Shown here: one piece after another, positions 1 through 64,000 of the stretch
Position numbering within the stretch: the stretch's first letter is position 1
Layout: each line of letters begins with the position of its first letter
DNA from: Lunularia cruciata
Taxonomy: Eukaryota; Streptophyta; Marchantiopsida; Lunulariales; Lunulariaceae
Direction of reading: 5' to 3'
NCBI GenBank assembly: GCA_948567375.1
Contig: OX419756.1
Location: 71,376,333-71,440,332, forward strand
DNA: 64,000 nt
Notes under the pieces: model-generated
Databases searched by the model: none
The model's input: only the letters and a program-made list of their open reading frames with translations
Told to the model about the DNA's origin: nothing
Position numbers and translations under genes: made by a program

Positions 1-593
1 GTACTGAGATAGTACGAAGTTGGATTTAAATAGGTGATAGATTTTCAAAAGGGGAAAGAGAAAATAAAAATAAAATCACAAGAGCTTAGTTTTATTGAGA
101 AAAATTATAACATTTCCATTTTCAACCCATGAGAGAGAAAAATGCACCTAATAGGATTTGCTTATTTTCAAACCTTTAAAATAAGTAAAAAATAAACATT
201 TACACTAAAAACAGTTATTTTACCCCAGTAAATATAATTTTTAACATAAACACCACTAGTAATCCTTGTAGTCGAGTGGACATCCTTAACATGGGCATGG
301 ATCCCTCTCAAAAGATTACGATTACGGGGGAAGAAGCCGGGGCATTTGAAACCTCAAGCATTGGAAGAAGACTAAAACTGAGGACACGAGGAGTTCCCTT
401 GAGTACCTTAACAACAGCATGTCGAACTTGGATTTCACGAGAACTACAATCTACTGCAACTCATCCGGAGACAACATGTTTGAGTTTGAATGTAGTGTAG
501 ATGCATTTTCATGCTTTACTCAGCTTTTATATGAGTGGTGGAGGAGTTGGGGAGAGTGTGGAGACTGGAGAGGCAAGGGAGAGATGTGAGAGG

Positions 594-637
<44 letters not shown>

Positions 638-1430
638 CTGAGTGCTCTCTAGTATATAGCACTTGAGTGAATAGTAGATTTTGCTCTTTTTTTAATTTTT
701 GTTCCATTGGTATTTAGATTGAAGACTATTGAGAATTGAGTAGAAAGTTATGAGGATTTTTAGGGGTTTTAGGGTTTAGAGGGATCATTACACATTGAGA
801 GTAATGGGTCGGGAATGTTCATTTCTAATCTCTTGGTTTTCATGATTAAGTTCTATGGGGACTTAGTTTAAAATTTCTGGAGATGGAAATTGAAAGTTAT
901 GAGAGTTTATAGTTTTTAGGGTTTGGAGAGATTGTATTTTCTTATGTGAGTTGGTATGTGAGAGGCTGTGGTTTTGTAGGTATGGGGAGATATGGAGTGG
1001 AACATCATGTGTTACTATCATTATTCTTGTGCTAGCCATGGCTATACTTCCCCATGTGCGGCCTCCTAGAGCAGCTTGGGATACACCATGCTTGGTGTGT
1101 CATCTACACTTTACCTCACAAGGGGTAAAAACCCATGTGTGAAGGATGCACAAGGACTATGATTGGACCACTTGGGATGCCCATGTGAGGTAAGCGACCA
1201 CATTGACAACAATGACACTCAAGATTATGCACGCTTCTTCTATTCTTTTGTTGACAATTCCACGGATACAAATCAGTAGTGGGAGTTGTTAACTTCTTAG
1301 GTGGGTTGCATTTTGGGATTATTTGAGACTAGTTTTCCATGTCCACACCTATCCATGGGCTACCCCGCACACTCCATGATGAGGCTAGACAAGATTTTTA
1401 CCTACCACTTGATCATTTGGGACGTGATCC
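1..1430. other. No recognised gene; AT-rich DNA with a TA microsatellite
   Basis: I see no protein family in this stretch. A 74-codon open frame at 276-500 and a 63-codon frame at 951-1142 match nothing I recognise and have no supporting context. The stretch holds a TA microsatellite and a few degenerate TTTAGGG-like words near 750-785. It ends at the 3' end of a decayed minus-strand LINE. Confidence 0.5.
597..634. repeat. (TA)n microsatellite
   Basis: An uninterrupted run of about 19 TA dinucleotides, seen directly. It is a likely length polymorphism. Confidence 0.95.
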
Positions 1431-3900
1431 CTTGGACAAGTTAGCATAGTTCCTATTCCAAAGAAGCATCACCTAATGTGATTTCTCTCCTATGGATTGC
1501 ACTAGACATTGCACTCCGTAAAGTAATGAACACACTTTGTCTAAAATATGCTACAACACATGAGATTGAGAGTGGTACCCGTTGGCGCCTAACATGATAA
1601 CCTCTCGTGCATTCCTTGACAAATGTGTCGAATGCCACTTCCATCGCTCCATATAACTCCAAGGCTAGAGGAACAAAGAGGTGACCTTGTTGCATGCCCC
1701 TATACTTGGAGACCTTACGACTTGCTACTACACTTGCCGCCCATCCAAGAGGATGGGTAATCACTCCCTCTAAAACTATATCTCGCATAGGGTCCGTAAC
1801 CACAACACCGCTACTATCACTTGATCATCTTGGACCAAGTATAAGTCTGCCTTGACACATGTCATTTGCAAAGCATACAAATGCTCCCTCCAAGCCAAGT
1901 ATCTACTCTCTTGTGCCATAGCAAACATTATGTCCCTAATAGCATCATATGGACCAATTTTGCATCTAGTGTAGAACCACACTCGGAAGTGAGTAATGAA
2001 GATGCAGATGAGTGGATCAAACCTAGGTGAAACCTCATCGTTGTAGAGAAAGTAATTGGTGTGAGTCAAAATGGCCTAATGCATAGTCGAGCTAGGATCC
2101 AAGAGCTTGCACCATTGTTAGAGCAAGAGCAAAGACATGCTCTAGTAGCCTAAGCAATGGATGAGTCAACTAAGAGAGAATGTAGCAAATGATCATATTT
2201 TCGCTCCATCAAGGAAGACTTTAAATCTCAAGTCCAATCTGACAATAGTGAAGCAAAAGATGGAAAGTCCTTGCATGCATGTGGGGATAGACTATCTCTT
2301 TTTTGCCGCAACAACATTTAAGAGAAAAGGATCTCTCCTCCACCTCTACCACATAAGTCTCCAAAACTGGTCTATCAACAACCACAAAATAAGAGGGAAG
2401 TACGGGTGCCAAGAGAGCTCAACTACCCAAAAATGCTATAGGTGTTATCTCCTCTATAGATAACCAACCAATCCCTCCACATGAGATCAACAGAGCCATC
2501 TATCTACATGCCAAATCTCGTATCACACACTCAAATGTCCCTGGTCCAATAATATCACCAAAGACTTCCATAATCCTCCTATCAAATGCTCTCAAATGTG
2601 ATAAGAAGGACAAGGAGGGAGGAACTTTACAGTTGAGGTAAGTTGGTTGACGAGCAATGCTAGAGGAGAGTATACCAAATGCCACTTGCGGATATCCTAG
2701 TAAGGAAAGATCATCTACATGGAGAACATCCTCTACAAGAGCAATGTCTAAGAAGCATGTGAAAAAATCCTCATATCCTATTGGCACTCCAAGAACACAT
2801 AGTCCATCTATGGATGTGATACAATCCTCTAAAAGCTCAAGGTGGGGAAGGATACCTAAAGGGAGACCATGTCCTGCACTTTGCACCTTGACTCTCAAGC
2901 CTACTAGATGTAGCTCGGTAGTCAAGTGGTCAAAGGCCTGCCTAATCTGATCTATAGGGTCCATGATGTGTGTATCATTTGCCAAGGAAGGAAATACATA
3001 ACCTAGCATGGCTAAATTAGTAGATAGGAGAGCTCTAAAGTGAGTCACGGAAAATAAGGATTCCCCTAACTTGTACCAACAATTGACTCCAAGATGGTGA
3101 CTTCTTATTATGAACAACCGTGCTAGTTGTAAAGGGAAGTAGAAGAGCCATAAAAAGACCACACAAAAGGAATAAGAGTCACCAAGGATCCACCAACCTC
3201 CCTAAGCTCTCTAAAGATATATATTCATAAGACGCTATTAAAAGCATTCTCAAAATCCACTTATAGGATGACTCACTCTGGATGGATTTCTAGGAGTGCC
3301 CTAATGCCTAGAGATATAGCCTCACATCTTCCAAGTGTAGCTACTCCAAACTAATGTGGACTGATGTGCTATCAAAAGTGAGAAAAATTCTGAAGGACAA
3401 TGGTATGATTGACCAATGCAAAAAGATCTCTCCAATAGCAATCAGTTTAATGCCCCCCTATCCTTCTCCATCACAAGAAGTCGACTATCACCTAACACCC
3501 AACTAATAGACATAAGAATGTCTCCTCTCGCTCATACTACAGCCAATTGAAACAACTTGGTAAAACCACTAGAAGGATCATCTGCCTAAATGCAATCTCT
3601 AAGGTGCTCATATACCATCCTTAACAAGACTCCTAAGGAAAGGCAAGGTGTAGTGCACAATGCTTGTGTAAAAAGTGACCTATCAAGATGTAAAGGCTAC
3701 TCAGACTGATAATCTAAGACCTCTAGTGGTAATCCCTCTACTGCCATAAGACATAGTGAGTGTAGGGAAGAGATAGTCTCATCAATAGGACTAGCCAAGA
3801 CAAAGGATGTAATGCTCGTGTTGCTCTACTAAACTTTCCCGCGTAAACAAATGTCCTACATCGTCATAATCAAGTAGAATTTGTGGTATCATGTGGCAAA
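1430..3900 (-). pseudogene. Decayed LINE with RT and C-terminal nuclease region
   Basis: On the minus strand, broken frames from about 3,700 to 2,500 read as a non-LTR reverse transcriptase. They include a DFENAFNS-like palm motif near 3,250 and a long thumb segment at 2,500-3,162. From 2,069 to 1,453 follows a C-terminal domain closely matching the better preserved copy at 6,636-7,352, with the same GYLAWRE-, DLYLV- and DVVV-type blocks. Several stops and frameshifts make it inactive. A codon-level start cannot be placed, and the 5' part beyond about 3,900 is not recognisable. The family is RT followed by a zinc knuckle and a restriction-like endonuclease. The identification rests on order and motif similarity. 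Confidence 0.7.
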
Positions 3901-4020
3901 ACCTGTCTCCTAAAACATGTAGCCCTAACAAACTACTCTTGAAGGGCCTCCCAATCCACCACTTGAAATTGAAAAAATCTAGCAGCCACTTCTCTATGGC
4001 CCACACGTCCCCCTCTGCCA

Positions 4021-4138
4021 TAACAAAGACACCATCGAGGGAGTATGTTCATGTATGACTTATGTGTAAGTTGTGCTTCTATAGAGTAAGAGGTTGACAA
4101 TGATGTATGTTGTGTATTGATGTATATACTCATAACAT
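4021..4138 (+). mobile_element. LTR fragment related to the PHD-finger gypsy element
   Basis: The sequence from about 4,045 to 4,130 is the reverse complement of the repeated block at 57,640-57,803 and 58,258-58,365: the ATGTATGACTTATGTG word, the CTATAG word, then GACAATGATGTATGTTGTG. It is therefore an isolated fragment of the same LTR in the opposite orientation. No internal sequence is attached. Confidence 0.6.
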
Positions 4139-4244
4139 GATGAACCACTCTTCTTCTCTCTTGGTCATTGATGCAACAATATGAGTCATTTGGGCTGAGC
4201 ATCCAAAGTCAATGAACCACTCTTCTTCATTCTTGGTCATTGAT
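4139..4244. repeat. Tandem duplication of about 70 bp, second copy split by a solo LTR
   Basis: The block GAACCACTCTTCTT...TTGGTCATTGATGCAACAATATGA occurs from about 4,142. It starts again at about 4,213 and runs up to TTGAT at 4,244. The second unit resumes after the solo LTR, at 4,998, with TTGATGCAACAATATGA. The LTR therefore landed inside the second unit, and the first unit shows the uninterrupted target. Confidence 0.8.
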
Positions 4245-4997
4245 TGTAATATCAATAGCTAGACATATCACCTAGAGTTGAAAATTGGCTTGGTAAAATC
4301 TAGAAGGATGTTATGTATGATGGCGGTAGGTTGATCAGATAGAGGTGTTACCAAAAGAGTACTTCTACTGATAGGGCAAGAGCCAAAAATAGCTTAAATT
4401 TGTAATACCAAAAGCTAGACATATTATCTAGAGGTGGAAATTGGCTTGGTAACATCTGGAAGGATGTTATGTATGATGGGCTAGGTAGTTCAGATAGAGG
4501 TGTCACCAAAAGAGGACTTCTACTAATAGGAGCAAGAGCCAAAAATAGCATGGGAGACTTTAGAGCCAATTTCAAAGGCCTAAATGGATGAATTAGGCCT
4601 TGAAAATGTACAGATTCAACCCCAATGGAAGGAAGGCTGGCCTTCCCCTCCCCTCAAGTTTGTCTCATCAAGAGCTCTCCAACTGTACCTCACCCATGCG
4701 ATTTGGAGATTCCCACAAGAAGATTCCCACAAGATCTCCTCTAGCCAAAGATGGTTGACCAACCAGATAGGATCAGAACCAACATGTCATTCATGCATGC
4801 AACCAATCTAAGGGCAGAGCTCACTTACAGGTCATCAATCCATGTATATGATCCAAGTGTGTAGTTTCCTTTGGAGGAGTTCCCTTTGCTATATGATACA
4901 ATCTAGGTGCTCTTTTGGATTATCGGAGGTTGAGTGTGAAATTGTATGTTTCTTCTTTTGTGTTTCTCTTTAGGTCTCCTATCCTTGGAAGATTACA
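4245..4997 (+). mobile_element. Solo LTR of a family B Ty3/gypsy element
   Basis: A 753-bp block starts TGTAATATCA and ends GATTACA, flanked on both sides by the perfect 5-bp duplication TTGAT (4,240-4,244 and 4,998-5,002). It is collinear with the 5' LTR at 60,328-61,052 of the family B element at the right edge, which is followed by a primer binding site. No internal sequence remains, so it is best read as the product of LTR-LTR recombination. Its first part contains a tandemly repeated block, annotated separately. Orientation follows the right-hand copy. Confidence 0.85.
4255..4555 (+). repeat. Tandem repeat in the U3 part of the family B LTR (2 copies, about 150 bp)
   Basis: Two imperfect units begin GCTAGACATAT at about 4,258 and 4,413. 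Each contains TTGGCTTGGTAA, AAGGATGTTATGTATGATGG, AGATAGAGGTGT, ACTTCTACT and AGAGCCAAAAATAGC. The same two-unit arrangement is present at about 60,345-60,640 in the other family B LTR, so it is part of the LTR and not a local accident. Enhancer-like duplications in U3 are common, but a regulatory role here is inference. Confidence 0.8.
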
Positions 4998-5199
4998 TTG
5001 ATGCAACAATATGATTAAGCATGAGTAGATGATTTTTGGAGTAAGAATCCTTCTCCATATAATTTTGTTATGAAAATTTTCCAATTTGTATATCAATTTG
5101 CTTCTTAAAACAAGTCTTCTCATAATGAGATTTTGATTTACAATAATTTCAGAACCTGTTCACCTTGGGTTTGCTTGTGTTATGTCATATCTTGGTGAG

Positions 5200-5956
5200 T
5201 ATTAACCTTGGTCAACATACCTCCACAAAGTGAACTACCACATCTTCTACCTCTTGTTCAACCTCTCCCAACAAACAGAACCTGATCTTCAATGGAAAGA
5301 TCATTGGCACCACCTTACAGCCTCATCTCTCCATAGACTAACAGAAGGACTAGCTCGTCAAATAGAGGATGAGTATCTCTAACAGTTATAGATGTCTCAA
5401 AAGATTTATAATCCTTTGGTACACCTTGAATAGTATGAAGAATCAAATCATCATCCATTCTCAACTGTAACTCTGATATTGTTCAACCAAATCAAGGATG
5501 TGATAAATATTATTGGTTGTACTTAAGTTGTCTGTCTTAACTTAATTAATTGATGCTTCAGTTGAAGCTTTCTTGCCTTGTCTAACAAACATTTGCCAAA
5601 GCATCCCAAACCTCCTTTGGAGGAGTATCAATGCCTTGGATGTAACCAAACGGTGACCGTGAAATACACAAAAGAAAGATACTGCATTGCTTGATTAGCA
5701 CATTTCTCCCAAGCCCTCATATTAGGATCTGAAGGAGTCCGAACTGGACAAATTTCAACTTATTTGACAAGATCAAACAACTCTAGATAGACCTTTCAAG
5801 AAAGCAAACATTTTTTATTTCCATACTGAATGATATCACCATAAGTATAAAATTTAGTACATAGTATAAATATAAAAAGAATAGATCACAGTCGAGACCT
5901 TTCACCAAATTGAACTCAAAAGCTCTCACCGTTTCTTATGCTTTGATGCAAAATCA
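5200..5956 (-). pseudogene. Ty1/copia gag remnant, minus-oriented copy
   Basis: Minus-strand broken frames resemble the gag (UBN2-like) region of copia elements. Adjoining 5' leader sequence (5,780-5,956) is the inverted counterpart of 6,463-6,600 plus 7,438-7,520. A degenerate primer-binding-like sequence lies just left of the LTR edge at 5,957. Multiple stops interrupt the reading. This copy keeps the uninterrupted version of the site where the LINE inserted in the plus copy: 5,815-5,830, reading CTTTCTTGAAAGG on the minus strand. Confidence 0.65.
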
Positions 5957-6185
5957 TGAAACGAAAAATGAGATGAAAGATAACAAAAATGCACCAAACA
6001 GTCTTCTGCGATTGCATATAAAAAAATAAAAAAGTAAAAGGTTAAGTCACTCTTCACATAGATTTGAAATGGTGACTAAAATTAAACATCCCCGCTTGCA
6101 CTAGCATCGAGGAATATTAGCTTGTATACTCTATCAACAACAGAGCTCATTATCTCCTCACGTTTTGCCGTGTTTCTCTATACTG
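5957..6185 (-). mobile_element. Copia LTR (minus copy), head to head with its twin
   Basis: The right part of an inverted pair. On the minus strand the sequence ends ...TCGTTTCA followed by a degenerate primer-binding site, mirroring ...TCGTATCA at 6,462. The shared word GAAGAGTGACTTAACC appears at 6,039-6,055 (minus) and about 6,325-6,341 (plus). The exact start near the centre of the palindrome is uncertain. Confidence 0.5.
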
Positions 6186-6462
6186 TTAAGCTTCTTCTTC
6201 GCCGTGTCTCGGGCACAGGAAACTCTCGGCTATAGAGTAGATTACATAATCTTGTCTGGCTCTATCTGCATTCAACTTTTCCGCCAGTTCCTCTAGCTCG
6301 GCTTGACGACGCTTCTACCCTGAAGAGTGACTTAACCTACTTGTGTATTTTTCTATTCCAATAAATAAATAAATTATATCTATCTATCTACGCAACAGAA
6401 CTTGCATCCCGCAGAACATTTTTTTATGAATTTTGTTATCTTTACTCTCATTTTTCGTATCA
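6186..6462 (+). mobile_element. Copia 5' LTR (plus copy)
   Basis: The LTR ends ...TCGTATCA at 6,462. The spacer TGATA and then TGGTATCAGAG follow at 6,468, a standard primer-binding site complementary to the 3' end of initiator tRNA-Met. The start, near the palindrome centre, is approximate. A short ATAAATAAATAAA and (TATC)n tract lies at 6,361-6,395. Confidence 0.6.
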
Positions 6463-6467
6463 TGATA

Positions 6468-6479
6468 TGGTATCAGAGT
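6468..6479 (+). other. Copia primer binding site (tRNA-iMet)
   Basis: TGGTATCAGAGT directly after the LTR end and a 5-nt spacer. It is complementary to the 3' end of initiator tRNA-Met except for the last base. Confidence 0.8.
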
Positions 6480-6608
6480 ATAAGAGATGGTGAGAGCTCA
6501 ATTTGAGTTCAATTTGGTGACAAGGTCTAGACTGTGATCTATTATTTTTAAATTTATACTTATGGTGACATCATTCAGCGTGGAAATACAAAATGTCTGC
6601 TTTCTTGA

Positions 6609-7437
6609 TAGGCACCGGCTACTTTCTCTACAGCAATGAAGTTTTGCCTAGGTTTGGTCCACCCATCTGCATCTTCACTACTCACTTGTGAGTGTGGTTC
6701 TACACTAGATGCAGCGGCGGTCCACATGACACGGTGTCCTTTTGGAGGACAGAGGATAGCTACCCATGATGCCATTAGAGACATAGTGTTTGCTATGGCA
6801 CGAGAGAGTGGATACTTGGCTTGGAGGGAGCGTTCGTATGCGTTGCAGACGACACGTGTCAGGGCAGACTTATACTTGGTCCGAGATGATCAGGTGACAG
6901 TAGCGGATGTCGTGGTGACGGACCCTACGCGAGATACAGTTTTGGAGGGAGTGATTACCCATCCCCCTGGATGGGCGGCGAGTGCAACAGCAGGTCGCAA
7001 GGTCTCCAAGTATAGGGGCATGCAGCAAGGTCACATCTTTGTTCCTCTAGCCTTGGAGTTATATGGAGCGATGGACACGACATTTGACACATTTGTCAGG
7101 GAGTGCGCGAGAGCTTATCATGTTAGGCGTCAGGGGGTACCACTCTCACTCTCATACTTTGTAGCTTACTTTAGACAGCGTGTATCCATTGCTCTACGGA
7201 GGGCAGTGGCTGGTGCAATCCATAGGAGAGCAATCACATTAGGTGATGTTTCTTCGGATGCTCCAGTTGTGTGTAGACCGTACGACTTGCATAGCTTGGA
7301 TATCTTAGGTGCGGTAGGGCAGATTTCTCATACAGACTCTATTGGGGCTTAGCCCCATGTTACCTTTTTTGTCTCTCCCTTGTATGGCTTGATGTGGTCT
7401 TCCCATCCTTCATTTTTCCTACGCGGTCTCCTTTTTC
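6609..7437 (+). mobile_element. 5'-truncated LINE insertion with 8-bp target duplication
   Basis: The segment interrupts the copia leader and is flanked by TTTCTTGA on both sides (6,601-6,608 and 7,438-7,445). It holds only the 3' part of the LINE: the coding end (6,636-7,352) and a tail of about 85 bp ending ...CTACGCGGTCTCCTTTTTC. There is no poly(A). The same tail recurs at 25,285-25,404 (+), 24,548-24,608 (-) and 35,031-35,140 (-). It is one of the few insertions here where the empty site is also visible. Confidence 0.85.
6636..7352 (+). CDS. LINE C-terminal fragment: zinc knuckle plus restriction-like endonuclease
   Basis: An open frame of 238 codons inside a truncated LINE. Residues 18-45 hold a CxC...H...C knuckle (CECG...HMTRC) and a following H. 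Then comes HDAIRD and, around residues 75-95, R-A-D-L...V-A-D-V-V-V, which fits the R(P)D...D pattern of the PD-(D/E)XK endonuclease placed after RT in R2-like LINEs. The remaining basic C-terminal region is conserved in the decayed copy at 1,453-2,069. The first Met is not a true start, because the frame enters from truncated sequence upstream. The element is dead on arrival: no RT and no promoter. Assignment to the restriction-like endonuclease class is by motif only. Confidence 0.65.
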   Translation: MKFCLGLVHPSASSLLTCECGSTLDAAAVHMTRCPFGGQRIATHDAIRDIVFAMARESGYLAWRERSYALQTTRVRADLYLVRDDQVTVADVVVTDPTRDTVLEGVITHPPGWAASATAGRKVSKYRGMQQGHIFVPLALELYGAMDTTFDTFVRECARAYHVRRQGVPLSLSYFVAYFRQRVSIALRRAVAGAIHRRAITLGDVSSDAPVVCRPYDLHSLDILGAVGQISHTDSIGA

Positions 7438-7689
7438 TTTCTTGAAAGGTCTAGAATTGTTTAATCTTGTCAAATAAGTTGAAACTTGTCCGGTTTGGAC
7501 TCCTTCAGATCCTTCAGTAAGCACTGGATTCCAGTCTTGCACTACGGGCTCTGCATTTATGGAGTTCTTGCGAGAGGCGAAACTCTTGTTGGGGTCTGTT
7601 TGATCGACCTCGTTACATTCCCACACCACACCGTAGTAGAGCGCATAAACAGCTCTAATGACCTTAGAACTATCTAGTCGAAATCATTC

Positions 7690-10600
7690 AGCGATCTGAC
7701 ATTTGGGCGGGGATCCACGCCTGACACTTGTATGTGCACCATGCAGCTTTGCCATAACGTTGGGATTACGTATTTTGGTAAGTGGAATCAGAAATATCTT
7801 GTTAGATTTCTACAACCATTACTCCTAGTCCCGTTCGAAGCTCCAGAGAGTTTAAGGTATTATATCAATCGTTCCGTATTTTAAAAAATTGGTTATAAAT
7901 ATGATGTATACTGTTTTTTGCTCATGACTACAGCCTGGTTACCACGCAAAGCTTTCCTTCAATTCAATTCAAATTCTCACATTAATAATTTGTGATATAC
8001 ATATATGAAAAATGTTAGTCCAGAAAACCAAATAGATATATGAAAGTTCAATGCCGTTTCTAAATTCAACTTGAGAAAGAAATAGAATTAGAAAATTCTT
8101 GAAAATTTAGAATTAAAATTATCACAATATTTATAAAAGAATATGTCCCCACCAAAGGAGGGTGTCTCTCGACAGGTTCCCTATAATATAGTACTTCATT
8201 TATTTTACCCCAGTGTCAATTGTTTTTAGGATGGACGGGTCTTCCTGTCCTTCTTGTCGCCTTCCCCTTTGTCCTTCATTTATCCATTTTCAACGTACAA
8301 CTCTGTAGGTATCCATAGTTATATCACGAGTGATTCTTTATTTAACATATTATCTAATACCTTTTAGTTTGAGTACATTTCCGGGATATCTGCACAAGTT
8401 CCCCGTCCATTAACAACTTTCAGAGCATTTCTCGGAGAGTGGTCTTTATTTCATACGAGGAGAAAGTGTTTAGTAATAGTTGGTGTGGTGGTACATTTTG
8501 AGCGTTATTTGTTTGGAAATCTTCACTTTCACCATTATAGCTCATATAAGAGGTTGTGTCTAGTAATCGTGGAGGGAATACATGTTCAATATTTTTCCTT
8601 TTTTATTGATCATGAAGAATTGGAATTAGTCCGATGAGCTTTCAAGGAAACTTGCAATATACTCTCTAATTATATAAAAGTATGATCTAAGGGTTGTTCT
8701 TAAACCTACGATAATGAACCATGATATTGATCGATTGAATAACAATCTATATATCAATCCAAATCTCAAGAAAAGAAGGCATATTGGCATAGTAAAAATG
8801 AATAAGGACACAATACAAGTTTGGTATATATTGTGTTTATGTTTATGTCCATAAGACTAAGCTAGTATTTCTTTCAATGAAGATAGATGGTGTTGTTGAG
8901 ACCTTGCATATATTGGGATAGGTGTATTAGTATTATGATCAATACATTAGGCGCTTTATTGTTTTATTCTATGGATTTTAATGGATTGAAGTATCTATTA
9001 TTTTTTTGATAGTTACCCATAAAATAAATTGGGTTTGTTTATGACCATTGCCATTACAATTTTAATGATCTGAAAACATTTTCCCAAAAATTGTGGGCAA
9101 ATTTTTATTCATTAAAATTTATGGATTGCTCGTAATACCATAAAAAATTATGATCATGCTTTTCACTTCCCATAAAATTTTATATGGATATGGAAGATCT
9201 CCATGTAAAATATTGATAAATTCATGTACCCTACCATGCTACCCATAAAGCTTTTGTAGACTACTTAAAAAAATTTTTATGGCAATTTATGCGTATTCAT
9301 AAATTGATTATTGAAACTCCTAATTGTACAAAGGAGAGATTATGTCCAGTAGGACTAATGTGGTCACATTGAAATGCATATGGATTCTTTGTATAGGGGA
9401 AGATTGTAGAGTGTGGATAGTCTCAGTTCCCTCTCAAAGAGCACATCCAATGTAATATACTCATGAAAATTTGAGACATTTCAAAATAAATGAACATATA
9501 AATTATTTTATAATAATAATTATTGGTATGGTATACAATGGATCTGCAACAGCTAGTTCTTGAATATATGGTTTGTAACCAAGTTAAATTTTATGTTCAT
9601 ATACTATATTTAAATATACTTTTTATCATTAGATTAGGTTATTATTTGGATTGGATTTATTGAATATTTATCATTGATTATAGGACATTATCACAGTATT
9701 TTTGTTATGGTTGAACACTTCTACAAAATTGAGATGATTGTACTTCTAAACAAGTCCAACGAAGGGATACATCATTTTGTTGTAGATTGAGTTCTTATGC
9801 ATTTTGCAGCACTAAACTAGATCTTGAAAAATCAAGGTACATAGTTTTGGGTGGAATTCTAGGTTTGGTGTGACAAAGCATTGATTGATCAATATAGTAC
9901 CTCTTGAAATAAAAAGTTTTAGAGAGATGGTTTTGTAAACATTGAAGAGACAAATAAGCAAGTGTAACTTACAAAGAGGCTATTTGGGAAATTTGGATCT
10001 CTTATTACCTTGGGTTTTAGCTATAGGTTATCAATTTAGCATATAAGTACTCTCTCTCTATTTCTTATTTACATGGACAAGATTTAGGTTTACCTATAAC
10101 TATTTGTTGTGTGTTTTACTATGGTTTAGATTGAATAATCATGATGTATGGGGAAAAGTATGTTTCTCAATCATCTAAATCTTTTAGAAACCTATGCTAA
10201 TATTATTTGAGAATATAACAATTACTCTACATAAAGATACCTTGCATTATGAAACTATTTAGGAAGAGGTTATAGATCTTCATTGCATTGCATTTATGAT
10301 TATATGTATTTGCAAAACATTTCATCAAACATACTTGATGTGCCATAGGTTGTATCAATCTTGAGTATGTATAATATTTTATTTTGTAAATTTTCATATT
10401 ATAAGGATGTGATGGTATTGTTTAAAAGTCATACATAAACTCTATAAATGTTATTCTAATTCTATTGTCGTGATCTTAATTATTAATACTTTACAATATT
10501 TATACAACTAGGACATAAACTCTATAAAGTCTATTCTAGTTCTTCATTATGATAACACTTTTACAATTTTTATTTTCCATTAGTATGAATTCTTATATGA

Positions 10601-10930
10601 GTTATATTTCTATAGTGTATAATTTAACTATAATATTTATATTTATAAAAATATATATACAGACAACACTTAACTAATGGTAAAGTTAGAGCTCTATTGA
10701 GTTTTCAGCTAAACATACTTATTGTATTTGTCTAGGAGGTGATGATGGAACCGAGAGAAGGTTGTATTGAAAAGTAGTGGTTATGATCGTCTTAATCACG
10801 GGATGTTCAACATTTTCTTTAATTTTGATGAGAAAAAAATACATCTTAGATGTATCTTGTTCCCATGTTTAAGGTTAGCTTAGACTAGCATACTAAGTAC
10901 ACTATGAATTAATAAGTGAGAAATCCAAAC
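7690..10930. other. AT-rich stretch without a recognisable gene
   Basis: Only short open frames occur and none resembles a known family. The sequence is AT-rich, with a few words reminiscent of the LINE tail near 8,240-8,275. I saw no LTR ends or retroelement protein motifs. Confidence 0.5.
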
Positions 10931-10940
10931 TTTGGGAGGA

Positions 10941-11160
10941 AGTCTTAGCTTTGACAATAAGAAGGCAGAAATCACATTTCCCTTTCCGGAAAATGTTTTC
11001 ATTGGGAGAAAAAATCTCCCCAATCTTATCGTAATCTTCTCGATAAGAGTCTTAGCTTTGACAATAAGAGGAAGAAAATCTCATTTCATTTTGTGTATAA
11101 AGTTCTCTTTGGGAGGTAAAATATCTCAAACGTTATCTTATCTCCACTAAATCTTATCCA
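10941..11160 (+). repeat. Imperfect tandem duplication, period about 107 bp
   Basis: AGTCTTAGCTTTGACAATAA occurs at 10,941 and again at 11,048. Each copy is followed by similar sequence: AAATC(A/T)CATTTC, GGGAG(A/G), then ATC near the end. No coding content is evident. Confidence 0.65.
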
Positions 11161-11639
11161 GGTGTAACTTTCTCAGTGGTTGTAGTTTATTTTTGTTCTA
11201 GTGTGGAAAAATCTGCACTGGGAAAATTAATTTATCCAAAATAAATAAATTATTAAATGAAAATTGAGTCTTTAGATTGATTTTTAGTATAGATTCATTT
11301 TCAGATGCTTTTTCTCATGGAAAATACTTTGTAATCATCCTTCATATTATCAAATCCAAAATGAATCTAGATACATATCATACTCAAAGACTAAATATAT
11401 ACTCTTCTATAACTACAAGTAATCCACAAAACATGATTTTACCTATTAAAAACAGAAGAAGACAAAGCACTCTAAAATATCATAAATATCCATCTCAGAG
11501 ATACTACATTCAACACTAAAAATTCTTCCACTACTATAGCTATTCCATTTTGTGATGACAATTGTAAGTTCTAAACTTGCACTTTACTTTTATTTTGTAG
11601 CACAAAAAGGAAGTCCAAGTTATTCTTCAAAATAGGCAT

Positions 11640-13654
11640 TAAAAGAGATGTAATAAAAAAATAATTCACTTGATGGTGATCCAAGATCCATAACTTGCCA
11701 CACAAAAGGTGAGTCCTTGGGTACTAGTTATGCCTTTGGATGATATTGAGCTCCTATAATTTGTGGGTCAGTTCTTGTAGTAGTAAGAATCCTTGGCCAA
11801 AATTATTGGTTCATCTTGACCTCTACCACCAGATTGTTTGCCATAAACATCCACATGAATGCATCTGCAAGTATTTTATTTTTTCCTATATATGTGATCA
11901 TCATGTTGAACCACTGTCTCCACTCTGCCCACCCAAATTATCAATGAGATAGATCTTTTTGTATCTTGAGGTAGACTAGAGGTTTGTGGTCTATCTCCAC
12001 TACAAATGCCTTCTTGCCTAGATAGTGCTTCCAATGCTTGGTTGCAAGGATAATGGATAACTCTTTTTGCTTGGTAGTGTGATAGTTGCAGTTTTTGGGT
12101 AATATCTTTTGAGAGAAATATGCAACTAGGTGCCATCAGTCATTCCATTCTTGTTGTAAGATTTTTCTTATTGCAATGCTTGATGCATCTATAACCAACT
12201 TGATTGGATATTTTAGGTCATATTGTTTCAAGATTAGTGTATGTAATAATGTGCCTTTCAATTCCTGAAAGGCCAATTCTTGTGTGGTTCTACATGTCCA
12301 CTTCTTTCCCTTGCCAAGTAGTGCTATTAGAGGTTGTGCAATCTTAGAGAAGTCCTTGAAAAATCAATGATAGAACTCTATCAATCCCAAGAAACTATTG
12401 AGTTCAATTTGATCTTCTAGAGCACCCATTTTTTAATGACCTTTATTTTATTTTTTGACACTCATATACCTTTTGCACTTACTATATGCCCCAAGTAGTC
12501 TACTTCAGACTTGCCAAACTTGCACATTGAGATTTTGGCATACAACTAATTTTGTCACAAAATTTGGACTTTTCATAGATGTTGATTGTGCTATGTTATT
12601 GTCCAATTATAAACTAGGATATCATCCAAAAAAATGATAACAAATTGATCCAAGTATGGACAGAATATGAATCATCAAACTCATGAATGTGGTTGGTGTG
12701 CTAATGAGGCCACAAAGCATCACCAAATACTCAAAGTGACCAAACCTTGTTCAAAAGGCAATTTTGAATATGTCTTCCTTTGTGATCTTGATTTGGCTAT
12801 AACCATTTTGTAGATCAAGTTTGGTGAAATGTTTTGTTCCATTGAGCTAATCAAATAGGCCATCTATGTAGGGTAATGGGTATTTATTCCTCACTATTTG
12901 TTGATTTAGGCCCTTGGTTGTGAATGCACATGTGTATTGTACCATCCTTCTTCTTCACAACAAGATAGTAACACCATATGGTGATACATTTGGTTGGATA
13001 AGCCCTTTTTGCAACATCTCCTCAATTTAAGCCTTACATTCCTCTAACTCATGAGGTGATAATTGATATGGGGCCATACAAGCAAATGTCTTCCTTAGGA
13101 AGTATCTTGATTTTATGATCTACTCTCCTTTTTGATGATAATCTTGAGGATAAAACATCTGGAATGACATCTTGAAATTCATGGACCATATCTTCCAAAT
13201 TCTCATGAATTTGTCCATCAAGTTGTGCACTTTGGACTTCTATTATTAGACCCATGATACATCTATCTGTCTTATCAATATTTGTTGTCCTTATGACACA
13301 AAGAGGCAATTCTTGCCTTCTTGATCATTCTTTAACCCCAATCATCTTCCATTGGCTAGTTCTCACTACTTTCTTTCTCCAATCAACCATGGGGTTGTAG
13401 TGCTCCATCCATGGCATGCTTAAGATCACGTTGTAATGAGCTAATCATATCACTCGCCATTCAATTTCTGCTTGATACTCTCTACATAGAATGCTACCTT
13501 TCTAGATAATGACTCAATCCTCTCTGTCATTAGATAACTCTACTTCTTCATTCTCATCCTTCTCTAAGTCCACCTCCAACCTTACTGCAACAATGAGACT
13601 AGAAATTCTTTGTTATTCCAAGGTCTATCAATACTCTTACTTGACTACCTTCTA
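11640..13654 (-). pseudogene. Family B Ty3/gypsy pol remnant (protease, RT, RNase H), left half
   Basis: Read on the minus strand, the order is: protease end (13,654 to about 13,440), a linker, then RT. The linker contains an RCIMGLI...EVQSAQL block that matches the element at 63,250-63,310. RT includes FLDDILVY near 12,620 and a YLGH segment near 12,520. RNase H follows (12,290-11,880, with VEIDHKPL near 11,985). Stops are frequent and integrase is missing, so the 3' part is truncated near 11,640. The missing gag half lies at 19,292-19,860. The element was split by insertion of chromovirus A. Confidence 0.75.
13506..13654. repeat. Left copy of a 149-bp duplication flanking chromovirus A
   Basis: This block directly abuts the left LTR. 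It equals 19,292-19,440, which directly abuts the right LTR, apart from two mismatches (AAGTCC/AATTCC and CTTACTG/CTTAATG). It lies in the gag/protease region of the older family B element. Confidence 0.95.
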
Positions 13655-14076
13655 TGTAAAAGACCGAAACCGAGGAGAGAAATAGGAGAATGGAAATTCA
13701 CATTGGGACACTTGAATGAGGGAAAACTCCGAATGCCTAGCATGAGCTTCGGCCTTGGTATTATAGGTAGCATACAAGACCCTTGAAGCTTCTCAAGAAG
13801 CTTCCTTGAGCCTCTTTCTTGGAGTGCAAGCCAAGTTAACTAGGAAGCTTCTCAAGAAGCTTCCTTCTAGAAGCCGCCTACTTGGCGTGCAAGCTAAGCT
13901 AGTTAGAAGCTTCTAGAAGCTTCCTTCTAGAAGCTACCTGCTTAGGGCACAAGTTAACTAGTTGGGAAGCTTCCCAAGAAGCTTCTTAGATGCTTCTAGA
14001 ATATTCTAGGCTATTTTGTCTTATTCTCTACTTTGTAAGCCCGACTAACTTCGTCACTAAACTCCATATTGTTACA
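13655..14076 (-). repeat. Chromovirus A copy 1, 3' LTR
   Basis: TG...CA ends and 422 bp. It differs from the 5' LTR by about five substitutions and one single-base deletion that falls in the TATA box (TATAATA instead of TATAAATA). It contains the same heat-shock-element cluster, including GAAGCTTCTAGAAGCTTC at 13,906-13,923. Confidence 0.9.
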
Positions 14077-14088
14077 TATTCCCCCGTC
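14077..14088 (-). other. Polypurine tract of chromovirus A copy 1
   Basis: On the minus strand GACGGGGGAATA lies immediately before the 3' LTR. This is the usual plus-strand primer site. The equivalent tract of copy 2 is at 39,038-39,049. Confidence 0.8.
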
Positions 14089-14129
14089 GCTAGTTGGTGA
14101 CGTCCTCGTCGCTAGTGAAGCTTTGAATT

Positions 14130-15396
14130 CCTTGATGGCTATCTGTGAATTTTAGAGGTGAGAAAGAGGTTCCCATGTGGCATCATGAAGGGGATACCCT
14201 TTCCAAAGGACCTTGTACTCCATATGTTGGCGACGGCCTCGTTGAATATGGCGACGCGCAAGGATACGATCAACTTTGTACTCCTCATGATCATTGATAG
14301 AGACATGAAGAGGGGGAGGTTGGACTCGAGAGGAAAAGGAAGAAGGGTTAGGAACAAAGGGTTTCAACTTGGAAACATGAAAGTCAGGATGGATACGCAG
14401 GTGACAAGGTAAGGCAAGTCAATAAGCAACAGGAGAGATGATGTGGGTGATATCAAAGGGTCCTATCCAATTAAGAGCAAGTTTACGAACTTGGGTATCA
14501 AGTGGGAGAGGGAGGTTACTAGAGGATAGCATGACTTTATCACCAACTTCAAAGGTGAGATCACGACGATGATGGTCCGCATATTGTTTTTGGCGATTCT
14601 GAGCAACAAGGAGGTGAGTTTTGGCTTGTTGGAGAGATTGGGATATAGTGGTCAAGAATGTAGAAGTATGAGGAACATGAGAGGGAGGGGGAGCAAGAAG
14701 AGAATCTAGAACAAGCGGATCTTGGCCAAAATTGAGAAAGAAGGGAGAAAATCCAGTGCTTGCCTGTTTAGAATTGTTGTAGGAAAATTCTGTAGCTGCA
14801 AGACATTCATCCCAGTTGGTATGGTGGACATTGACAAAGGCTTGCAACATATCCTCCAATGTACAATTAGCGTGTTCGGTTTGTCCATCAGTTTGAGGAT
14901 GATAGGCCGTGGACAAAGCAAGCTTGGTGCTGAGTATCTGGAAGAGTGCTTGCCAAAACTTCCTGATAAATCAAGGATCACGGTCGGAGATGAGTACACA
15001 TGGCATCCTATGATGCTTGAAGACATTGTCAAAGTAGATTTGTGCTAAGGTTGGAGCATCCACGGTATCACAGGTTGGTGCCAAGTGGATTTGCTTACTA
15101 AGCTTATCCACAAACACCACAATTGCGGTGTGTCCTTGTTTTGTCTTTGGCAAGGATGTGATGAGATCCAAGCTCACATGCTCCCAACGAGCGGATGGAA
15201 TGGCGAGTGGTTGAAGGAGTCCACTCGGCTTTTGGTTGTTGGCCTTGTTCTGTTGGCAACTCTCACATGATCGGACAAAGTCTTGAACATCTCGTGTCAT
15301 GTTGGGCCACCACCATTGGCGTTGGAGGGTGCCCAAGGTCTTGTCCACTCCCATGTGACCAGATATTGGTAAATCATGGGCTTCTTGAAGGCGCAT
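14130..15396 (-). pseudogene. Integrase and chromodomain of chromovirus A copy 1
   Basis: Integrase starts with the zinc-binding part (GHMG... and CESCQ, 15,396-15,250). The DDE core follows: Asp in SLDLITSLP, Asp in ISDRDP near 14,975, and Glu after the [11 protein letters not shown] block near 14,880. A basic region leads to a chromodomain (14,290-14,160: EEYKVDRILARR, YKVLWKGYP, TWEPLSHL), as in chromoviruses, where it directs integration to histone-marked chromatin. A frame break near 14,975 separates the zinc and core segments from the last catalytic part. A further break lies between 14,419 and 14,367. Inferred role: cDNA integration in the nucleus, now defective. Confidence 0.88.
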
Positions 15397-15399
15397 AAG

Positions 15400-17674
15400 T
15401 CAAAGATCACCTTTGGCTGGAACATAGATCTGGTCTTCATGGAATAAAAGGCCTTCCTTGAAGGAGAAGGTGTTGTACTCCTTGTCGCGTGCTATCAGAC
15501 GACCGTGTACCATTTGGAAGAAAGGATCTTGTTGTAGAGCTGATTGAAACTCATTATGGACCTTAGGGTCAATGGACACCGTTGTAATTGCCACCGTGAT
15601 GAGAGGAAGATCCTTCAAAATAGGTCGTTGTGATAGAGCATTAGGGATGACATGGAACCAACCTGGTTTGTACTCAAGTTTGATGTCAAACAATTGGAGT
15701 TGCTCTTCTTATCGATGATGCCGACTCTTCATGTGCTCCAAGTGTAAGGTCTGCAACAATGGTTTGTGATCAGTTTGCATGATCACTTGTTTCTCCAAGA
15801 GATAATGCCTCCATACTTTGGTGGCATATACCATTGCAAGTTGTTCCCGATCTCAAGCGGAGTAATTTTTTTCAGCTGTATTTTGTTGGCAAGACACAAA
15901 GGCAATAGGATGTAGTCCATTTGGAAATTCTTGTTGCAACACAGCTCCAATCGCAAAGTTAGAAGCATCAAAATCAACCACACAAGGTTGTTGAGGATCA
16001 TATGGTTGAAGAATGGGTCTTGAAGACACCATATGCTTTAACTTCTGGAATGCTTCTTCATGCTTGGTGGTCCACTTGAAGCTTGAGTTCTTTCCCAAGA
16101 GGTCAATCAATGGTGCAGCCACGTGAACATAATAGTGGATGAACCGTCGGTAAAAACTGGCCAATCCATTGAATGCTTGTACTTCTGTAGCATCCTTTGG
16201 GGTAGGCCAATAAAAAATGGCCTTGATCTTCTCTTCTTCCATCTTGATCCCCTCTGATGAGATCTTATGACCCAAGAAGGTAAACTCCTTCTGCCAAAAA
16301 GCACACTTTGACTTCTTGCAGTAGAAATTCCACTATCGTAGTCGTTTTAGGACCCTTGCACATGATTCACATGTTCTGCCTCTATCCTGCTATAGATTAG
16401 AATATCATCTAAGAACACCACCACGGACCAATCCAATAGTCCCTCCAACACTTGATGCATCTGATCCATGAAGACTGTTGGAGCATTAGTGAGTGCAAAA
16501 GGTAGAACTCTCCACTTGAAATGTCCATACCTTGTGCGAAAGGCAATCTTTTGCACATCCTCTCCTTCAATAGGAATTTGCCAATAGCCGCTATGAAGAT
16601 CCAACTTGGAAAAGTAGCGTGCTCTACTTAGTTGATCAAGCAGGTCATCGATCCGAGGCAAGGGATATGCATTCTTCACGGTTTGCTTATTGAGTCCACG
16701 GTAATCAATACAAAAATGAAGTCCTCCATCCTTCTTTGGAACAAATAGTACCGGTGCTCCCCAAGGAGAGGTACTATGTCGTATGAAATCCTTCTCCAAC
16801 AACTCTGTAAGTGTTGTTCGCAACTCCTCCAACTCCTTTGGTGAGAGCCAATAGATTGGTCTACTCACTGGAGTACTCCCTAGCAATAACTCGATCTTGA
16901 AGGGCATACCTTGATTGGAGGGTAATCCCTTTGGCAGATCATCCGGAAACACATCTGCAAACTCCTGAACTATCCGATCAACCATTGCTTGATGAGGCTC
17001 TTGGCCCTCCTCAGATTGTTCTTGTGCAATCAGCTTGACCCACACCGCAAATACAGACTTATCTTCCTCCAAAGCTTGCTCTATGGCCGCTTCATTAACA
17101 AACTTCCCTTCCAGGGACTCATCTCTCTTCCAAGCTTGTTCTATGGTTGCCTTCTTGGCAAACTCCCCATCTTGGGACTCATCTCCCTTCCAGATTCGCT
17201 CTATGGCTACCTTCTCGACAACTTCCCATCTTGGGACTGACTATTCTTAGGCGTCTTACTCAGAGGTGCCAGACAACCTAATCAGAAATTTCTAACTTGG
17301 TATTGTACTTGAATTTGTTGTTGGGTCCAATCAAATTGAACCTTATGACGTTCAAGCCAAGGTAGACCCAGAATGATATCATAGTGTAGAGGTGCCACTA
17401 CAAACCTCATACACTCCAAATACTCCTTCCCAATCTTGAAGGTAACAGGATGTGAGGTGCGGAATGCAGAACCCTTTCTACCATCCGCCATCATCAAACT
17501 ACTTCCAAACACTAGCTTGATAGGAATACCCAATTCCTTTGCTACTTGCATAGACATGCAATTTTCTGAACTTCTAGAATCAACCAAAATCCTACAACCC
17601 CGATTAGATATCGTACCTTGCAAGTGAAGCAAACTTGCATAGGTCAAGCCTTCAATCCCATTGGAACTAATCAA
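15400..17674 (-). pseudogene. Protease, reverse transcriptase and RNase H of chromovirus A copy 1
   Basis: The protease region (17,674-17,282) has VDSRSSEN where retroviral-type proteases need D-S/T-G, then a GLPWL block. RT (17,072-16,347) shows [12 protein letters not shown], the LPFALTNAP block and the catalytic FLDDILIYS. RNase H (16,275-15,770) shows VVDFDASN and IAFVSCQQN, and an MQTDHKPLLQTL-type block. A linker (15,693-15,400) leads to integrase. Breaks fall near 17,280, 16,345 and 15,850. The protease Gly-to-Arg change is shared with copy 2. Confidence 0.88.
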
Positions 17675-17690
17675 GCTCCCAATAGGCGGC

Positions 17691-18597
17691 TCAAAATCTC
17701 CTACTAGGATTCTTTGTTTCCCTAAACATTCTGTTCCACAAACTCCATCTGGGCAACTTGTTGAGGTTGCCCATTCCTAAGTGGACATTCAGCAATGCGA
17801 TGTCCAACTTGGTGACAATAAAAGCAACCTCCATTTTGTCGTAATCTTTCTTTATCTGCTGTGCCAAGTGGTTAGCGGATAGCATCAATCTCCATTGGTA
17901 TTGGTTCTTCCACTCGTGGTACTGGTAGGCTTTGTGTAGGTCGAGGTCAAGACCACGTTATCGCAACCAAGGAATCAAAATGCTCAGCCAATTGCATGGC
18001 TTTTTCTATGTTTTGTGGCTCCCGCATGGTCACCTCCAATTTGGTTTGTGACTTCAATCCTTGCACAAATCGATCCAGAACTTCACCTTCTTGGATATCT
18101 GGAATTCGCATGATGATGTTTTGAAATTGTGTGATGTAGCTTCTCACTAAGCCAATCTGCCTCAACTCCGCCAATTTATCTCGTGCGGCTCGGGTGGCAT
18201 TTATATTTTGAAATCGACCAAGTATTGCATCCTTGAATTCTGCCCATGTCAAAATCGGTGTAACAATTTGTCGTTCAGCTCTTTCTACTCGGAATTGCCA
18301 CCAAAGTTTTGCTATGCCATCCAATTGGCTAGAAGCCAAGAGAATTTGTTTCCGCTTGTCTTGAAGATTGGTGGCTTCAAAGTAACGTTTGCAGTCAAAC
18401 ACAAAATTCTCCACTGTGCTTGGAAGATTCTTGCTTTCAAACACCTTGGGTTTTGGAAATCAAATACGATCTTCTCCATCTCGAACTGGCGCTCTGTCTA
18501 TCTGTTCTCATCATTGCTGGTCTCGTTCATCCAACAATCTATTAAGATGCTCAATTTGTTGTTGCATTGCAAGGATAACATCCGGTATTGCCGCCAT
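17691..18597 (-). pseudogene. Gag of chromovirus A copy 1
   Basis: The likely start is the Met at 18,597 (MAAIPDVILAMQQQ). Adjacent in-frame stops follow after about 23 codons, around 18,520, where copy 2 has Gln-Arg. The retrotransposon gag domain spans 18,444-17,947 (FESKNLPSTVENF, LWWQFRVERAE, ILGRFQN). A CCHC knuckle (CFYCHQVGHRIAEC) lies near 17,830-17,790. Gag would form the virus-like particle and package RNA. This copy cannot make it unless the stops are read through. Confidence 0.85.
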
Positions 18598-18855
18598 TGC
18601 TACTACTCTATTCTACTACACTCAATTTATCTAGTTGATTAAAACATAGATACAACAAGTCCACCGTTCTCCATAAGTTACAACTGGAAGTATCAAGGGT
18701 TCCTCTGACACGGTGATCATGTGTAGAAAATTCTGCCCAAAGCGCAAGGTGATGAATTGTGTGAAACGATGCTTTGGTAATATCTGGACATGAAAGTCCC
18801 AATGGTTTGGTGGAAGTGGATTTGGTGGTCCATAAATTCCATCCATCCCATTCAT

Positions 18856-18867
18856 GCTCTGATACCA
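18856..18867 (-). other. Primer binding site of chromovirus A copy 1
   Basis: On the minus strand TGGTATCAGAGC follows the 5' LTR after one base, complementary to the 3' end of initiator tRNA-Met. In copy 2 the equivalent site (43,809-43,820) reads TGGTATCATAGT and is degenerate. Confidence 0.9.
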
Positions 18868-18972
18868 ATGTAAAAGACTGAAACCGAGGAGAGAAATAGG
18901 AGAATGGAAATTCACATTGGGACACTTGAATGAGGGAAAACTCCAAATGCCTAGCATGAGCTTCGGCCTTGG

Positions 18973-18980
18973 TATTTATA
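18973..18980 (-). promoter_or_regulatory. TATA box of the chromovirus A 5' LTR
   Basis: On the minus strand CTATAAATACC. It lies about 140 bp downstream of the four-unit heat-shock element and about 105 bp before the end of the LTR, the expected place for a U3 promoter. The other LTR of the same copy has lost one T here. Confidence 0.75.
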
Positions 18981-19120
18981 GGTAGCATACAAGACCCTTG
19001 AAGCTTCTCAAGAAGCTTCCTTGAGCCGCTTTCTTGGAGTGCAAGCCAAGTTAACTAGGAAGCTTCTCAAGAAGCTTCCTTCTAGAAGCCGCCTACTTGG
19101 CGTGCAAGCTAAGCTAGTTA

Positions 19121-19138
19121 GAAGCTTCTAGAAGCTTC
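19121..19138 (-). promoter_or_regulatory. Heat-shock element, four perfect alternating units
   Basis: GAAGCTTCTAGAAGCTTC contains GAA-nn-TTC-nn-GAA-nn-TTC, the consensus for trimeric heat-shock factor binding. A further TTC-nn-GAA pair follows at 19,140-19,147, and similar GAAGCTTC pairs lie at 19,000-19,019 and near 19,060-19,080. It sits upstream of the TATA box in the transcribing orientation. Confidence 0.7.
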
Positions 19139-19208
19139 CTTCTAGAAGCTACCTGCTTAGGGCACAAGTTAACTAGTTGGGAAGCTTCCCAAGAAGCTTC
19201 TTAGATAC

Positions 19209-19221
19209 TTCTAGAATATTC
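19209..19221 (-). promoter_or_regulatory. Heat-shock element, three perfect units
   Basis: TTCTAGAATATTC is TTC-nn-GAA-nn-TTC, the canonical three-unit heat-shock element. The equivalent in copy 2 retains only GAATATTC. Confidence 0.7.
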
Positions 19222-19291
19222 TAGGCTATTTTGTCTTATTCTCTACTTTGTAAGCCCGACTAAATTCGTCACTAAACTCCATATTGTTACA

Positions 19292-19440
19292 ATAATGACT
19301 CAATCCTCTCTGTCATTAGATAACTCTACTTCTTCATTCTCATCCTTCTCTAATTCCACCTCCAACCTTAATGCAACAATGAGACTAGAAATTCTTTGTT
19401 ATTCCAAGGTCTATCAATACTCTTACTTGACTACCTTCTA
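19292..19440. repeat. Right copy of the 149-bp duplication flanking chromovirus A
   Basis: Matches 13,506-13,654 at 147 of 149 positions and starts exactly at the LTR end. Together the two copies behave like a very long target-site duplication. Confidence 0.95.
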
Positions 19441-19860
19441 GGACTCCATGTATGACAATATGTTGTGTGTTTGTCTTCCTCAACCTTTGCACACTTGTCT
19501 TCTTCTTCCTCCCACTTTTACTCTTCTTTATCAAGCCAATAAGGCTATGAGTTACATTTACTAGTGATTTTCATTTTTTGATATGATTTTAGCATCTTCC
19601 TCTTCAATTCATCTCTCCATGTTGTGCAAAGGCCACCTGTATGGAGGCCAAGATTCTTTAGGAAAACAACCATGACATTGATGGCTATGTGCCCAACTTG
19701 GCTACAATTGTAACAACGTCATTGTTCTACTTGAGCCTCTTCTCCTTGTAGGACTCCATCTCTCTTTTCTTCAACCTGTCCCTGTTCTCCTTGGAGTGGT
19801 CGTGCTCCTTGATCTCATAATTGAGGTGCTGCTATTAGCACCACAAATTTTCTTAGAAAT
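19441..19860 (-). pseudogene. Family B gypsy gag end (CCHC knuckle), right half of the split element
   Basis: On the minus strand the region near 19,720-19,690 reads as a CCHC knuckle (CYNC..VGHIAIN), comparable to CYNCGRIGHISINC in the element at 62,590. Acidic and basic linker sequence leads into the 149-bp block and, beyond the insertion, the protease. The gag part upstream of about 19,860 is missing, since copia sequence begins there. Confidence 0.65.
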
Positions 19861-19899
19861 ATCAGTGGTACCACAACATTGCAAGGAAGAACTCCTGAA

Positions 19900-22040
19900 G
19901 TATGCAGGAGTTGTAAGACACCTAATATTTCAGCTTTGAAAGTTTTTGGATGTCATGCCAATTCATATTCCCAAGGAGAAAAGGAGGAAGTTCACAAAGA
20001 AGGTTGAGAAATGGTTGTTGTAGGATATGAAGAGGTATTGAAAGAATATACAATCCTATATTTTGTACAATCTTAAGTCTGGATAGATCATCAAAAGTAG
20101 AGATGTACTCTATGATGAATTTAGGACTTGGAGTGAGAATAGTGATGAGCTGTAGAAACCAGCTGATCAATTTGATCAATCTGATCAATCTATCTTCCCA
20201 AGCTGCAGAGTCAATTCTTCAGATCAATCATCAAAAGAGCAATCTCTACTTGAAGTTGATGGTTCAACAAAGGAGAGTCTGAAGATGTACAAAAGAAGGC
20301 CTAAATAGATGGTGGCTTTTGATTTTGATACTACATAAAAAGACTCTCAAAGCAGACTGCAGATGCAAATCTTTGAGTGAGATTCCAAAGATGTCAAGAG
20401 ATGACATGAAACTTCTAGGCACAAAGCCAAGAAGATCACAAAGGGATAGAAAACCTATTGACAAACTTGGCTTTCTATTAGAAGAGATGTTAGATGAATC
20501 TTACATCTATAATGAAGATTGTGATCCAAACACTTTACAAAAAGCTATGCTCAAACCAAATTTGAGTCAGTGGGAGTTGGCTATAGCAAAAGAAAAGAAG
20601 TCTCTTCAGACTAATGGTACGGGTACTAGCTGAACTACCACCAGGTAGGAAAGCAATTGGCTATTAATGGGTTTCCAAGGTCAAAATTGGAGTTGAGAAT
20701 GAGATCCTGAAGTACAAGGCAAGACTTGTTGCAAAGGGCTTCAATCAAAATTTTGCACCTATTTCTAAGCATGGATCTATTTGCATGCTTTTAGCTCTTG
20801 CAACAGAGAAATTGGGAAGTGGAGAAGTTAGATGTGAATTAACCTTTCTTAATGGAGATTTGAGAGAGTCTATCTACATGGATGTTCTAGATGGATATAC
20901 TGAAGGCAAAGGAAAAGTATGCTTGCTTAAGAAGGCTTTATATGGTCTTAAGCAAGCTCCTAGAGCCTAGTATGAGAAACTAGACTCATACTTGAGAGAG
21001 CATGATTTCAAACTAGCAGATTCTGATATGAGTGTGTATAATAGAGATGATGTATACATAATTGTATATGTAGATGATCTATTACTATGGGGGAATAGTG
21101 GATCTATCAACAAAGTGATAAAATATTTTGTGCTCTATTTTTGAGATGACTACCCTTGGTCTTGTAAACTCATGTTGGGAATCAAAGTGATCAAAGACAA
21201 AGAAGCAGGATGATCCAAATCAGTCAACCACAGCATGTGAGATCCATACTAGCTCAGTATAAGATGACAAAGGTGAATCATGTCTATACACCTCTTGATC
21301 TAGGGTGGAAGTACATCATAAACATAAATGGAGAGGTGAATCATTGTGACAAAATGTTGTATCAGAGTGCTCTTGGGTCTCTAATGTTTATCATTGTCTA
21401 TACAAGACCAGATATATGCTATGCAATGGGAGCCCTAGCTAGATATACTAGCAACCCTGCACAAGCACATTGAGTACATTGGAAATATATAAAAAGGGTA
21501 TTCGGGTACTTAAGATGCATTTTTGGAGAACAAAAAGCAAGGGAACATACTTGAACCTACTCTTGAAGCATATATAGATACTAGTTAGGGAGATGACACA
21601 TATAACAATAGATCAACTAGTGGATATGTAATCATGCTTAATGGTGGAGCAATCAGCTGGTGTAGTAAACACCAAACATCTGGTGCACTGTCTACTACTG
21701 AAGCAGAATTTATGGTTGCCTCAAATGCTACTCAAGAAGTCATCTGGAACAGAAGACTTCTTAAGGATCTGTGTTTTGAGCAGGAAAATCCTACTATATG
21801 TATTGTGACAATACATGAAGTATAGCACTCAGCAAAAAACCTATACATCACCCAAGGACTAAGCACATTGAGATTGGAAGAAGATTGTAGAGGAGAAAGA
21901 AAAGGAGAATGTTGTGAAGTTAGTTTACTGTCCTACACAAGAGATGACAACATATGTGTTTACAAAAGCACTACCTAGGATAAAATACATAAAATGTGTA
22001 GTAGAAATGGGAAATGTTCTAAAATTTAATTAAGTGGGAG
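19900..22040 (+). pseudogene. Ty1/copia pol remnant (integrase end, RT, RNase H)
   Basis: In the plus orientation, the end of integrase (FKVFGCHA near 19,930, VGYEEV near 20,020) is followed by the linker and RT N-terminus (20,400-20,640) and the RT core. The RT core has FLNGDLRESIYM at 20,845, KKALYGLKQAPRA at 20,930 and YVDDLL at 21,068. RNase H follows (STTEAEFMVASNATQE near 21,690) and the reading ends near 22,030. This is the Ty1/copia order. Gag, protease and most of integrase are absent, and stops and frameshifts are frequent. A GTGGGAG tract and a possible 3' LTR follow. Confidence 0.85.
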
Positions 22041-22430
22041 TGTTAATTTCAATTAATCTCTAGTTTAGTGAGATCTCTAGTTTTTATGGTTATGTTAAAT
22101 TTCTCTAGAGCTCTGCCATCTACTTAGGGTAAAAGGTGATGTAACCATAATTAGTGTTATGCAAAATAATCTCCTAAGGTTTTGTTTGGTGTATACATGA
22201 GTGTTTTCTGATCTTGTTATAGTTAGTTCTTCTAAAAAGATGATTCCCAATACCAAAACCTTATATTTCATGAAGTCCTTGGCTACTTAACATCATCTCA
22301 TATATGTTCTACGTTACTTCAATGTTGTATGTTATTAATGTTACATGAGTGAAATTCGGTGTGTTATCTTTAAACTATGGTACCGGAGAGATGTCTAATA
22401 TTGATGTGTGTTAGTGATGTCTGGTACATC
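22041..22430 (+). mobile_element. Probable 3' LTR of the copia remnant
   Basis: A purine-rich AAGTGGGAG tract directly precedes TGTTAATTTC, a normal start for a copia 3' LTR. The right end cannot be placed because the 5' LTR is not present for comparison, so the given end is a guess. Confidence 0.4.
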
Positions 22431-22471
22431 ATAGGTTAAAAATGATAGATAAACCTTCTACTTCAAGGAGG

Positions 22472-22575
22472 GTTCTCATCATTTATTACACAACCTAGAC
22501 AAATCATTGTAAGTAAAGAGAAAGTTCTCATCACTTATTTCACAACCTAGACAAATCATTGTAAGTAAAGACACA
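22472..22575 (+). repeat. Two-copy direct tandem repeat, 52 bp
   Basis: GTTCTCATCA(T/C)TTATT(A/T)CACAACC... followed by TAGACAAATCATTGTAAGTA and AAGA. The units start at 22,472 and 22,524 and are nearly identical. No function is evident. Confidence 0.85.
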
Positions 22576-23047
22576 GTGGCTAGAAGGATGGTACGTGTAC
22601 CGTTCCTCGAATATGTAAATACCTCCAACTCGTGGAGCATCCCATCTTGGCGCTATAGACGTAACGTTTAGTGCAGCATCTCGTTACCACCAACAAAACA
22701 GCATCTTCTTTGGTCAAGCTACAACCTTTAGATATATCATAAGCTTAGCCCGATCGGGCTACAGCTATTCACGTTCTTGGTAGGTCTCAAAACGGTTTTG
22801 GAAGGAGGAGGTATATGTTGTCTTTGCCAGAAAGTTCGTGTTCATGGATATGTTATCTTGTTTTCTGTTGGATGGTTATAAAGCTAATCGGTATGACAGT
22901 AACGTAATCGTTGTTTAGTCGGGGGCAATAATGACGATCCGATATCCGAAAGTTAGACTATAAGGTACCTTTAATCTCTCATCCCGTCCACTTTGTCTAA
23001 AATATGTTATCTGTACTCTGGACCTAAACTGAGCAATTTCATTTCAG

Positions 23048-23941
23048 GAACCAGGACGCGCAGAGGCCATGTTTGCGGAGCACAAGACATGCAACGTCAT
23101 TAAGACTTTTCTTACTCGTTGGCACGAGGATCCTCAATGTGGTGTACCGGAAGTTTACACCGATGACCAAGAAGCTTTGATACCTCTTTCACACTGGCTC
23201 ACGCTGAAAGACTTGCAATACTATGCAGAAACTTACGACAGAACAGGATTCACCGGCGGCTTCAACACTACCGCAATCTAGCAAGGTTCGTCCTTGACTG
23301 AGATTGAATAGTCGGTTCGATGCAAGTTCATGGTTGAAACCCCTTTCAATGCTTTTGTTTTCCTAATAGAATGATAGCTGTGTGATTCGGTGTGCATTTG
23401 CATAAGTATCATCTTTTATCATAGCATTTATTGTTCATCAAGATCATCTCAGGTTATCCGCCATACACATGCTGAGACTGCTAAATGCTACACTTGACAG
23501 CATGTTTCTCGAGACCTGGCTACGGTAGATCTCGCAAAACTCAATCTAGATCAACGTTTTATCTGAAGGTTAATATGTTAGCTAGATTGAACTGGATAAA
23601 ATCAACCCATGTCCGAAGTATCAGGATTGAAATGGTTGTCGAGCTCCGCCTGACGAGTGGAGAATGTCCATCGGAAAACGGAGTGCAGGAACTGGGAACT
23701 GACCGCTGCCTGGAGGTCCAAGATTGTAGAAGCCCCGGCTCTGCTTTTAGTAGCTAACGATGACATTCCTTTTCGACATCCTTCTCTTACGAGAGAAGAG
23801 TACAGGGGTTTAACAATTCCTTTCGTTCCTAACCTTAGGGACGTGATAATGATAGATGCTCATCATTTCATGCACAAAGAACAGCACGAGGAAGTAAATA
23901 AGTTGCTAATCGAATTTCTCCTTACAGTCTTGCCATCGTAG
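23048..23941 (+). pseudogene. Epoxide hydrolase-like alpha/beta-hydrolase, C-terminal exons, frameshifted
   Basis: Two exons are supported. The first (23,048-23,285) follows TTTCAG and encodes EPGRAEAMFAEH, then the lid region LKDLQYYAETYDRTGFTGGF typical of plant soluble epoxide hydrolases. The second (23,689-23,941) follows GTGCAG and encodes NWELTAAWRSK, LLLVANDDIPF and the region around the catalytic His (DAHHFMHKEQHEEVN), ending TAG. Joined at AG|GAAC the frame is correct (LARNWEL). Upstream, however, FNT-YRNL requires a base that is absent at about 23,265, so translation meets a stop at 23,279. Exons for the oxyanion HGFP motif and nucleophile Asp are not recognisable upstream, where copia DNA lies. 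Likely a truncated pseudogene, unless the missing base is a sequencing error. Confidence 0.75.
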
Positions 23942-24547
23942 TGCAAAAGAGTGAACCCATTCTGCATTAGTGGAAAGAAGAGCTAGTAGCTCATAACCAA
24001 ATTAATATGTAATCAAATCTAATCGAGAACTCGAGTTTGTGTGATTGATAAGCCTGTTCTAAATCTGACGTTCTGGTCAACTCAAAATTCAGTTATAGCA
24101 GATTGCTTGATCAATAAAGAATTCATCACCTGAAACGATTGATAACCGAAAGTTGGAAACAATCTAATATTTGATATGTTTCTGAGAGCCGTCCGATCTC
24201 TTAATGGACATTTATCTTGCGAAGAAGTCTTTCATTTTAAAATTTGATTTTAATTCCATTTCGATTATCTCGAAGAGTGTATACTAGTAATACTAGTAAT
24301 CCATCATTGATGATATTCTTTGATATCGTATATATTGATCTCTACAACTGACTGACATCATGTGCATATAGTTACTTAAAACGTTATCCTTACCTCACGA
24401 TGATATATCTTTTTTCGCAAAGTTCTGAGTTCAACAGTAGCAAAGCATCAGGTTTTGTAACTATAAAAGTATATACTTTGTAATACATAAGTTCTATTCC
24501 TAATCGAAGGTCGAGCATGTACCGTACATCTCTTCAAAAGTAGGTGA

Positions 24548-24608
24548 GAAAGCGACCGCGTAGCAAACACGAAGGAAGGAAAGATCCCATCAAGCCGTAC
24601 AAGGGACC
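24548..24608 (-). mobile_element. LINE 3' tail fragment (minus)
   Basis: The reverse complement reads CTTGTACGGCTTGATGGGAT...CCTTCGTGTT...GCGGTCGCTTTC. This is the same 3' tail as the LINE ending at 7,437, and only the tail is present. Seen by direct comparison. Confidence 0.75.
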
Positions 24609-25284
24609 TTCAAAAGTTGTATTAGTATTTATTATTCAATGACATGATCATGTACGAGAAATGTCTTCTATATGAGTTTTCATATACCATAACTGTATCT
24701 TTTAAGCTCCTCTTCAAGAACCGTGTAAGAACGCAATACTTCATCCTTAAGCTTACGGATAAAAGACTAAAAAGATTCACTTCTAAATACCATTCAAACA
24801 GCACACATGTCAACAATGTGTGCATTTCAAGACGAAAATACAAAACCAAGTTGGCTCTGTGTAATGAACCCTATTAGCCTTATAAATACGACCGTCGCAT
24901 ATGACAAAACTATATACTGAGTTTATTACTACATGGAGGGAGAGAAAGTTACTTTTCTTCAATTACATTGTGCGAGAGAAAGTACATATACGATTCTCTT
25001 CACTCAAACCTCGAACTTTGATTCGAGATTCTATATATGCGATCATGCATATATCTTCGTTTAGCGATATGTACAAGTCGCTTTAAACGGCAAAGGCGTC
25101 GACCACCCTAAGAGTACATATTCAAGCTCAAGTCTTCGGTCAACTGGTAAGTCTTGACTTTGGAAGATGAATCCTATTCAAGCGTACAAGAATAACTGTA
25201 CCATGTACCAATATTGAATCGTGTTTCTCAATTTCCATCAATAATCATACATCGGATACGTGTACGAGCGGCAAGAGAATATGT

Positions 25285-25404
25285 CTTGCATCGCTATGAT
25301 ATCTTAGGTGCAGTTGTGCAGAATTTCTCATGTAGACTCTATTGGACTTGATGGGGTCTTCCCATCCTTCGTGTTTTGTGCGCGGTCGCCCTTTTCTTTT
25401 CTTT
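25285..25404 (+). mobile_element. LINE 3' tail fragment (plus)
   Basis: GATATCTTAGGTGCAGT, then AGACTCTATTGG, then GGGGTCTTCCCATCCTTC and GCGGTCGCCCTTTTC match 7,299-7,437 in order. It is a very short 5'-truncated insertion that includes the last codons of the LINE. Confidence 0.8.
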
Positions 25405-26188
25405 TGTTTCTACCGGTAGAAGGCACGGTCGTACTGGAGATATCTCAAGAGTAATGAAAGGGTTATGTGAACGAGGATTGTTCACCTAATCGATCACCTC
25501 AAGGAGCCGAATGCCGCGGTCGTTGATTTTTCACGTAGTGCATTAGGGAGATCTTCATAACCAGAAGAACTCCGAGAGGCTTTTTTCACCGGGTTGGAAG
25601 TCCACGACTCATACTAGTACACGTGACCACTCTTAATCAATTTTTTATCTGATTGTCATTTCCGACAGAGTTCGACAGAGTTGTGAAGAACGTGATGTTA
25701 TTAACAATGACTGGGCCCATCAGTAAGCACTGCGCACAACATGCCTGAAAACTGTCAAGCAGCTGCTTGACCACCGGATGCAGATGGCTATACTGATAAC
25801 CTAAATTGTTGCGGTTTCCTGTATGAGCATGGAGGAACCTTAAGGCTCATGACTGATGGTCTAATTATATGCGCGGGAGGACGAATCTTCTTTTCCTCTT
25901 ACAAACTGGACAACAATGTCTGTAGTTGATACCGACGCCGCAATCTGCAATTTGCCTCGCCAAAATCCATGGGTTCACATTCTTGACTTTCTTCTGCCAC
26001 TTGATGGATCCGAAACCGATTTGAATTCTTGCGATCTAAACAACAATATTAGCAGTTGTCTCATCAGACTGACCCGATATGTCTCCAAAATTACAGCCTA
26101 GTAAACAACAGAACAATCTCCATCCTATTTGCCAAGCTTTGACTGGTATGTGACAAAAGGCATCGGCTGCCGCTGGCTATAGGTGGTC

Positions 26189-29100
26189 ATGAACAAACTA
26201 TCAATAGCAGAATGGCTACGAGCCCATGGCAAATTTGTTCGTCCGGAATTAACAAAAAAGCAGCGACTCGAACTGAAGGAGTGTTTTGAGCTTATTGACG
26301 CAGACGGATCTGGTTGTTTTCACTATCCGCGAGTTCCGAGTACTAAACGGACATTTACCTGATATTTGAACGATAATAACTGCTCATTTAAGTCGACTTT
26401 GGATCCATCCACTGCTTCTTTGGAGATCATCACGAACCTTTCGTGGGTGACAGCAAAAACACCATCAATCTGATCAATGCTGTCTGGTACGCAGGAGCCA
26501 TTGACGCATCCGAGATGCTCACTGCATTTCACGTTCTTGGCATTCAGACCAAGAGATCGGAAATCGAAGAAATGCTTGCTGAGGTGGACGCGGATGGTTC
26601 AGGAGAGGTAAAGCCTCTCGACATTGCGAGAAAGCCCCAGACGATCTTGGTACCGTTGCGTCACAAAGCACCGATGGTAATCACTGATGTTTATAAAGAA
26701 TGATATCTACTCATCTGTCAGCTGTTGGACGGCAGGTTGAATATGCTGAATTTGTCCAAATCATGACGACGAAGATGGACTCACAGTCGCAGGAGCAAGA
26801 CGCAAAGTGTGAGAACTAAGGTCCAAAATCCACAGCAGTAGGGGTTTACTCTCAGTTGATTGACAAGCACATAACTACAGTGAGAAGGAAACCCTGCTGT
26901 TCAATCTTACCAAATTTTGTTTGGCAGCTCAAGGGGGTAAAGCGCAGCCGCTACCTTTTCCTCTACTTGCTCAGGCTTACCGGAGGAAGAAGGTAGTTCC
27001 TCAACTTGTAGAGGAATTCATATGTTAGACAGACGCACAAAAACTCAGTAGTAGCTAACTACTTTGGGGAAATGAAACGTCATGGCCTCCATCTTCAGTT
27101 CTACTGAGGGTCTTCACGCAATGAATACTTGGCCAGTTGATGGAGGCAGTGATGGGAGGTGACAAGAGCACACAAGAGAGACTACAGGCAAGGGCTGAGG
27201 AAATGGAGGCTGAACGCATTGCAGCGATTGCCGAGAGCGAAGCCCAGAAGCGACAGGCAATCTTTTCGATACCTACACATAAGAACCATCAAATATTCGC
27301 CACTGCAATGGATTTATGAGACATGAATCCCTAGGACGGCGGCCATAGTCTATCCTTAGTATATCTCACCAATAAAGAGAGCCGTCAAAGCATAATGTAC
27401 TTTTGTCTGCTTGTCTGGAGAAGTTACATCCATCAGTGTTTTTCCCTTGCAGGTAAAGAAGAGGCCAAAGTCCCTCTCCCAACTAACAAAAGAGGTGCAT
27501 TTCTCCTGCTATGTTATGAGCCTCGATTGGACCGAACCCAAAAACCATAATAACTTGAATTCCCAATGACTTCCCCTTTTGGCATTAGGCGCGTTACTAA
27601 ACAGTTTCTGGTCCCTTGTGTGCATCGGTTTGATGGGTTCCCTTGGAAAGCTCTGAACTAATCACATAAGTGGCGTCTGGAGAAACTAGCTTCATTTCCT
27701 CGATCGAGACGGTTCTGACACGAGTTAGATGTGCAGAGAATAAGAAGAACGGCAAAATTGAGAAAACAAGAAGCAGGTGCGGCTCCTTAGTGCAAGGGTT
27801 CTAGTTCGGTAATTATTTGAACCAATTGATTACATGCATTCAATAAGAATGTTTCCCGTTCACTATCCTGCGAATTCTCATGATTTAGCATATTGGATCA
27901 AAATAAGTTCAGACATTCTTTGCCTGAAAAGCTGTGCACTGCAAAGTTCGTATCTGAGAATTTAAACTCACGCAAATTACTGATGGTTCATGTCCCTTCC
28001 AGATATGCCTCTTGAAGGATATTGCATGGAGAAAATTGACCAAGACGTGAGGGATGTTCTCTTCGGAGTACACGAGAGGGCATCCCTAAGGAGAACCACC
28101 ATGACCGCTGAAGAGAAAGCTGCGCTGGAGGACAAAGTTGCAATAGTGGATCGAGAAAGACGTGAATCACATAACAAGACCACTACACCTATTCCGATCA
28201 GTACCACCACACCAGTGCCTCCACCTGACTCTCCGGGTAATGTCAAAAGTACTACGACACCAGTGCCTCCACCTGACTCTCCGGGTGATGTCAAAAGTAC
28301 CACGACACCAGTGCCTCTACCTGCCTCTACGGGTATGGCCAAAAACTACCCAACCTTGGATACCGTTAGCATAGAACAGCAAAAACAACCAGCTTTCCTT
28401 TAAGAAACTAATTGAACCGCATGACGATCAGTTTGGGCGATATGTCGCCTGTTAACATGTCTGATACTGATTGAAGGAACTTACTGCCATCTGCCTATAT
28501 GCTTGAATTGGAAATAAATCGAGCTAAAATAAAAACAACTGTCACAACAGCCACATAAAAGGACCACAAAATTGTATCCTGAACTGAGGCACATACGAAC
28601 CGTGTACACAACGTGGAGCAACAATTCAGGAGTTCTGGCAGAAAGAAAGAAATTTCCAGGCAATGATACGCTTAAAGTAAAAGCAGACGTTTGATTGTCT
28701 CTTTGTCACCATGTAGAGGAAGTAAAAGGGGTTACTGAGACAGAACAGCAGAGAGCATTCAGCATTTCCAAGATGGAAGGAGGGCAGATAGATTCCCTCG
28801 ACAATCAGCTTCAAAGATACTACAGAGAAGAGCTTAAGGAAATCCGTGCGATTCGATCAAAGGTACAGTACTCAGCCTCTCTAGAATCCGAAACGATCGT
28901 CCCGACTTTGATGTGCTTCAAGGCCTTTCACTGACGACACAAAAGCAAATTAGCCACATGTTTCTTGCTGTAGGAATTTTCAGGATTTACTGATATCATA
29001 CAAGTATGTGCTTTCGCATGCTCAAGAATGCGGCCATCTATTTTATGCAGCTGCTCTAACAAGTCGGCTCCTCTACTCAACAGCTCCGTGATAAACCTAC

Positions 29101-29389
29101 CCTTGAACAACAAAAGATTCGTCTTCGAGCTTTGCACTCGTTGGGGAACTACCATCCTGAACAGGTTTGGGAGGCCCAAAGAGGAAGCCCAGTACAAGAT
29201 TTAGAGCAGAACAATACTAAAGAATCCGTCAAGACACCATGGCGTCAATCTTCGCCTCCAATAATCAACAGAAGGCAGAGATGTCAATCGCATGCTCGTC
29301 TCCAGTTTGTTGCACCTGTCCAGCGGGGAAAAACGAGACTGACTGAGAAGAGGCCTGACTGGGTTAACATCCACCTTGGACGACCTTAA
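26189..29389 (+). CDS. EF-hand and coiled-coil protein, about ten exons
   Basis: Proposed start Met 26,189. Exons: 26,189-26,312, 26,495-26,607, 26,736-26,808, 26,928-26,992, 27,137-27,256, 27,453-27,494, 28,003-28,332, 28,717-28,862, 28,974-29,003 and 29,084-29,389 (TAA). Most junctions have AG/GT and matching phase. The donor after 27,256 and the 27,494/28,003 join are uncertain. The protein would be about 450 aa. Two EF-hands are created by splicing: loop 1 DADGSGAIDASE spans exons 1-2 and loop 2 DADGSGEVEYAE spans exons 2-3, so both should bind Ca2+. A basic and then acidic helical, coiled-coil-like part follows (AYRRKKLMEAVM, RLQARAEEMEAERI). Exon 7 holds a threonine/proline-rich repeat (TTTPVPPPDSPG-type units, 16 residues, about three copies). 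The C-terminus is basic. It converges with RRP36. Product unknown; a calmodulin-like cytoskeletal or ciliary protein is a guess. Confidence 0.7.
28196..28332 (+). repeat. 48-bp coding tandem repeat (three units)
   Basis: Units centred on ACCACGACACCAGTGCCTCC, ACCTGACTCTCCGGGTGATG and TCAAAAGT are spaced 48 bp apart. They encode about 16 residues each (TTTPVPPPDSP...VKS). They lie inside exon 7 of the EF-hand gene. Likely a flexible linker that varies in copy number. Confidence 0.85.
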
Positions 29390-29955
29390 CTAGGTGGACA
29401 ATACGGGGGCCATGCTCTTTACTCAACCTTTACTTCCCCTGCCTGTTATTAGCCACTGTTTTCTAAGTACCTGAAATGTAACAGCAATGGTTTTCTGACG
29501 TACTGCTATTAATTCATTCATGATCAGACACATAATTTCAGCAAACCTAGTCGAAGTTGGAAGTGAAGACAGAATTCCTAGCCAGCTCTCATTGAAATAA
29601 ATGGTACATTTTCAATGAGAGATTGACATTCCCATAAAAAAATTGAAGCATATGATGTTTAACGGAGATTGATGCCACACTGTTGATCTTTCCCAAGTGG
29701 AGGCTTTCTAGCAATAATGCATCATCTTTGCTGTGGGAAATTTGCTCCAGAGTCTAGGCTTACCTCAGTAAACATAGGCAACTGGCAATCTGAATGCATG
29801 AACTGATGAAAGATGAAAGTCCTATCTAGAACTGCTGTCATTCTGTCATGCAATGCGTAAAGATCCCCCTCTTTTCTCGTACCTGTCTGCAAATAAAGGA
29901 ATTGAATATCACATACCGTAAAGCGGCACATGCGTCTGACGGCTCGAGCAAATCG

Positions 29956-32342
29956 CTATTGAGGTTGATCGACATTTCGCCTGTAAGGCACAAATCTATG
30001 ATCTTTGGTAGCATTCTTCTTACGGCGCTTGGCCATGAACTTCTCCAGCTTTCCACTTGACTGCAGTTGCGACAAGAGTATAAGAAAGCTTTTGCTGAAA
30101 AATTGACTCGACCAAATCAGAGATGGTAGCAAGGAAGTATATTGAGTGTATCAACATGGAACCCGTTCGTTAGAACACGGTTCAATTCTCAATTAAGACT
30201 GGACCAGACTTGACGAGGTATAAGCAGTAAATCTCTCGTAACCATCATTCCACCAAGTGGTGAGCAAGCTCTCCTGTTAGTATGTACCTGCAAGTGAGAT
30301 TAGTGTGAAACAATTATCTATGATGATTTGTCAATATATTAGATATATCTAGCAATCATTTCCTATCACAACTAGATGTAAAGTAAGAAATCATGTTCAG
30401 CTTCCTAAACCCCCAACAAGCTGTGCGTACTGAGATTTACCTCCGCATGTTCTATGTCAACATGAGTCCATCAACAATTAATACCAAAATAACGAAATAT
30501 ACGTACCTTGCTGCTGATATACACGTCACAATACAGGAATCTTCCACAAATTTAGCGAAAATCAATCACTCTCACCTTTAGCTCCTTGTACTTCTCAACC
30601 AGTTCCTGCTTCTTCAACTCCGCTGCAAAGTGCACACGTGGATAACGAATAAGTACATCGAATAACCCAACATTGAACACCAGTTGTAGGTCCATCCTGT
30701 TGAATGATGAGCCTTTACCAGTGATTGACTGTTCAGTACCTTTTTTGGGATAGAAAGGCTTCTTTCCCTCCTTCACCGCTTGTTTCTGAATAGATCTCTG
30801 CTCTGTTACCTTGCTTTCTTGTTTCTTCCTCAGCTCCTCTTCTTTCAGTTGCTTGTCCTGTTCAGACAAAATAAGATTGATGAAATATTATTCCAGTTCT
30901 CGACCGGCAGGAAGAATCCCTATCTAACTTTCTCATCACATGTTTCATGTGTATGTTGCACGGAAAAAACTCATTCAGCTATGAATGACTCATCTCCTGA
31001 CGTTGCAACTGGAAAACTTGGGTGCATTCTTCCTGGATCGCTCAGCACAAACAAGGGTAAGAACATAGGTACCACAAATTGTTAGACCCAACAGCATGTC
31101 TGGCTAAACCCGTCAGCCCGAGGAGGCAGAGCGTGTTAAACCAAGCCGTTTGACTAGGACAAGAAGAGCTGAGAAAACATAAATGTGGACGTAGGTGGTT
31201 GCGTAACTTACAATCCAAGCTAAATGAGCTTTTGCTTCTTCTGCTTCCCCTGGTTGCTTTCGAACGACCTTCTGTAGCCTCTATACAAATGAGAGAAAGA
31301 GCAGCTTAAACAAGTTTGTCGCTGTAATGGCACGCGTTTCATGTAGCCGCAAAAGCAAAAGCTTCGGACGTCAATTTCTCCCAATACATGGCATTTGCAT
31401 GTTGCTTTCGGATGATAGCAGTTGAAGAAATGAGGAGCATCTAGTACCTGTCGTTCAGCTGGAAGTTGTTCGTCGTAAAGAAAACTGTATGATGACTTGA
31501 ACCTGCTTGACAGAATAGATTGATTATCTCATAAAAACATTCCCAAAATATTGAATAACATTTGCACAAACTCTACGTACAAACTGCACGTCTAATGGTC
31601 ACATACAACCTAACTTAATGTGATATAAATTATTTGCACTGTACTGATTACTACAAAGTCTGCTTTCTGATCATGAACAACAGTATAATAACAATAGGGC
31701 GTAATCAAGCAATATGCCGACCTTGACTCGTCAAAGCTGCCACAGAGAGACTCAAATCGTGGATCGCGGATAACCTGGATCGCGGTATCATAAGCGAGAG
31801 ACAGGTACTTAGAAAGTATGACCAAAGAGCGCTATCGTTAAGCTCATCTCAATAAAATTCCTTGCAGACAACTTGGCAGGTGAGTTCCTCAGACGTACTC
31901 GTTTGGGTGCTTGGATTACTTCCCTAAACCTTCCCACTGGTTTTTTGCTAGTGATCTCCATCGGTCTGTAAGAACGAGATCGAAATTGTTATAGTTTCAG
32001 ATGTCCCTTCCCTAGTTCCACTGTTTCTCTTCTCAAGAGAAATCAAGAAGACATGAAGGCCTCATGGACTTGAAATACGCAGTTTTCTCTTCAATTCACG
32101 ACTATATCATGGAAGGCTACTGACGAAACTATATTTAAACCAAAATGCATGAGAGAACATATCTACAGGGTCCGGGAAATGCAAGGCTATAAGACAGGTG
32201 CACAGTTCTCTTGCCTGTTTTTGTTGGCACGCTTTGTCTCCACATTTTGCTCAGTGCGAGAGAAAAGAGCAGTCCGACCATCAGATTTTGCCTTTTCAAG
32301 AACCTCAAACGGGACATCCGCAACCTGTTCTTGAATTTCTTC
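29956..32342 (-). CDS. RRP36: RRP36, rRNA-processing (90S/SSU processome) protein
   Basis: The exons join in phase: 32,342-32,215, 31,965-31,899, 31,774-31,722, 31,502-31,448, 31,280-31,212, 30,857-30,740, 30,622-30,576 and 30,060-29,956 (TAG). They encode the diagnostic RRP36 blocks in order: VADVPFEVL, RANKNRPMEITSKKPV, VIRDPRFESLCG, FKSSYSFLYDEQLPAER, AVKEGKKPFYPKK, ELVEKYKELKSSGK, and the basic C-terminus KRRKKNATKDHRFVPYRR. In yeast and man the family acts in the nucleolus in early pre-rRNA cleavage for 18S rRNA. All introns are GT-AG except the first listed, which has donor CAG|GCAAGA. The N-terminal acidic exon was not found, because the frame is closed just upstream of 32,342. The gene is otherwise intact. 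Confidence 0.9.
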
Positions 32343-32612
32343 CTGAATTGATTCATGGGTTGCAAATTATGAGATACTTATCATTGCCACCTTTGGAGGA
32401 GTGCAGCGAATATTATACAGGGGACTTGACATTGTGTACTAGCAACTGGTCAATATGAAAAAGGTCTATGCCAATATTCAAATAGCCTATGTTCCTCATT
32501 ACTTGGAAGAAGACAGCTCTTCTAGAAAAACTTCTCTCAGGCCATAGCTGCAGAAAAATATTGCTTAAAGTTCTCGAACACATGATGTAAATAAGAAGTA
32601 GAGAAGTCTTAC

Positions 32613-34398
32613 CCATGTGGGATGGGATGCCTTCATGTAGTCATCACGAGCAACTGATGCTACTTCAGTAAGAGTGGAGCCGGAAGTTTCGTCAAGACAG
32701 GCATGGAAATCGTCACTAGCCTGTTAATCGCAGAAACTCAAGTCATATAAAGGACGGCGCGGCAGAACAGATAAGTGGAGCAGCAGGTTTCAGACCCACT
32801 TATAACGGATAAACTTGCTGAATGAAGCGGGATATACAGACTCAGCACTGCGGACTAATCTTACGGCTGATTCATTGAAGAGCATAGCAACAAACTCCGA
32901 GAAGTAAACCAATAGCGGAGCATCTTTCCAAGACACAAAATTAGCAAGACTACGAAGAAAGCATACTCTCTTCACAAATCTTCCTGCTACAGTCTATTCT
33001 GAAAGAACATAAAGTAGTCCCTCAATGTTCTAAATCCATATGTACCCTCCAGAATCCTTACAGTCTTAAGTTTATTCATCTAGTCCTTTAGTCTGGAGAA
33101 TCAAGAGAACTGCCGAGAGAAGGACCAGGTAATACGAAGCATTTATTCATTTGAACTTGCCAAAGTGGAAGTCTGCAACGCAAATTCTATTCGGAAGGTC
33201 CAATAGGTGGCCAAAAACGTTGAGTTATGAATCAGAAGCTCCGATATCAGAGAATATGCATCTCGGAAGGAAGTAGGGCATGGGACCTACTATCAACTTG
33301 CTTTCCAGACTGGTGGAACCTAACCAGAAGGCTAGACCTGGTCTGTTAACTTTGAACCTAGTCGAACGAGAACTGGCAGAAGAGAGGAATGCGGAACTGA
33401 GTGTCAATTTTGCACTTTAAAACAGTTGTCCATTTAAGCAGGCAGTCAAGCTTACCCCTGCAGACTGCTATAAACCACTGCACTTCTGCTACGAGATGGT
33501 AGTACACTCCTGGTACAAAACCGTATAATGACTGACTACTCAGTCAAAAAATTTCTGATTGAGGTTGAATTGCTTGGAAAACCGAGGTGACCTAAATCAA
33601 TGAACGTCCTTTTTTCCTGGGGTGAAGCTTTCTCTGTTAGGGAAAAGTGCCTTGAACGACGCTCTTCTGTATATGTCTCAATAATTCTAGCTGTCAAAGA
33701 GGTGTGATGAGGAGAAGATATTTAGCTGCGACCTAACTCCAGCACTCAATATTCTAAGCCTTGGCGTGTTCTTGAGAAAAACTCCAGCATAAACCCTAAT
33801 ATTCTTATATGAGTAATTCACGATATCTCTTCTAGTGAAACTGGTAAGAAACAGGGGCCCCGGAATTAGGAAGCCACTAAAAACCTAACCTATACGAACA
33901 TCACGGTAAAATATATTTCAGCCACAGGATACATTGAAGCTATTTCGCCGACTCAAGTCGATACGGATCCTAAACAAATTACTATTTGTTTGAGATCTGA
34001 GTCGGCGAAACAGCTCAGCATCAGGGGATCTGCATATCTATAACCATCAACAATTTCAAGGATCGTAAGATCTTCTTGGAAATTTACGGGACGAAGGAAA
34101 AACTCAAGAGAAGAAGGACCCAAGGTGTTCCAGAAGGCTAGACAGGTTCCAAGGTTGGATTTATGAATTTCAACCTACATAAGAAGAGCAGAATCTCCAA
34201 GCTAATTTAAGGAGCGCAAACTCGTGATACCGGGACGAGAGTCAAGAGAATGTTCGTTAAACAGGAGCCCCACTATCCAACCAAAGTCAGAGGGATTTAG
34301 CAGCTGACCTTACGACATGCAGCAAGCCCGTCAGCCAGAACATCCCCAGCTACGGCAGAGGAGGACGCCTTCCGCTGCTTAGAATTAGCAGACGCCAT
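32613..34398 (-). CDS. CX9C protein, COA6-like (partial model)
   Basis: Exon 1 (34,398-34,309) begins with a Met in good context and encodes 30 residues ending LADGLAACRK, with donor AAG|GTCAGC. Exon 2 (32,720-32,613) follows ACAG and encodes ASDDFHACLDE...EVASVARDDYMKASHPTW, with donor TGG|GTAAGA. Joined in phase they give C-R-K-A-S-D-D-F-H-A-C, a CX9C motif followed by LDE. A second helix ends in a PTW, the layout of COA6-type cytochrome c oxidase assembly factors in the mitochondrial intermembrane space. The second cysteine pair is absent in this reading (Ser at the last expected position). No exon for the C-terminal VK.F..R part was identified, so the model is incomplete. A possible unrelated exon lies at about 32,870-32,990. 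RRP36 follows on the same strand. Confidence 0.45.
33938..34015. other. 78-nt imperfect hairpin
   Basis: The arms AGCTATTTCGCCGACTCA and TGAGTCGGCGAAACAGCT pair with a single mismatch over 18 nt. An inner stem (AAACAAAT/ATTTGTTT) closes a short loop after a bulge of about 10 nt on one arm. It lies in the intron of the COA6-like gene. It could be a small-RNA precursor or a tiny inverted-repeat element. Nothing beyond the fold is shown. Confidence 0.6.
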
Positions 34399-35030
34399 CA
34401 AAATCTTTCATCAAAAGCCAACCATCGAATGTAAACTGCTCTTCCTCGTCTCACACTCAATGATTCAATCTCCTCTTCCTTCTCCAGCTAATTGCTGAAC
34501 CACTCCAACAGTCGTCGGCAGATCGAACCCAGTACAATAAATCTCCTACGTCTTTTCTGCTATACTGTAGTTTCCTTACAACTCAATTATCCCACCCTGA
34601 TGGGCAACCACTGGAATGATAGCCGATTTCTGTCAGATTGGGCGTACACAAAGCGTTCGCATATCGGTGCCCACCACTCACATATTTCGCAAACTATAAT
34701 GCATGTGAACGCAGTCACTTATTGATAAATCAATGAATTCATGGTGGGGAATAAGTAACGGGCGGAATAGATGATGAGTACGGTAGTAGTTCCTAAAGGA
34801 TATAACCCGGGCCTTAACTGGGAACTACAACCGGGGTTAAGTTAGTTCGGCTCTTGGTTAACTCATCGTGTGTCAACAAGTTATTTCCTTCGCAGTTACA
34901 ATACATCTTTTCCGCTCAAGTTTAGAGCTTCGGGTAATTAGGGTTGTGACAGTTTGGTTGCTCGGTTCATCGAAGCCTAATTTCTTTTTATCCCTTACCT
35001 GTTATTAACAGGAGCAGATGGACGGGAAAT

Positions 35031-35140
35031 AGGCGACCGCATAGAGAACACGAAGGATGGGAATACCCCGTCAAGCCGTACAAGGGAGAGATTAACAAAA
35101 TACAATGGTACTAGGCCCCAATAGAGCCTATACGAGAAAT
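35031..35140 (-). mobile_element. LINE 3' tail fragment (minus)
   Basis: The reverse complement contains AGGCTCTATTGGGGCCTAG, TCTCCCTTGTACGGCTTGA and CCCATCCTTCGTGTT...GCGGTCGCC. This matches 7,335-7,437 of the LINE. It starts near the stop codon of the LINE frame and contains little else. Confidence 0.8.
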
Positions 35141-35289
35141 CGGCCTTATTGTATTTAAGATAATCGAGTAAGGCAAGTTGGATGGTCTACGAGAACGGAA
35201 ATATTCTAAAAAATATCATCTAGTGTAATTATTTAATTATTTTTATATGAATTATACCCGTCATGATGTTCCCGTAGAGCAATAAACAC

Positions 35290-35370
35290 AAACTATCTAA
35301 AATATAAAAGTGAGAATGGAACTGTGGTATCTAACATGATAAACTCTCTTGCATTCCCTGATGAACTTGC
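35290..35370 (-). mobile_element. Decayed LINE coding fragment
   Basis: The reverse complement resembles 7,100-7,175 of the LINE: a CAGGGA(A/G)TGC word, GAGAG, a TATCATGTTAG word and a following (A/G)TACCA. It is short and degraded. Its separation from the tail at 35,140 suggests an independent or rearranged copy. Confidence 0.5.
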
Positions 35371-36164
35371 CTAATATTTACAGGAATTCATATAAAAGTA
35401 ATTTAGATAGATAGTTGATACTATGGTGCCCCATTTTATATCTCTTGTCTCTACTTTGAGTGGGTCTCCTGTCCTTCATGTGTTCTAGGGGGTTATTTCT
35501 TTTTCATATTAAGATAGATAGCGAAATTTTATTTTTAACTTGTAAATATAAATAAATATAATATAAATAAATTTTTTGATCTGGACATATTATATTATTT
35601 TCACTTTATATCGTTATGTTGGTTAAATATATTAATAATGATGTTTTTAAAGTTTATTAAGCTGCCTTCAAGTTAGATTTTACATGTGATAGGGAAGACG
35701 AAATACGATCTGCATTTTGTAATACATTGACCTCAACACGAATTTCAATGCTCGTTAAAGAATACAAATCAGAAAATGCAAGACGAAGGAGGGATTCGTG
35801 ACTCACACTTCCCTTTCATTCGAGAAACAACTTAAGACATGCTGGAACCACGTGGAAATAACTACGTTGCAAACACTTGCCGTAGTGGGCAATTCTTCAC
35901 TTCAGTCGAGAAACAATTCATTGTACACATCAAAATTTAATGCGGAGAAGATTAGGAAATTGTGATCTAGTAGAGCATATGAATTGACAGAAAGGGAATT
36001 TATCAATATTGTACAAGTGTTTGATTAGGCCTTAAATTTATAACACTTTACATTCCAAAGTAAAATGGTATTCATGATATATGGTGGAAAGATGGTTGAC
36101 TCACTAAAAAGCATGTTGCTTTCTTGCAAGTTGTTTAGGAATTTGTGAGCAAAAGGAGTGTGAG

Positions 36165-38130
36165 TTTGCTACACCTATTTTGAATAAAGTTTTCAATAGA
36201 ATTTTAAAGGGAATGTTTTATGAGCTATGGTATAGAACAAAACCAATAATTCTATATTTTAGAATTTTTGGTAGTTCAATCTTTGTGTATACACAAAACC
36301 AATCAATATGAGAAATAAGTTCAATCCAAAGAGACAAAAGATGTCTTTTATTAGATATAACTTTTAGAATTCAAAATCTGTAGATCATGAGATCAAAAGA
36401 AGAAATAGATTTGTGAAAGTAGTGTTCAGAGAGGAGTTACTAGATCATCTATGATCACTGATATTGAACTTAGATTTTGATCATTTTCAAGAGAGATGTA
36501 GAAGAGGAAAATTCTAGAATGACGATTGAGGATAGAAGTTTATGTAGATTTTCTCCATGCTTCTAGCAAGCCTCATGAGGAGGCTATAGAAGAATCCACA
36601 AGTGAGACCAACATTTACACACTTGAAGACAATAAAAATGTATTATCTGATTTGCAAATGAACTCAACTTCAACAATTCAAGAGGGAGAAGATTGTAGAC
36701 AAGGAGGAATGAGAAGACTACCATAAATACTAGATGAATGGAATTACAATAAGACATCTTATGCTTGCATTGTTGCAACTAAGATCTAAGTAGGAGATCT
36801 AGAGATAGATCTTGTTCATTTACAAAACCTAATACAATAATTTAAAGAGTGGGTGAAGGCCATGGATGAAGAATTGAGCGGTTGAAGTGAAACACAACTT
36901 TGAAGCTACAAGCTTTGCCCAGAAAAAAACACAATAAACTGTAAGTGGGTTTTTAGAACCAAGCTTGATGCTAAGTGCAACATCTCAAGCACAAGGCTAG
37001 ACTTGTAGCCAAAGGATATTCACAACTTGCTAGAATTGATAATGAGTAGACATTTTCTTTATAATAAAGTTTGATTCCAATAGGTTTTTTCTTCTATTAG
37101 TTGTAGTGTAGGACATGGAGATAGCTCAATTTGACCTCAAAATAGCTTTTTGTAACTAAGGTTTGCATGGGGAGATTTACATGGATAACCATAAGGATAT
37201 AAAGAAGTTAGAAAGGAGAAGAGAAGAATGTTTGCAGATTGATGAATAGTCTTCATGCCTTGGATCAAGCCTCAATGAATCTAAAGTTTGATGATTTCTT
37301 AATGAGATATGGTTCTGGGTTACTTCCATCACTTTTTGATTCTTGCATATCTTGTGGATCTAAGATAATCCTCTCTATCTTTGTAGATGATGAACTGATT
37401 TTTGTGAAATATGAATCACACATTGTTACCTTGGTAAAGAGTTTGAAACTACACGCAGAGAAGTAGATTGCTATATAAGACTTCATATTTTTGTAATAAA
37501 GAGAATCCTTAAATCAGATTGAATCAAGAAAAATATGTAGAATCAATTAACAAAAGGTTCAATCTTCAAGATGCATGTTTAGTCGCTATTCCTCTAGATC
37601 CATAAGTTAAACTACAATTTGAAGAAAAAATTAGAGCACCCTACCAAAAAGCAATATGATGTTTAATATGTGTTATAATAGGTACAAGACTTAACATAAC
37701 TTGTGTTGTTAGCATGGTGGAAATTTCTAGTTTAATCCTCCATTTCAACATTAGGAAATGGTGAAAATAATTTTCAAGCCTAAATTATGGATTAGAATTT
37801 AATGAAGTATCATATGCTGCTAATACAATAGAAGTGTAATGTGATAATGATTTTTCAAGTGACTTAGATAGCAAAATGTCATATAATGGTTTCATATTCA
37901 TGGTGTACCCTTATCTTGGAGCAACAAAGAACCACTTTTACGTCTTACTTCTAGCCTAGAGGTAAAGTATATAACAACATGTTTAGTTGCAAAGGAAGTT
38001 ATATGACTTTATAAGTCACTCAAGTAACTCTAGTTTGGACAAGATCTTCCAACTCCAATGTACCATGATAATGAAAGTGCTATCAAGTTGGTGTATAACC
38101 TAAAATTCAGCAAGGAAAACCAAACATATG
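36165..38130 (+). pseudogene. Heavily decayed Ty1/copia pol
   Basis: Fragments in all three plus frames follow copia order. They are the end of integrase (MFYELWYRTKPII, FGSS..VYTQN near 36,220-36,300), the linker, RT with NCKWVFRTKLDA near 36,935, a FVDDELIFV block near 37,380 and RNase H (about 37,905-38,110). No open frame survives beyond about 75 codons. No LTR could be assigned. It lies left of the repeats at 38,150 and of chromovirus A copy 2. Confidence 0.7.
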
Positions 38131-38149
38131 TATGTATATATATATAGAT

Positions 38150-38560
38150 TTCATCCTTGTTTCTTGGACATTGCTTACTCACCTCCATCCATGTCAGACT
38201 TACTGTTGGTTGTTGTTCTGCCAATGTTTTGCACTAACCCTGTGTTTTTTACAGTTCATTCTCATTCTATTTATTGATGTCCTTGTCCTAAGGTCCACAT
38301 TTGCCTCCTTTGGTCTACAATGTTCTGTTCATTGCATTCATTTCATCCTTGTTTCTTGTACCATGCTGACTCACATCCGTCCACATCAGCCTTATTATTC
38401 ATGGTCATTGTTTTGCCTACGTACCATGTTGACTCACCTCCATCTATGTCAGACTTATGGTTCTTGGTCAATGTTTTGCCCATGTTAGGTGTTTCTCTAT
38501 GACTCACCTCATGGCACATCAACACAACTCCTATTCTGCATCATGGCATTTATAGCTTTA
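38150..38560 (+). repeat. Imperfect repeats (TTCATCCTTGTTTCTTG / GTTTTGCC units)
   Basis: TTTCATCCTTGTTTCTTG at about 38,147 and 38,340, GACTCACCTCCATC(C/T)ATGTCAGA at about 38,170 and 38,430, and (CAATG)TTTTGC words recur at spacings of about 190 and 70 bp. The block lies between the copia relic and chromovirus A copy 2. It may be the 5' end of the Penelope-like element that continues at 44,234, but this is not shown. Confidence 0.55.
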
Positions 38561-38614
38561 CCCATCCCTCTTTCACCTACACCTTACCTCTTCAATGTGG
38601 CATACATGGGGACC

Positions 38615-39037
38615 TTTAAAAGACCAAGACCAAGGAGAGAAATAAGAGAATGGAAACTCACATTGGGACACTTGAATGAGGGAAAACTCCAAATGCCTAG
38701 CATGACTTCGGCTTTGGTATTTATAGGTAGCATACAAGGCCCTTGAGAAGCTTTTCAAGAAGCTTCCTTGAGCCGCTTTCTTAAAGTGCAAGCCAAGTTA
38801 ACTAGGAAGCTTCTCAAGAAGCTTCCCTTTAGAAGCCACCTACTTGGCGTGCAAGCTTAGCTAGTTAGAAGTTCCATAAGCTTCCTTCTAGAAGCTATCT
38901 GCTTGGAGTGCAAGTTAACTAGTCGAGAAGTTTCCCAAGAAGCTTCCCATATGCTTTTGGAATATTCTAGGCTAATTTGGCTTATTCTCTACTTTGTTAG
39001 CCTTACTAACTACGTCGCTAAACTCCATACTCTTACA
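38615..39037 (-). repeat. Chromovirus A copy 2, 3' LTR
   Basis: 423 bp. It aligns throughout with the copy 1 LTR, and its first TG has become TT. The TATA box (TATAAATA, minus) is intact, while the four-unit heat-shock element is broken (GAAGTTCCATAAGCTTC). Confidence 0.88.
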
Positions 39038-40350
39038 TATTCCCCCACCGCTAGTTGGTGATGTCCTTGTCACCATTGAAGCTTTAAACTCCTGGATGGC
39101 CGTATGTGCATTTTGGAGGTGAGAAAGAGGTTCCCATGTGGCATCATGAAGGGGATACCCTTTCCAAAGGACCTTGTACTTTGGATGTTGATGGTGTCCT
39201 CGTTGGATGTGGCGATGTGCAAGGATACGATCAACTTTGTACTCCTCATGATCATTGATAAGGATAGAGGGAGGAGGAGGTTGGACTAAAGAGGAGAAAG
39301 AAGAGGGGTTAGGAAAAAAGTGTTTCAACTTGGAAATATGAAAGACAAGATAGATTCACATATGATAAGGCAAGGCAAGTCGATAGGCAACATGAGAGAC
39401 AATTGGGTGACATCAAAAGGTCCTATCCAATTAGAGGCAAGTTTACGAACTTGGGTATCAAGTGGGAGGGGTAGATTACTAGAGGATATCATAACTTTAT
39501 CACCAACTTCAAAGGTGAGATCACGACAACGGTGGTCCGCATATTGTTTTGGACAATTCTGAGCAACAAGGAGGTGAGATTTGGCTTGTTGGAGAGATTC
39601 GGATATGGTGGTCAAGAAGGTTGAAGTATGAGGGACTTGAGACTAAGGAGGAGCAAGAAGAGAATCTGGGACAAGCGGATCTTGGCCAAAATTGAGAAAG
39701 AAAGGAGAGAATCCGGTGCTTGCTTGTTTAGAATTGTTGTATGCAAACTCTGCAATTGCAAGATATTCATCCTAATTGGTATGGTGAATGTTGACAAAGG
39801 CACAAAGCATATCTTCCAAGGTGCGATTTGCACGTTCAGTTTGTCCGTCAGTTTGAGGATGATAGGCTATGGACAAAGCAAGCTTGATGCCAAGTATCTA
39901 GAAGAGTGCTTGCCAAAACTTTTCGGTGAAGCGAGGATCATAGTCAGAAATGAATACACGTGGCATCCCATGATGTTTGAATACATTATTGAAGTAGAGT
40001 TGCGCCAAGGTTGGAGCCTCCACAATATCAACTGTTGGTGCTAAATAGATTTGCTTACTAAGCTTATCCACAAACACCACAATTGCTGTGTGACCTTGTT
40101 GTGTCTTAGGCAAGGAGGTCATGAGATCTAAGCTCACATGTTCCTAATAAGTAGTTGGAATAGGAAGTGACTGAAAGAGTCCACTCGGCTTCTGGTTACT
40201 GGCCTTGTTGCGTTGACAACTCTCACATGATTGGAAAAACTCCCAAACATCTTGCGTCATGTTGGGCCACCACCATTGGCATTGGAGGGTACCCAAGGTC
40301 TTATCCATGTGACCAACTATTGGTAAATCATGGGCTTCTTGAAGGCGCAC
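38972..40350 (-). pseudogene. Integrase and chromodomain of chromovirus A copy 2
   Basis: The zinc-binding segment (EAHDLPIVGHM... CESCQ) covers 40,350-40,150. The core Asp (MSLDLMTSLPKTQQG) is near 40,130 and the second Asp block (ISDYDPRF) near 39,940. The rest of integrase extends to about 39,350 with breaks. The chromodomain (EEYKVDRILAHR, YKVLWKGYP, TWEPLSHLQ) covers 39,270-39,090. The final reading frame runs through the polypurine tract and stops inside the LTR near 38,972. Compared with copy 1 there are more breaks. Confidence 0.85.
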
Positions 40351-42538
40351 AAGTTAGAGATCATCTTTGGCTAGAACATAGATCCGGTCCGCATGGAATA
40401 AAAGGCCTTCCTTGAAGGAGAAGGTGTTATACTACTTGTTGCCTGTTGTCAAATGACCATGTACTATTTGAAAGAAAAGATCTTGTTGTAGAGTTGACCA
40501 AAACTTATTATGGACCTTGGGGTCAATTGACACCATTGTAATTGCAGCCATGATGAGAGGAAGAGACTTCAAATCAGGTCGTCATGATAGAGCATCAGGG
40601 ATGACATGGAACCAACCTAGTTTGTACTCAAGTTTGATGTCAAACAACTGGAGTTGCTATTCCCATCAATGATGTTGACTCTTCATGTGTTCCAAGTGTA
40701 AGGTCTGCAACAATGGCTTGTGATCAATTTGCATGACCACTTGTTTCCCCAAGAGGTAATGCCTCCATACCTTGGTGGCATATACCATTGCAAGTTGTTC
40801 TTGATCTCGAGCAGAGTAATTTCTTTCAGCTGTATTTAGTTGGCGAGACACAAAGGCAATGGGATGTAATCCATCTGGGAATTCTTGTTGCAGCACAACT
40901 CCAGTTGCAAAGTTAGAAGCATCAAAGTCAACCACACAAGGTAGTTGAGGATCATATGGTTGAAGAATGGGTCTTGAAGACACCATATGCTTTAACTTCT
41001 AGAATGCTTCTTCATGCTTGGTGGTCGATTGGAAACTCAAGTTCTTTCCCAAGAGGTCAGTCAATGGTGCAACTACATGAACATAATAATGGATGAACCG
41101 TTGGTAAATATTGGCCAATCCATTGAATGCTTGTACTTTTGTAGCATCCTCGGGGTAGGCCAATTAGTAATGGCCTTGATCTTCTCTTCTTCCATCTTGA
41201 TCCCCTTTGATGAGATCTTATGACCCAAGAAGGTAACCTCCTTCTACCAAAAGACACACTTTGACTTCTTGCAATAAAATTTCCATTGTCGTAGTCGTCT
41301 TAGGACTTCTTGCACATGATTCATGTGTTCTGCCTCTGTCTTGCTATAGATTAAGATATCATCCAAGAACACCACTACGGACCAATCCAATAGTCCTTCC
41401 AACACCCGATGCATCTGATCCATGAAGATTGCTAGAGCATTAGTGAGTCCAAAAGGTAGAACTCTCCACTCAAAATATCCATACCTTGTGCAAAAGGCAG
41501 TCTTTTGCACATCCTCTCTCTCAATAGGAATTTGCCAATAGCCGCTACAAAGATCCAGCTTGGAAAAGTAGCGTGCTCCACTTAGTTGATCAAGCAGGTT
41601 ATTGATCCGAGACAAGATATATGCATTCTTCACGGTTTGCTTATTGAGCCCACGGTAATCAATACAGTAACAAAGTCCTCCATCCTTCTTTGGAACAAAT
41701 AGTATCGGTGCTCCCCAAGGAGAGGTACTATGTTGTATGAAATCCTTCTTGAACAACTCTATAAGTGTTGTTTGCAACTCCTCTAACTTCTTTGGTGAGA
41801 GCCGATAGATTGGTCTACTCATTGGAGTACTCCTTAGCAATAACTCAATCTTGAAGGGCATACCTCAATTGGAGGGTAATCCCTTTGGCAGATCCTTGGG
41901 AAACACGTCCGCAAACTCTTGAACTATCCAATCAACCATTGCTTGATAAGGCTCTTAGCCCTCGGATTGTTCTTGTGCAATTGGCTTGATCACACCGCGA
42001 ATATAGACTTATCTTCCTCCAAGGCTTGCTCTATGGCTGCTTTACTAACAAAATTCCCTTCTAGGGACTTATCTCTCTTCCAAACTTGCTCCATGGTTGC
42101 CTCCTTGGCAAACTTCCCATCTTGGGACTCATCTCCCTTCCAAATTTGCTCTATGGCTACCTTCTCGACAAACTTCCAATCTTGGGATTGACTATTCTTA
42201 GGTGTCTTACTTGGAGGTGCCAAACAACCTAATCGGAATTTCTTACCTTGGTGTTGTACTTGAATTTCTTGTCGGGTCCAATCAAATTGAAGCTTATGAC
42301 GTTCAAGCCAAGGTAGACCCAAAATGATATCATAGTGTAGAGGTGCCACTACAAACCTCATACACTCCAAATGCTCCTTCTTAATCTTGAAGGTAACAGG
42401 ATGTGAGGTGCAGAATGCAGAACCCTTTCTACCATCCGCCATCATCAAACTACTTCCAAACACTAGCTTGAGAGAAATACCCAATTCCTTTGCTACTTGC
42501 ATGGATATGCAATTCTTTGAACTTCTAGAATCAACCAA
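40351..42538 (-). pseudogene. Protease, RT and RNase H of chromovirus A copy 2
   Basis: The protease region (42,538-41,990) again reads VDSRSSKN in place of the D-S/T-G motif and keeps GLPWLERHK. RT (41,861-41,244) has [20 protein letters not shown] and [15 protein letters not shown], with the catalytic Asp pair intact. RNase H is around 40,986-40,666 (VVDFDASNFATG, IAFVSRQLNTAERNYSA). Breaks separate the three parts. Confidence 0.85.
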
Positions 42539-43540
42539 AATCCTACAACCCAGATTAGATATTGTACCTTACAAGTGAAGCAAAATTGCATAAGTCGAGC
42601 CTTCAATCCCATCGGAACTAATCAAGCTCCCAGTAAGTGGGTCGAAATCTCCTACTACGATTCCTCATTTCCATGATTATTCTGTTCCACAATCTCCATC
42701 TAGGCAACTTGTTGAGGTCGCCCATTCCTAAGTGGGCATTCAGCAATGCAATGTCCAACTTGGCAACAATACAAATAACCTCCATTTTGTTGCAATCTTT
42801 CCACTATGCCAAGTGGTCTCCGTTGGATAGCATCAATCTCCATTGGTGTTGGTTCTTCCACCCGTGCATAGTGTATTGGTAGGCCTTGTGTAGGTCAAGG
42901 GCGAGACCAAGTTGTCGCAACCAAGAAATCAAAGCGCTCAGCCAATTGAATGGCTTCTTCTACATTTTGTGGTTCTTGCATGGTCACCTCTAATTTGGTT
43001 TGTGACTTCAATCCCGCACAAATTGATCCAGAACTTCACGTTCTTGTATATCTAGAATCTGCATGATGATGTTTAGAAATTGTGTGATATAGCTCCTTAC
43101 TGAGCTAACTTGTTTCAACTCTGCCAATTTATCTCGTGGGGCACAGGTGGCATTTATAGTTTGAAAGTGACCCAATATTGCATCCTTGAACTCTGCCTAT
43201 GTCAAAATTGGTGCAACAATCTATTGTTCAGCTCGCTCCACTCAAAATCGTCACCAAAGTTTTGCCACACCATCTAATTGGCTAGAGGCCAAGAGAATAT
43301 GTTTCCGTTCATCTTGAAGATTGGTGGCTTCAAAGTAACATTCGTAGTCAAACACAAAGTTCTCCATTGTGCTTGGAAGATTCTTGCCTTCAAACACCTT
43401 GGGTTTTGGAAATTGAATGCAATCTTCTTCATCTTGAATTGGCGCTCTCTCTATATGTTCTCGTTGTTGCTCATCTCGTTCATCCAACAATCAAGTTAGG
43501 TGCTCAATTTGTTGCTGCATTGCAAGGATGCCATCCAATA
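42539..43540 (-). pseudogene. Gag of chromovirus A copy 2
   Basis: The N-terminal part (43,490-43,251: MLDERDEQQREHIERAP, FEGKNLPSTMENF, LLASSQLDGVAKLW) lacks the tandem stops seen in copy 1. The remainder to about 42,720, including the CCHC region, is fragmented. Comparison of the two copies indicates that the copy 1 stops replaced Gln and Arg codons. Confidence 0.8.
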
Positions 43541-43821
43541 TTGCCACCATATCTACTACTCTATCCCACTACTCCCACTTTATCTAATTGATTAACACAT
43601 AGATGCAGCACGTCCACCGTTCTCCACAAGTTACAACCGGAAGTATCAAGGGTTCCTCAGACACAATGATCATATTTAGAAAATCCTACCCAAAGCGTGA
43701 GATGATGAATTGTGTGAAACAATGCTTGGGTAATATTTGGACATGAAAATCCCAATGGTTTGGCGGAAGTGGATTTGGTGGTCCATAAATTCCATCCATC
43801 CCATTCCTACTATGATACCAA

Positions 43822-44233
43822 TGTAAAAGACCAAGATCGAGGAGAGAAATAGGAGAATGGAAACTCACATTGGGATACTTGAATGAGTGAAAACTCCAAA
43901 TGCCTAGCATGACTTTGGCTTTGGTATTTATAGGTAGCATACAAGGCCCTTGAGAAGCTTTCTTGAGCCGATTTCTTAGAGTGCAAGCCAAGTTAACTAA
44001 GAAGCTTCTCAAGAAGCTTCCTTCTAGAAGCCACCTATTTGGCGTGCAAGCTAAGCTAGTTAGAAGTCTCTAGAAGCCTCCTTCTAGAAGCTACCTGCTT
44101 GGAGCGCAAGTTAACTAGTCGTGAAGCTTCCCAAGAAGCTTCCTAGATGCTTTTGGAATATTCCAGGCTAATTTGGCTTATTCTCTACTTCGTTAGCCTT
44201 ACTAACTATGTTGCTAAACTCCATACTGTTACA
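43822..44233 (-). repeat. Chromovirus A copy 2, 5' LTR
   Basis: 412 bp, TGTAAAAGACC...CTGTTACA in plus orientation. TATAAATA is retained on the minus strand. The heat-shock-like units are partly decayed (GAAGTCTCTAGAAGCCTCC). It is followed on the minus strand by a degenerate primer-binding site. Confidence 0.88.
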
Positions 44234-44399
44234 AGACCTCTATGTGTGGACATACCTTTTTCAGATCAACCTCTACACTGAACCTTATGCATACTTTCCC
44301 TTTCCCTTTGAGAAGAATTGATTGGCTTGTGATGAGTACACATTTACTCACTTGTCATTTTTTTACAAACCTTGACCCCATTTTGTAGCAGTTAAGGGC

Positions 44400-47208
44400 T
44401 TTGAGATTTCACCATACAAGGGATGTTTTGCATCTTCACCCCTTAAATGACTTTGGAGTTATATATGTCATTTACTCCCTACATAATGGCAAATGCTATG
44501 TGGACCAAACGTTGGTTTTTTCTTTTTGATCATTCCAACAACACTACTGCATGGGAAAATCTCTCTTGGTTTTTTGTTGTTTTGCTTTCAAATTTACTCC
44601 TTTGATGGCAACGATGACAAAATTTGGGTTCCATGGCTTTCCATTATTCCCTATGGTCAAGGTACCTCTAGGTAGTCACTTTAGAGATTTTGCCAATGTA
44701 GAAGAGCTCTTTTGAATCCGTCTCCTCAATTTTTGGACTCCACAAGAGTACAACATTCATGGAAGAGCTTATCATATCCATCTTTGGAGTCATATGAGAG
44801 ATAACACCCTTTCCTCTCTTTATCACACCTTCTGTTTCTTTTGCCTAGAATAATTCTTCCCTTTCTACACCCCATGCTTCCACCTCTTCCATTTCTTGAA
44901 GATATGCATACAAAGACTACCAATGCAAAATATCTCATCTCTTCATGATGCTCGACTTTGATACCCTCTCTAATTCTTTTCTCAGTTGTTTTAGAGTTTG
45001 TAATCTATCACGGATCATTCATGTCCTTAAACAACTCCTTCCATGGTTTTACTCAAGACTAAGTCTGATATCATTACACTCCTCTATCATCTTTTGCTTT
45101 TTCTCTCTCTATACCTCTCAAATTGAAGATCTTCTTCATGCATTTGTCCCACCCTCATCATCTTCCCTTTTACCTCTAAGGAGATAGAAAAAGCTTGTTT
45201 ACAATCTTTGTTGCGAGACCAAGAAGTCTTACCGCCTTTATCTCCAAGTACTCCATTTACTATCCCCATTGTTGCTTTTAAGTATGGGAAAACTTTGGAC
45301 TGTTTACACTTTAACTTTGCCTCACTAGCACAAAAGTTCTCAAATTTTTCTTCTCCTCCTTCTCCCTACAATTGTCTTCATCATCCAAGTCATTAACCCC
45401 CTTATATGGACATGTCATTACAACTTTGCTTCAAATTTTCTTCAAATTTTACTTCTCTTCTCTAGAGGAACTAAGTTCCATATTCTGCCCATCTCTCCCA
45501 CCCCCCCTCTACTTTCATTGCTATTCAAACTTGCATTCGTAACTTTGCTCTTTCTTATGAAGCAATCTTGGGCACCAAAGGTATTTTTGACCAATGGAAA
45601 GTCACCCTTCTACAAAAAGTTAAAATCTTAGTCAATCTCCCTCCCATTTTGGATGATTTCAATTTAGTAGATCAGATTTTCCTTTCCCCTCATGATAGAA
45701 ACATTCTTACTTATTTCAAGTCCCATTTCATTATTACTTATATAGATAAGTGTCTTAAAATTTTTGTCTTCATTTGTATACAATTTTACATTTAAACTTT
45801 ACTTAATAAGCTTCATTCTCCTTTAGCTACCTATAAACACTCACTGATTCCTCAAACCCAGCCCTTACTTTCTCACGACAATTTCAATACTTCTAAGGGA
45901 TTTCTCACTTCCAAGTATTTTGAGAAATTCCACTACTTGTGATGCACTTGTAAATTCCATAAGTCTCTTATTGTTGTTAGGTTCATTGCTGCAGGATACT
46001 CTACTTCACTATTTGAACTTTCTTGCAGGCTCAACTCCTTCTTCAAGCACTACTACCTTATGCAAACAACCTCTACAGGATTGAATTCTTACATGTGGGG
46101 CTGATGGTTGACTCTAGCCAGATCTTGGAAGACTCTTTTGGAGTTCCAATTTTACTTGAGAAGGTGCATAGATTATGCAAGACAAGATCCTCCACTCCCC
46201 TAGCCTCTGGTTTGCAGCAGACTCATACCACCTTGGAGAATTTTTTTCTCAAAGTTTTGATTTCACCACCCTTTATACAAACATCCACCTCCATGATCTC
46301 AAAACAAGGTTGTATACTCTCATCAGATCTATTTTCCATTATAGGTTCACTCTGAATCGAGAAACTGTGTTGATTGTCAAGACCTCTACACTTGACTTCA
46401 AATATAGATGGCTTAAAAATAGAAATAATATCTCTCAATAGCAAAACACCTTAAATTCTTAGCTATTGATGAGGAATTTCTTCTTTGTTAGATGCTATTC
46501 CTTTTTGATAACCTCTACATCCTTTCAAGAATAAGCTCTTCCATCAAGAGATTCGGATTCTTATGGGGACACCTTGTGCTATCTTTGTGGCTAACCTATA
46601 CCTCTTCACCTATGAACTTGATTTCATATGCAGGTTTCTGGATGCCAATGATGTTTCCCTGTTGCACGACCTGTCCCAAGTTTGTAGATGTGTCAATGAT
46701 CTTCTTGTGGTAGGCTCAGGACTTGATCATTTCATGGATTTCATGTATAAGGATGATGTTGCCAAAGGTGGTGTGATATACCCTAGACTTTCTTGTGAGT
46801 TAGTCCAAACTCATGTTGGCACTCATTGTAACTATCTTGACTGTTTGCATTACCCATGATGACTTCAACATCTTTGTCTCTACCTATGATAAGAAAGAGC
46901 TGCCTCACTTTGCTCACATCAAGATAGTCTTGCTCCCTCATGTTTTTTTTGACATTTTCTCCAATTGTAAATTAAGGATTATAAAATTGAAGTTTGTTAG
47001 ATATAGACAGATATATAATATTAAAAAGTCATACCTTTCAGCTTGTAGGAAACTTATAGATAGTTTTGTCTCCAAAAATTACACTCTTCACTTGATCCAC
47101 AAAAATTTGATTTTGTCTTATGAAAAGAAAACAATATCCATGGTTATCATGGGCTTAACCTCTTTGAGAACATCTATTCTTTCTGTCAGGCGGGGAGCTC
47201 CTGTTTGA
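44400..47208 (+). pseudogene. Penelope-like element: GIY-YIG followed by reverse transcriptase
   Basis: Broken plus-strand frames. Near 44,455-44,512 the sequence reads GVIYVIYSLHNGKCYVDQT, the GIY-YIG endonuclease core, followed by an F...QHY block. From about 45,900 come Penelope-type RT blocks. These are a C.FHKS..VVRFIAAG..TS..ELS.RLNSF segment (45,950-46,050), DFTTLYTNIHLHDLKTRL (about 46,257-46,310), MGTPCAIFVANLYLFTYE (46,563-46,620), a CRCVNDLLVV block where YxDD is expected (near 46,685), and a thumb with HIKI...LRIIKLKFVRYRQI...LSACRKLID (46,910-47,060). Endonuclease before RT matches the permuted Penelope clade known from the green lineage and protists. Many frameshifts, and a D-to-N change in the active-site motif, make it inactive. 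Confidence 0.75.
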
Positions 47209-49426
47209 GCCCACCAGTAGTTTTCCCCATAGACTCGTATACCAGCTTGACTCCTTAAGTGACATATATACATAGAATACCACTATTTGGGTTTTTTTGC
47301 CATGTGGACTTTGATCATTTTCTTATGGACACGGGGCCTCTGCTTATGAACGTGGGCCCATCTGGTCCTTCACTTCATACGAGGCTGAATTTACCTCCAT
47401 GCTTTGCCCTTTCACTAGATATGGACTTGCCTAGTCCCTTCCTGTGTAGTGCCAATGTCTCTTGCTCCACACTTATCTCTTCTTGGGCAGCGCTGATATT
47501 TCTTGCTCATTTCCACATTTCCATTTCTCTTCTTCTTCTCTTTAGATATTCACACTATTTGTAAGTGGCATTTTAAGGGAGCAACCAAGTTTGCCTTAGC
47601 ACTCATGAGTTTTCGAGCAGAACCTTGGTATGAGGGATACTGGCAAGTGCTCAGCTAATGTGGCATTGCGTGAGGCAATGATGAAGTCATAGGTGTTTTC
47701 ATGGAGGTTTACTATGGCAGCCTTCTGCTTCCTTTAGCTGTTTTGCATCTCTGGACTCTAATGTCCATAGTGCTGGTTGTGATATACTTTATATCATGTC
47801 CTCTTACGCTTTGCTCTCATTACCCTATTACACTTTGATCCATTTCTGTAGCCACATCATCCAAGAATTCTTGTTTTGTTCCACTCCATTCCCCAACTAA
47901 TTCACTCCCTAGTATTTTCCCTTCGCTCTTTGACTGCTTCCTGCTTTGTCCTCTTGTGTCTACGGTGTTCCTACCCAACTCTGGCCCACGTTCTTAATCT
48001 TTGTTCACACACTGCTTACTGGCTGGTTCTGACATCAAGTTTCCTATTCCTTGCTATCGTTTGCATAGATGCTCTCGATCTCACGTTCTTCACTAGTCAG
48101 TTGGCCATCTGGTATTCTCCATTTGTTTCAATTATGCCTTTGTTGCAAGTTACATTCTATGCATTTTACCTTAGGGATTTAACACAACTCTAGTGTTGTG
48201 ATTCATGTACATATTGCTAATCTATCATTTGCACTTCATGAGTTTTGGATAATCTGTTCCAGAACGACTTCTGCTCACATATAACTATGTATAGATATAT
48301 ACATAAATATCTATTATTATTGTGTAAGATAGAATATCTATTTAAATATATCAATAATCAATTGCAAATCTGATTAGATCCAATAGTATCGATAAGAGAA
48401 ATCAACCCTCTTACACCTAACTACAAAGGAGAGTACACCTAACTGCGAAGGTGGGACTTAAAGAGTTAAAATGGAATTAGGTCAAACTACATCGATATGA
48501 GAAATAGACCCTTATGCAACTAAGATATCCGAATATGAGTATAGATTGCGTGTTTATATATTCTATAAAGAAATAGAAAAAAAAAGTGTAATGACAATAA
48601 AATTAAAAAATACTTTTTTCCAAAATATATCAATGTTTCATAAAAGGATATTTATATCCTTTTATGATATCCTATTCATATAGGATATTTGAAAAGGATA
48701 TTTATATCCTATTCATTTTTGATAGATCCAGAGCTTATTAGCACCGTCAATCTAAAACAAATTAGAGAATTGATGCGCAGTAGGATTCTTCACTTTCGAA
48801 CTGTACCCTACAGGAGGTTCCGCGTGATATTAGGGCCAATGTGCTATGTCAATCTGTCATACAATTTACGGATGTTTGGCATAACTCTACCATTCTTGTC
48901 TTGATAGCGGTGCACGAGCGCGCGGTCCCCGCAACAACTGCAATATGCTTCATAGCAAAAATCAATAATGACAAGTTTGCAATGACAAAGTCTTTGAAAA
49001 GTTGTTTGTCTTCACAGAACAATATTCACGATGTGCACGGTTGTTAGTATTTTCAAGAGTCGACGCGTTCACCATTTCAATGAGCACCGCAGGACCAGAC
49101 ACAGAATCTGAGATCCAACCGAACAGTTGCTGCCACAATGTATATGGATCGACCTGAACTGAGAAGTGATAATCTGAAATTGCATTTGGAAGGTTCCTGT
49201 GATAGCCTAGCATTTATTTATATTCCAAGTGTCTAATTTCAAACTGACAGTTTTAACTTGGCTAGAAGATCGAAAAAGACGCTCCAACAATTTCAATTGC
49301 CACCAACAAAATTTGAATTCCCATCTGCATCTCAGATTTCACATTTTTGTGCATCACAATCTGAACTAAACTAGGGGAAGCTATTGATTGTAGTGTACAT
49401 GATGACTGATAGGCCAACTAACTTTT
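47209..49426. other. Region between the Penelope-like element and the sugar transporter gene
   Basis: The open frames at 47,259-47,564 and 47,876-48,193 encode low-complexity hydrophobic stretches with no recognisable family. They may be the 3' region of the Penelope-like element. From 48,200 on, the DNA is AT-rich with a short repeat cluster at 48,642-48,716. The 3' UTR of the transporter would start left of 49,427. Confidence 0.45.
48642..48716. repeat. Short direct and inverted GGATATTTATATCC repeats
   Basis: AAAAGGATATTTATATCCT occurs at 48,642-48,660 and 48,692-48,710. Each copy is self-complementary, and between them lies another partial palindrome (GATATCCTATTCATATAGGATATT). The cluster can fold into a cruciform. 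It looks like a small expanded palindrome, not a gene. Confidence 0.8.
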
Positions 49427-51749
49427 CTATCGTGAGTTGGAGTTGGAGCCCGCTTTAGGATTTTCGACCTCTACTCTCTTCAATTCTTGATCAGCAGGCT
49501 TTTCATCGTAATAATCCTCAGGGTGGGGAGGAATGAGCCTTTTCCAGATCCAGTGATTGCGGAAAAGAGGTGCAATTTCCTCGATAGGCACTCCTTTGGT
49601 TTCGGGCATGAGGAGACCAACGAAGACTGTCATGAAAAATACCCAGCCGGCGAAGAAAAGGAAGATGCCATACTCGAATACACAAAGCATGGTCAGTAAG
49701 GATTGTCCTATGGCGAAAGTGAAGACGAGATTGGTAGCAATAGCCAAACTCTGTCCAGCTGATCGAACTTCCATCGGAAAAATTTCGCTTGGGATAAGCC
49801 AAAGTATGGGTCCCCAAGACCAAGCAAAAGCAGACACGAACACACAGACAAGAACCACTATGAGAATGCCAAGCCCCTTGGAAAGATCATTATGCTGTCC
49901 AAGATTATACCTCAGTATAACTCCGACGAGAACCTGCACATGTCCAACTAATGCTCAGGATTTTCATAGGGACATTAACATACTCTCCACGAACATAGAT
50001 GTAAAATTTAGTACTTGGAATCAAATATGTCTGTTCCAAACAAGGGCATACCAGTGTTGGCCTACATGGCCTAGTGTAAAAACGGGATAGGGGTAATAAA
50101 AAATTGAGAGATGACGAGGATTTGGCTCATCAGCCTACTCTTTTTTCCTCTTTGAAATATGACACTCAAGAAATCACTGCTGAGAAACTGTCCATTACAA
50201 AGTTTGCCAAGAAACTTACCAGACTTATGAACATTTGACATCCGGCTTGATAAACGAGAATCTTCCGGCCCCACCTGTCAACCACACCGATAGCTACAAG
50301 AGTGGACAACAGATTGACTCCGCCTACTATGACAGCAGAGTAGAGAGAGGCATCGCTTGCGAAGCCGATGGTCTTGAAGAGGACTGGAGCGTAGAACATG
50401 ATAGCGTTGATGCCGGTCATCTGGTTTAGGAACGGAATCATCGTTCCAATGATTAGCTGCGGTCGGTAACGCCTCTGCATCAGATTCTTCCACGGGTGCT
50501 TAACTGAATTAGCAATCCTGCTTGCTTCTACCATGTCATTAAACTCCTCTTCCACATTCGATGTTCCACGAATTTTCACCAGCGTTGCTCTGCCTTGCTC
50601 CATTTTTCCCCTTTCAATCAAACTGTTGGGGGTCTCTGGTAGAAACAGGCCCCCAATGGTGACAATTGCACCGGGAACAGCAGCAAGGCCCAGCGACAGT
50701 CGCCATCCCCATGGTTCAAGCTTTCCTGTTCCATAGTTCAGCAGATTCGCACACAGGATTCCAAAAGTGATGACAAGCTGAAACATTATGTTCAAAGCTC
50801 CCCTTAAATGAGATGGAGAAATCTCCGACAGATACAAAGGTACAGCCTGATGTTGTCAAACCACACAGCTAGTCAGGAAAGAAGCACAACAGTGAGAGAA
50901 ATACGAGGGTTTCATTAACATCATCCAGGTACAGATTCCTTATGATTTATATGCATGAGAGACTCAATGAATATGGTTCTAAGAGATTCAGATTTCGTTC
51001 ATTCCCCTGCGAACTCTACGCCAGAGTTGCTATTCATATTTTCAAAATGTGCCCAGAAAATACCTGGCAGGCGAACCCGATACCGGCACCAAGCAAAATA
51101 CGCCCGATAATGAGCATACCCAGGTTGACAGCAGCTGCATTGAGAATTGCTCCGGCAAGGAAGATGACGCCGCCAATGAGAATTGATGGTTGCCTTCCGT
51201 AATTGCGAGTGGTATATGAAGCCATGAGCGATGCGATCATGCCCGCCAGGTACAGAGAGGAGGTGAAAGCTTGAAGTCCCTGGTTATCGTATTCACAGTA
51301 ATTGCTCTTCTTATTGTCCTTATTCCTGTACACTACAGGGAAAAACTCCTCCAGAAACATGTCCATGGATGTGACTCCACCTGCAAGCAAGGAGTTTGTT
51401 AGACATTGACCGCAATATAACGGCTGGCAGTGCAAATTCAGGTCACTTTGGGAAGAAGGTAGAACTGGTTCATGGAAAACGAGAAGGTTCTTCCCAAAGA
51501 ATTTAAACTGTATTACACAATCCCAGTGACCAAAATATTCCTGCTGCACTCTTCGGAAATGGAAATGCGGCAATTGAATGACAAATACAACGATTCCACG
51601 TAAGAAAACCCACCTGATATGCCAATATCGTAGCCAAACATAAGACCACCAAAGGCGGCCATGATGCAAGCCAGGATGACATAAAGAGTTGTGTGGCCTT
51701 CATAGTTTTTCCCAGCTCCGGCTGTGCTCACAAATCCTCCTCCGGCCAT
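49427..51749 (-). CDS. STP: Sugar transport protein (STP-type hexose/H+ symporter)
   Basis: Four exons join in phase: 51,749-51,614, 51,380-51,064, 50,846-50,220 and 49,933-49,427 (stop TAG), all GT-AG, giving 528 residues, the usual STP length. Start MAGGGFVSTAGAG. The N-terminal helix and loop GGLMFGYDIGISGGVTSMD span the exon 1-2 junction, followed by the STP-type extracellular loop (EYDNQGLQAFTSSLYLAG), RNYGRQPSILIGG, GRILLGAGIGFACQAVPLYL with SEISPSHLRG, then LPETPNSLIERG, PFLNQMTGINAIMFYAPVLF, DRWGRKIL, PSEIFPMEVRSAGQ and PETKGVPIEEI. Twelve membrane helices are expected, with both termini cytosolic. Role: proton-coupled uptake of monosaccharides across the plasma membrane. Every family signature is intact. 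Confidence 0.96.
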
Positions 51750-54700
51750 TGCTACTCAAAGAAGTAGACCGATATTCGAACTCTAAACTACACTCAGCGT
51801 TGTGGGCGTTCTGGAGCTCAAATGGAGTTCTACAAACTGTCAGAAAAACTGGTTCGAGTTCAGTACCCTTCTAAACTGGAGTCAGTCAAATTGCTCATCG
51901 ACCACGAAGTGTAGATATCTCGTATCAAAGCTATAACAGACACCTTCTCCATTCTCAGTTGGCTTTGATTCGTTACTTCTTACGGGTGAAGCAACAGTCT
52001 AAGCCGTGATATTGATGAGGTCTTTCATGCTCCTCGCGATCCTAGCTCTGTTCATTTGCTAAGGTCGGAGTGAACCATTCATGTCCTATGTATCGCAAAC
52101 TTATATTTGCTCTGCAGCTGAGTTGTGACAGCGCATGTACATTCCAGGAGGACAGAGTAACGCGATCCAAGAAAAATGTTCTATGCCTAACCGAGTTGTC
52201 GAACAATGCGCTTGGCATGAATGATCTACTCTCGAGCCCGTTTTATAAGCAGGTAGACTTATAAGAATCTTGGGATAAAGGTTTATAGGAATAAAGTTGT
52301 CCTCCCCAGGAAATCACTGAGATCCTTTAATTGTCACAGTGGTCCGTTCATCTACGGCATGATCCACCTCACTTTTCTCTTCCAAACTATTTGTCACTGT
52401 GACACTGCTTTTCCTTTGTTGTTTCCTTTTCCTGGTCACATTCGTCCCTTCCAACTCGTAACCACATTTAGCTTCGTACTTCAAGTTCTCTCGAGGGCGT
52501 AGGGACAAACTTCTAGTCTCGTTGACTGATGTTTCGGACTAATCTTTGGACTTGTTTTAACGAAGAGCCCCTGAAGTGACTCGTGTCGTCTTGCACAACG
52601 GTCTGCATGACACTGAAGGTGGTGGACCCAGTCAAGCATAACCAGGACTTCGAAATAAACGAATGTCCCAATTTTCGATATTTCCCTTTGGCCAAGTCTC
52701 TGCAAGAAAGATATGCAGAATCAAGCATTTTGTCAAACAGTACAGGCTGCTGTCGACACCAGAAGTAAATCACATAACGCATATCCTCTGACCTCATGTC
52801 TTCTTTGCGTCACTGAATCATTATAAAAAGAAGCTCATATCAGTATTTTAGACCTGATGCTGGGTCAAATTTCAGAACGTCAGATATTGGGGCAGTGTGC
52901 AGACTAGCATCAACTGAAGTGAATATGTTGGTAGAGTGCACTCACCTTCATGAATAATCGGTGATCAAATGTCCACCGCATCACGGAGCAGTTGCGAAAA
53001 CGGTAAATATTTGGAAAAGTAAATCAATCGGACTTGTGAATGGCTGGACCTCGCACCTATATTTCCCATGGACGTTGAGCGTGGTACTACCTCCATGGAA
53101 TATCGTGTAACCTTTTCTCTGGACCTACTGGACTCTTTAGTGACAAGCGTGCCACTTTGGTAAATTGATGACTCCCTGAGGATACACCACCTGTCCCTGT
53201 TATGCAGATATCTTTGGTACTTCAGGTCACCAACTTAACTTAATAGGAAATTATTCACCTGAAGGATGCTCTACAATCAACTGGTAGGGAATAGGTCAAG
53301 CAACAATTTAGCTTCGAAACTAAGGCTCACTACGGCAAGGAAGATCCAATTCATCGAAGTTATAGAGTGTTTCAGATTGTCCTCCAAATTTTAGAACATT
53401 CTTAGACTAGTCTTACCTTAAACCAAATAGAGTACCTCTGAACTCCAACCGTGACTAGATGTTCTAACAAATATCCTGACGCCTCACTCTAGATCTAGGG
53501 ATACAACCAAGTAATCATTCAATTGGTATGTCAGTGATATCAAAACCTCTATTCCTCTGCCGTTGTACTCATCATTGCCGAAAGTTTGCGAGTGTCCTCC
53601 AACCAAGTACAGGAAGCTTCTTACGTCTAGTTGAAGATGCCGGTGATCAAGCTATGAACAGTTACTCCCCATGCAGAGTTTGATGAATATTGTGGAGGGC
53701 GTTAAAACTGTTTGGTTTGTTAGAGAAATATAAAACATTACTTTGAATGTGATAATACATTTTAAATAATAAAATTTATTTTATTTCTTCACATAATAAA
53801 TGGAACGATAAGATTTAGGGTTTAGGTTTAATGCAACCATGCTGAGTTTAATGGTATGCCGGGTCTTTTATTCAACACGTGCCATTAACTAAGGTCAGAG
53901 AGTCCATAAGATTAGTGCTCAAGGGTAAATTGAGAAAGTGTGAATTGGGCTTGGCAATAGATAGTATGCACTAGACAAATTGTAAATTTTCAGATACATC
54001 TAAACTACACACTATTCTATGATCATGTTTTGGATGACGATTCTCTCTCGGAAGGAAAGATCAGCATCCATTTTGAATGGATAGATAATTACTTGATTTT
54101 TGGTGAAGTGTGAGGCCGCTCGCTTGATTCTCCATTCTGGAACATTAGACGCAATCTACATGTTCATTTTATAAAAAGCAAGGTTCTTGTGGTGTGCGTT
54201 CTCTCGTTCAATTACGAGTAAATTTTAAAGCCATGTTCCGCACTTGACAAGAAGTTCCTCACGGATCAGGTGGGGCTTCGAATGGTGAGCAAGAACTTAA
54301 CCTCCGTGAATCTTGTTTCATTTATCGTAACATTTCCTTTTGTAGCTACCTCAGAGATGGCCCGCATCAAGCCCAAAATGTGACCACAAGCACTAGAGTT
54401 CGAGCGAGGTTCGTCCCATCTGGGTTGAAGGTCTTTGTAGATTACGTGAACCATCCCAGGAGCTGCGAATCGTCTGCGTACGCCGAATCTGGAATCTATC
54501 GAAAGCGGGAACCACCAATTAACCTGCTGCCACATGCTTGAGTCTGATTGGAGCTGCGTTTTCCTGGCAATTGGGCTTCACACAGAAGTTCCAATGTGAT
54601 CTTCTGTTGCAGGAACTAAACCTTCAAAACTTTATCATAGTGTTAACTCCGAGATCAATTTGCCGAGGTCCCTAACTCACATGGCTAACCATTCCAATTC

Positions 54701-56540
54701 TCTCCACTTAGTTTTTGCCCAACAGTTAAAATGTTCATAAACATAAAGAAACATCGTTCTTGACGCAAATCTTGACCTAAATCCTACTCAATCCACCAAA
54801 AAGCTTCATATATTATCGTTCAAGGTTTTTCCTTCAAGACCAAATAGAGGACAACTAAAATTATCCTCCGGACGACTAGAATAACCTGACAAAGATAACT
54901 GGTACGGAACAGTCGTTGAATGCTTCCGGAAGAAGGCGATATCCTAGTGCTTTGGAAAGGTGTTATTTCCTCTGGGTCAACCCAAATGATATCATGGATA
55001 CATGACTATACCAGAGTCGTGCTGGTAATCTAGTCAAACGGAGAGTAATTTTAATTGTCCCTGATCAACTAATAAAATACACATAAGCTACCATTTCTCC
55101 AAAGTTGGATTTGCCCTGCAATGTTGCGCTTTATTTCACCTTCCTGGAATGAATGGACAAAACAGGGAGTACGGACGAACTATCTTCCGCACTTGCTTCG
55201 AAGGTCCATCTCCATGTCATTATTAATCCATGTTCGTTATTAATCATTCGATTGCTGGTAAAGGGAGTCAAACTCGGTCAATGTCAAAACAAGTAAGACG
55301 TGCACGTATTCCTAAGCTATCGTCAACTCATTTCTGTGATCTATGATTGAAAGTGCACACGAGGTCCATATTTATTCCCGTCTTGCTGCAGTAGCTATGT
55401 TGCTTTAGACGAACTTCCATCCAAATTTGGCCGCTGTCTGTCCAATCTGAAGCTGAAGCTGAAGAAAGTTAGCAATCAAGGATGAATGTAACCCGATCCG
55501 TTTTCCACCAGACCAATTTAAGACTTAGAAAAGAGGTCCACACGACAATAAAGAACAATGCTCCCTCTCGAAACAAGCTGAATTTGTGTCCTTTCTTTCG
55601 TCCATCTTAGACTATGTTTCTCAAACATGTTCGTTGCCTACACGTCTGTGAATTCTTATTCTAACTTTCGTGAGCCTTGTCCTTAAACGGTGATAGCTAT
55701 GCCTCGGATTGGATTCCGAGCGATCAATATCACATGCAAAATAAGTATCAAAACATTTCACGTGCAAAACATTTAGTTTTACTGTACATGCACAAGAAAA
55801 ATTTACACAACTGTTTTTAACTTTTGCTGTAAGAGTGCTTTCCCTTCATGATTGAAGAGAGGGGACCGTCTACCTGACCGTCTCCCTAAGAGATGATCAA
55901 CACTTTAAATGAAGATTATCCTCAAACGTGGACGAACCAAGTGCTAAGAGCAGAAAGACTTGGGTGGTCATGAGTCTAGATCATGAACAAGAACTATTGT
56001 CACTCTCGGTTGTCGCAAATGAAGTTTAGGTGTTTAGAGAAATTGAAGCATTACTTCATATAGTGCTTGATAAATGTACGTGTTGGAAGATCGCCCACCC
56101 TTTAGGGACGACCGAGTCCAAAAGGAAAAGGAGTGGGCTTGATGGTGCCAGAATCCGGTAGTGTGAGGAGTCACAAAGCTAGGCGTTACTGTCCATGGCA
56201 GAAGACTTCGGAAGACTTCGACGGATGACGATCCAAAAGTTCTGTTCTGCATTTAACAAAGTACCTTCATATCAATGCTTTTATATACCTATCCGTAGGC
56301 CAATTCTAATTCACATGGTCTTGTATCACGACTGCTTAACAATTTCGTGCCCGTCACCTTACATTGTGCGTTGTCACACTCTTTTAGCAAGAACTGCCAC
56401 CAAGCAGTCAGTGCGCTCCAACTTGTCGCTATACTACTGATTGTCTCCTGAAAATACAGATATCATCTCATGGTTTTGTTATTACCGAGCAGAGATCTAT
56501 TTAAATACTGATCAGTCCGAAGGAGAATGTCATAAACATG
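51750..56540. other. No recognised gene
   Basis: The promoter and 5' UTR of the transporter should lie right of 51,749. Short frames at 52,513-52,797 (-) and 54,266-54,535 (-) have no recognisable motifs. Base composition is mixed, and I saw no LTR ends or retroelement motifs. An unrecognised intron-rich gene cannot be excluded. Confidence 0.45.
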
Positions 56541-57600
56541 ACTTAGTTTATTGAGTTTGGAAATGTCAGCCGAAGCTCAACATAGTTGATGAAGTTCATA
56601 ACTGTCCAGTTAACCAAACCCCTAAATACAGTCTCTTTCGGCAACAGCGAGCGACATAAGTACAAGAGTTTGATTCCAGACTCATGCGCATCAACCACCG
56701 TGGCCCCTCTCTCATAGGCATATAAAATAGTACCCTGAAAGAAAGAGGAAAGGAGTGCAAGGCAAAGGAGTACACAAACTAGTGCAAATGGAACATATAG
56801 TGCAAGGCCCAAAAAAACCACCTGGCCAAGAGAAGCACACCAAAATAGTGAAGGCACCCAAAAGCAAAGACAATCCTACCAGAAAGACCTTAGAAATTAA
56901 AGAGAGTGTAGTCTACTCCTGAACGGTGTGCTACAAATCCTTCAATGGTGCATGTTCAAACTCCAAAGAGACATTAGGGCATTTCAAATTCAAGATTCTC
57001 ACTTCTTGTCACTTTCTTGAGAAATTATATGTGTATTTAACAATTATATGTGTATTTATTGATTATGGGTAAAAGCAAGCAGGGTACTTCTATATTTTAC
57101 GGTGAATTGGAAAACTCCGTTTAGAGTTATGGGTCACAATTGTTGTGACCCTTATCTCTAAATGGGGTTTCATGTATGTCTTAATGAACCAATAACTCTT
57201 AATGAGTAATTTGGATTTGAAGTGGTAAAGGTGCATTCATGAGAAAGTTCAAATTTGAAATAGTACACTTGTTGTGTCATTCCAAGGAAAGATCACATGG
57301 ACAAAGAACAAATAGGAGGTTCCCATTTGTGTTCACAAACTTTAAAATCAAGCTAGTGAACTGATTTTCTTGATAGTCTTGGAAACAAGTTGAGCTCTTT
57401 TGAATGTCTTGGAATGCAAAGTATCGTGCAAAGCAATGTCCAAAGGAGAAGGAGTTTGAATCAACAGGCGGTTATGGGATTACTCTGGTGTATTCCTCGA
57501 GCTTGGGATCTAATGTGCAGCGATTGAAGGAGTTTCTTTTGATGCATCCCGGTTGGACACTGATGCATTTGACTCCTACCCTACTCATGTGAGAGTGATG
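56541..57600. other. No recognised gene; AT-rich flank of the PHD-finger gypsy element
   Basis: A 104-codon minus frame at 56,543-56,857 is rich in Leu, Ala and Val and resembles a single membrane region, but matches no family I know. A 62-codon plus frame at 57,404-57,592 is likewise unknown. Confidence 0.4.
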
Positions 57601-57639
57601 TTGGGTTTGGTTACAATAGTGTGGACAATTTGGATTTTA

Positions 57640-58365
57640 GTGCTTATATATATCAATACACAACATACATTGTTGTCAACAACATACACTATAGAAGTTG
57701 TTGTGCTTATATACATCGCTACACAACATACATCACTGTCAACATCATACACTATAGAAGCACAACTCACACATAAGTCATACATAGACTCTAAAGTGCC
57801 ACAATAATTAGATTGCTTACCACTCTCAACTCAACTCAACTCAACTCAGATCAGTACTTGATCTGTCACTCTATAAACTTCCAACAACTGGGCACTAATT
57901 ACAGTCAAGCCACACCCACTCAAGCATAGAGAATCTAGGTGACACTCGCCGGCCTCTGTCCACCATAGCCAGGAACTCAAAGGCTCAACATCAGAGAAGT
58001 GAGCTCTCTTGAGCTCACTTCAAAACTATACCCCTTGGACTCAAGCTAGCTCTAAAACCCTAACGGTCCCGCTGACGGAACACTTGACGGTGCAAACGGT
58101 GCAAAGTGACGGTGGGCCTTACCATGAAGTCAGTACCCCAAACACGAAATCTGACCATCGGAAAGTAATCTCTGAGAAACTGCTGAAATAACTCTAGCTA
58201 CTATTACTGGAACTCTAGTGTTTGAGCATCCAGATGTGGCACTACAAATGGCGTGATAGTTGTCGTGCGTATATACATTGCCACACAACATACATCGTTG
58301 TCAACATCATACACTATAGAAGCACAACTCACACATAAGTCATACATAGACTCTAAAGTGTCACA
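57640..58365 (-). mobile_element. 3' LTR region of the PHD-finger gypsy element, with internal repeats
   Basis: On the minus strand TGTGACACTTTAGAGTC begins at 58,365, directly after the polypurine tract AGGGGGGCGAT, so 58,365 is the LTR start. The first 107 bp (58,365-58,258) recur at 57,803-57,697, ending at the same point with TGTGGCAC. A third partial unit sits at 57,640-57,700. A (CTCAA)n tract lies at 57,824-57,848. The left end is not defined. A fragment of this LTR is also at 4,045-4,130. Confidence 0.6.
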
Positions 58366-58379
58366 ATCGCCCCCCTAGC
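58366..58379 (-). other. Polypurine tract of the PHD-finger gypsy element
   Basis: On the minus strand GCTAGGGGGGCGAT immediately precedes the LTR start TGTGACAC. This is a typical plus-strand priming site and fixes the element orientation. Confidence 0.75.
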
Positions 58380-58540
58380 TGGCGGTTAGGTCCCACTAAC
58401 TCCAGATAGCCATCTACTCTAAGTATATGGTATACCCTCTAATGGGCAAAGATCAGGAGACCGGGTGCTATGGAGCCCCATCGTTAGTCGCTTGTCTGCA
58501 ATCTATACCATATAAAGAATGAACTAGCTATAGGTCAAGT

Positions 58541-60327
58541 ACATCTAGGACATAACCACTATCCCTGAGGAACCACCATGAGGGGAGGAGTCATACATGC
58601 CATATGCCATCCTCTTGAACAACTATCACACACTAATATAGTAGCAGCTCTACCAGAAGAGCCACATAACATACACCTCAAGCCTGTACGTACAAGTGCC
58701 AAGCTTGGGTCCATAGTACCATCAATGTTTGGGAGGTGGCATGGCACACAATTGCGCACATGATCCTTCCAAACAACACCATCACGTCCTTCTAACACAA
58801 GGACTCCATATGGCAAAACCTCGTGCACTCTCAAGATAGTGCGGCCTGTAGAAACATCAAGTGTTGTCGGTGCTATCTGTTGTAGATATACATAGTCACC
58901 TGGATGAAATTGACGGATCGAGGGTCTATAACCTCCTCCTTGAATGGTAGCATAGCGTAAAGTATCTCTATGTTGAGCAATCGCCAAGTTCTCAAAGGCC
59001 ATCGGCATCACTCTCCGAAAGATCTCTGCCCATTGAGAACATGCGCTCATCCATACATTGGGGTCATCCAAGTCCAAAACTACAATAGCATCTCAACGAA
59101 TGGCTCCATGTAAATCTGGATCTTGTCTATAGAGTAGAAAGTATGGAGAGAAGGATGCTAAGGAGGCTTGCCGGCTGAACCGATAGCCCATGGCCAACCA
59201 AGGTAATTAGAGATCCCAATCTCCCAAGTGGCCTCTCTGCAAACCATACTTTTGCAATCCTCTCTTCACCGTCTAAACCACTCTCTCTGCTAAGCCATCT
59301 GCCTTAGGGTGATCTCGGGATGTAGTACAATGATCAATCAAGGCCTTGTCACACAAGACCTGAAACTCCCCCAAGAACTTTGTACCCTAATCAGTCAAAA
59401 CCTCAGCTTGTGCACCAAAATGACTAAGAACTTGATCTAGGAACAAGTAAGCTGTCCCTTCACAAGACTTGTCAAGAAGTGCCACCAACTCAATCCACTT
59501 GGAGAAGTGATCCCCCATCACCAAAACATACCGATGATGTCTCACAGTCAGTGGTAAAGGTCCGGCAAAGTCCAAACTCCAATGGTAACCCAATCCCATG
59601 ATAGGTAATGGGTGTAATTGTAGCATAGGAGCATTGAATAATGCTCTAACTCGGTCACAAACCACACATCTAGTAACAAACTACTGTACCTTGGTCTGCA
59701 TACCGCGCCACCAATAATGACTCTGGAGTAAGCTATACGTACGCTTTACTCCAAAATGTCCTAGCTCCTCATGAGCATGACGGACCAACTGTGGTCTCTA
59801 AGATGGAAGTGGTACTACTCGCACTCTACCATCCTCCCATACACACAAAAGGTGTCTACCCTCCAATCTGAACCGTCTGGCTTGCTGAAGAACATGGTCT
59901 CTCTCCTTGGCCCCAATTGTGCCACCCACAACACCAATGCAAAGATAGTCCATCACTAAGGCATCATCATGAATGTCTGGCTGAACTATATCAATATCTT
60001 CACTCTTTGGATCTGTGACCTCAATAACTCCTCCTGTATGCACTGAGAGAGATACCACTAAAGCCTCTACAAATATACACAAAAGGCCGATGCATGCCAA
60101 CCTAGCACCATCTCCTCATTTGTCTCACCATGCCAATGTGCTCCGGTCTGATCCTACTGGCTGGGACATGGGTTTCTACTCAACCCATCTGCATAACGGT
60201 CTATGAATAACCAAAAAATCATACTGTTGTAAAATCAGAGCCCATCATGCAAGCTTCCCTGAAAGCTTGTCGGACTCCATCAACCACTTCAGTGGCTGAT
60301 GATCAATGATGAGAGTGAAGGGGTTAC
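58541..60327 (-). pseudogene. Ty3/gypsy RNase H end, integrase and C-terminal PHD finger
   Basis: On the minus strand, the end of RNase H (60,327-60,180: QPLKWLMESDKLSGKLA) leads through a linker (60,100-59,798) to the integrase zinc module (H...H in HAHEELGHFG near 59,770 and CVVCDRVRA near 59,650). The catalytic core follows: LDFAGPL at about 59,570, then VLTD at about 59,390, then the Glu block DHPKADGLAERV near 59,290. A GPY/F-like segment (YRPSIRQFHPGDYVYL) lies near 58,915. The C-terminus (58,675-58,541) is a C4HC3 PHD finger: CMLC, CDSCSRGWH, AC, a TPPL..VPQG stretch and, after an in-frame TAG, W-L-C-P-R-C. Other stops are at about 59,270, 59,205 and 59,095. The RT, protease and gag parts are cut off by the family B insertion at 60,328. 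Confidence 0.82.
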
Positions 60328-61052
60328 TATAATACCAAGGGTTAGCCATATGATCTAGATGTGAAATTTGGTTTGGTAACTTCTAGAATGATTTTATACA
60401 TGATGGTCAAAATAGATCAGATAGAAGTATCACCAAAAGAATACTTCTATTAATAGGGCAGAAATCGAAGTAGACTTGAGAACCTTAGAACCAGTAGCTA
60501 GACATATGATTTAAAGGTGAGAATTGGTTTGGTAACATCTGGAAGGATGTTACACATGATGGACTAAATAGAAAGAGGTATCACCAAAAGGGGACTTTTA
60601 CTAATAGAGTAGGAACCAAAATATGCCTGAAATCTTTAAAGGCAATTTTGGAGGCCTAAACAGATGAATTAGGCCTCAAAAATGTGCAAATTCCCCCCTC
60701 CCCAATGGAGGAAAGGTTGGCCTTCCCTCCCCCCTGCTTTGTCTTGTCAAGAGCTTTCCAATGGTACCTTACTCACGTGATTCTGAGATTCCTACACAAA
60801 GATTCCCTTCGGTCAAAGCTTGTTTGACCAACCAGATAGGACCTAGACCAGACAGGTCACCCACCCAAGTAAGTAATCCAAGGGTGGAGCTTGCTGACAT
60901 GTCACCTATCTTTGTCCCTAATCCTATGGTGGAACTTCCTTGGAGGAGATCCTCTTTGTCTATATAATAAAGAGAAGGTGCTCCCTTGGGGCATCGAATG
61001 TTTGAGTGTGCAATCTGTGTTTTCTCTCTTCTCTTGTCCTCGGAGTATTACA
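60328..61052 (+). repeat. 5' LTR of the family B element
   Basis: Ends CGGAGTATTACA. It shares with the solo LTR the two-unit U3 repeat (about 60,345-60,640), the GGTTGGCCTTCC...CCCC segment near 60,710 and the TTTGGTC...TTGACCAACCAGATAGGA-like segment. The TATA box lies near the U3/R border. Confidence 0.85.
60961..60968 (+). promoter_or_regulatory. TATA box of the family B LTR
   Basis: TATATAATAAAG at 60,961, about 90 bp before the LTR end and after the U3 repeats. The solo LTR has a weaker CTATATGATACA at the same place. Confidence 0.6.
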
Positions 61053-61053
61053 A

Positions 61054-61065
61054 TGGTATCAGAGC
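61054..61065 (+). other. Primer binding site of the family B element
   Basis: TGGTATCAGAGC, complementary to the 3' end of initiator tRNA-Met, one base after the LTR end. Confidence 0.9.
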
Positions 61066-61655
61066 AAGTGTTCTAGTCCAAGAGAGTGGATCACCCCTCT
61101 TGGAATAGCACGAACTACTTAAACTGAGTAATTTGAGGTGGAGAATATAGAGTAATCGCTAGACTTAGGAAGGGCTTTAGAGAGCAGATGGGATGGATGC
61201 GCCGGGGGGACAATTTCCCGCACCTAGCTTTCCATTTTCAAACCCATTCCACATCAAGGTTATGTACATCCAGCGTGAGCAGATGAGGGTATCGCTAGTT
61301 TATCACTTTGGTGCAGAATTCATGGACAGAGTGATGAACTCACCAAACCCGATGATTCTACCTGTGGTGATATATGATAGAGAGTAGGATTTGACGATCT
61401 ACATTCTATTATGATAAAATGGATATGAATGTCCCAAATCCTCTCCCTTTCAACACTCAAGTAGAAATCCGTTATGTAGTGAGGCCAAAAGTGATGTTTA
61501 GAGATTTTGTGGTTAGGAATTTTGGTGAGGAGTATTATCAACAAGTGATAGCTTCTGAGGTCCTAATGGTAGTTTTGATAGTTCGTGCGCCTTCCAGAGT
61601 GATTATATTGACTCTGTATTGAAGTAGACGTTAGCAATTGGGTGTTGCAGGAACC

Positions 61656-62744
61656 ATGGATCCGCAGTTGCAAGAGCTGGTGCAAGGAATGCAAGGGATG
61701 CTGAATGAATTTCGAGAGATTAAGGTGACCATGGAGACATTACAAAGTCAAGTGCAGATCTTCAAGAACAATCAAGCCATGCAAGGAGAAGAGCCGTCTC
61801 AAAACCCAGTACCTACGACCAAAGTACTTGGAGAGGCACTTGTGCCTACAAACCCTATCAATGATGAAGCCACATTGCTACTCCGGATGAAGAAGACCTG
61901 CAACATCGAGCCTTACAAGGGGCAGCGTACGATGGGAGTAGTGGAAAATTGGATCTCGAGAATGAATCGATATTTTTGATTGTTCTCAACAGAGATCACA
62001 GAGCATGCTGCAAGTGTGTTTGCATGTGGGTACTTGACCGATAAAACGCTCACATGGTATGATGCTTAGGAACGATCCATGATGGCCGAGAGAAGGGAGG
62101 TCACATGGACAGCAATGCAAGAAGGATTGCTGAAGAATTTCCAATCGGTGGATTCTGTTCAGATGGCTCTAACCTGACTATGGGGATTGAGATAGAAGAA
62201 TAGTGTACAAGAGTATGTGGAGGCATTTCTAGATCTACAAGTCGCAATTACCAACATGATTCCAGCAGAGGCTCTTGACAATTTCAAACGAGGGTTGAAA
62301 GAGCGGATTTGCCAAGAAGTCATGGTGCAAAACCCTTGCACGGTATTTGAAGCCATTGCTTGTGAGCAGAGAATAGCAAGAGCATTAGGTGGAGGTGAAG
62401 GAGTAGTTCCACCTCAACATTATTGGGCAGAAATGCCACACATGGGTGAACCAATACCGATGGAATTGGGTAACCTTCAATTCCAAGATCGAGGAGCACG
62501 GCCGCTTCAAGGGGAGCGGGGACGGGTAGAAGAACAAAGAGATGGAGTCCCACGAGGAGAAGGGACTCGAGGAGAACAACGCCGTTGTTACAATTGTGGC
62601 CGTATTGGGCACATATCTATCAATTGTTGCACTCGTTTCCCTAGAGGCCCTCGGCCTTTGTACAAGCGATCTTTGAACAACATGGAGAGGCATATTGAAG
62701 AGGAGGAGGTGGAAACCACTCCGGAAAACAAAGATTGCCAGTAA
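61656..62744 (+). pseudogene. Gag of the family B element
   Basis: A likely start Met at 61,656 (MDPQLQELVQGMQGM) opens a helical N-terminus. The gag domain follows (NWISRMNRYF, a TWYDA..ERSM block, EAFLDLQVAITN, FKRGLKERI) and then an acidic/basic linker. A CCHC knuckle (CYNCGRIGHISINC) lies near 62,585-62,630. Four in-frame stops interrupt it (at about 61,977, 62,067, 62,175 and 62,193), each TGA or TAG where Arg or Gln fits the family. The end overlaps the next frame at 62,735-62,744, so protease/pol lies in the -1 frame. This may be the family's natural gag-pol arrangement or a later frameshift. Confidence 0.82.
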
Positions 62745-64000
62745 ATGTACCTCGTGGCCTTATTGGCTCAATAAAGAAGCAGAGAAGCGAGGGAAGGAAG
62801 AAGAATAATGCGCAAAGATCCCAAAAGGCAACCTCACAATTGATTGTCGTGAATGGAATCCTAGAAGGTAATCAAGTGAGAGTATTAATAGATCCGAGAG
62901 CAATAGAGAATTTCTTGTCTCGCTCTGTTGCAATAAGATTGGGAATGGATCTAGAGAGAGATGGAAGTGAGGAAGTAGAGTTACCAAATGGGCAAAAAAA
63001 GAGGATTGAATCATTACCTAGACGGGTAACCCTCTCTGTAGGAGAATATCAGGAAGCAATTGAGTGGCGAGTGATATAGTTAGCCCGTTATGATGCAATT
63101 TTAGGCATGCCATGGATGGAGCAGTACAACCCAATGGTGGATTGGAGGAAGAAAGTAGTGAGAACCCACCAATGGTCAATCCTTGGGGTTAAAGAAAAAT
63201 CACACAGGCAGAAACTGCCTCTATATGTTGTAGGGATGACAACTGTCTGTAAGACCAATAGATGTTTTATGGGTCTAATAAGAGAAGTCCAGAGTGCACA
63301 ACTCGTTGGACAAATTCCTGAGAAATTGAAGGATGTGGTGGATGAGTTTCAAGATGTCTTTCCCGATGATCTACCCTCAGGATTACCACCTAAAAGGCGA
63401 GTAGATCACAAAATAGAGACACTCCCAGGGAAGACACCTCCTTGTAAGGCCCCATATCACCTATCACCTCATGAGTTGGAGGAGTGTAAGACTCAAATTG
63501 AGGAGATGCTACAGAAAGGGTTCATCCAACCTAGCGTATCACCATATGGGGCCCCTGTCTTGTTTGTGAAGAAGAAGGATGGTACAATGCGTATGTGCAT
63601 TGACTATCGAGGTCTCAATCAACAAACACTGAAGAACAAATACCCCTTACCTCGCATGGATGACCTATTTGATCAACTCCATGGAGTGAGATACTTCACC
63701 AAATTGGACTTGCGGAGCGGTTATAATCAAATCCAAATTGCAGAGGAGGATGTGTACAAAATTGCCTTTTGAACCAAGTATGGCCACTTTGAGTATCTTG
63801 TGATGCCTTTTGGCCTCACCAATGCGCCTGCCACTTTCATGAGCCTAATGAATGACATATTTCGTCCATACTTGGATAAGTTTGTTATCATCTTCTTGGA
63901 TGATATCTTAGTATATAGTAGCACAATGACAGAATATAAACAACATCTATGAGAGGTCCTCCAGATTCTAAGATAGAATCAGTTGTACGCCAAAATCTCA
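62735..64000 (+). pseudogene. Protease and reverse transcriptase of the family B element
   Basis: The protease-like domain (62,820-63,110) carries VLIDPRAIENFLS where D-S/T-G is expected, followed by LGMDL and the [13 protein letters not shown] block. RT starts near 63,340 ([13 protein letters not shown]) with [28 protein letters not shown], then a stop at 63,770 followed by the [22 protein letters not shown] segment, and FLDDILVYS near 63,895. Further stops occur at 63,077, 63,950 and 63,974. The sequence runs off the window within RT. Confidence 0.85.

Follow-up and report, generated by a model that had tools for sequence, protein, structure and literature searches.

An abundant Ty3/gypsy-type retrotransposon family of Lunularia cruciata with a PHD finger at the integrase end and a Dnmt3-type methyltransferase-like domain in ORF1

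Chromodomains are the best-known putative means of chromatin guidance of integration in plant retrotransposons, and the locus described here raises the question of whether a retrotransposon family of Lunularia cruciata carries a PHD finger in their place and, if so, what such a finger might do. The window, by which we mean the whole stretch of 64,000 nucleotides that was analysed (contig OX419756.1, positions 71,376,333 to 71,440,332), holds the remains of one such element. It was here that the original prediction, made from the letters of the window, placed a PHD finger broken by one TAG codon in a frame that continues from an integrase. The features on which our argument draws, all on the minus strand, are as follows.

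58541..58675 (-): PHD finger of the C4HC3 type at the integrase C-terminus (PF00628), with a TAG at 58559-58561; its 135-base span is that of the other copies
58559..59077 (-): longest open piece, coding for the integrase C-terminal domain and the first 33 of 47 PHD positions (ORF, PF00628)
58676..59800 (-; upper limit approximate): decayed integrase with H2C2 zinc, DDE core and a C-terminal domain without GPY/F (tblastn; Pfam on a sister copy)
59801..60337 (-; lower limit approximate): end of RNase H and a linker, where the family match stops (tblastn)
58368..58376 (-): G-rich run AGGGGGGCG (coding strand), directly upstream of B1 and polypurine-tract-like
58261..58367 (-): repeat B1, 107 bp (blastn 95.3%)
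57805..58256 (-): repeat A2, 448 bp in sister copies (blastn 89.4%)
57699..57805 (-): repeat B2, 107 bp, the 3' end of the element (blastn 96.3%)
14155..14418 (-): chromodomain of another Ty3/gypsy element (PF00385, E=5e-11)

The C4HC3 motif lies exactly at 58541-58675(-), and the call of a PHD finger at this position proved correct: with an X at the single TAG, the exact window letters match all 47 positions of PF00628 (E=1.9e-11), and the open piece 58559-59077, taken by itself, also passed the profile check that had been proposed, with E=3.4e-7 and a score of 30.6 bits where the cut-off is 24. The TAG is at a Q-to-stop site where a stop is also found in 12 of 80 other copies. The finger is in frame with the integrase, residues 433-1037 of a sister pol corresponding to window 60337-58538 in one tblastn match at 82% identity. 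The integrase had been described as complete and of the GPY/F type, and neither description held: the window copy has 11 stops in the 600 codons read, and no GP[YF] occurs after residue 600 of the one sister pol searched. A 115-residue integrase C-terminal piece from another copy matched no Pfam family at E≤1, and an AlphaFold prediction for the open piece in the window had a mean pLDDT of 33. The window copy of the PHD-integrase family is dead. It is what remains of the 3' part of a member of an abundant family of Ty3/gypsy-type retrotransposons; the match to this family ends inside RNase H, with RT and ORF1 missing and no ORF1 or methyltransferase part found within the window (tblastn, 1e-3); the 3' end of the element is kept as B1, A2 and B2 at 57699-58367. 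The truncation of this copy put the methyltransferase and the conserved TAG described below out of reach of the original prediction. Elsewhere in the window, fragments of the 107-bp B repeat lie outside the main copy at 4051-4132(+) and 57640-57697(-) (blastn) and may have been left behind by further insertions or by duplication nearby. The sole clear host gene noticed, a sugar transporter, is present in pieces (49427-51669(-), PF00083), an open frame at 6636-7352(+) is LINE-like by eye and has no Pfam match at 0.01, and Rfam and tRNA scans of the window returned nothing.

The coding layout of the family is visible in more complete copies. In one of these, L009, a pol frame of 1037 codons contains RVT_1, RNase H, Integrase_H2C2, rve and PHD in this order (Pfam), and the PHD (E about 1e-11) ends one residue before the pol stop. 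The family RT has the Ty3-G pol as its best solved relative (E=8.6e-84), and a Ty3-type RT together with the RT-RNase H-integrase order is a feature of Ty3/gypsy membership. Following the integrase, Pfam finds the PHD only and no chromodomain, which bears out the proposal that the finger is a C-terminal extension at the place where chromoviruses carry their chromodomain. A DDE integrase is present, and in five pol and ORF1 pieces no Pfam match to a tyrosine recombinase was obtained at E≤0.1. Pol is preceded by ORF1, which has 1428 codons in the longest frame read and includes a CCHC zinc knuckle at 443, a knuckle-like motif at 412, a Gag-like part that stays below the Pfam cut-off (0.07), and a protease-like motif, LLDSG, at 762, on which the protease call is based. 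From about position 1000, the cytosine methyltransferase motifs LELFGG, WPCQ, LLENV and RLRLWW follow one another in order, the Pfam family DNA_methylase (PF00145) is matched above its cut-off (E=2.2e-8), and the nearest solved structure is DNMT3A (E=1.5e-11); by these resemblances the domain is Dnmt3-type cytosine methyltransferase-like. ORF1 and pol share one frame and are split by a TAG, which stands in the context TAG-CAG-YYA in 17 of 17 readable copies, from a sample of 20 stretches of which 2 were not the PHD-integrase element and 1 was unaligned. A UAG followed by CAR-YYA is the leaky read-through context of the TMV type, and since this context is kept in all 17 copies, pol is likely made by read-through of the TAG.

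Searches of the genome (565.8 Mb) show how consistently finger, integrase and methyltransferase occur together. A search with the integrase C-terminal piece of the window copy accepted all 150 matches scored, out of 9366 loose first-look candidates, and a search with PF00628 scored 150 out of 5914 candidates, all above the cut-off and each with a match that spans the whole profile. When 20 of the PF00628 places were taken as ten-kb stretches, 18 were the PHD-integrase element, and the other 2 (L017 and L020) look like host genes. The original prediction had also proposed that the finger be followed through the family. From the 150 integrase matches, 80 copies, taken in list order or in steps with earlier-sampled copies skipped, were read downstream; every one of them has the PHD region, with an alignment that covers no less than 98.7% of it, and it is free of indels, stops and ligand changes in 52, with a stop in 19 and an indel in 4. 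A PF00145 search scored 123 of 2161 candidates, all above the cut-off and mostly the element's own profile stretch, and 20 places were taken from it at list steps, avoiding places known to be near listed PHD or integrase matches. A PHD was found within the predicted 341 bases in 18 of these places, with nothing in L121 and L133, and from its presence at the predicted distance it follows that the methyltransferase and the finger are parts of one element. The idea that the window copy had captured a host PHD gene on its own, or that the motif arose by chance, is ruled out by the presence of the finger in 80/80 and 18/20 sampled copies and by E-values of 1e-11, and we consider either origin vanishingly improbable. 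No relatives were confirmed among the virus and prokaryote contig collections.

The window also bears out the claim that a chromodomain element of the Ty3/gypsy type coexists with the PHD family, as PF00385 is matched at 14155-14418(-). This chromodomain belongs to one of two such copies, at 14155-17674(-) and about 39000-42538(-), the chromodomain of the second being recognized by eye. Chromodomain matches are abundant in the genome: all 150 scored are above the cut-off, of 13448 candidates, which are not necessarily all retroelements. Among the matches listed, integrase copies are spread unevenly along the contigs (p=0.0035, n=148), chromodomain matches show no departure from a uniform spread (p=0.86, n=89), and a comparison of the two on four contigs gave no difference (p=0.25); there is no clear pattern in contig positions between integrase and chromodomain copies.

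If the finger docks the integrase, the identity of its ligand becomes central. The original prediction had it read H3K4me3 or unmodified H3, and as an ordinary reader of this kind it would steer integration by that mark. The solved PHDs closest in sequence are those of CHD4, KMT2C/D, PHF12, DPF3, KAT6A, KDM5A/B, PHF21A and ATXR5, and several of the KDM5A/B, DPF3, KAT6A, PHF21A, ATXR5 and CHD4 fingers are unmodified-H3 readers; in addition, the finger of the copy read retains a P-x-G-x-W stretch. The residues on which H3K4 reading would depend, however, are replaced. At the position of the Trp of methyl-K4 readers, which we take to be two residues before the zinc His, the family finger has Gly and no other residue in 80 copies, and the acidic-wall positions, five to six before the third Cys, are Ala-Ala, a single copy among the 80 having an Asp at one of the two (by a hand alignment of the finger to BAZ2A). 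With 4 Arg, no Lys and 1 Asp in 52 residues, the finger is net basic. Two PHD fingers outside the element, L001 (C12:37415697) and L005 (C7:17786290, resembling the ATXR5/6 type by eye), apparently sit in host genes, and these do have acidic loop residues. In the available portion of PMC5415848, the acidic-wall residue is described as largely mutually exclusive with the conserved Trp of methyl-K4 readers, and neutralization of the double acidic patch of BAZ2A reduced H3 binding 17-fold. H3K4 reading by the family finger is thus not supported by its residues, and we regard an H3K4 reader, of either state, as quite unlikely.

A different precedent is offered by the PHD of BAZ1A, which according to the portion of PMC5636791 available to us has neither feature, failed to bind any histone peptide in an array experiment, and is a DNA binder. 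Because both H3K4 determinants are missing, the finger is net basic, and BAZ1A-PHD provides this precedent, a tether to the nucleosome or to DNA appears likelier than an H3K4 reader. Taken strictly, the analogy would have the finger bind DNA as BAZ1A does and hold cDNA ends or target DNA, not a histone mark; the family finger lacks the same determinants as BAZ1A-PHD and is net basic, but it contains no Lys, and we treat this version as a somewhat doubtful possibility.

In a further reading the finger is a passenger, acquired once, spread from a few source copies and now functionless. Selection was assessed in 14-18 copies per domain, and in 41 for the PHD, after exclusion of CpG/CHG-type changes and of variants shared by exactly two copies. 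We used these filtered counts because the unfiltered ones, in which the contrast between shared and singleton variants gave p=0.003 for RNase H, p=0.067 for the DNMT, p=0.49 for the PHD and p=1 for the integrase core, are confounded by recurrent C-to-T changes. The filtered ratio of synonymous to nonsynonymous variants was 42:5 overall for variants in at least three copies versus 126:291 for singletons (p=2e-15), and 13:1 versus 26:67 for the methyltransferase alone (p=4.7e-6), which shows that the methyltransferase is under purifying selection. The PHD, being short and uniform, gave 1:1 among shared filtered variants in its 41 copies, and in the 80-copy set the sole variant left by the filter that occurred in as many as three copies was a stop. 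Variation of the finger at the level of lineages is therefore too small to reveal selection, as a passenger would allow, and depletion of changes at the zinc ligands is modest when stops are excluded (6 of 96 amino-acid changes on 8 of 52 positions, p=0.010, with codons treated alike; p=0.001 across the 80 copies when stops are counted as changes). The depletion nevertheless exists; the most diverged copies read, L019 and L028 (91-92% to L013), hold all eight ligands, and the whole-profile PF00628 match in every one of the 150 scored places likewise speaks against loss of function. We judge a passenger rather unlikely.

The ends of the element are organized in a manner not expected of a plain LTR retrotransposon. 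The integrated order is A1 (448 bp), ORF1 and pol, B1 (107 bp), GC, A2 and B2, an arrangement of DIRS-like split direct repeats, and two plain LTRs, which had been sought in the ten-kb stretches, were ruled out by it. The A repeat is found in 10 of 12 5' pieces (absent from L010 and L014) and in L026, and B in none of the 12. The element begins and ends with TGTC...GACA, and 4-bp target duplications, read by eye, are perfect in all 7 copies with both ends intact; L025, an eighth copy with both ends read, has an altered B2 end and was unscored for duplication. Such TG...CA ends with a short target duplication are the integrase-end feature of Ty3/gypsy elements. Of 17 copies, 16 have the G-rich run immediately preceding B1, in some of them with changes, and L025 lacks it. 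A2 and B2 join exactly in 8 of 11 copies and with 1-2 extra bases in the other 3. A1 and A2 differ by 0.7-5.4% in 10 copies, with 105 transitions versus 8 transversions, an excess that fits methylated-cytosine decay. In 11 of 13 5' pieces (e.g., L029) the A1 end lies within a short palindrome, TCTGAT-TAC-ATCAGA or a sequence close to it, no tRNA primer site was recognized by eye at the joint of A1 and the internal part, and a short exact tandem array with 8-bp steps lies near an element copy in L022 (8171-8442). DIRS/PAT-like retrotransposons have the same split direct repeats, A1-B1-A2-B2, along with a tyrosine recombinase and no target duplication, whereas the family has a DDE integrase, TG...CA ends and 4-bp duplications.

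The anatomy of these junctions suggests how the two sets of features might be reconciled. Reverse transcription, primed for the plus strand at the G-run, would produce ordinary LTRs built as B-GC-A, and a circle with two LTRs would carry B1-A2-B2-A1; cutting by the integrase at the B-GC-A palindrome inside the LTR would then yield the integrated split-repeat order. Small variation at the A2/B2 joint would be accounted for because this joint would be the circle joint. That the family represents a lineage with both a methylation writer and an integrase docking finger, whose DDE integrase acts on a palindrome within an LTR of a circle with two LTRs and thereby gives a circularly permuted integrated form, A1-ORFs-B1-A2-B2 with 4-bp duplications, is a tentative proposal that we hold to be less likely than not. 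The repeat structure may explain how a DDE integrase goes together with split repeats. If the proposal is true, a circularly permuted element would unite DIRS-like repeats with gypsy-type integration, and an element with writer and finger would be self-sufficient both in selecting its insertion site and in marking it afterwards.

Chromoviruses, including the element at 14155-17674 in the window, likewise have a putative chromatin-binding domain after the integrase; the family differs in having a PHD for the chromodomain, a methyltransferase in ORF1, split direct repeats, and no GPY/F found, and in spite of the similar layout it is not a chromovirus because the chromodomain is absent. The nearest published relative, by its description in the portion of the paper available, is KnitGypsy-Dnmt3 of Klebsormidium nitens (de Mendoza et al. 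2018, PMC5890265), which has Gypsy domains, a Dnmt3-type methyltransferase, DIRS-like repeats, and a methyltransferase under purifying selection in common with the family; the same source describes its methyltransferase as without rearrangement and its repeat structure as equal to that of a DIRS retrotransposon. In KnitGypsy-Dnmt3, however, the Dnmt3 is placed in the Pol ORF and copies are fewer than in Symbiodinium, as far as this portion of PMC5890265 goes, whereas the family has its methyltransferase in ORF1 before a conserved TAG, has thousands of candidates, and has a PHD, which is mentioned 0 times in the main text of PMC5890265. In the literature found, as far as it was available, Dnmt3-bearing gypsy elements are described only from this charophyte; Copia and DIRS families in streptophytes and dinoflagellates are the subject of a 2025 paper (PMC12344493, available in part). 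Chronos of oomycetes, in the part of PMC5348765 available, is also a Ty3/gypsy lineage with an independently captured chromatin-binding domain, but this is a chromodomain and not a PHD, a term with 0 mentions there. Ginger1-9_HM of Hydra encodes a transposase that resembles gypsy integrases and carries Ulp1 and PHD domains at its C-terminus, but it is a DNA transposon for which the available portion of PMC2836005 lists no reverse transcriptase or methyltransferase. Within the portions of the open-licence literature available, no PHD on a Ty3/gypsy integrase was found: "PHD" has 0 occurrences in the main text of the plant LTR surveys PMC6317226 and PMC3350952, and it appears in other settings in PMC3286476, PMC7602945 and PMC10799480.

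In summary, we favor, at a probability of roughly 0.6, the reading that this is an abundant Ty3/gypsy-type family in which a Dnmt3-type methyltransferase in ORF1 and a PHD finger at the integrase end would serve as DNA methylator and chromatin tether, respectively. The finger would tether the integrase complex to nucleosomes or target DNA, replacing the chromodomain and probably not acting via the known H3K4 pockets, and the methyltransferase would methylate the element cDNA or the insertion site, such that a new copy would land in, or become, chromatin that the host does not treat as foreign. The same reading takes integration to proceed through the proposed two-LTR circle outlined above. The element may in this way engage host chromatin in two roles, reader and writer, and by description its combination of a PHD and a Dnmt3-type enzyme appears to be a variant beyond the published Dnmt3-bearing gypsy elements. 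With candidate copies in the thousands, it could be possible to measure what the family does to the host methylome, and a successful PHD family with a Dnmt3-type enzyme beside chromodomain elements in one genome is a natural pair for testing the roles of these domains.
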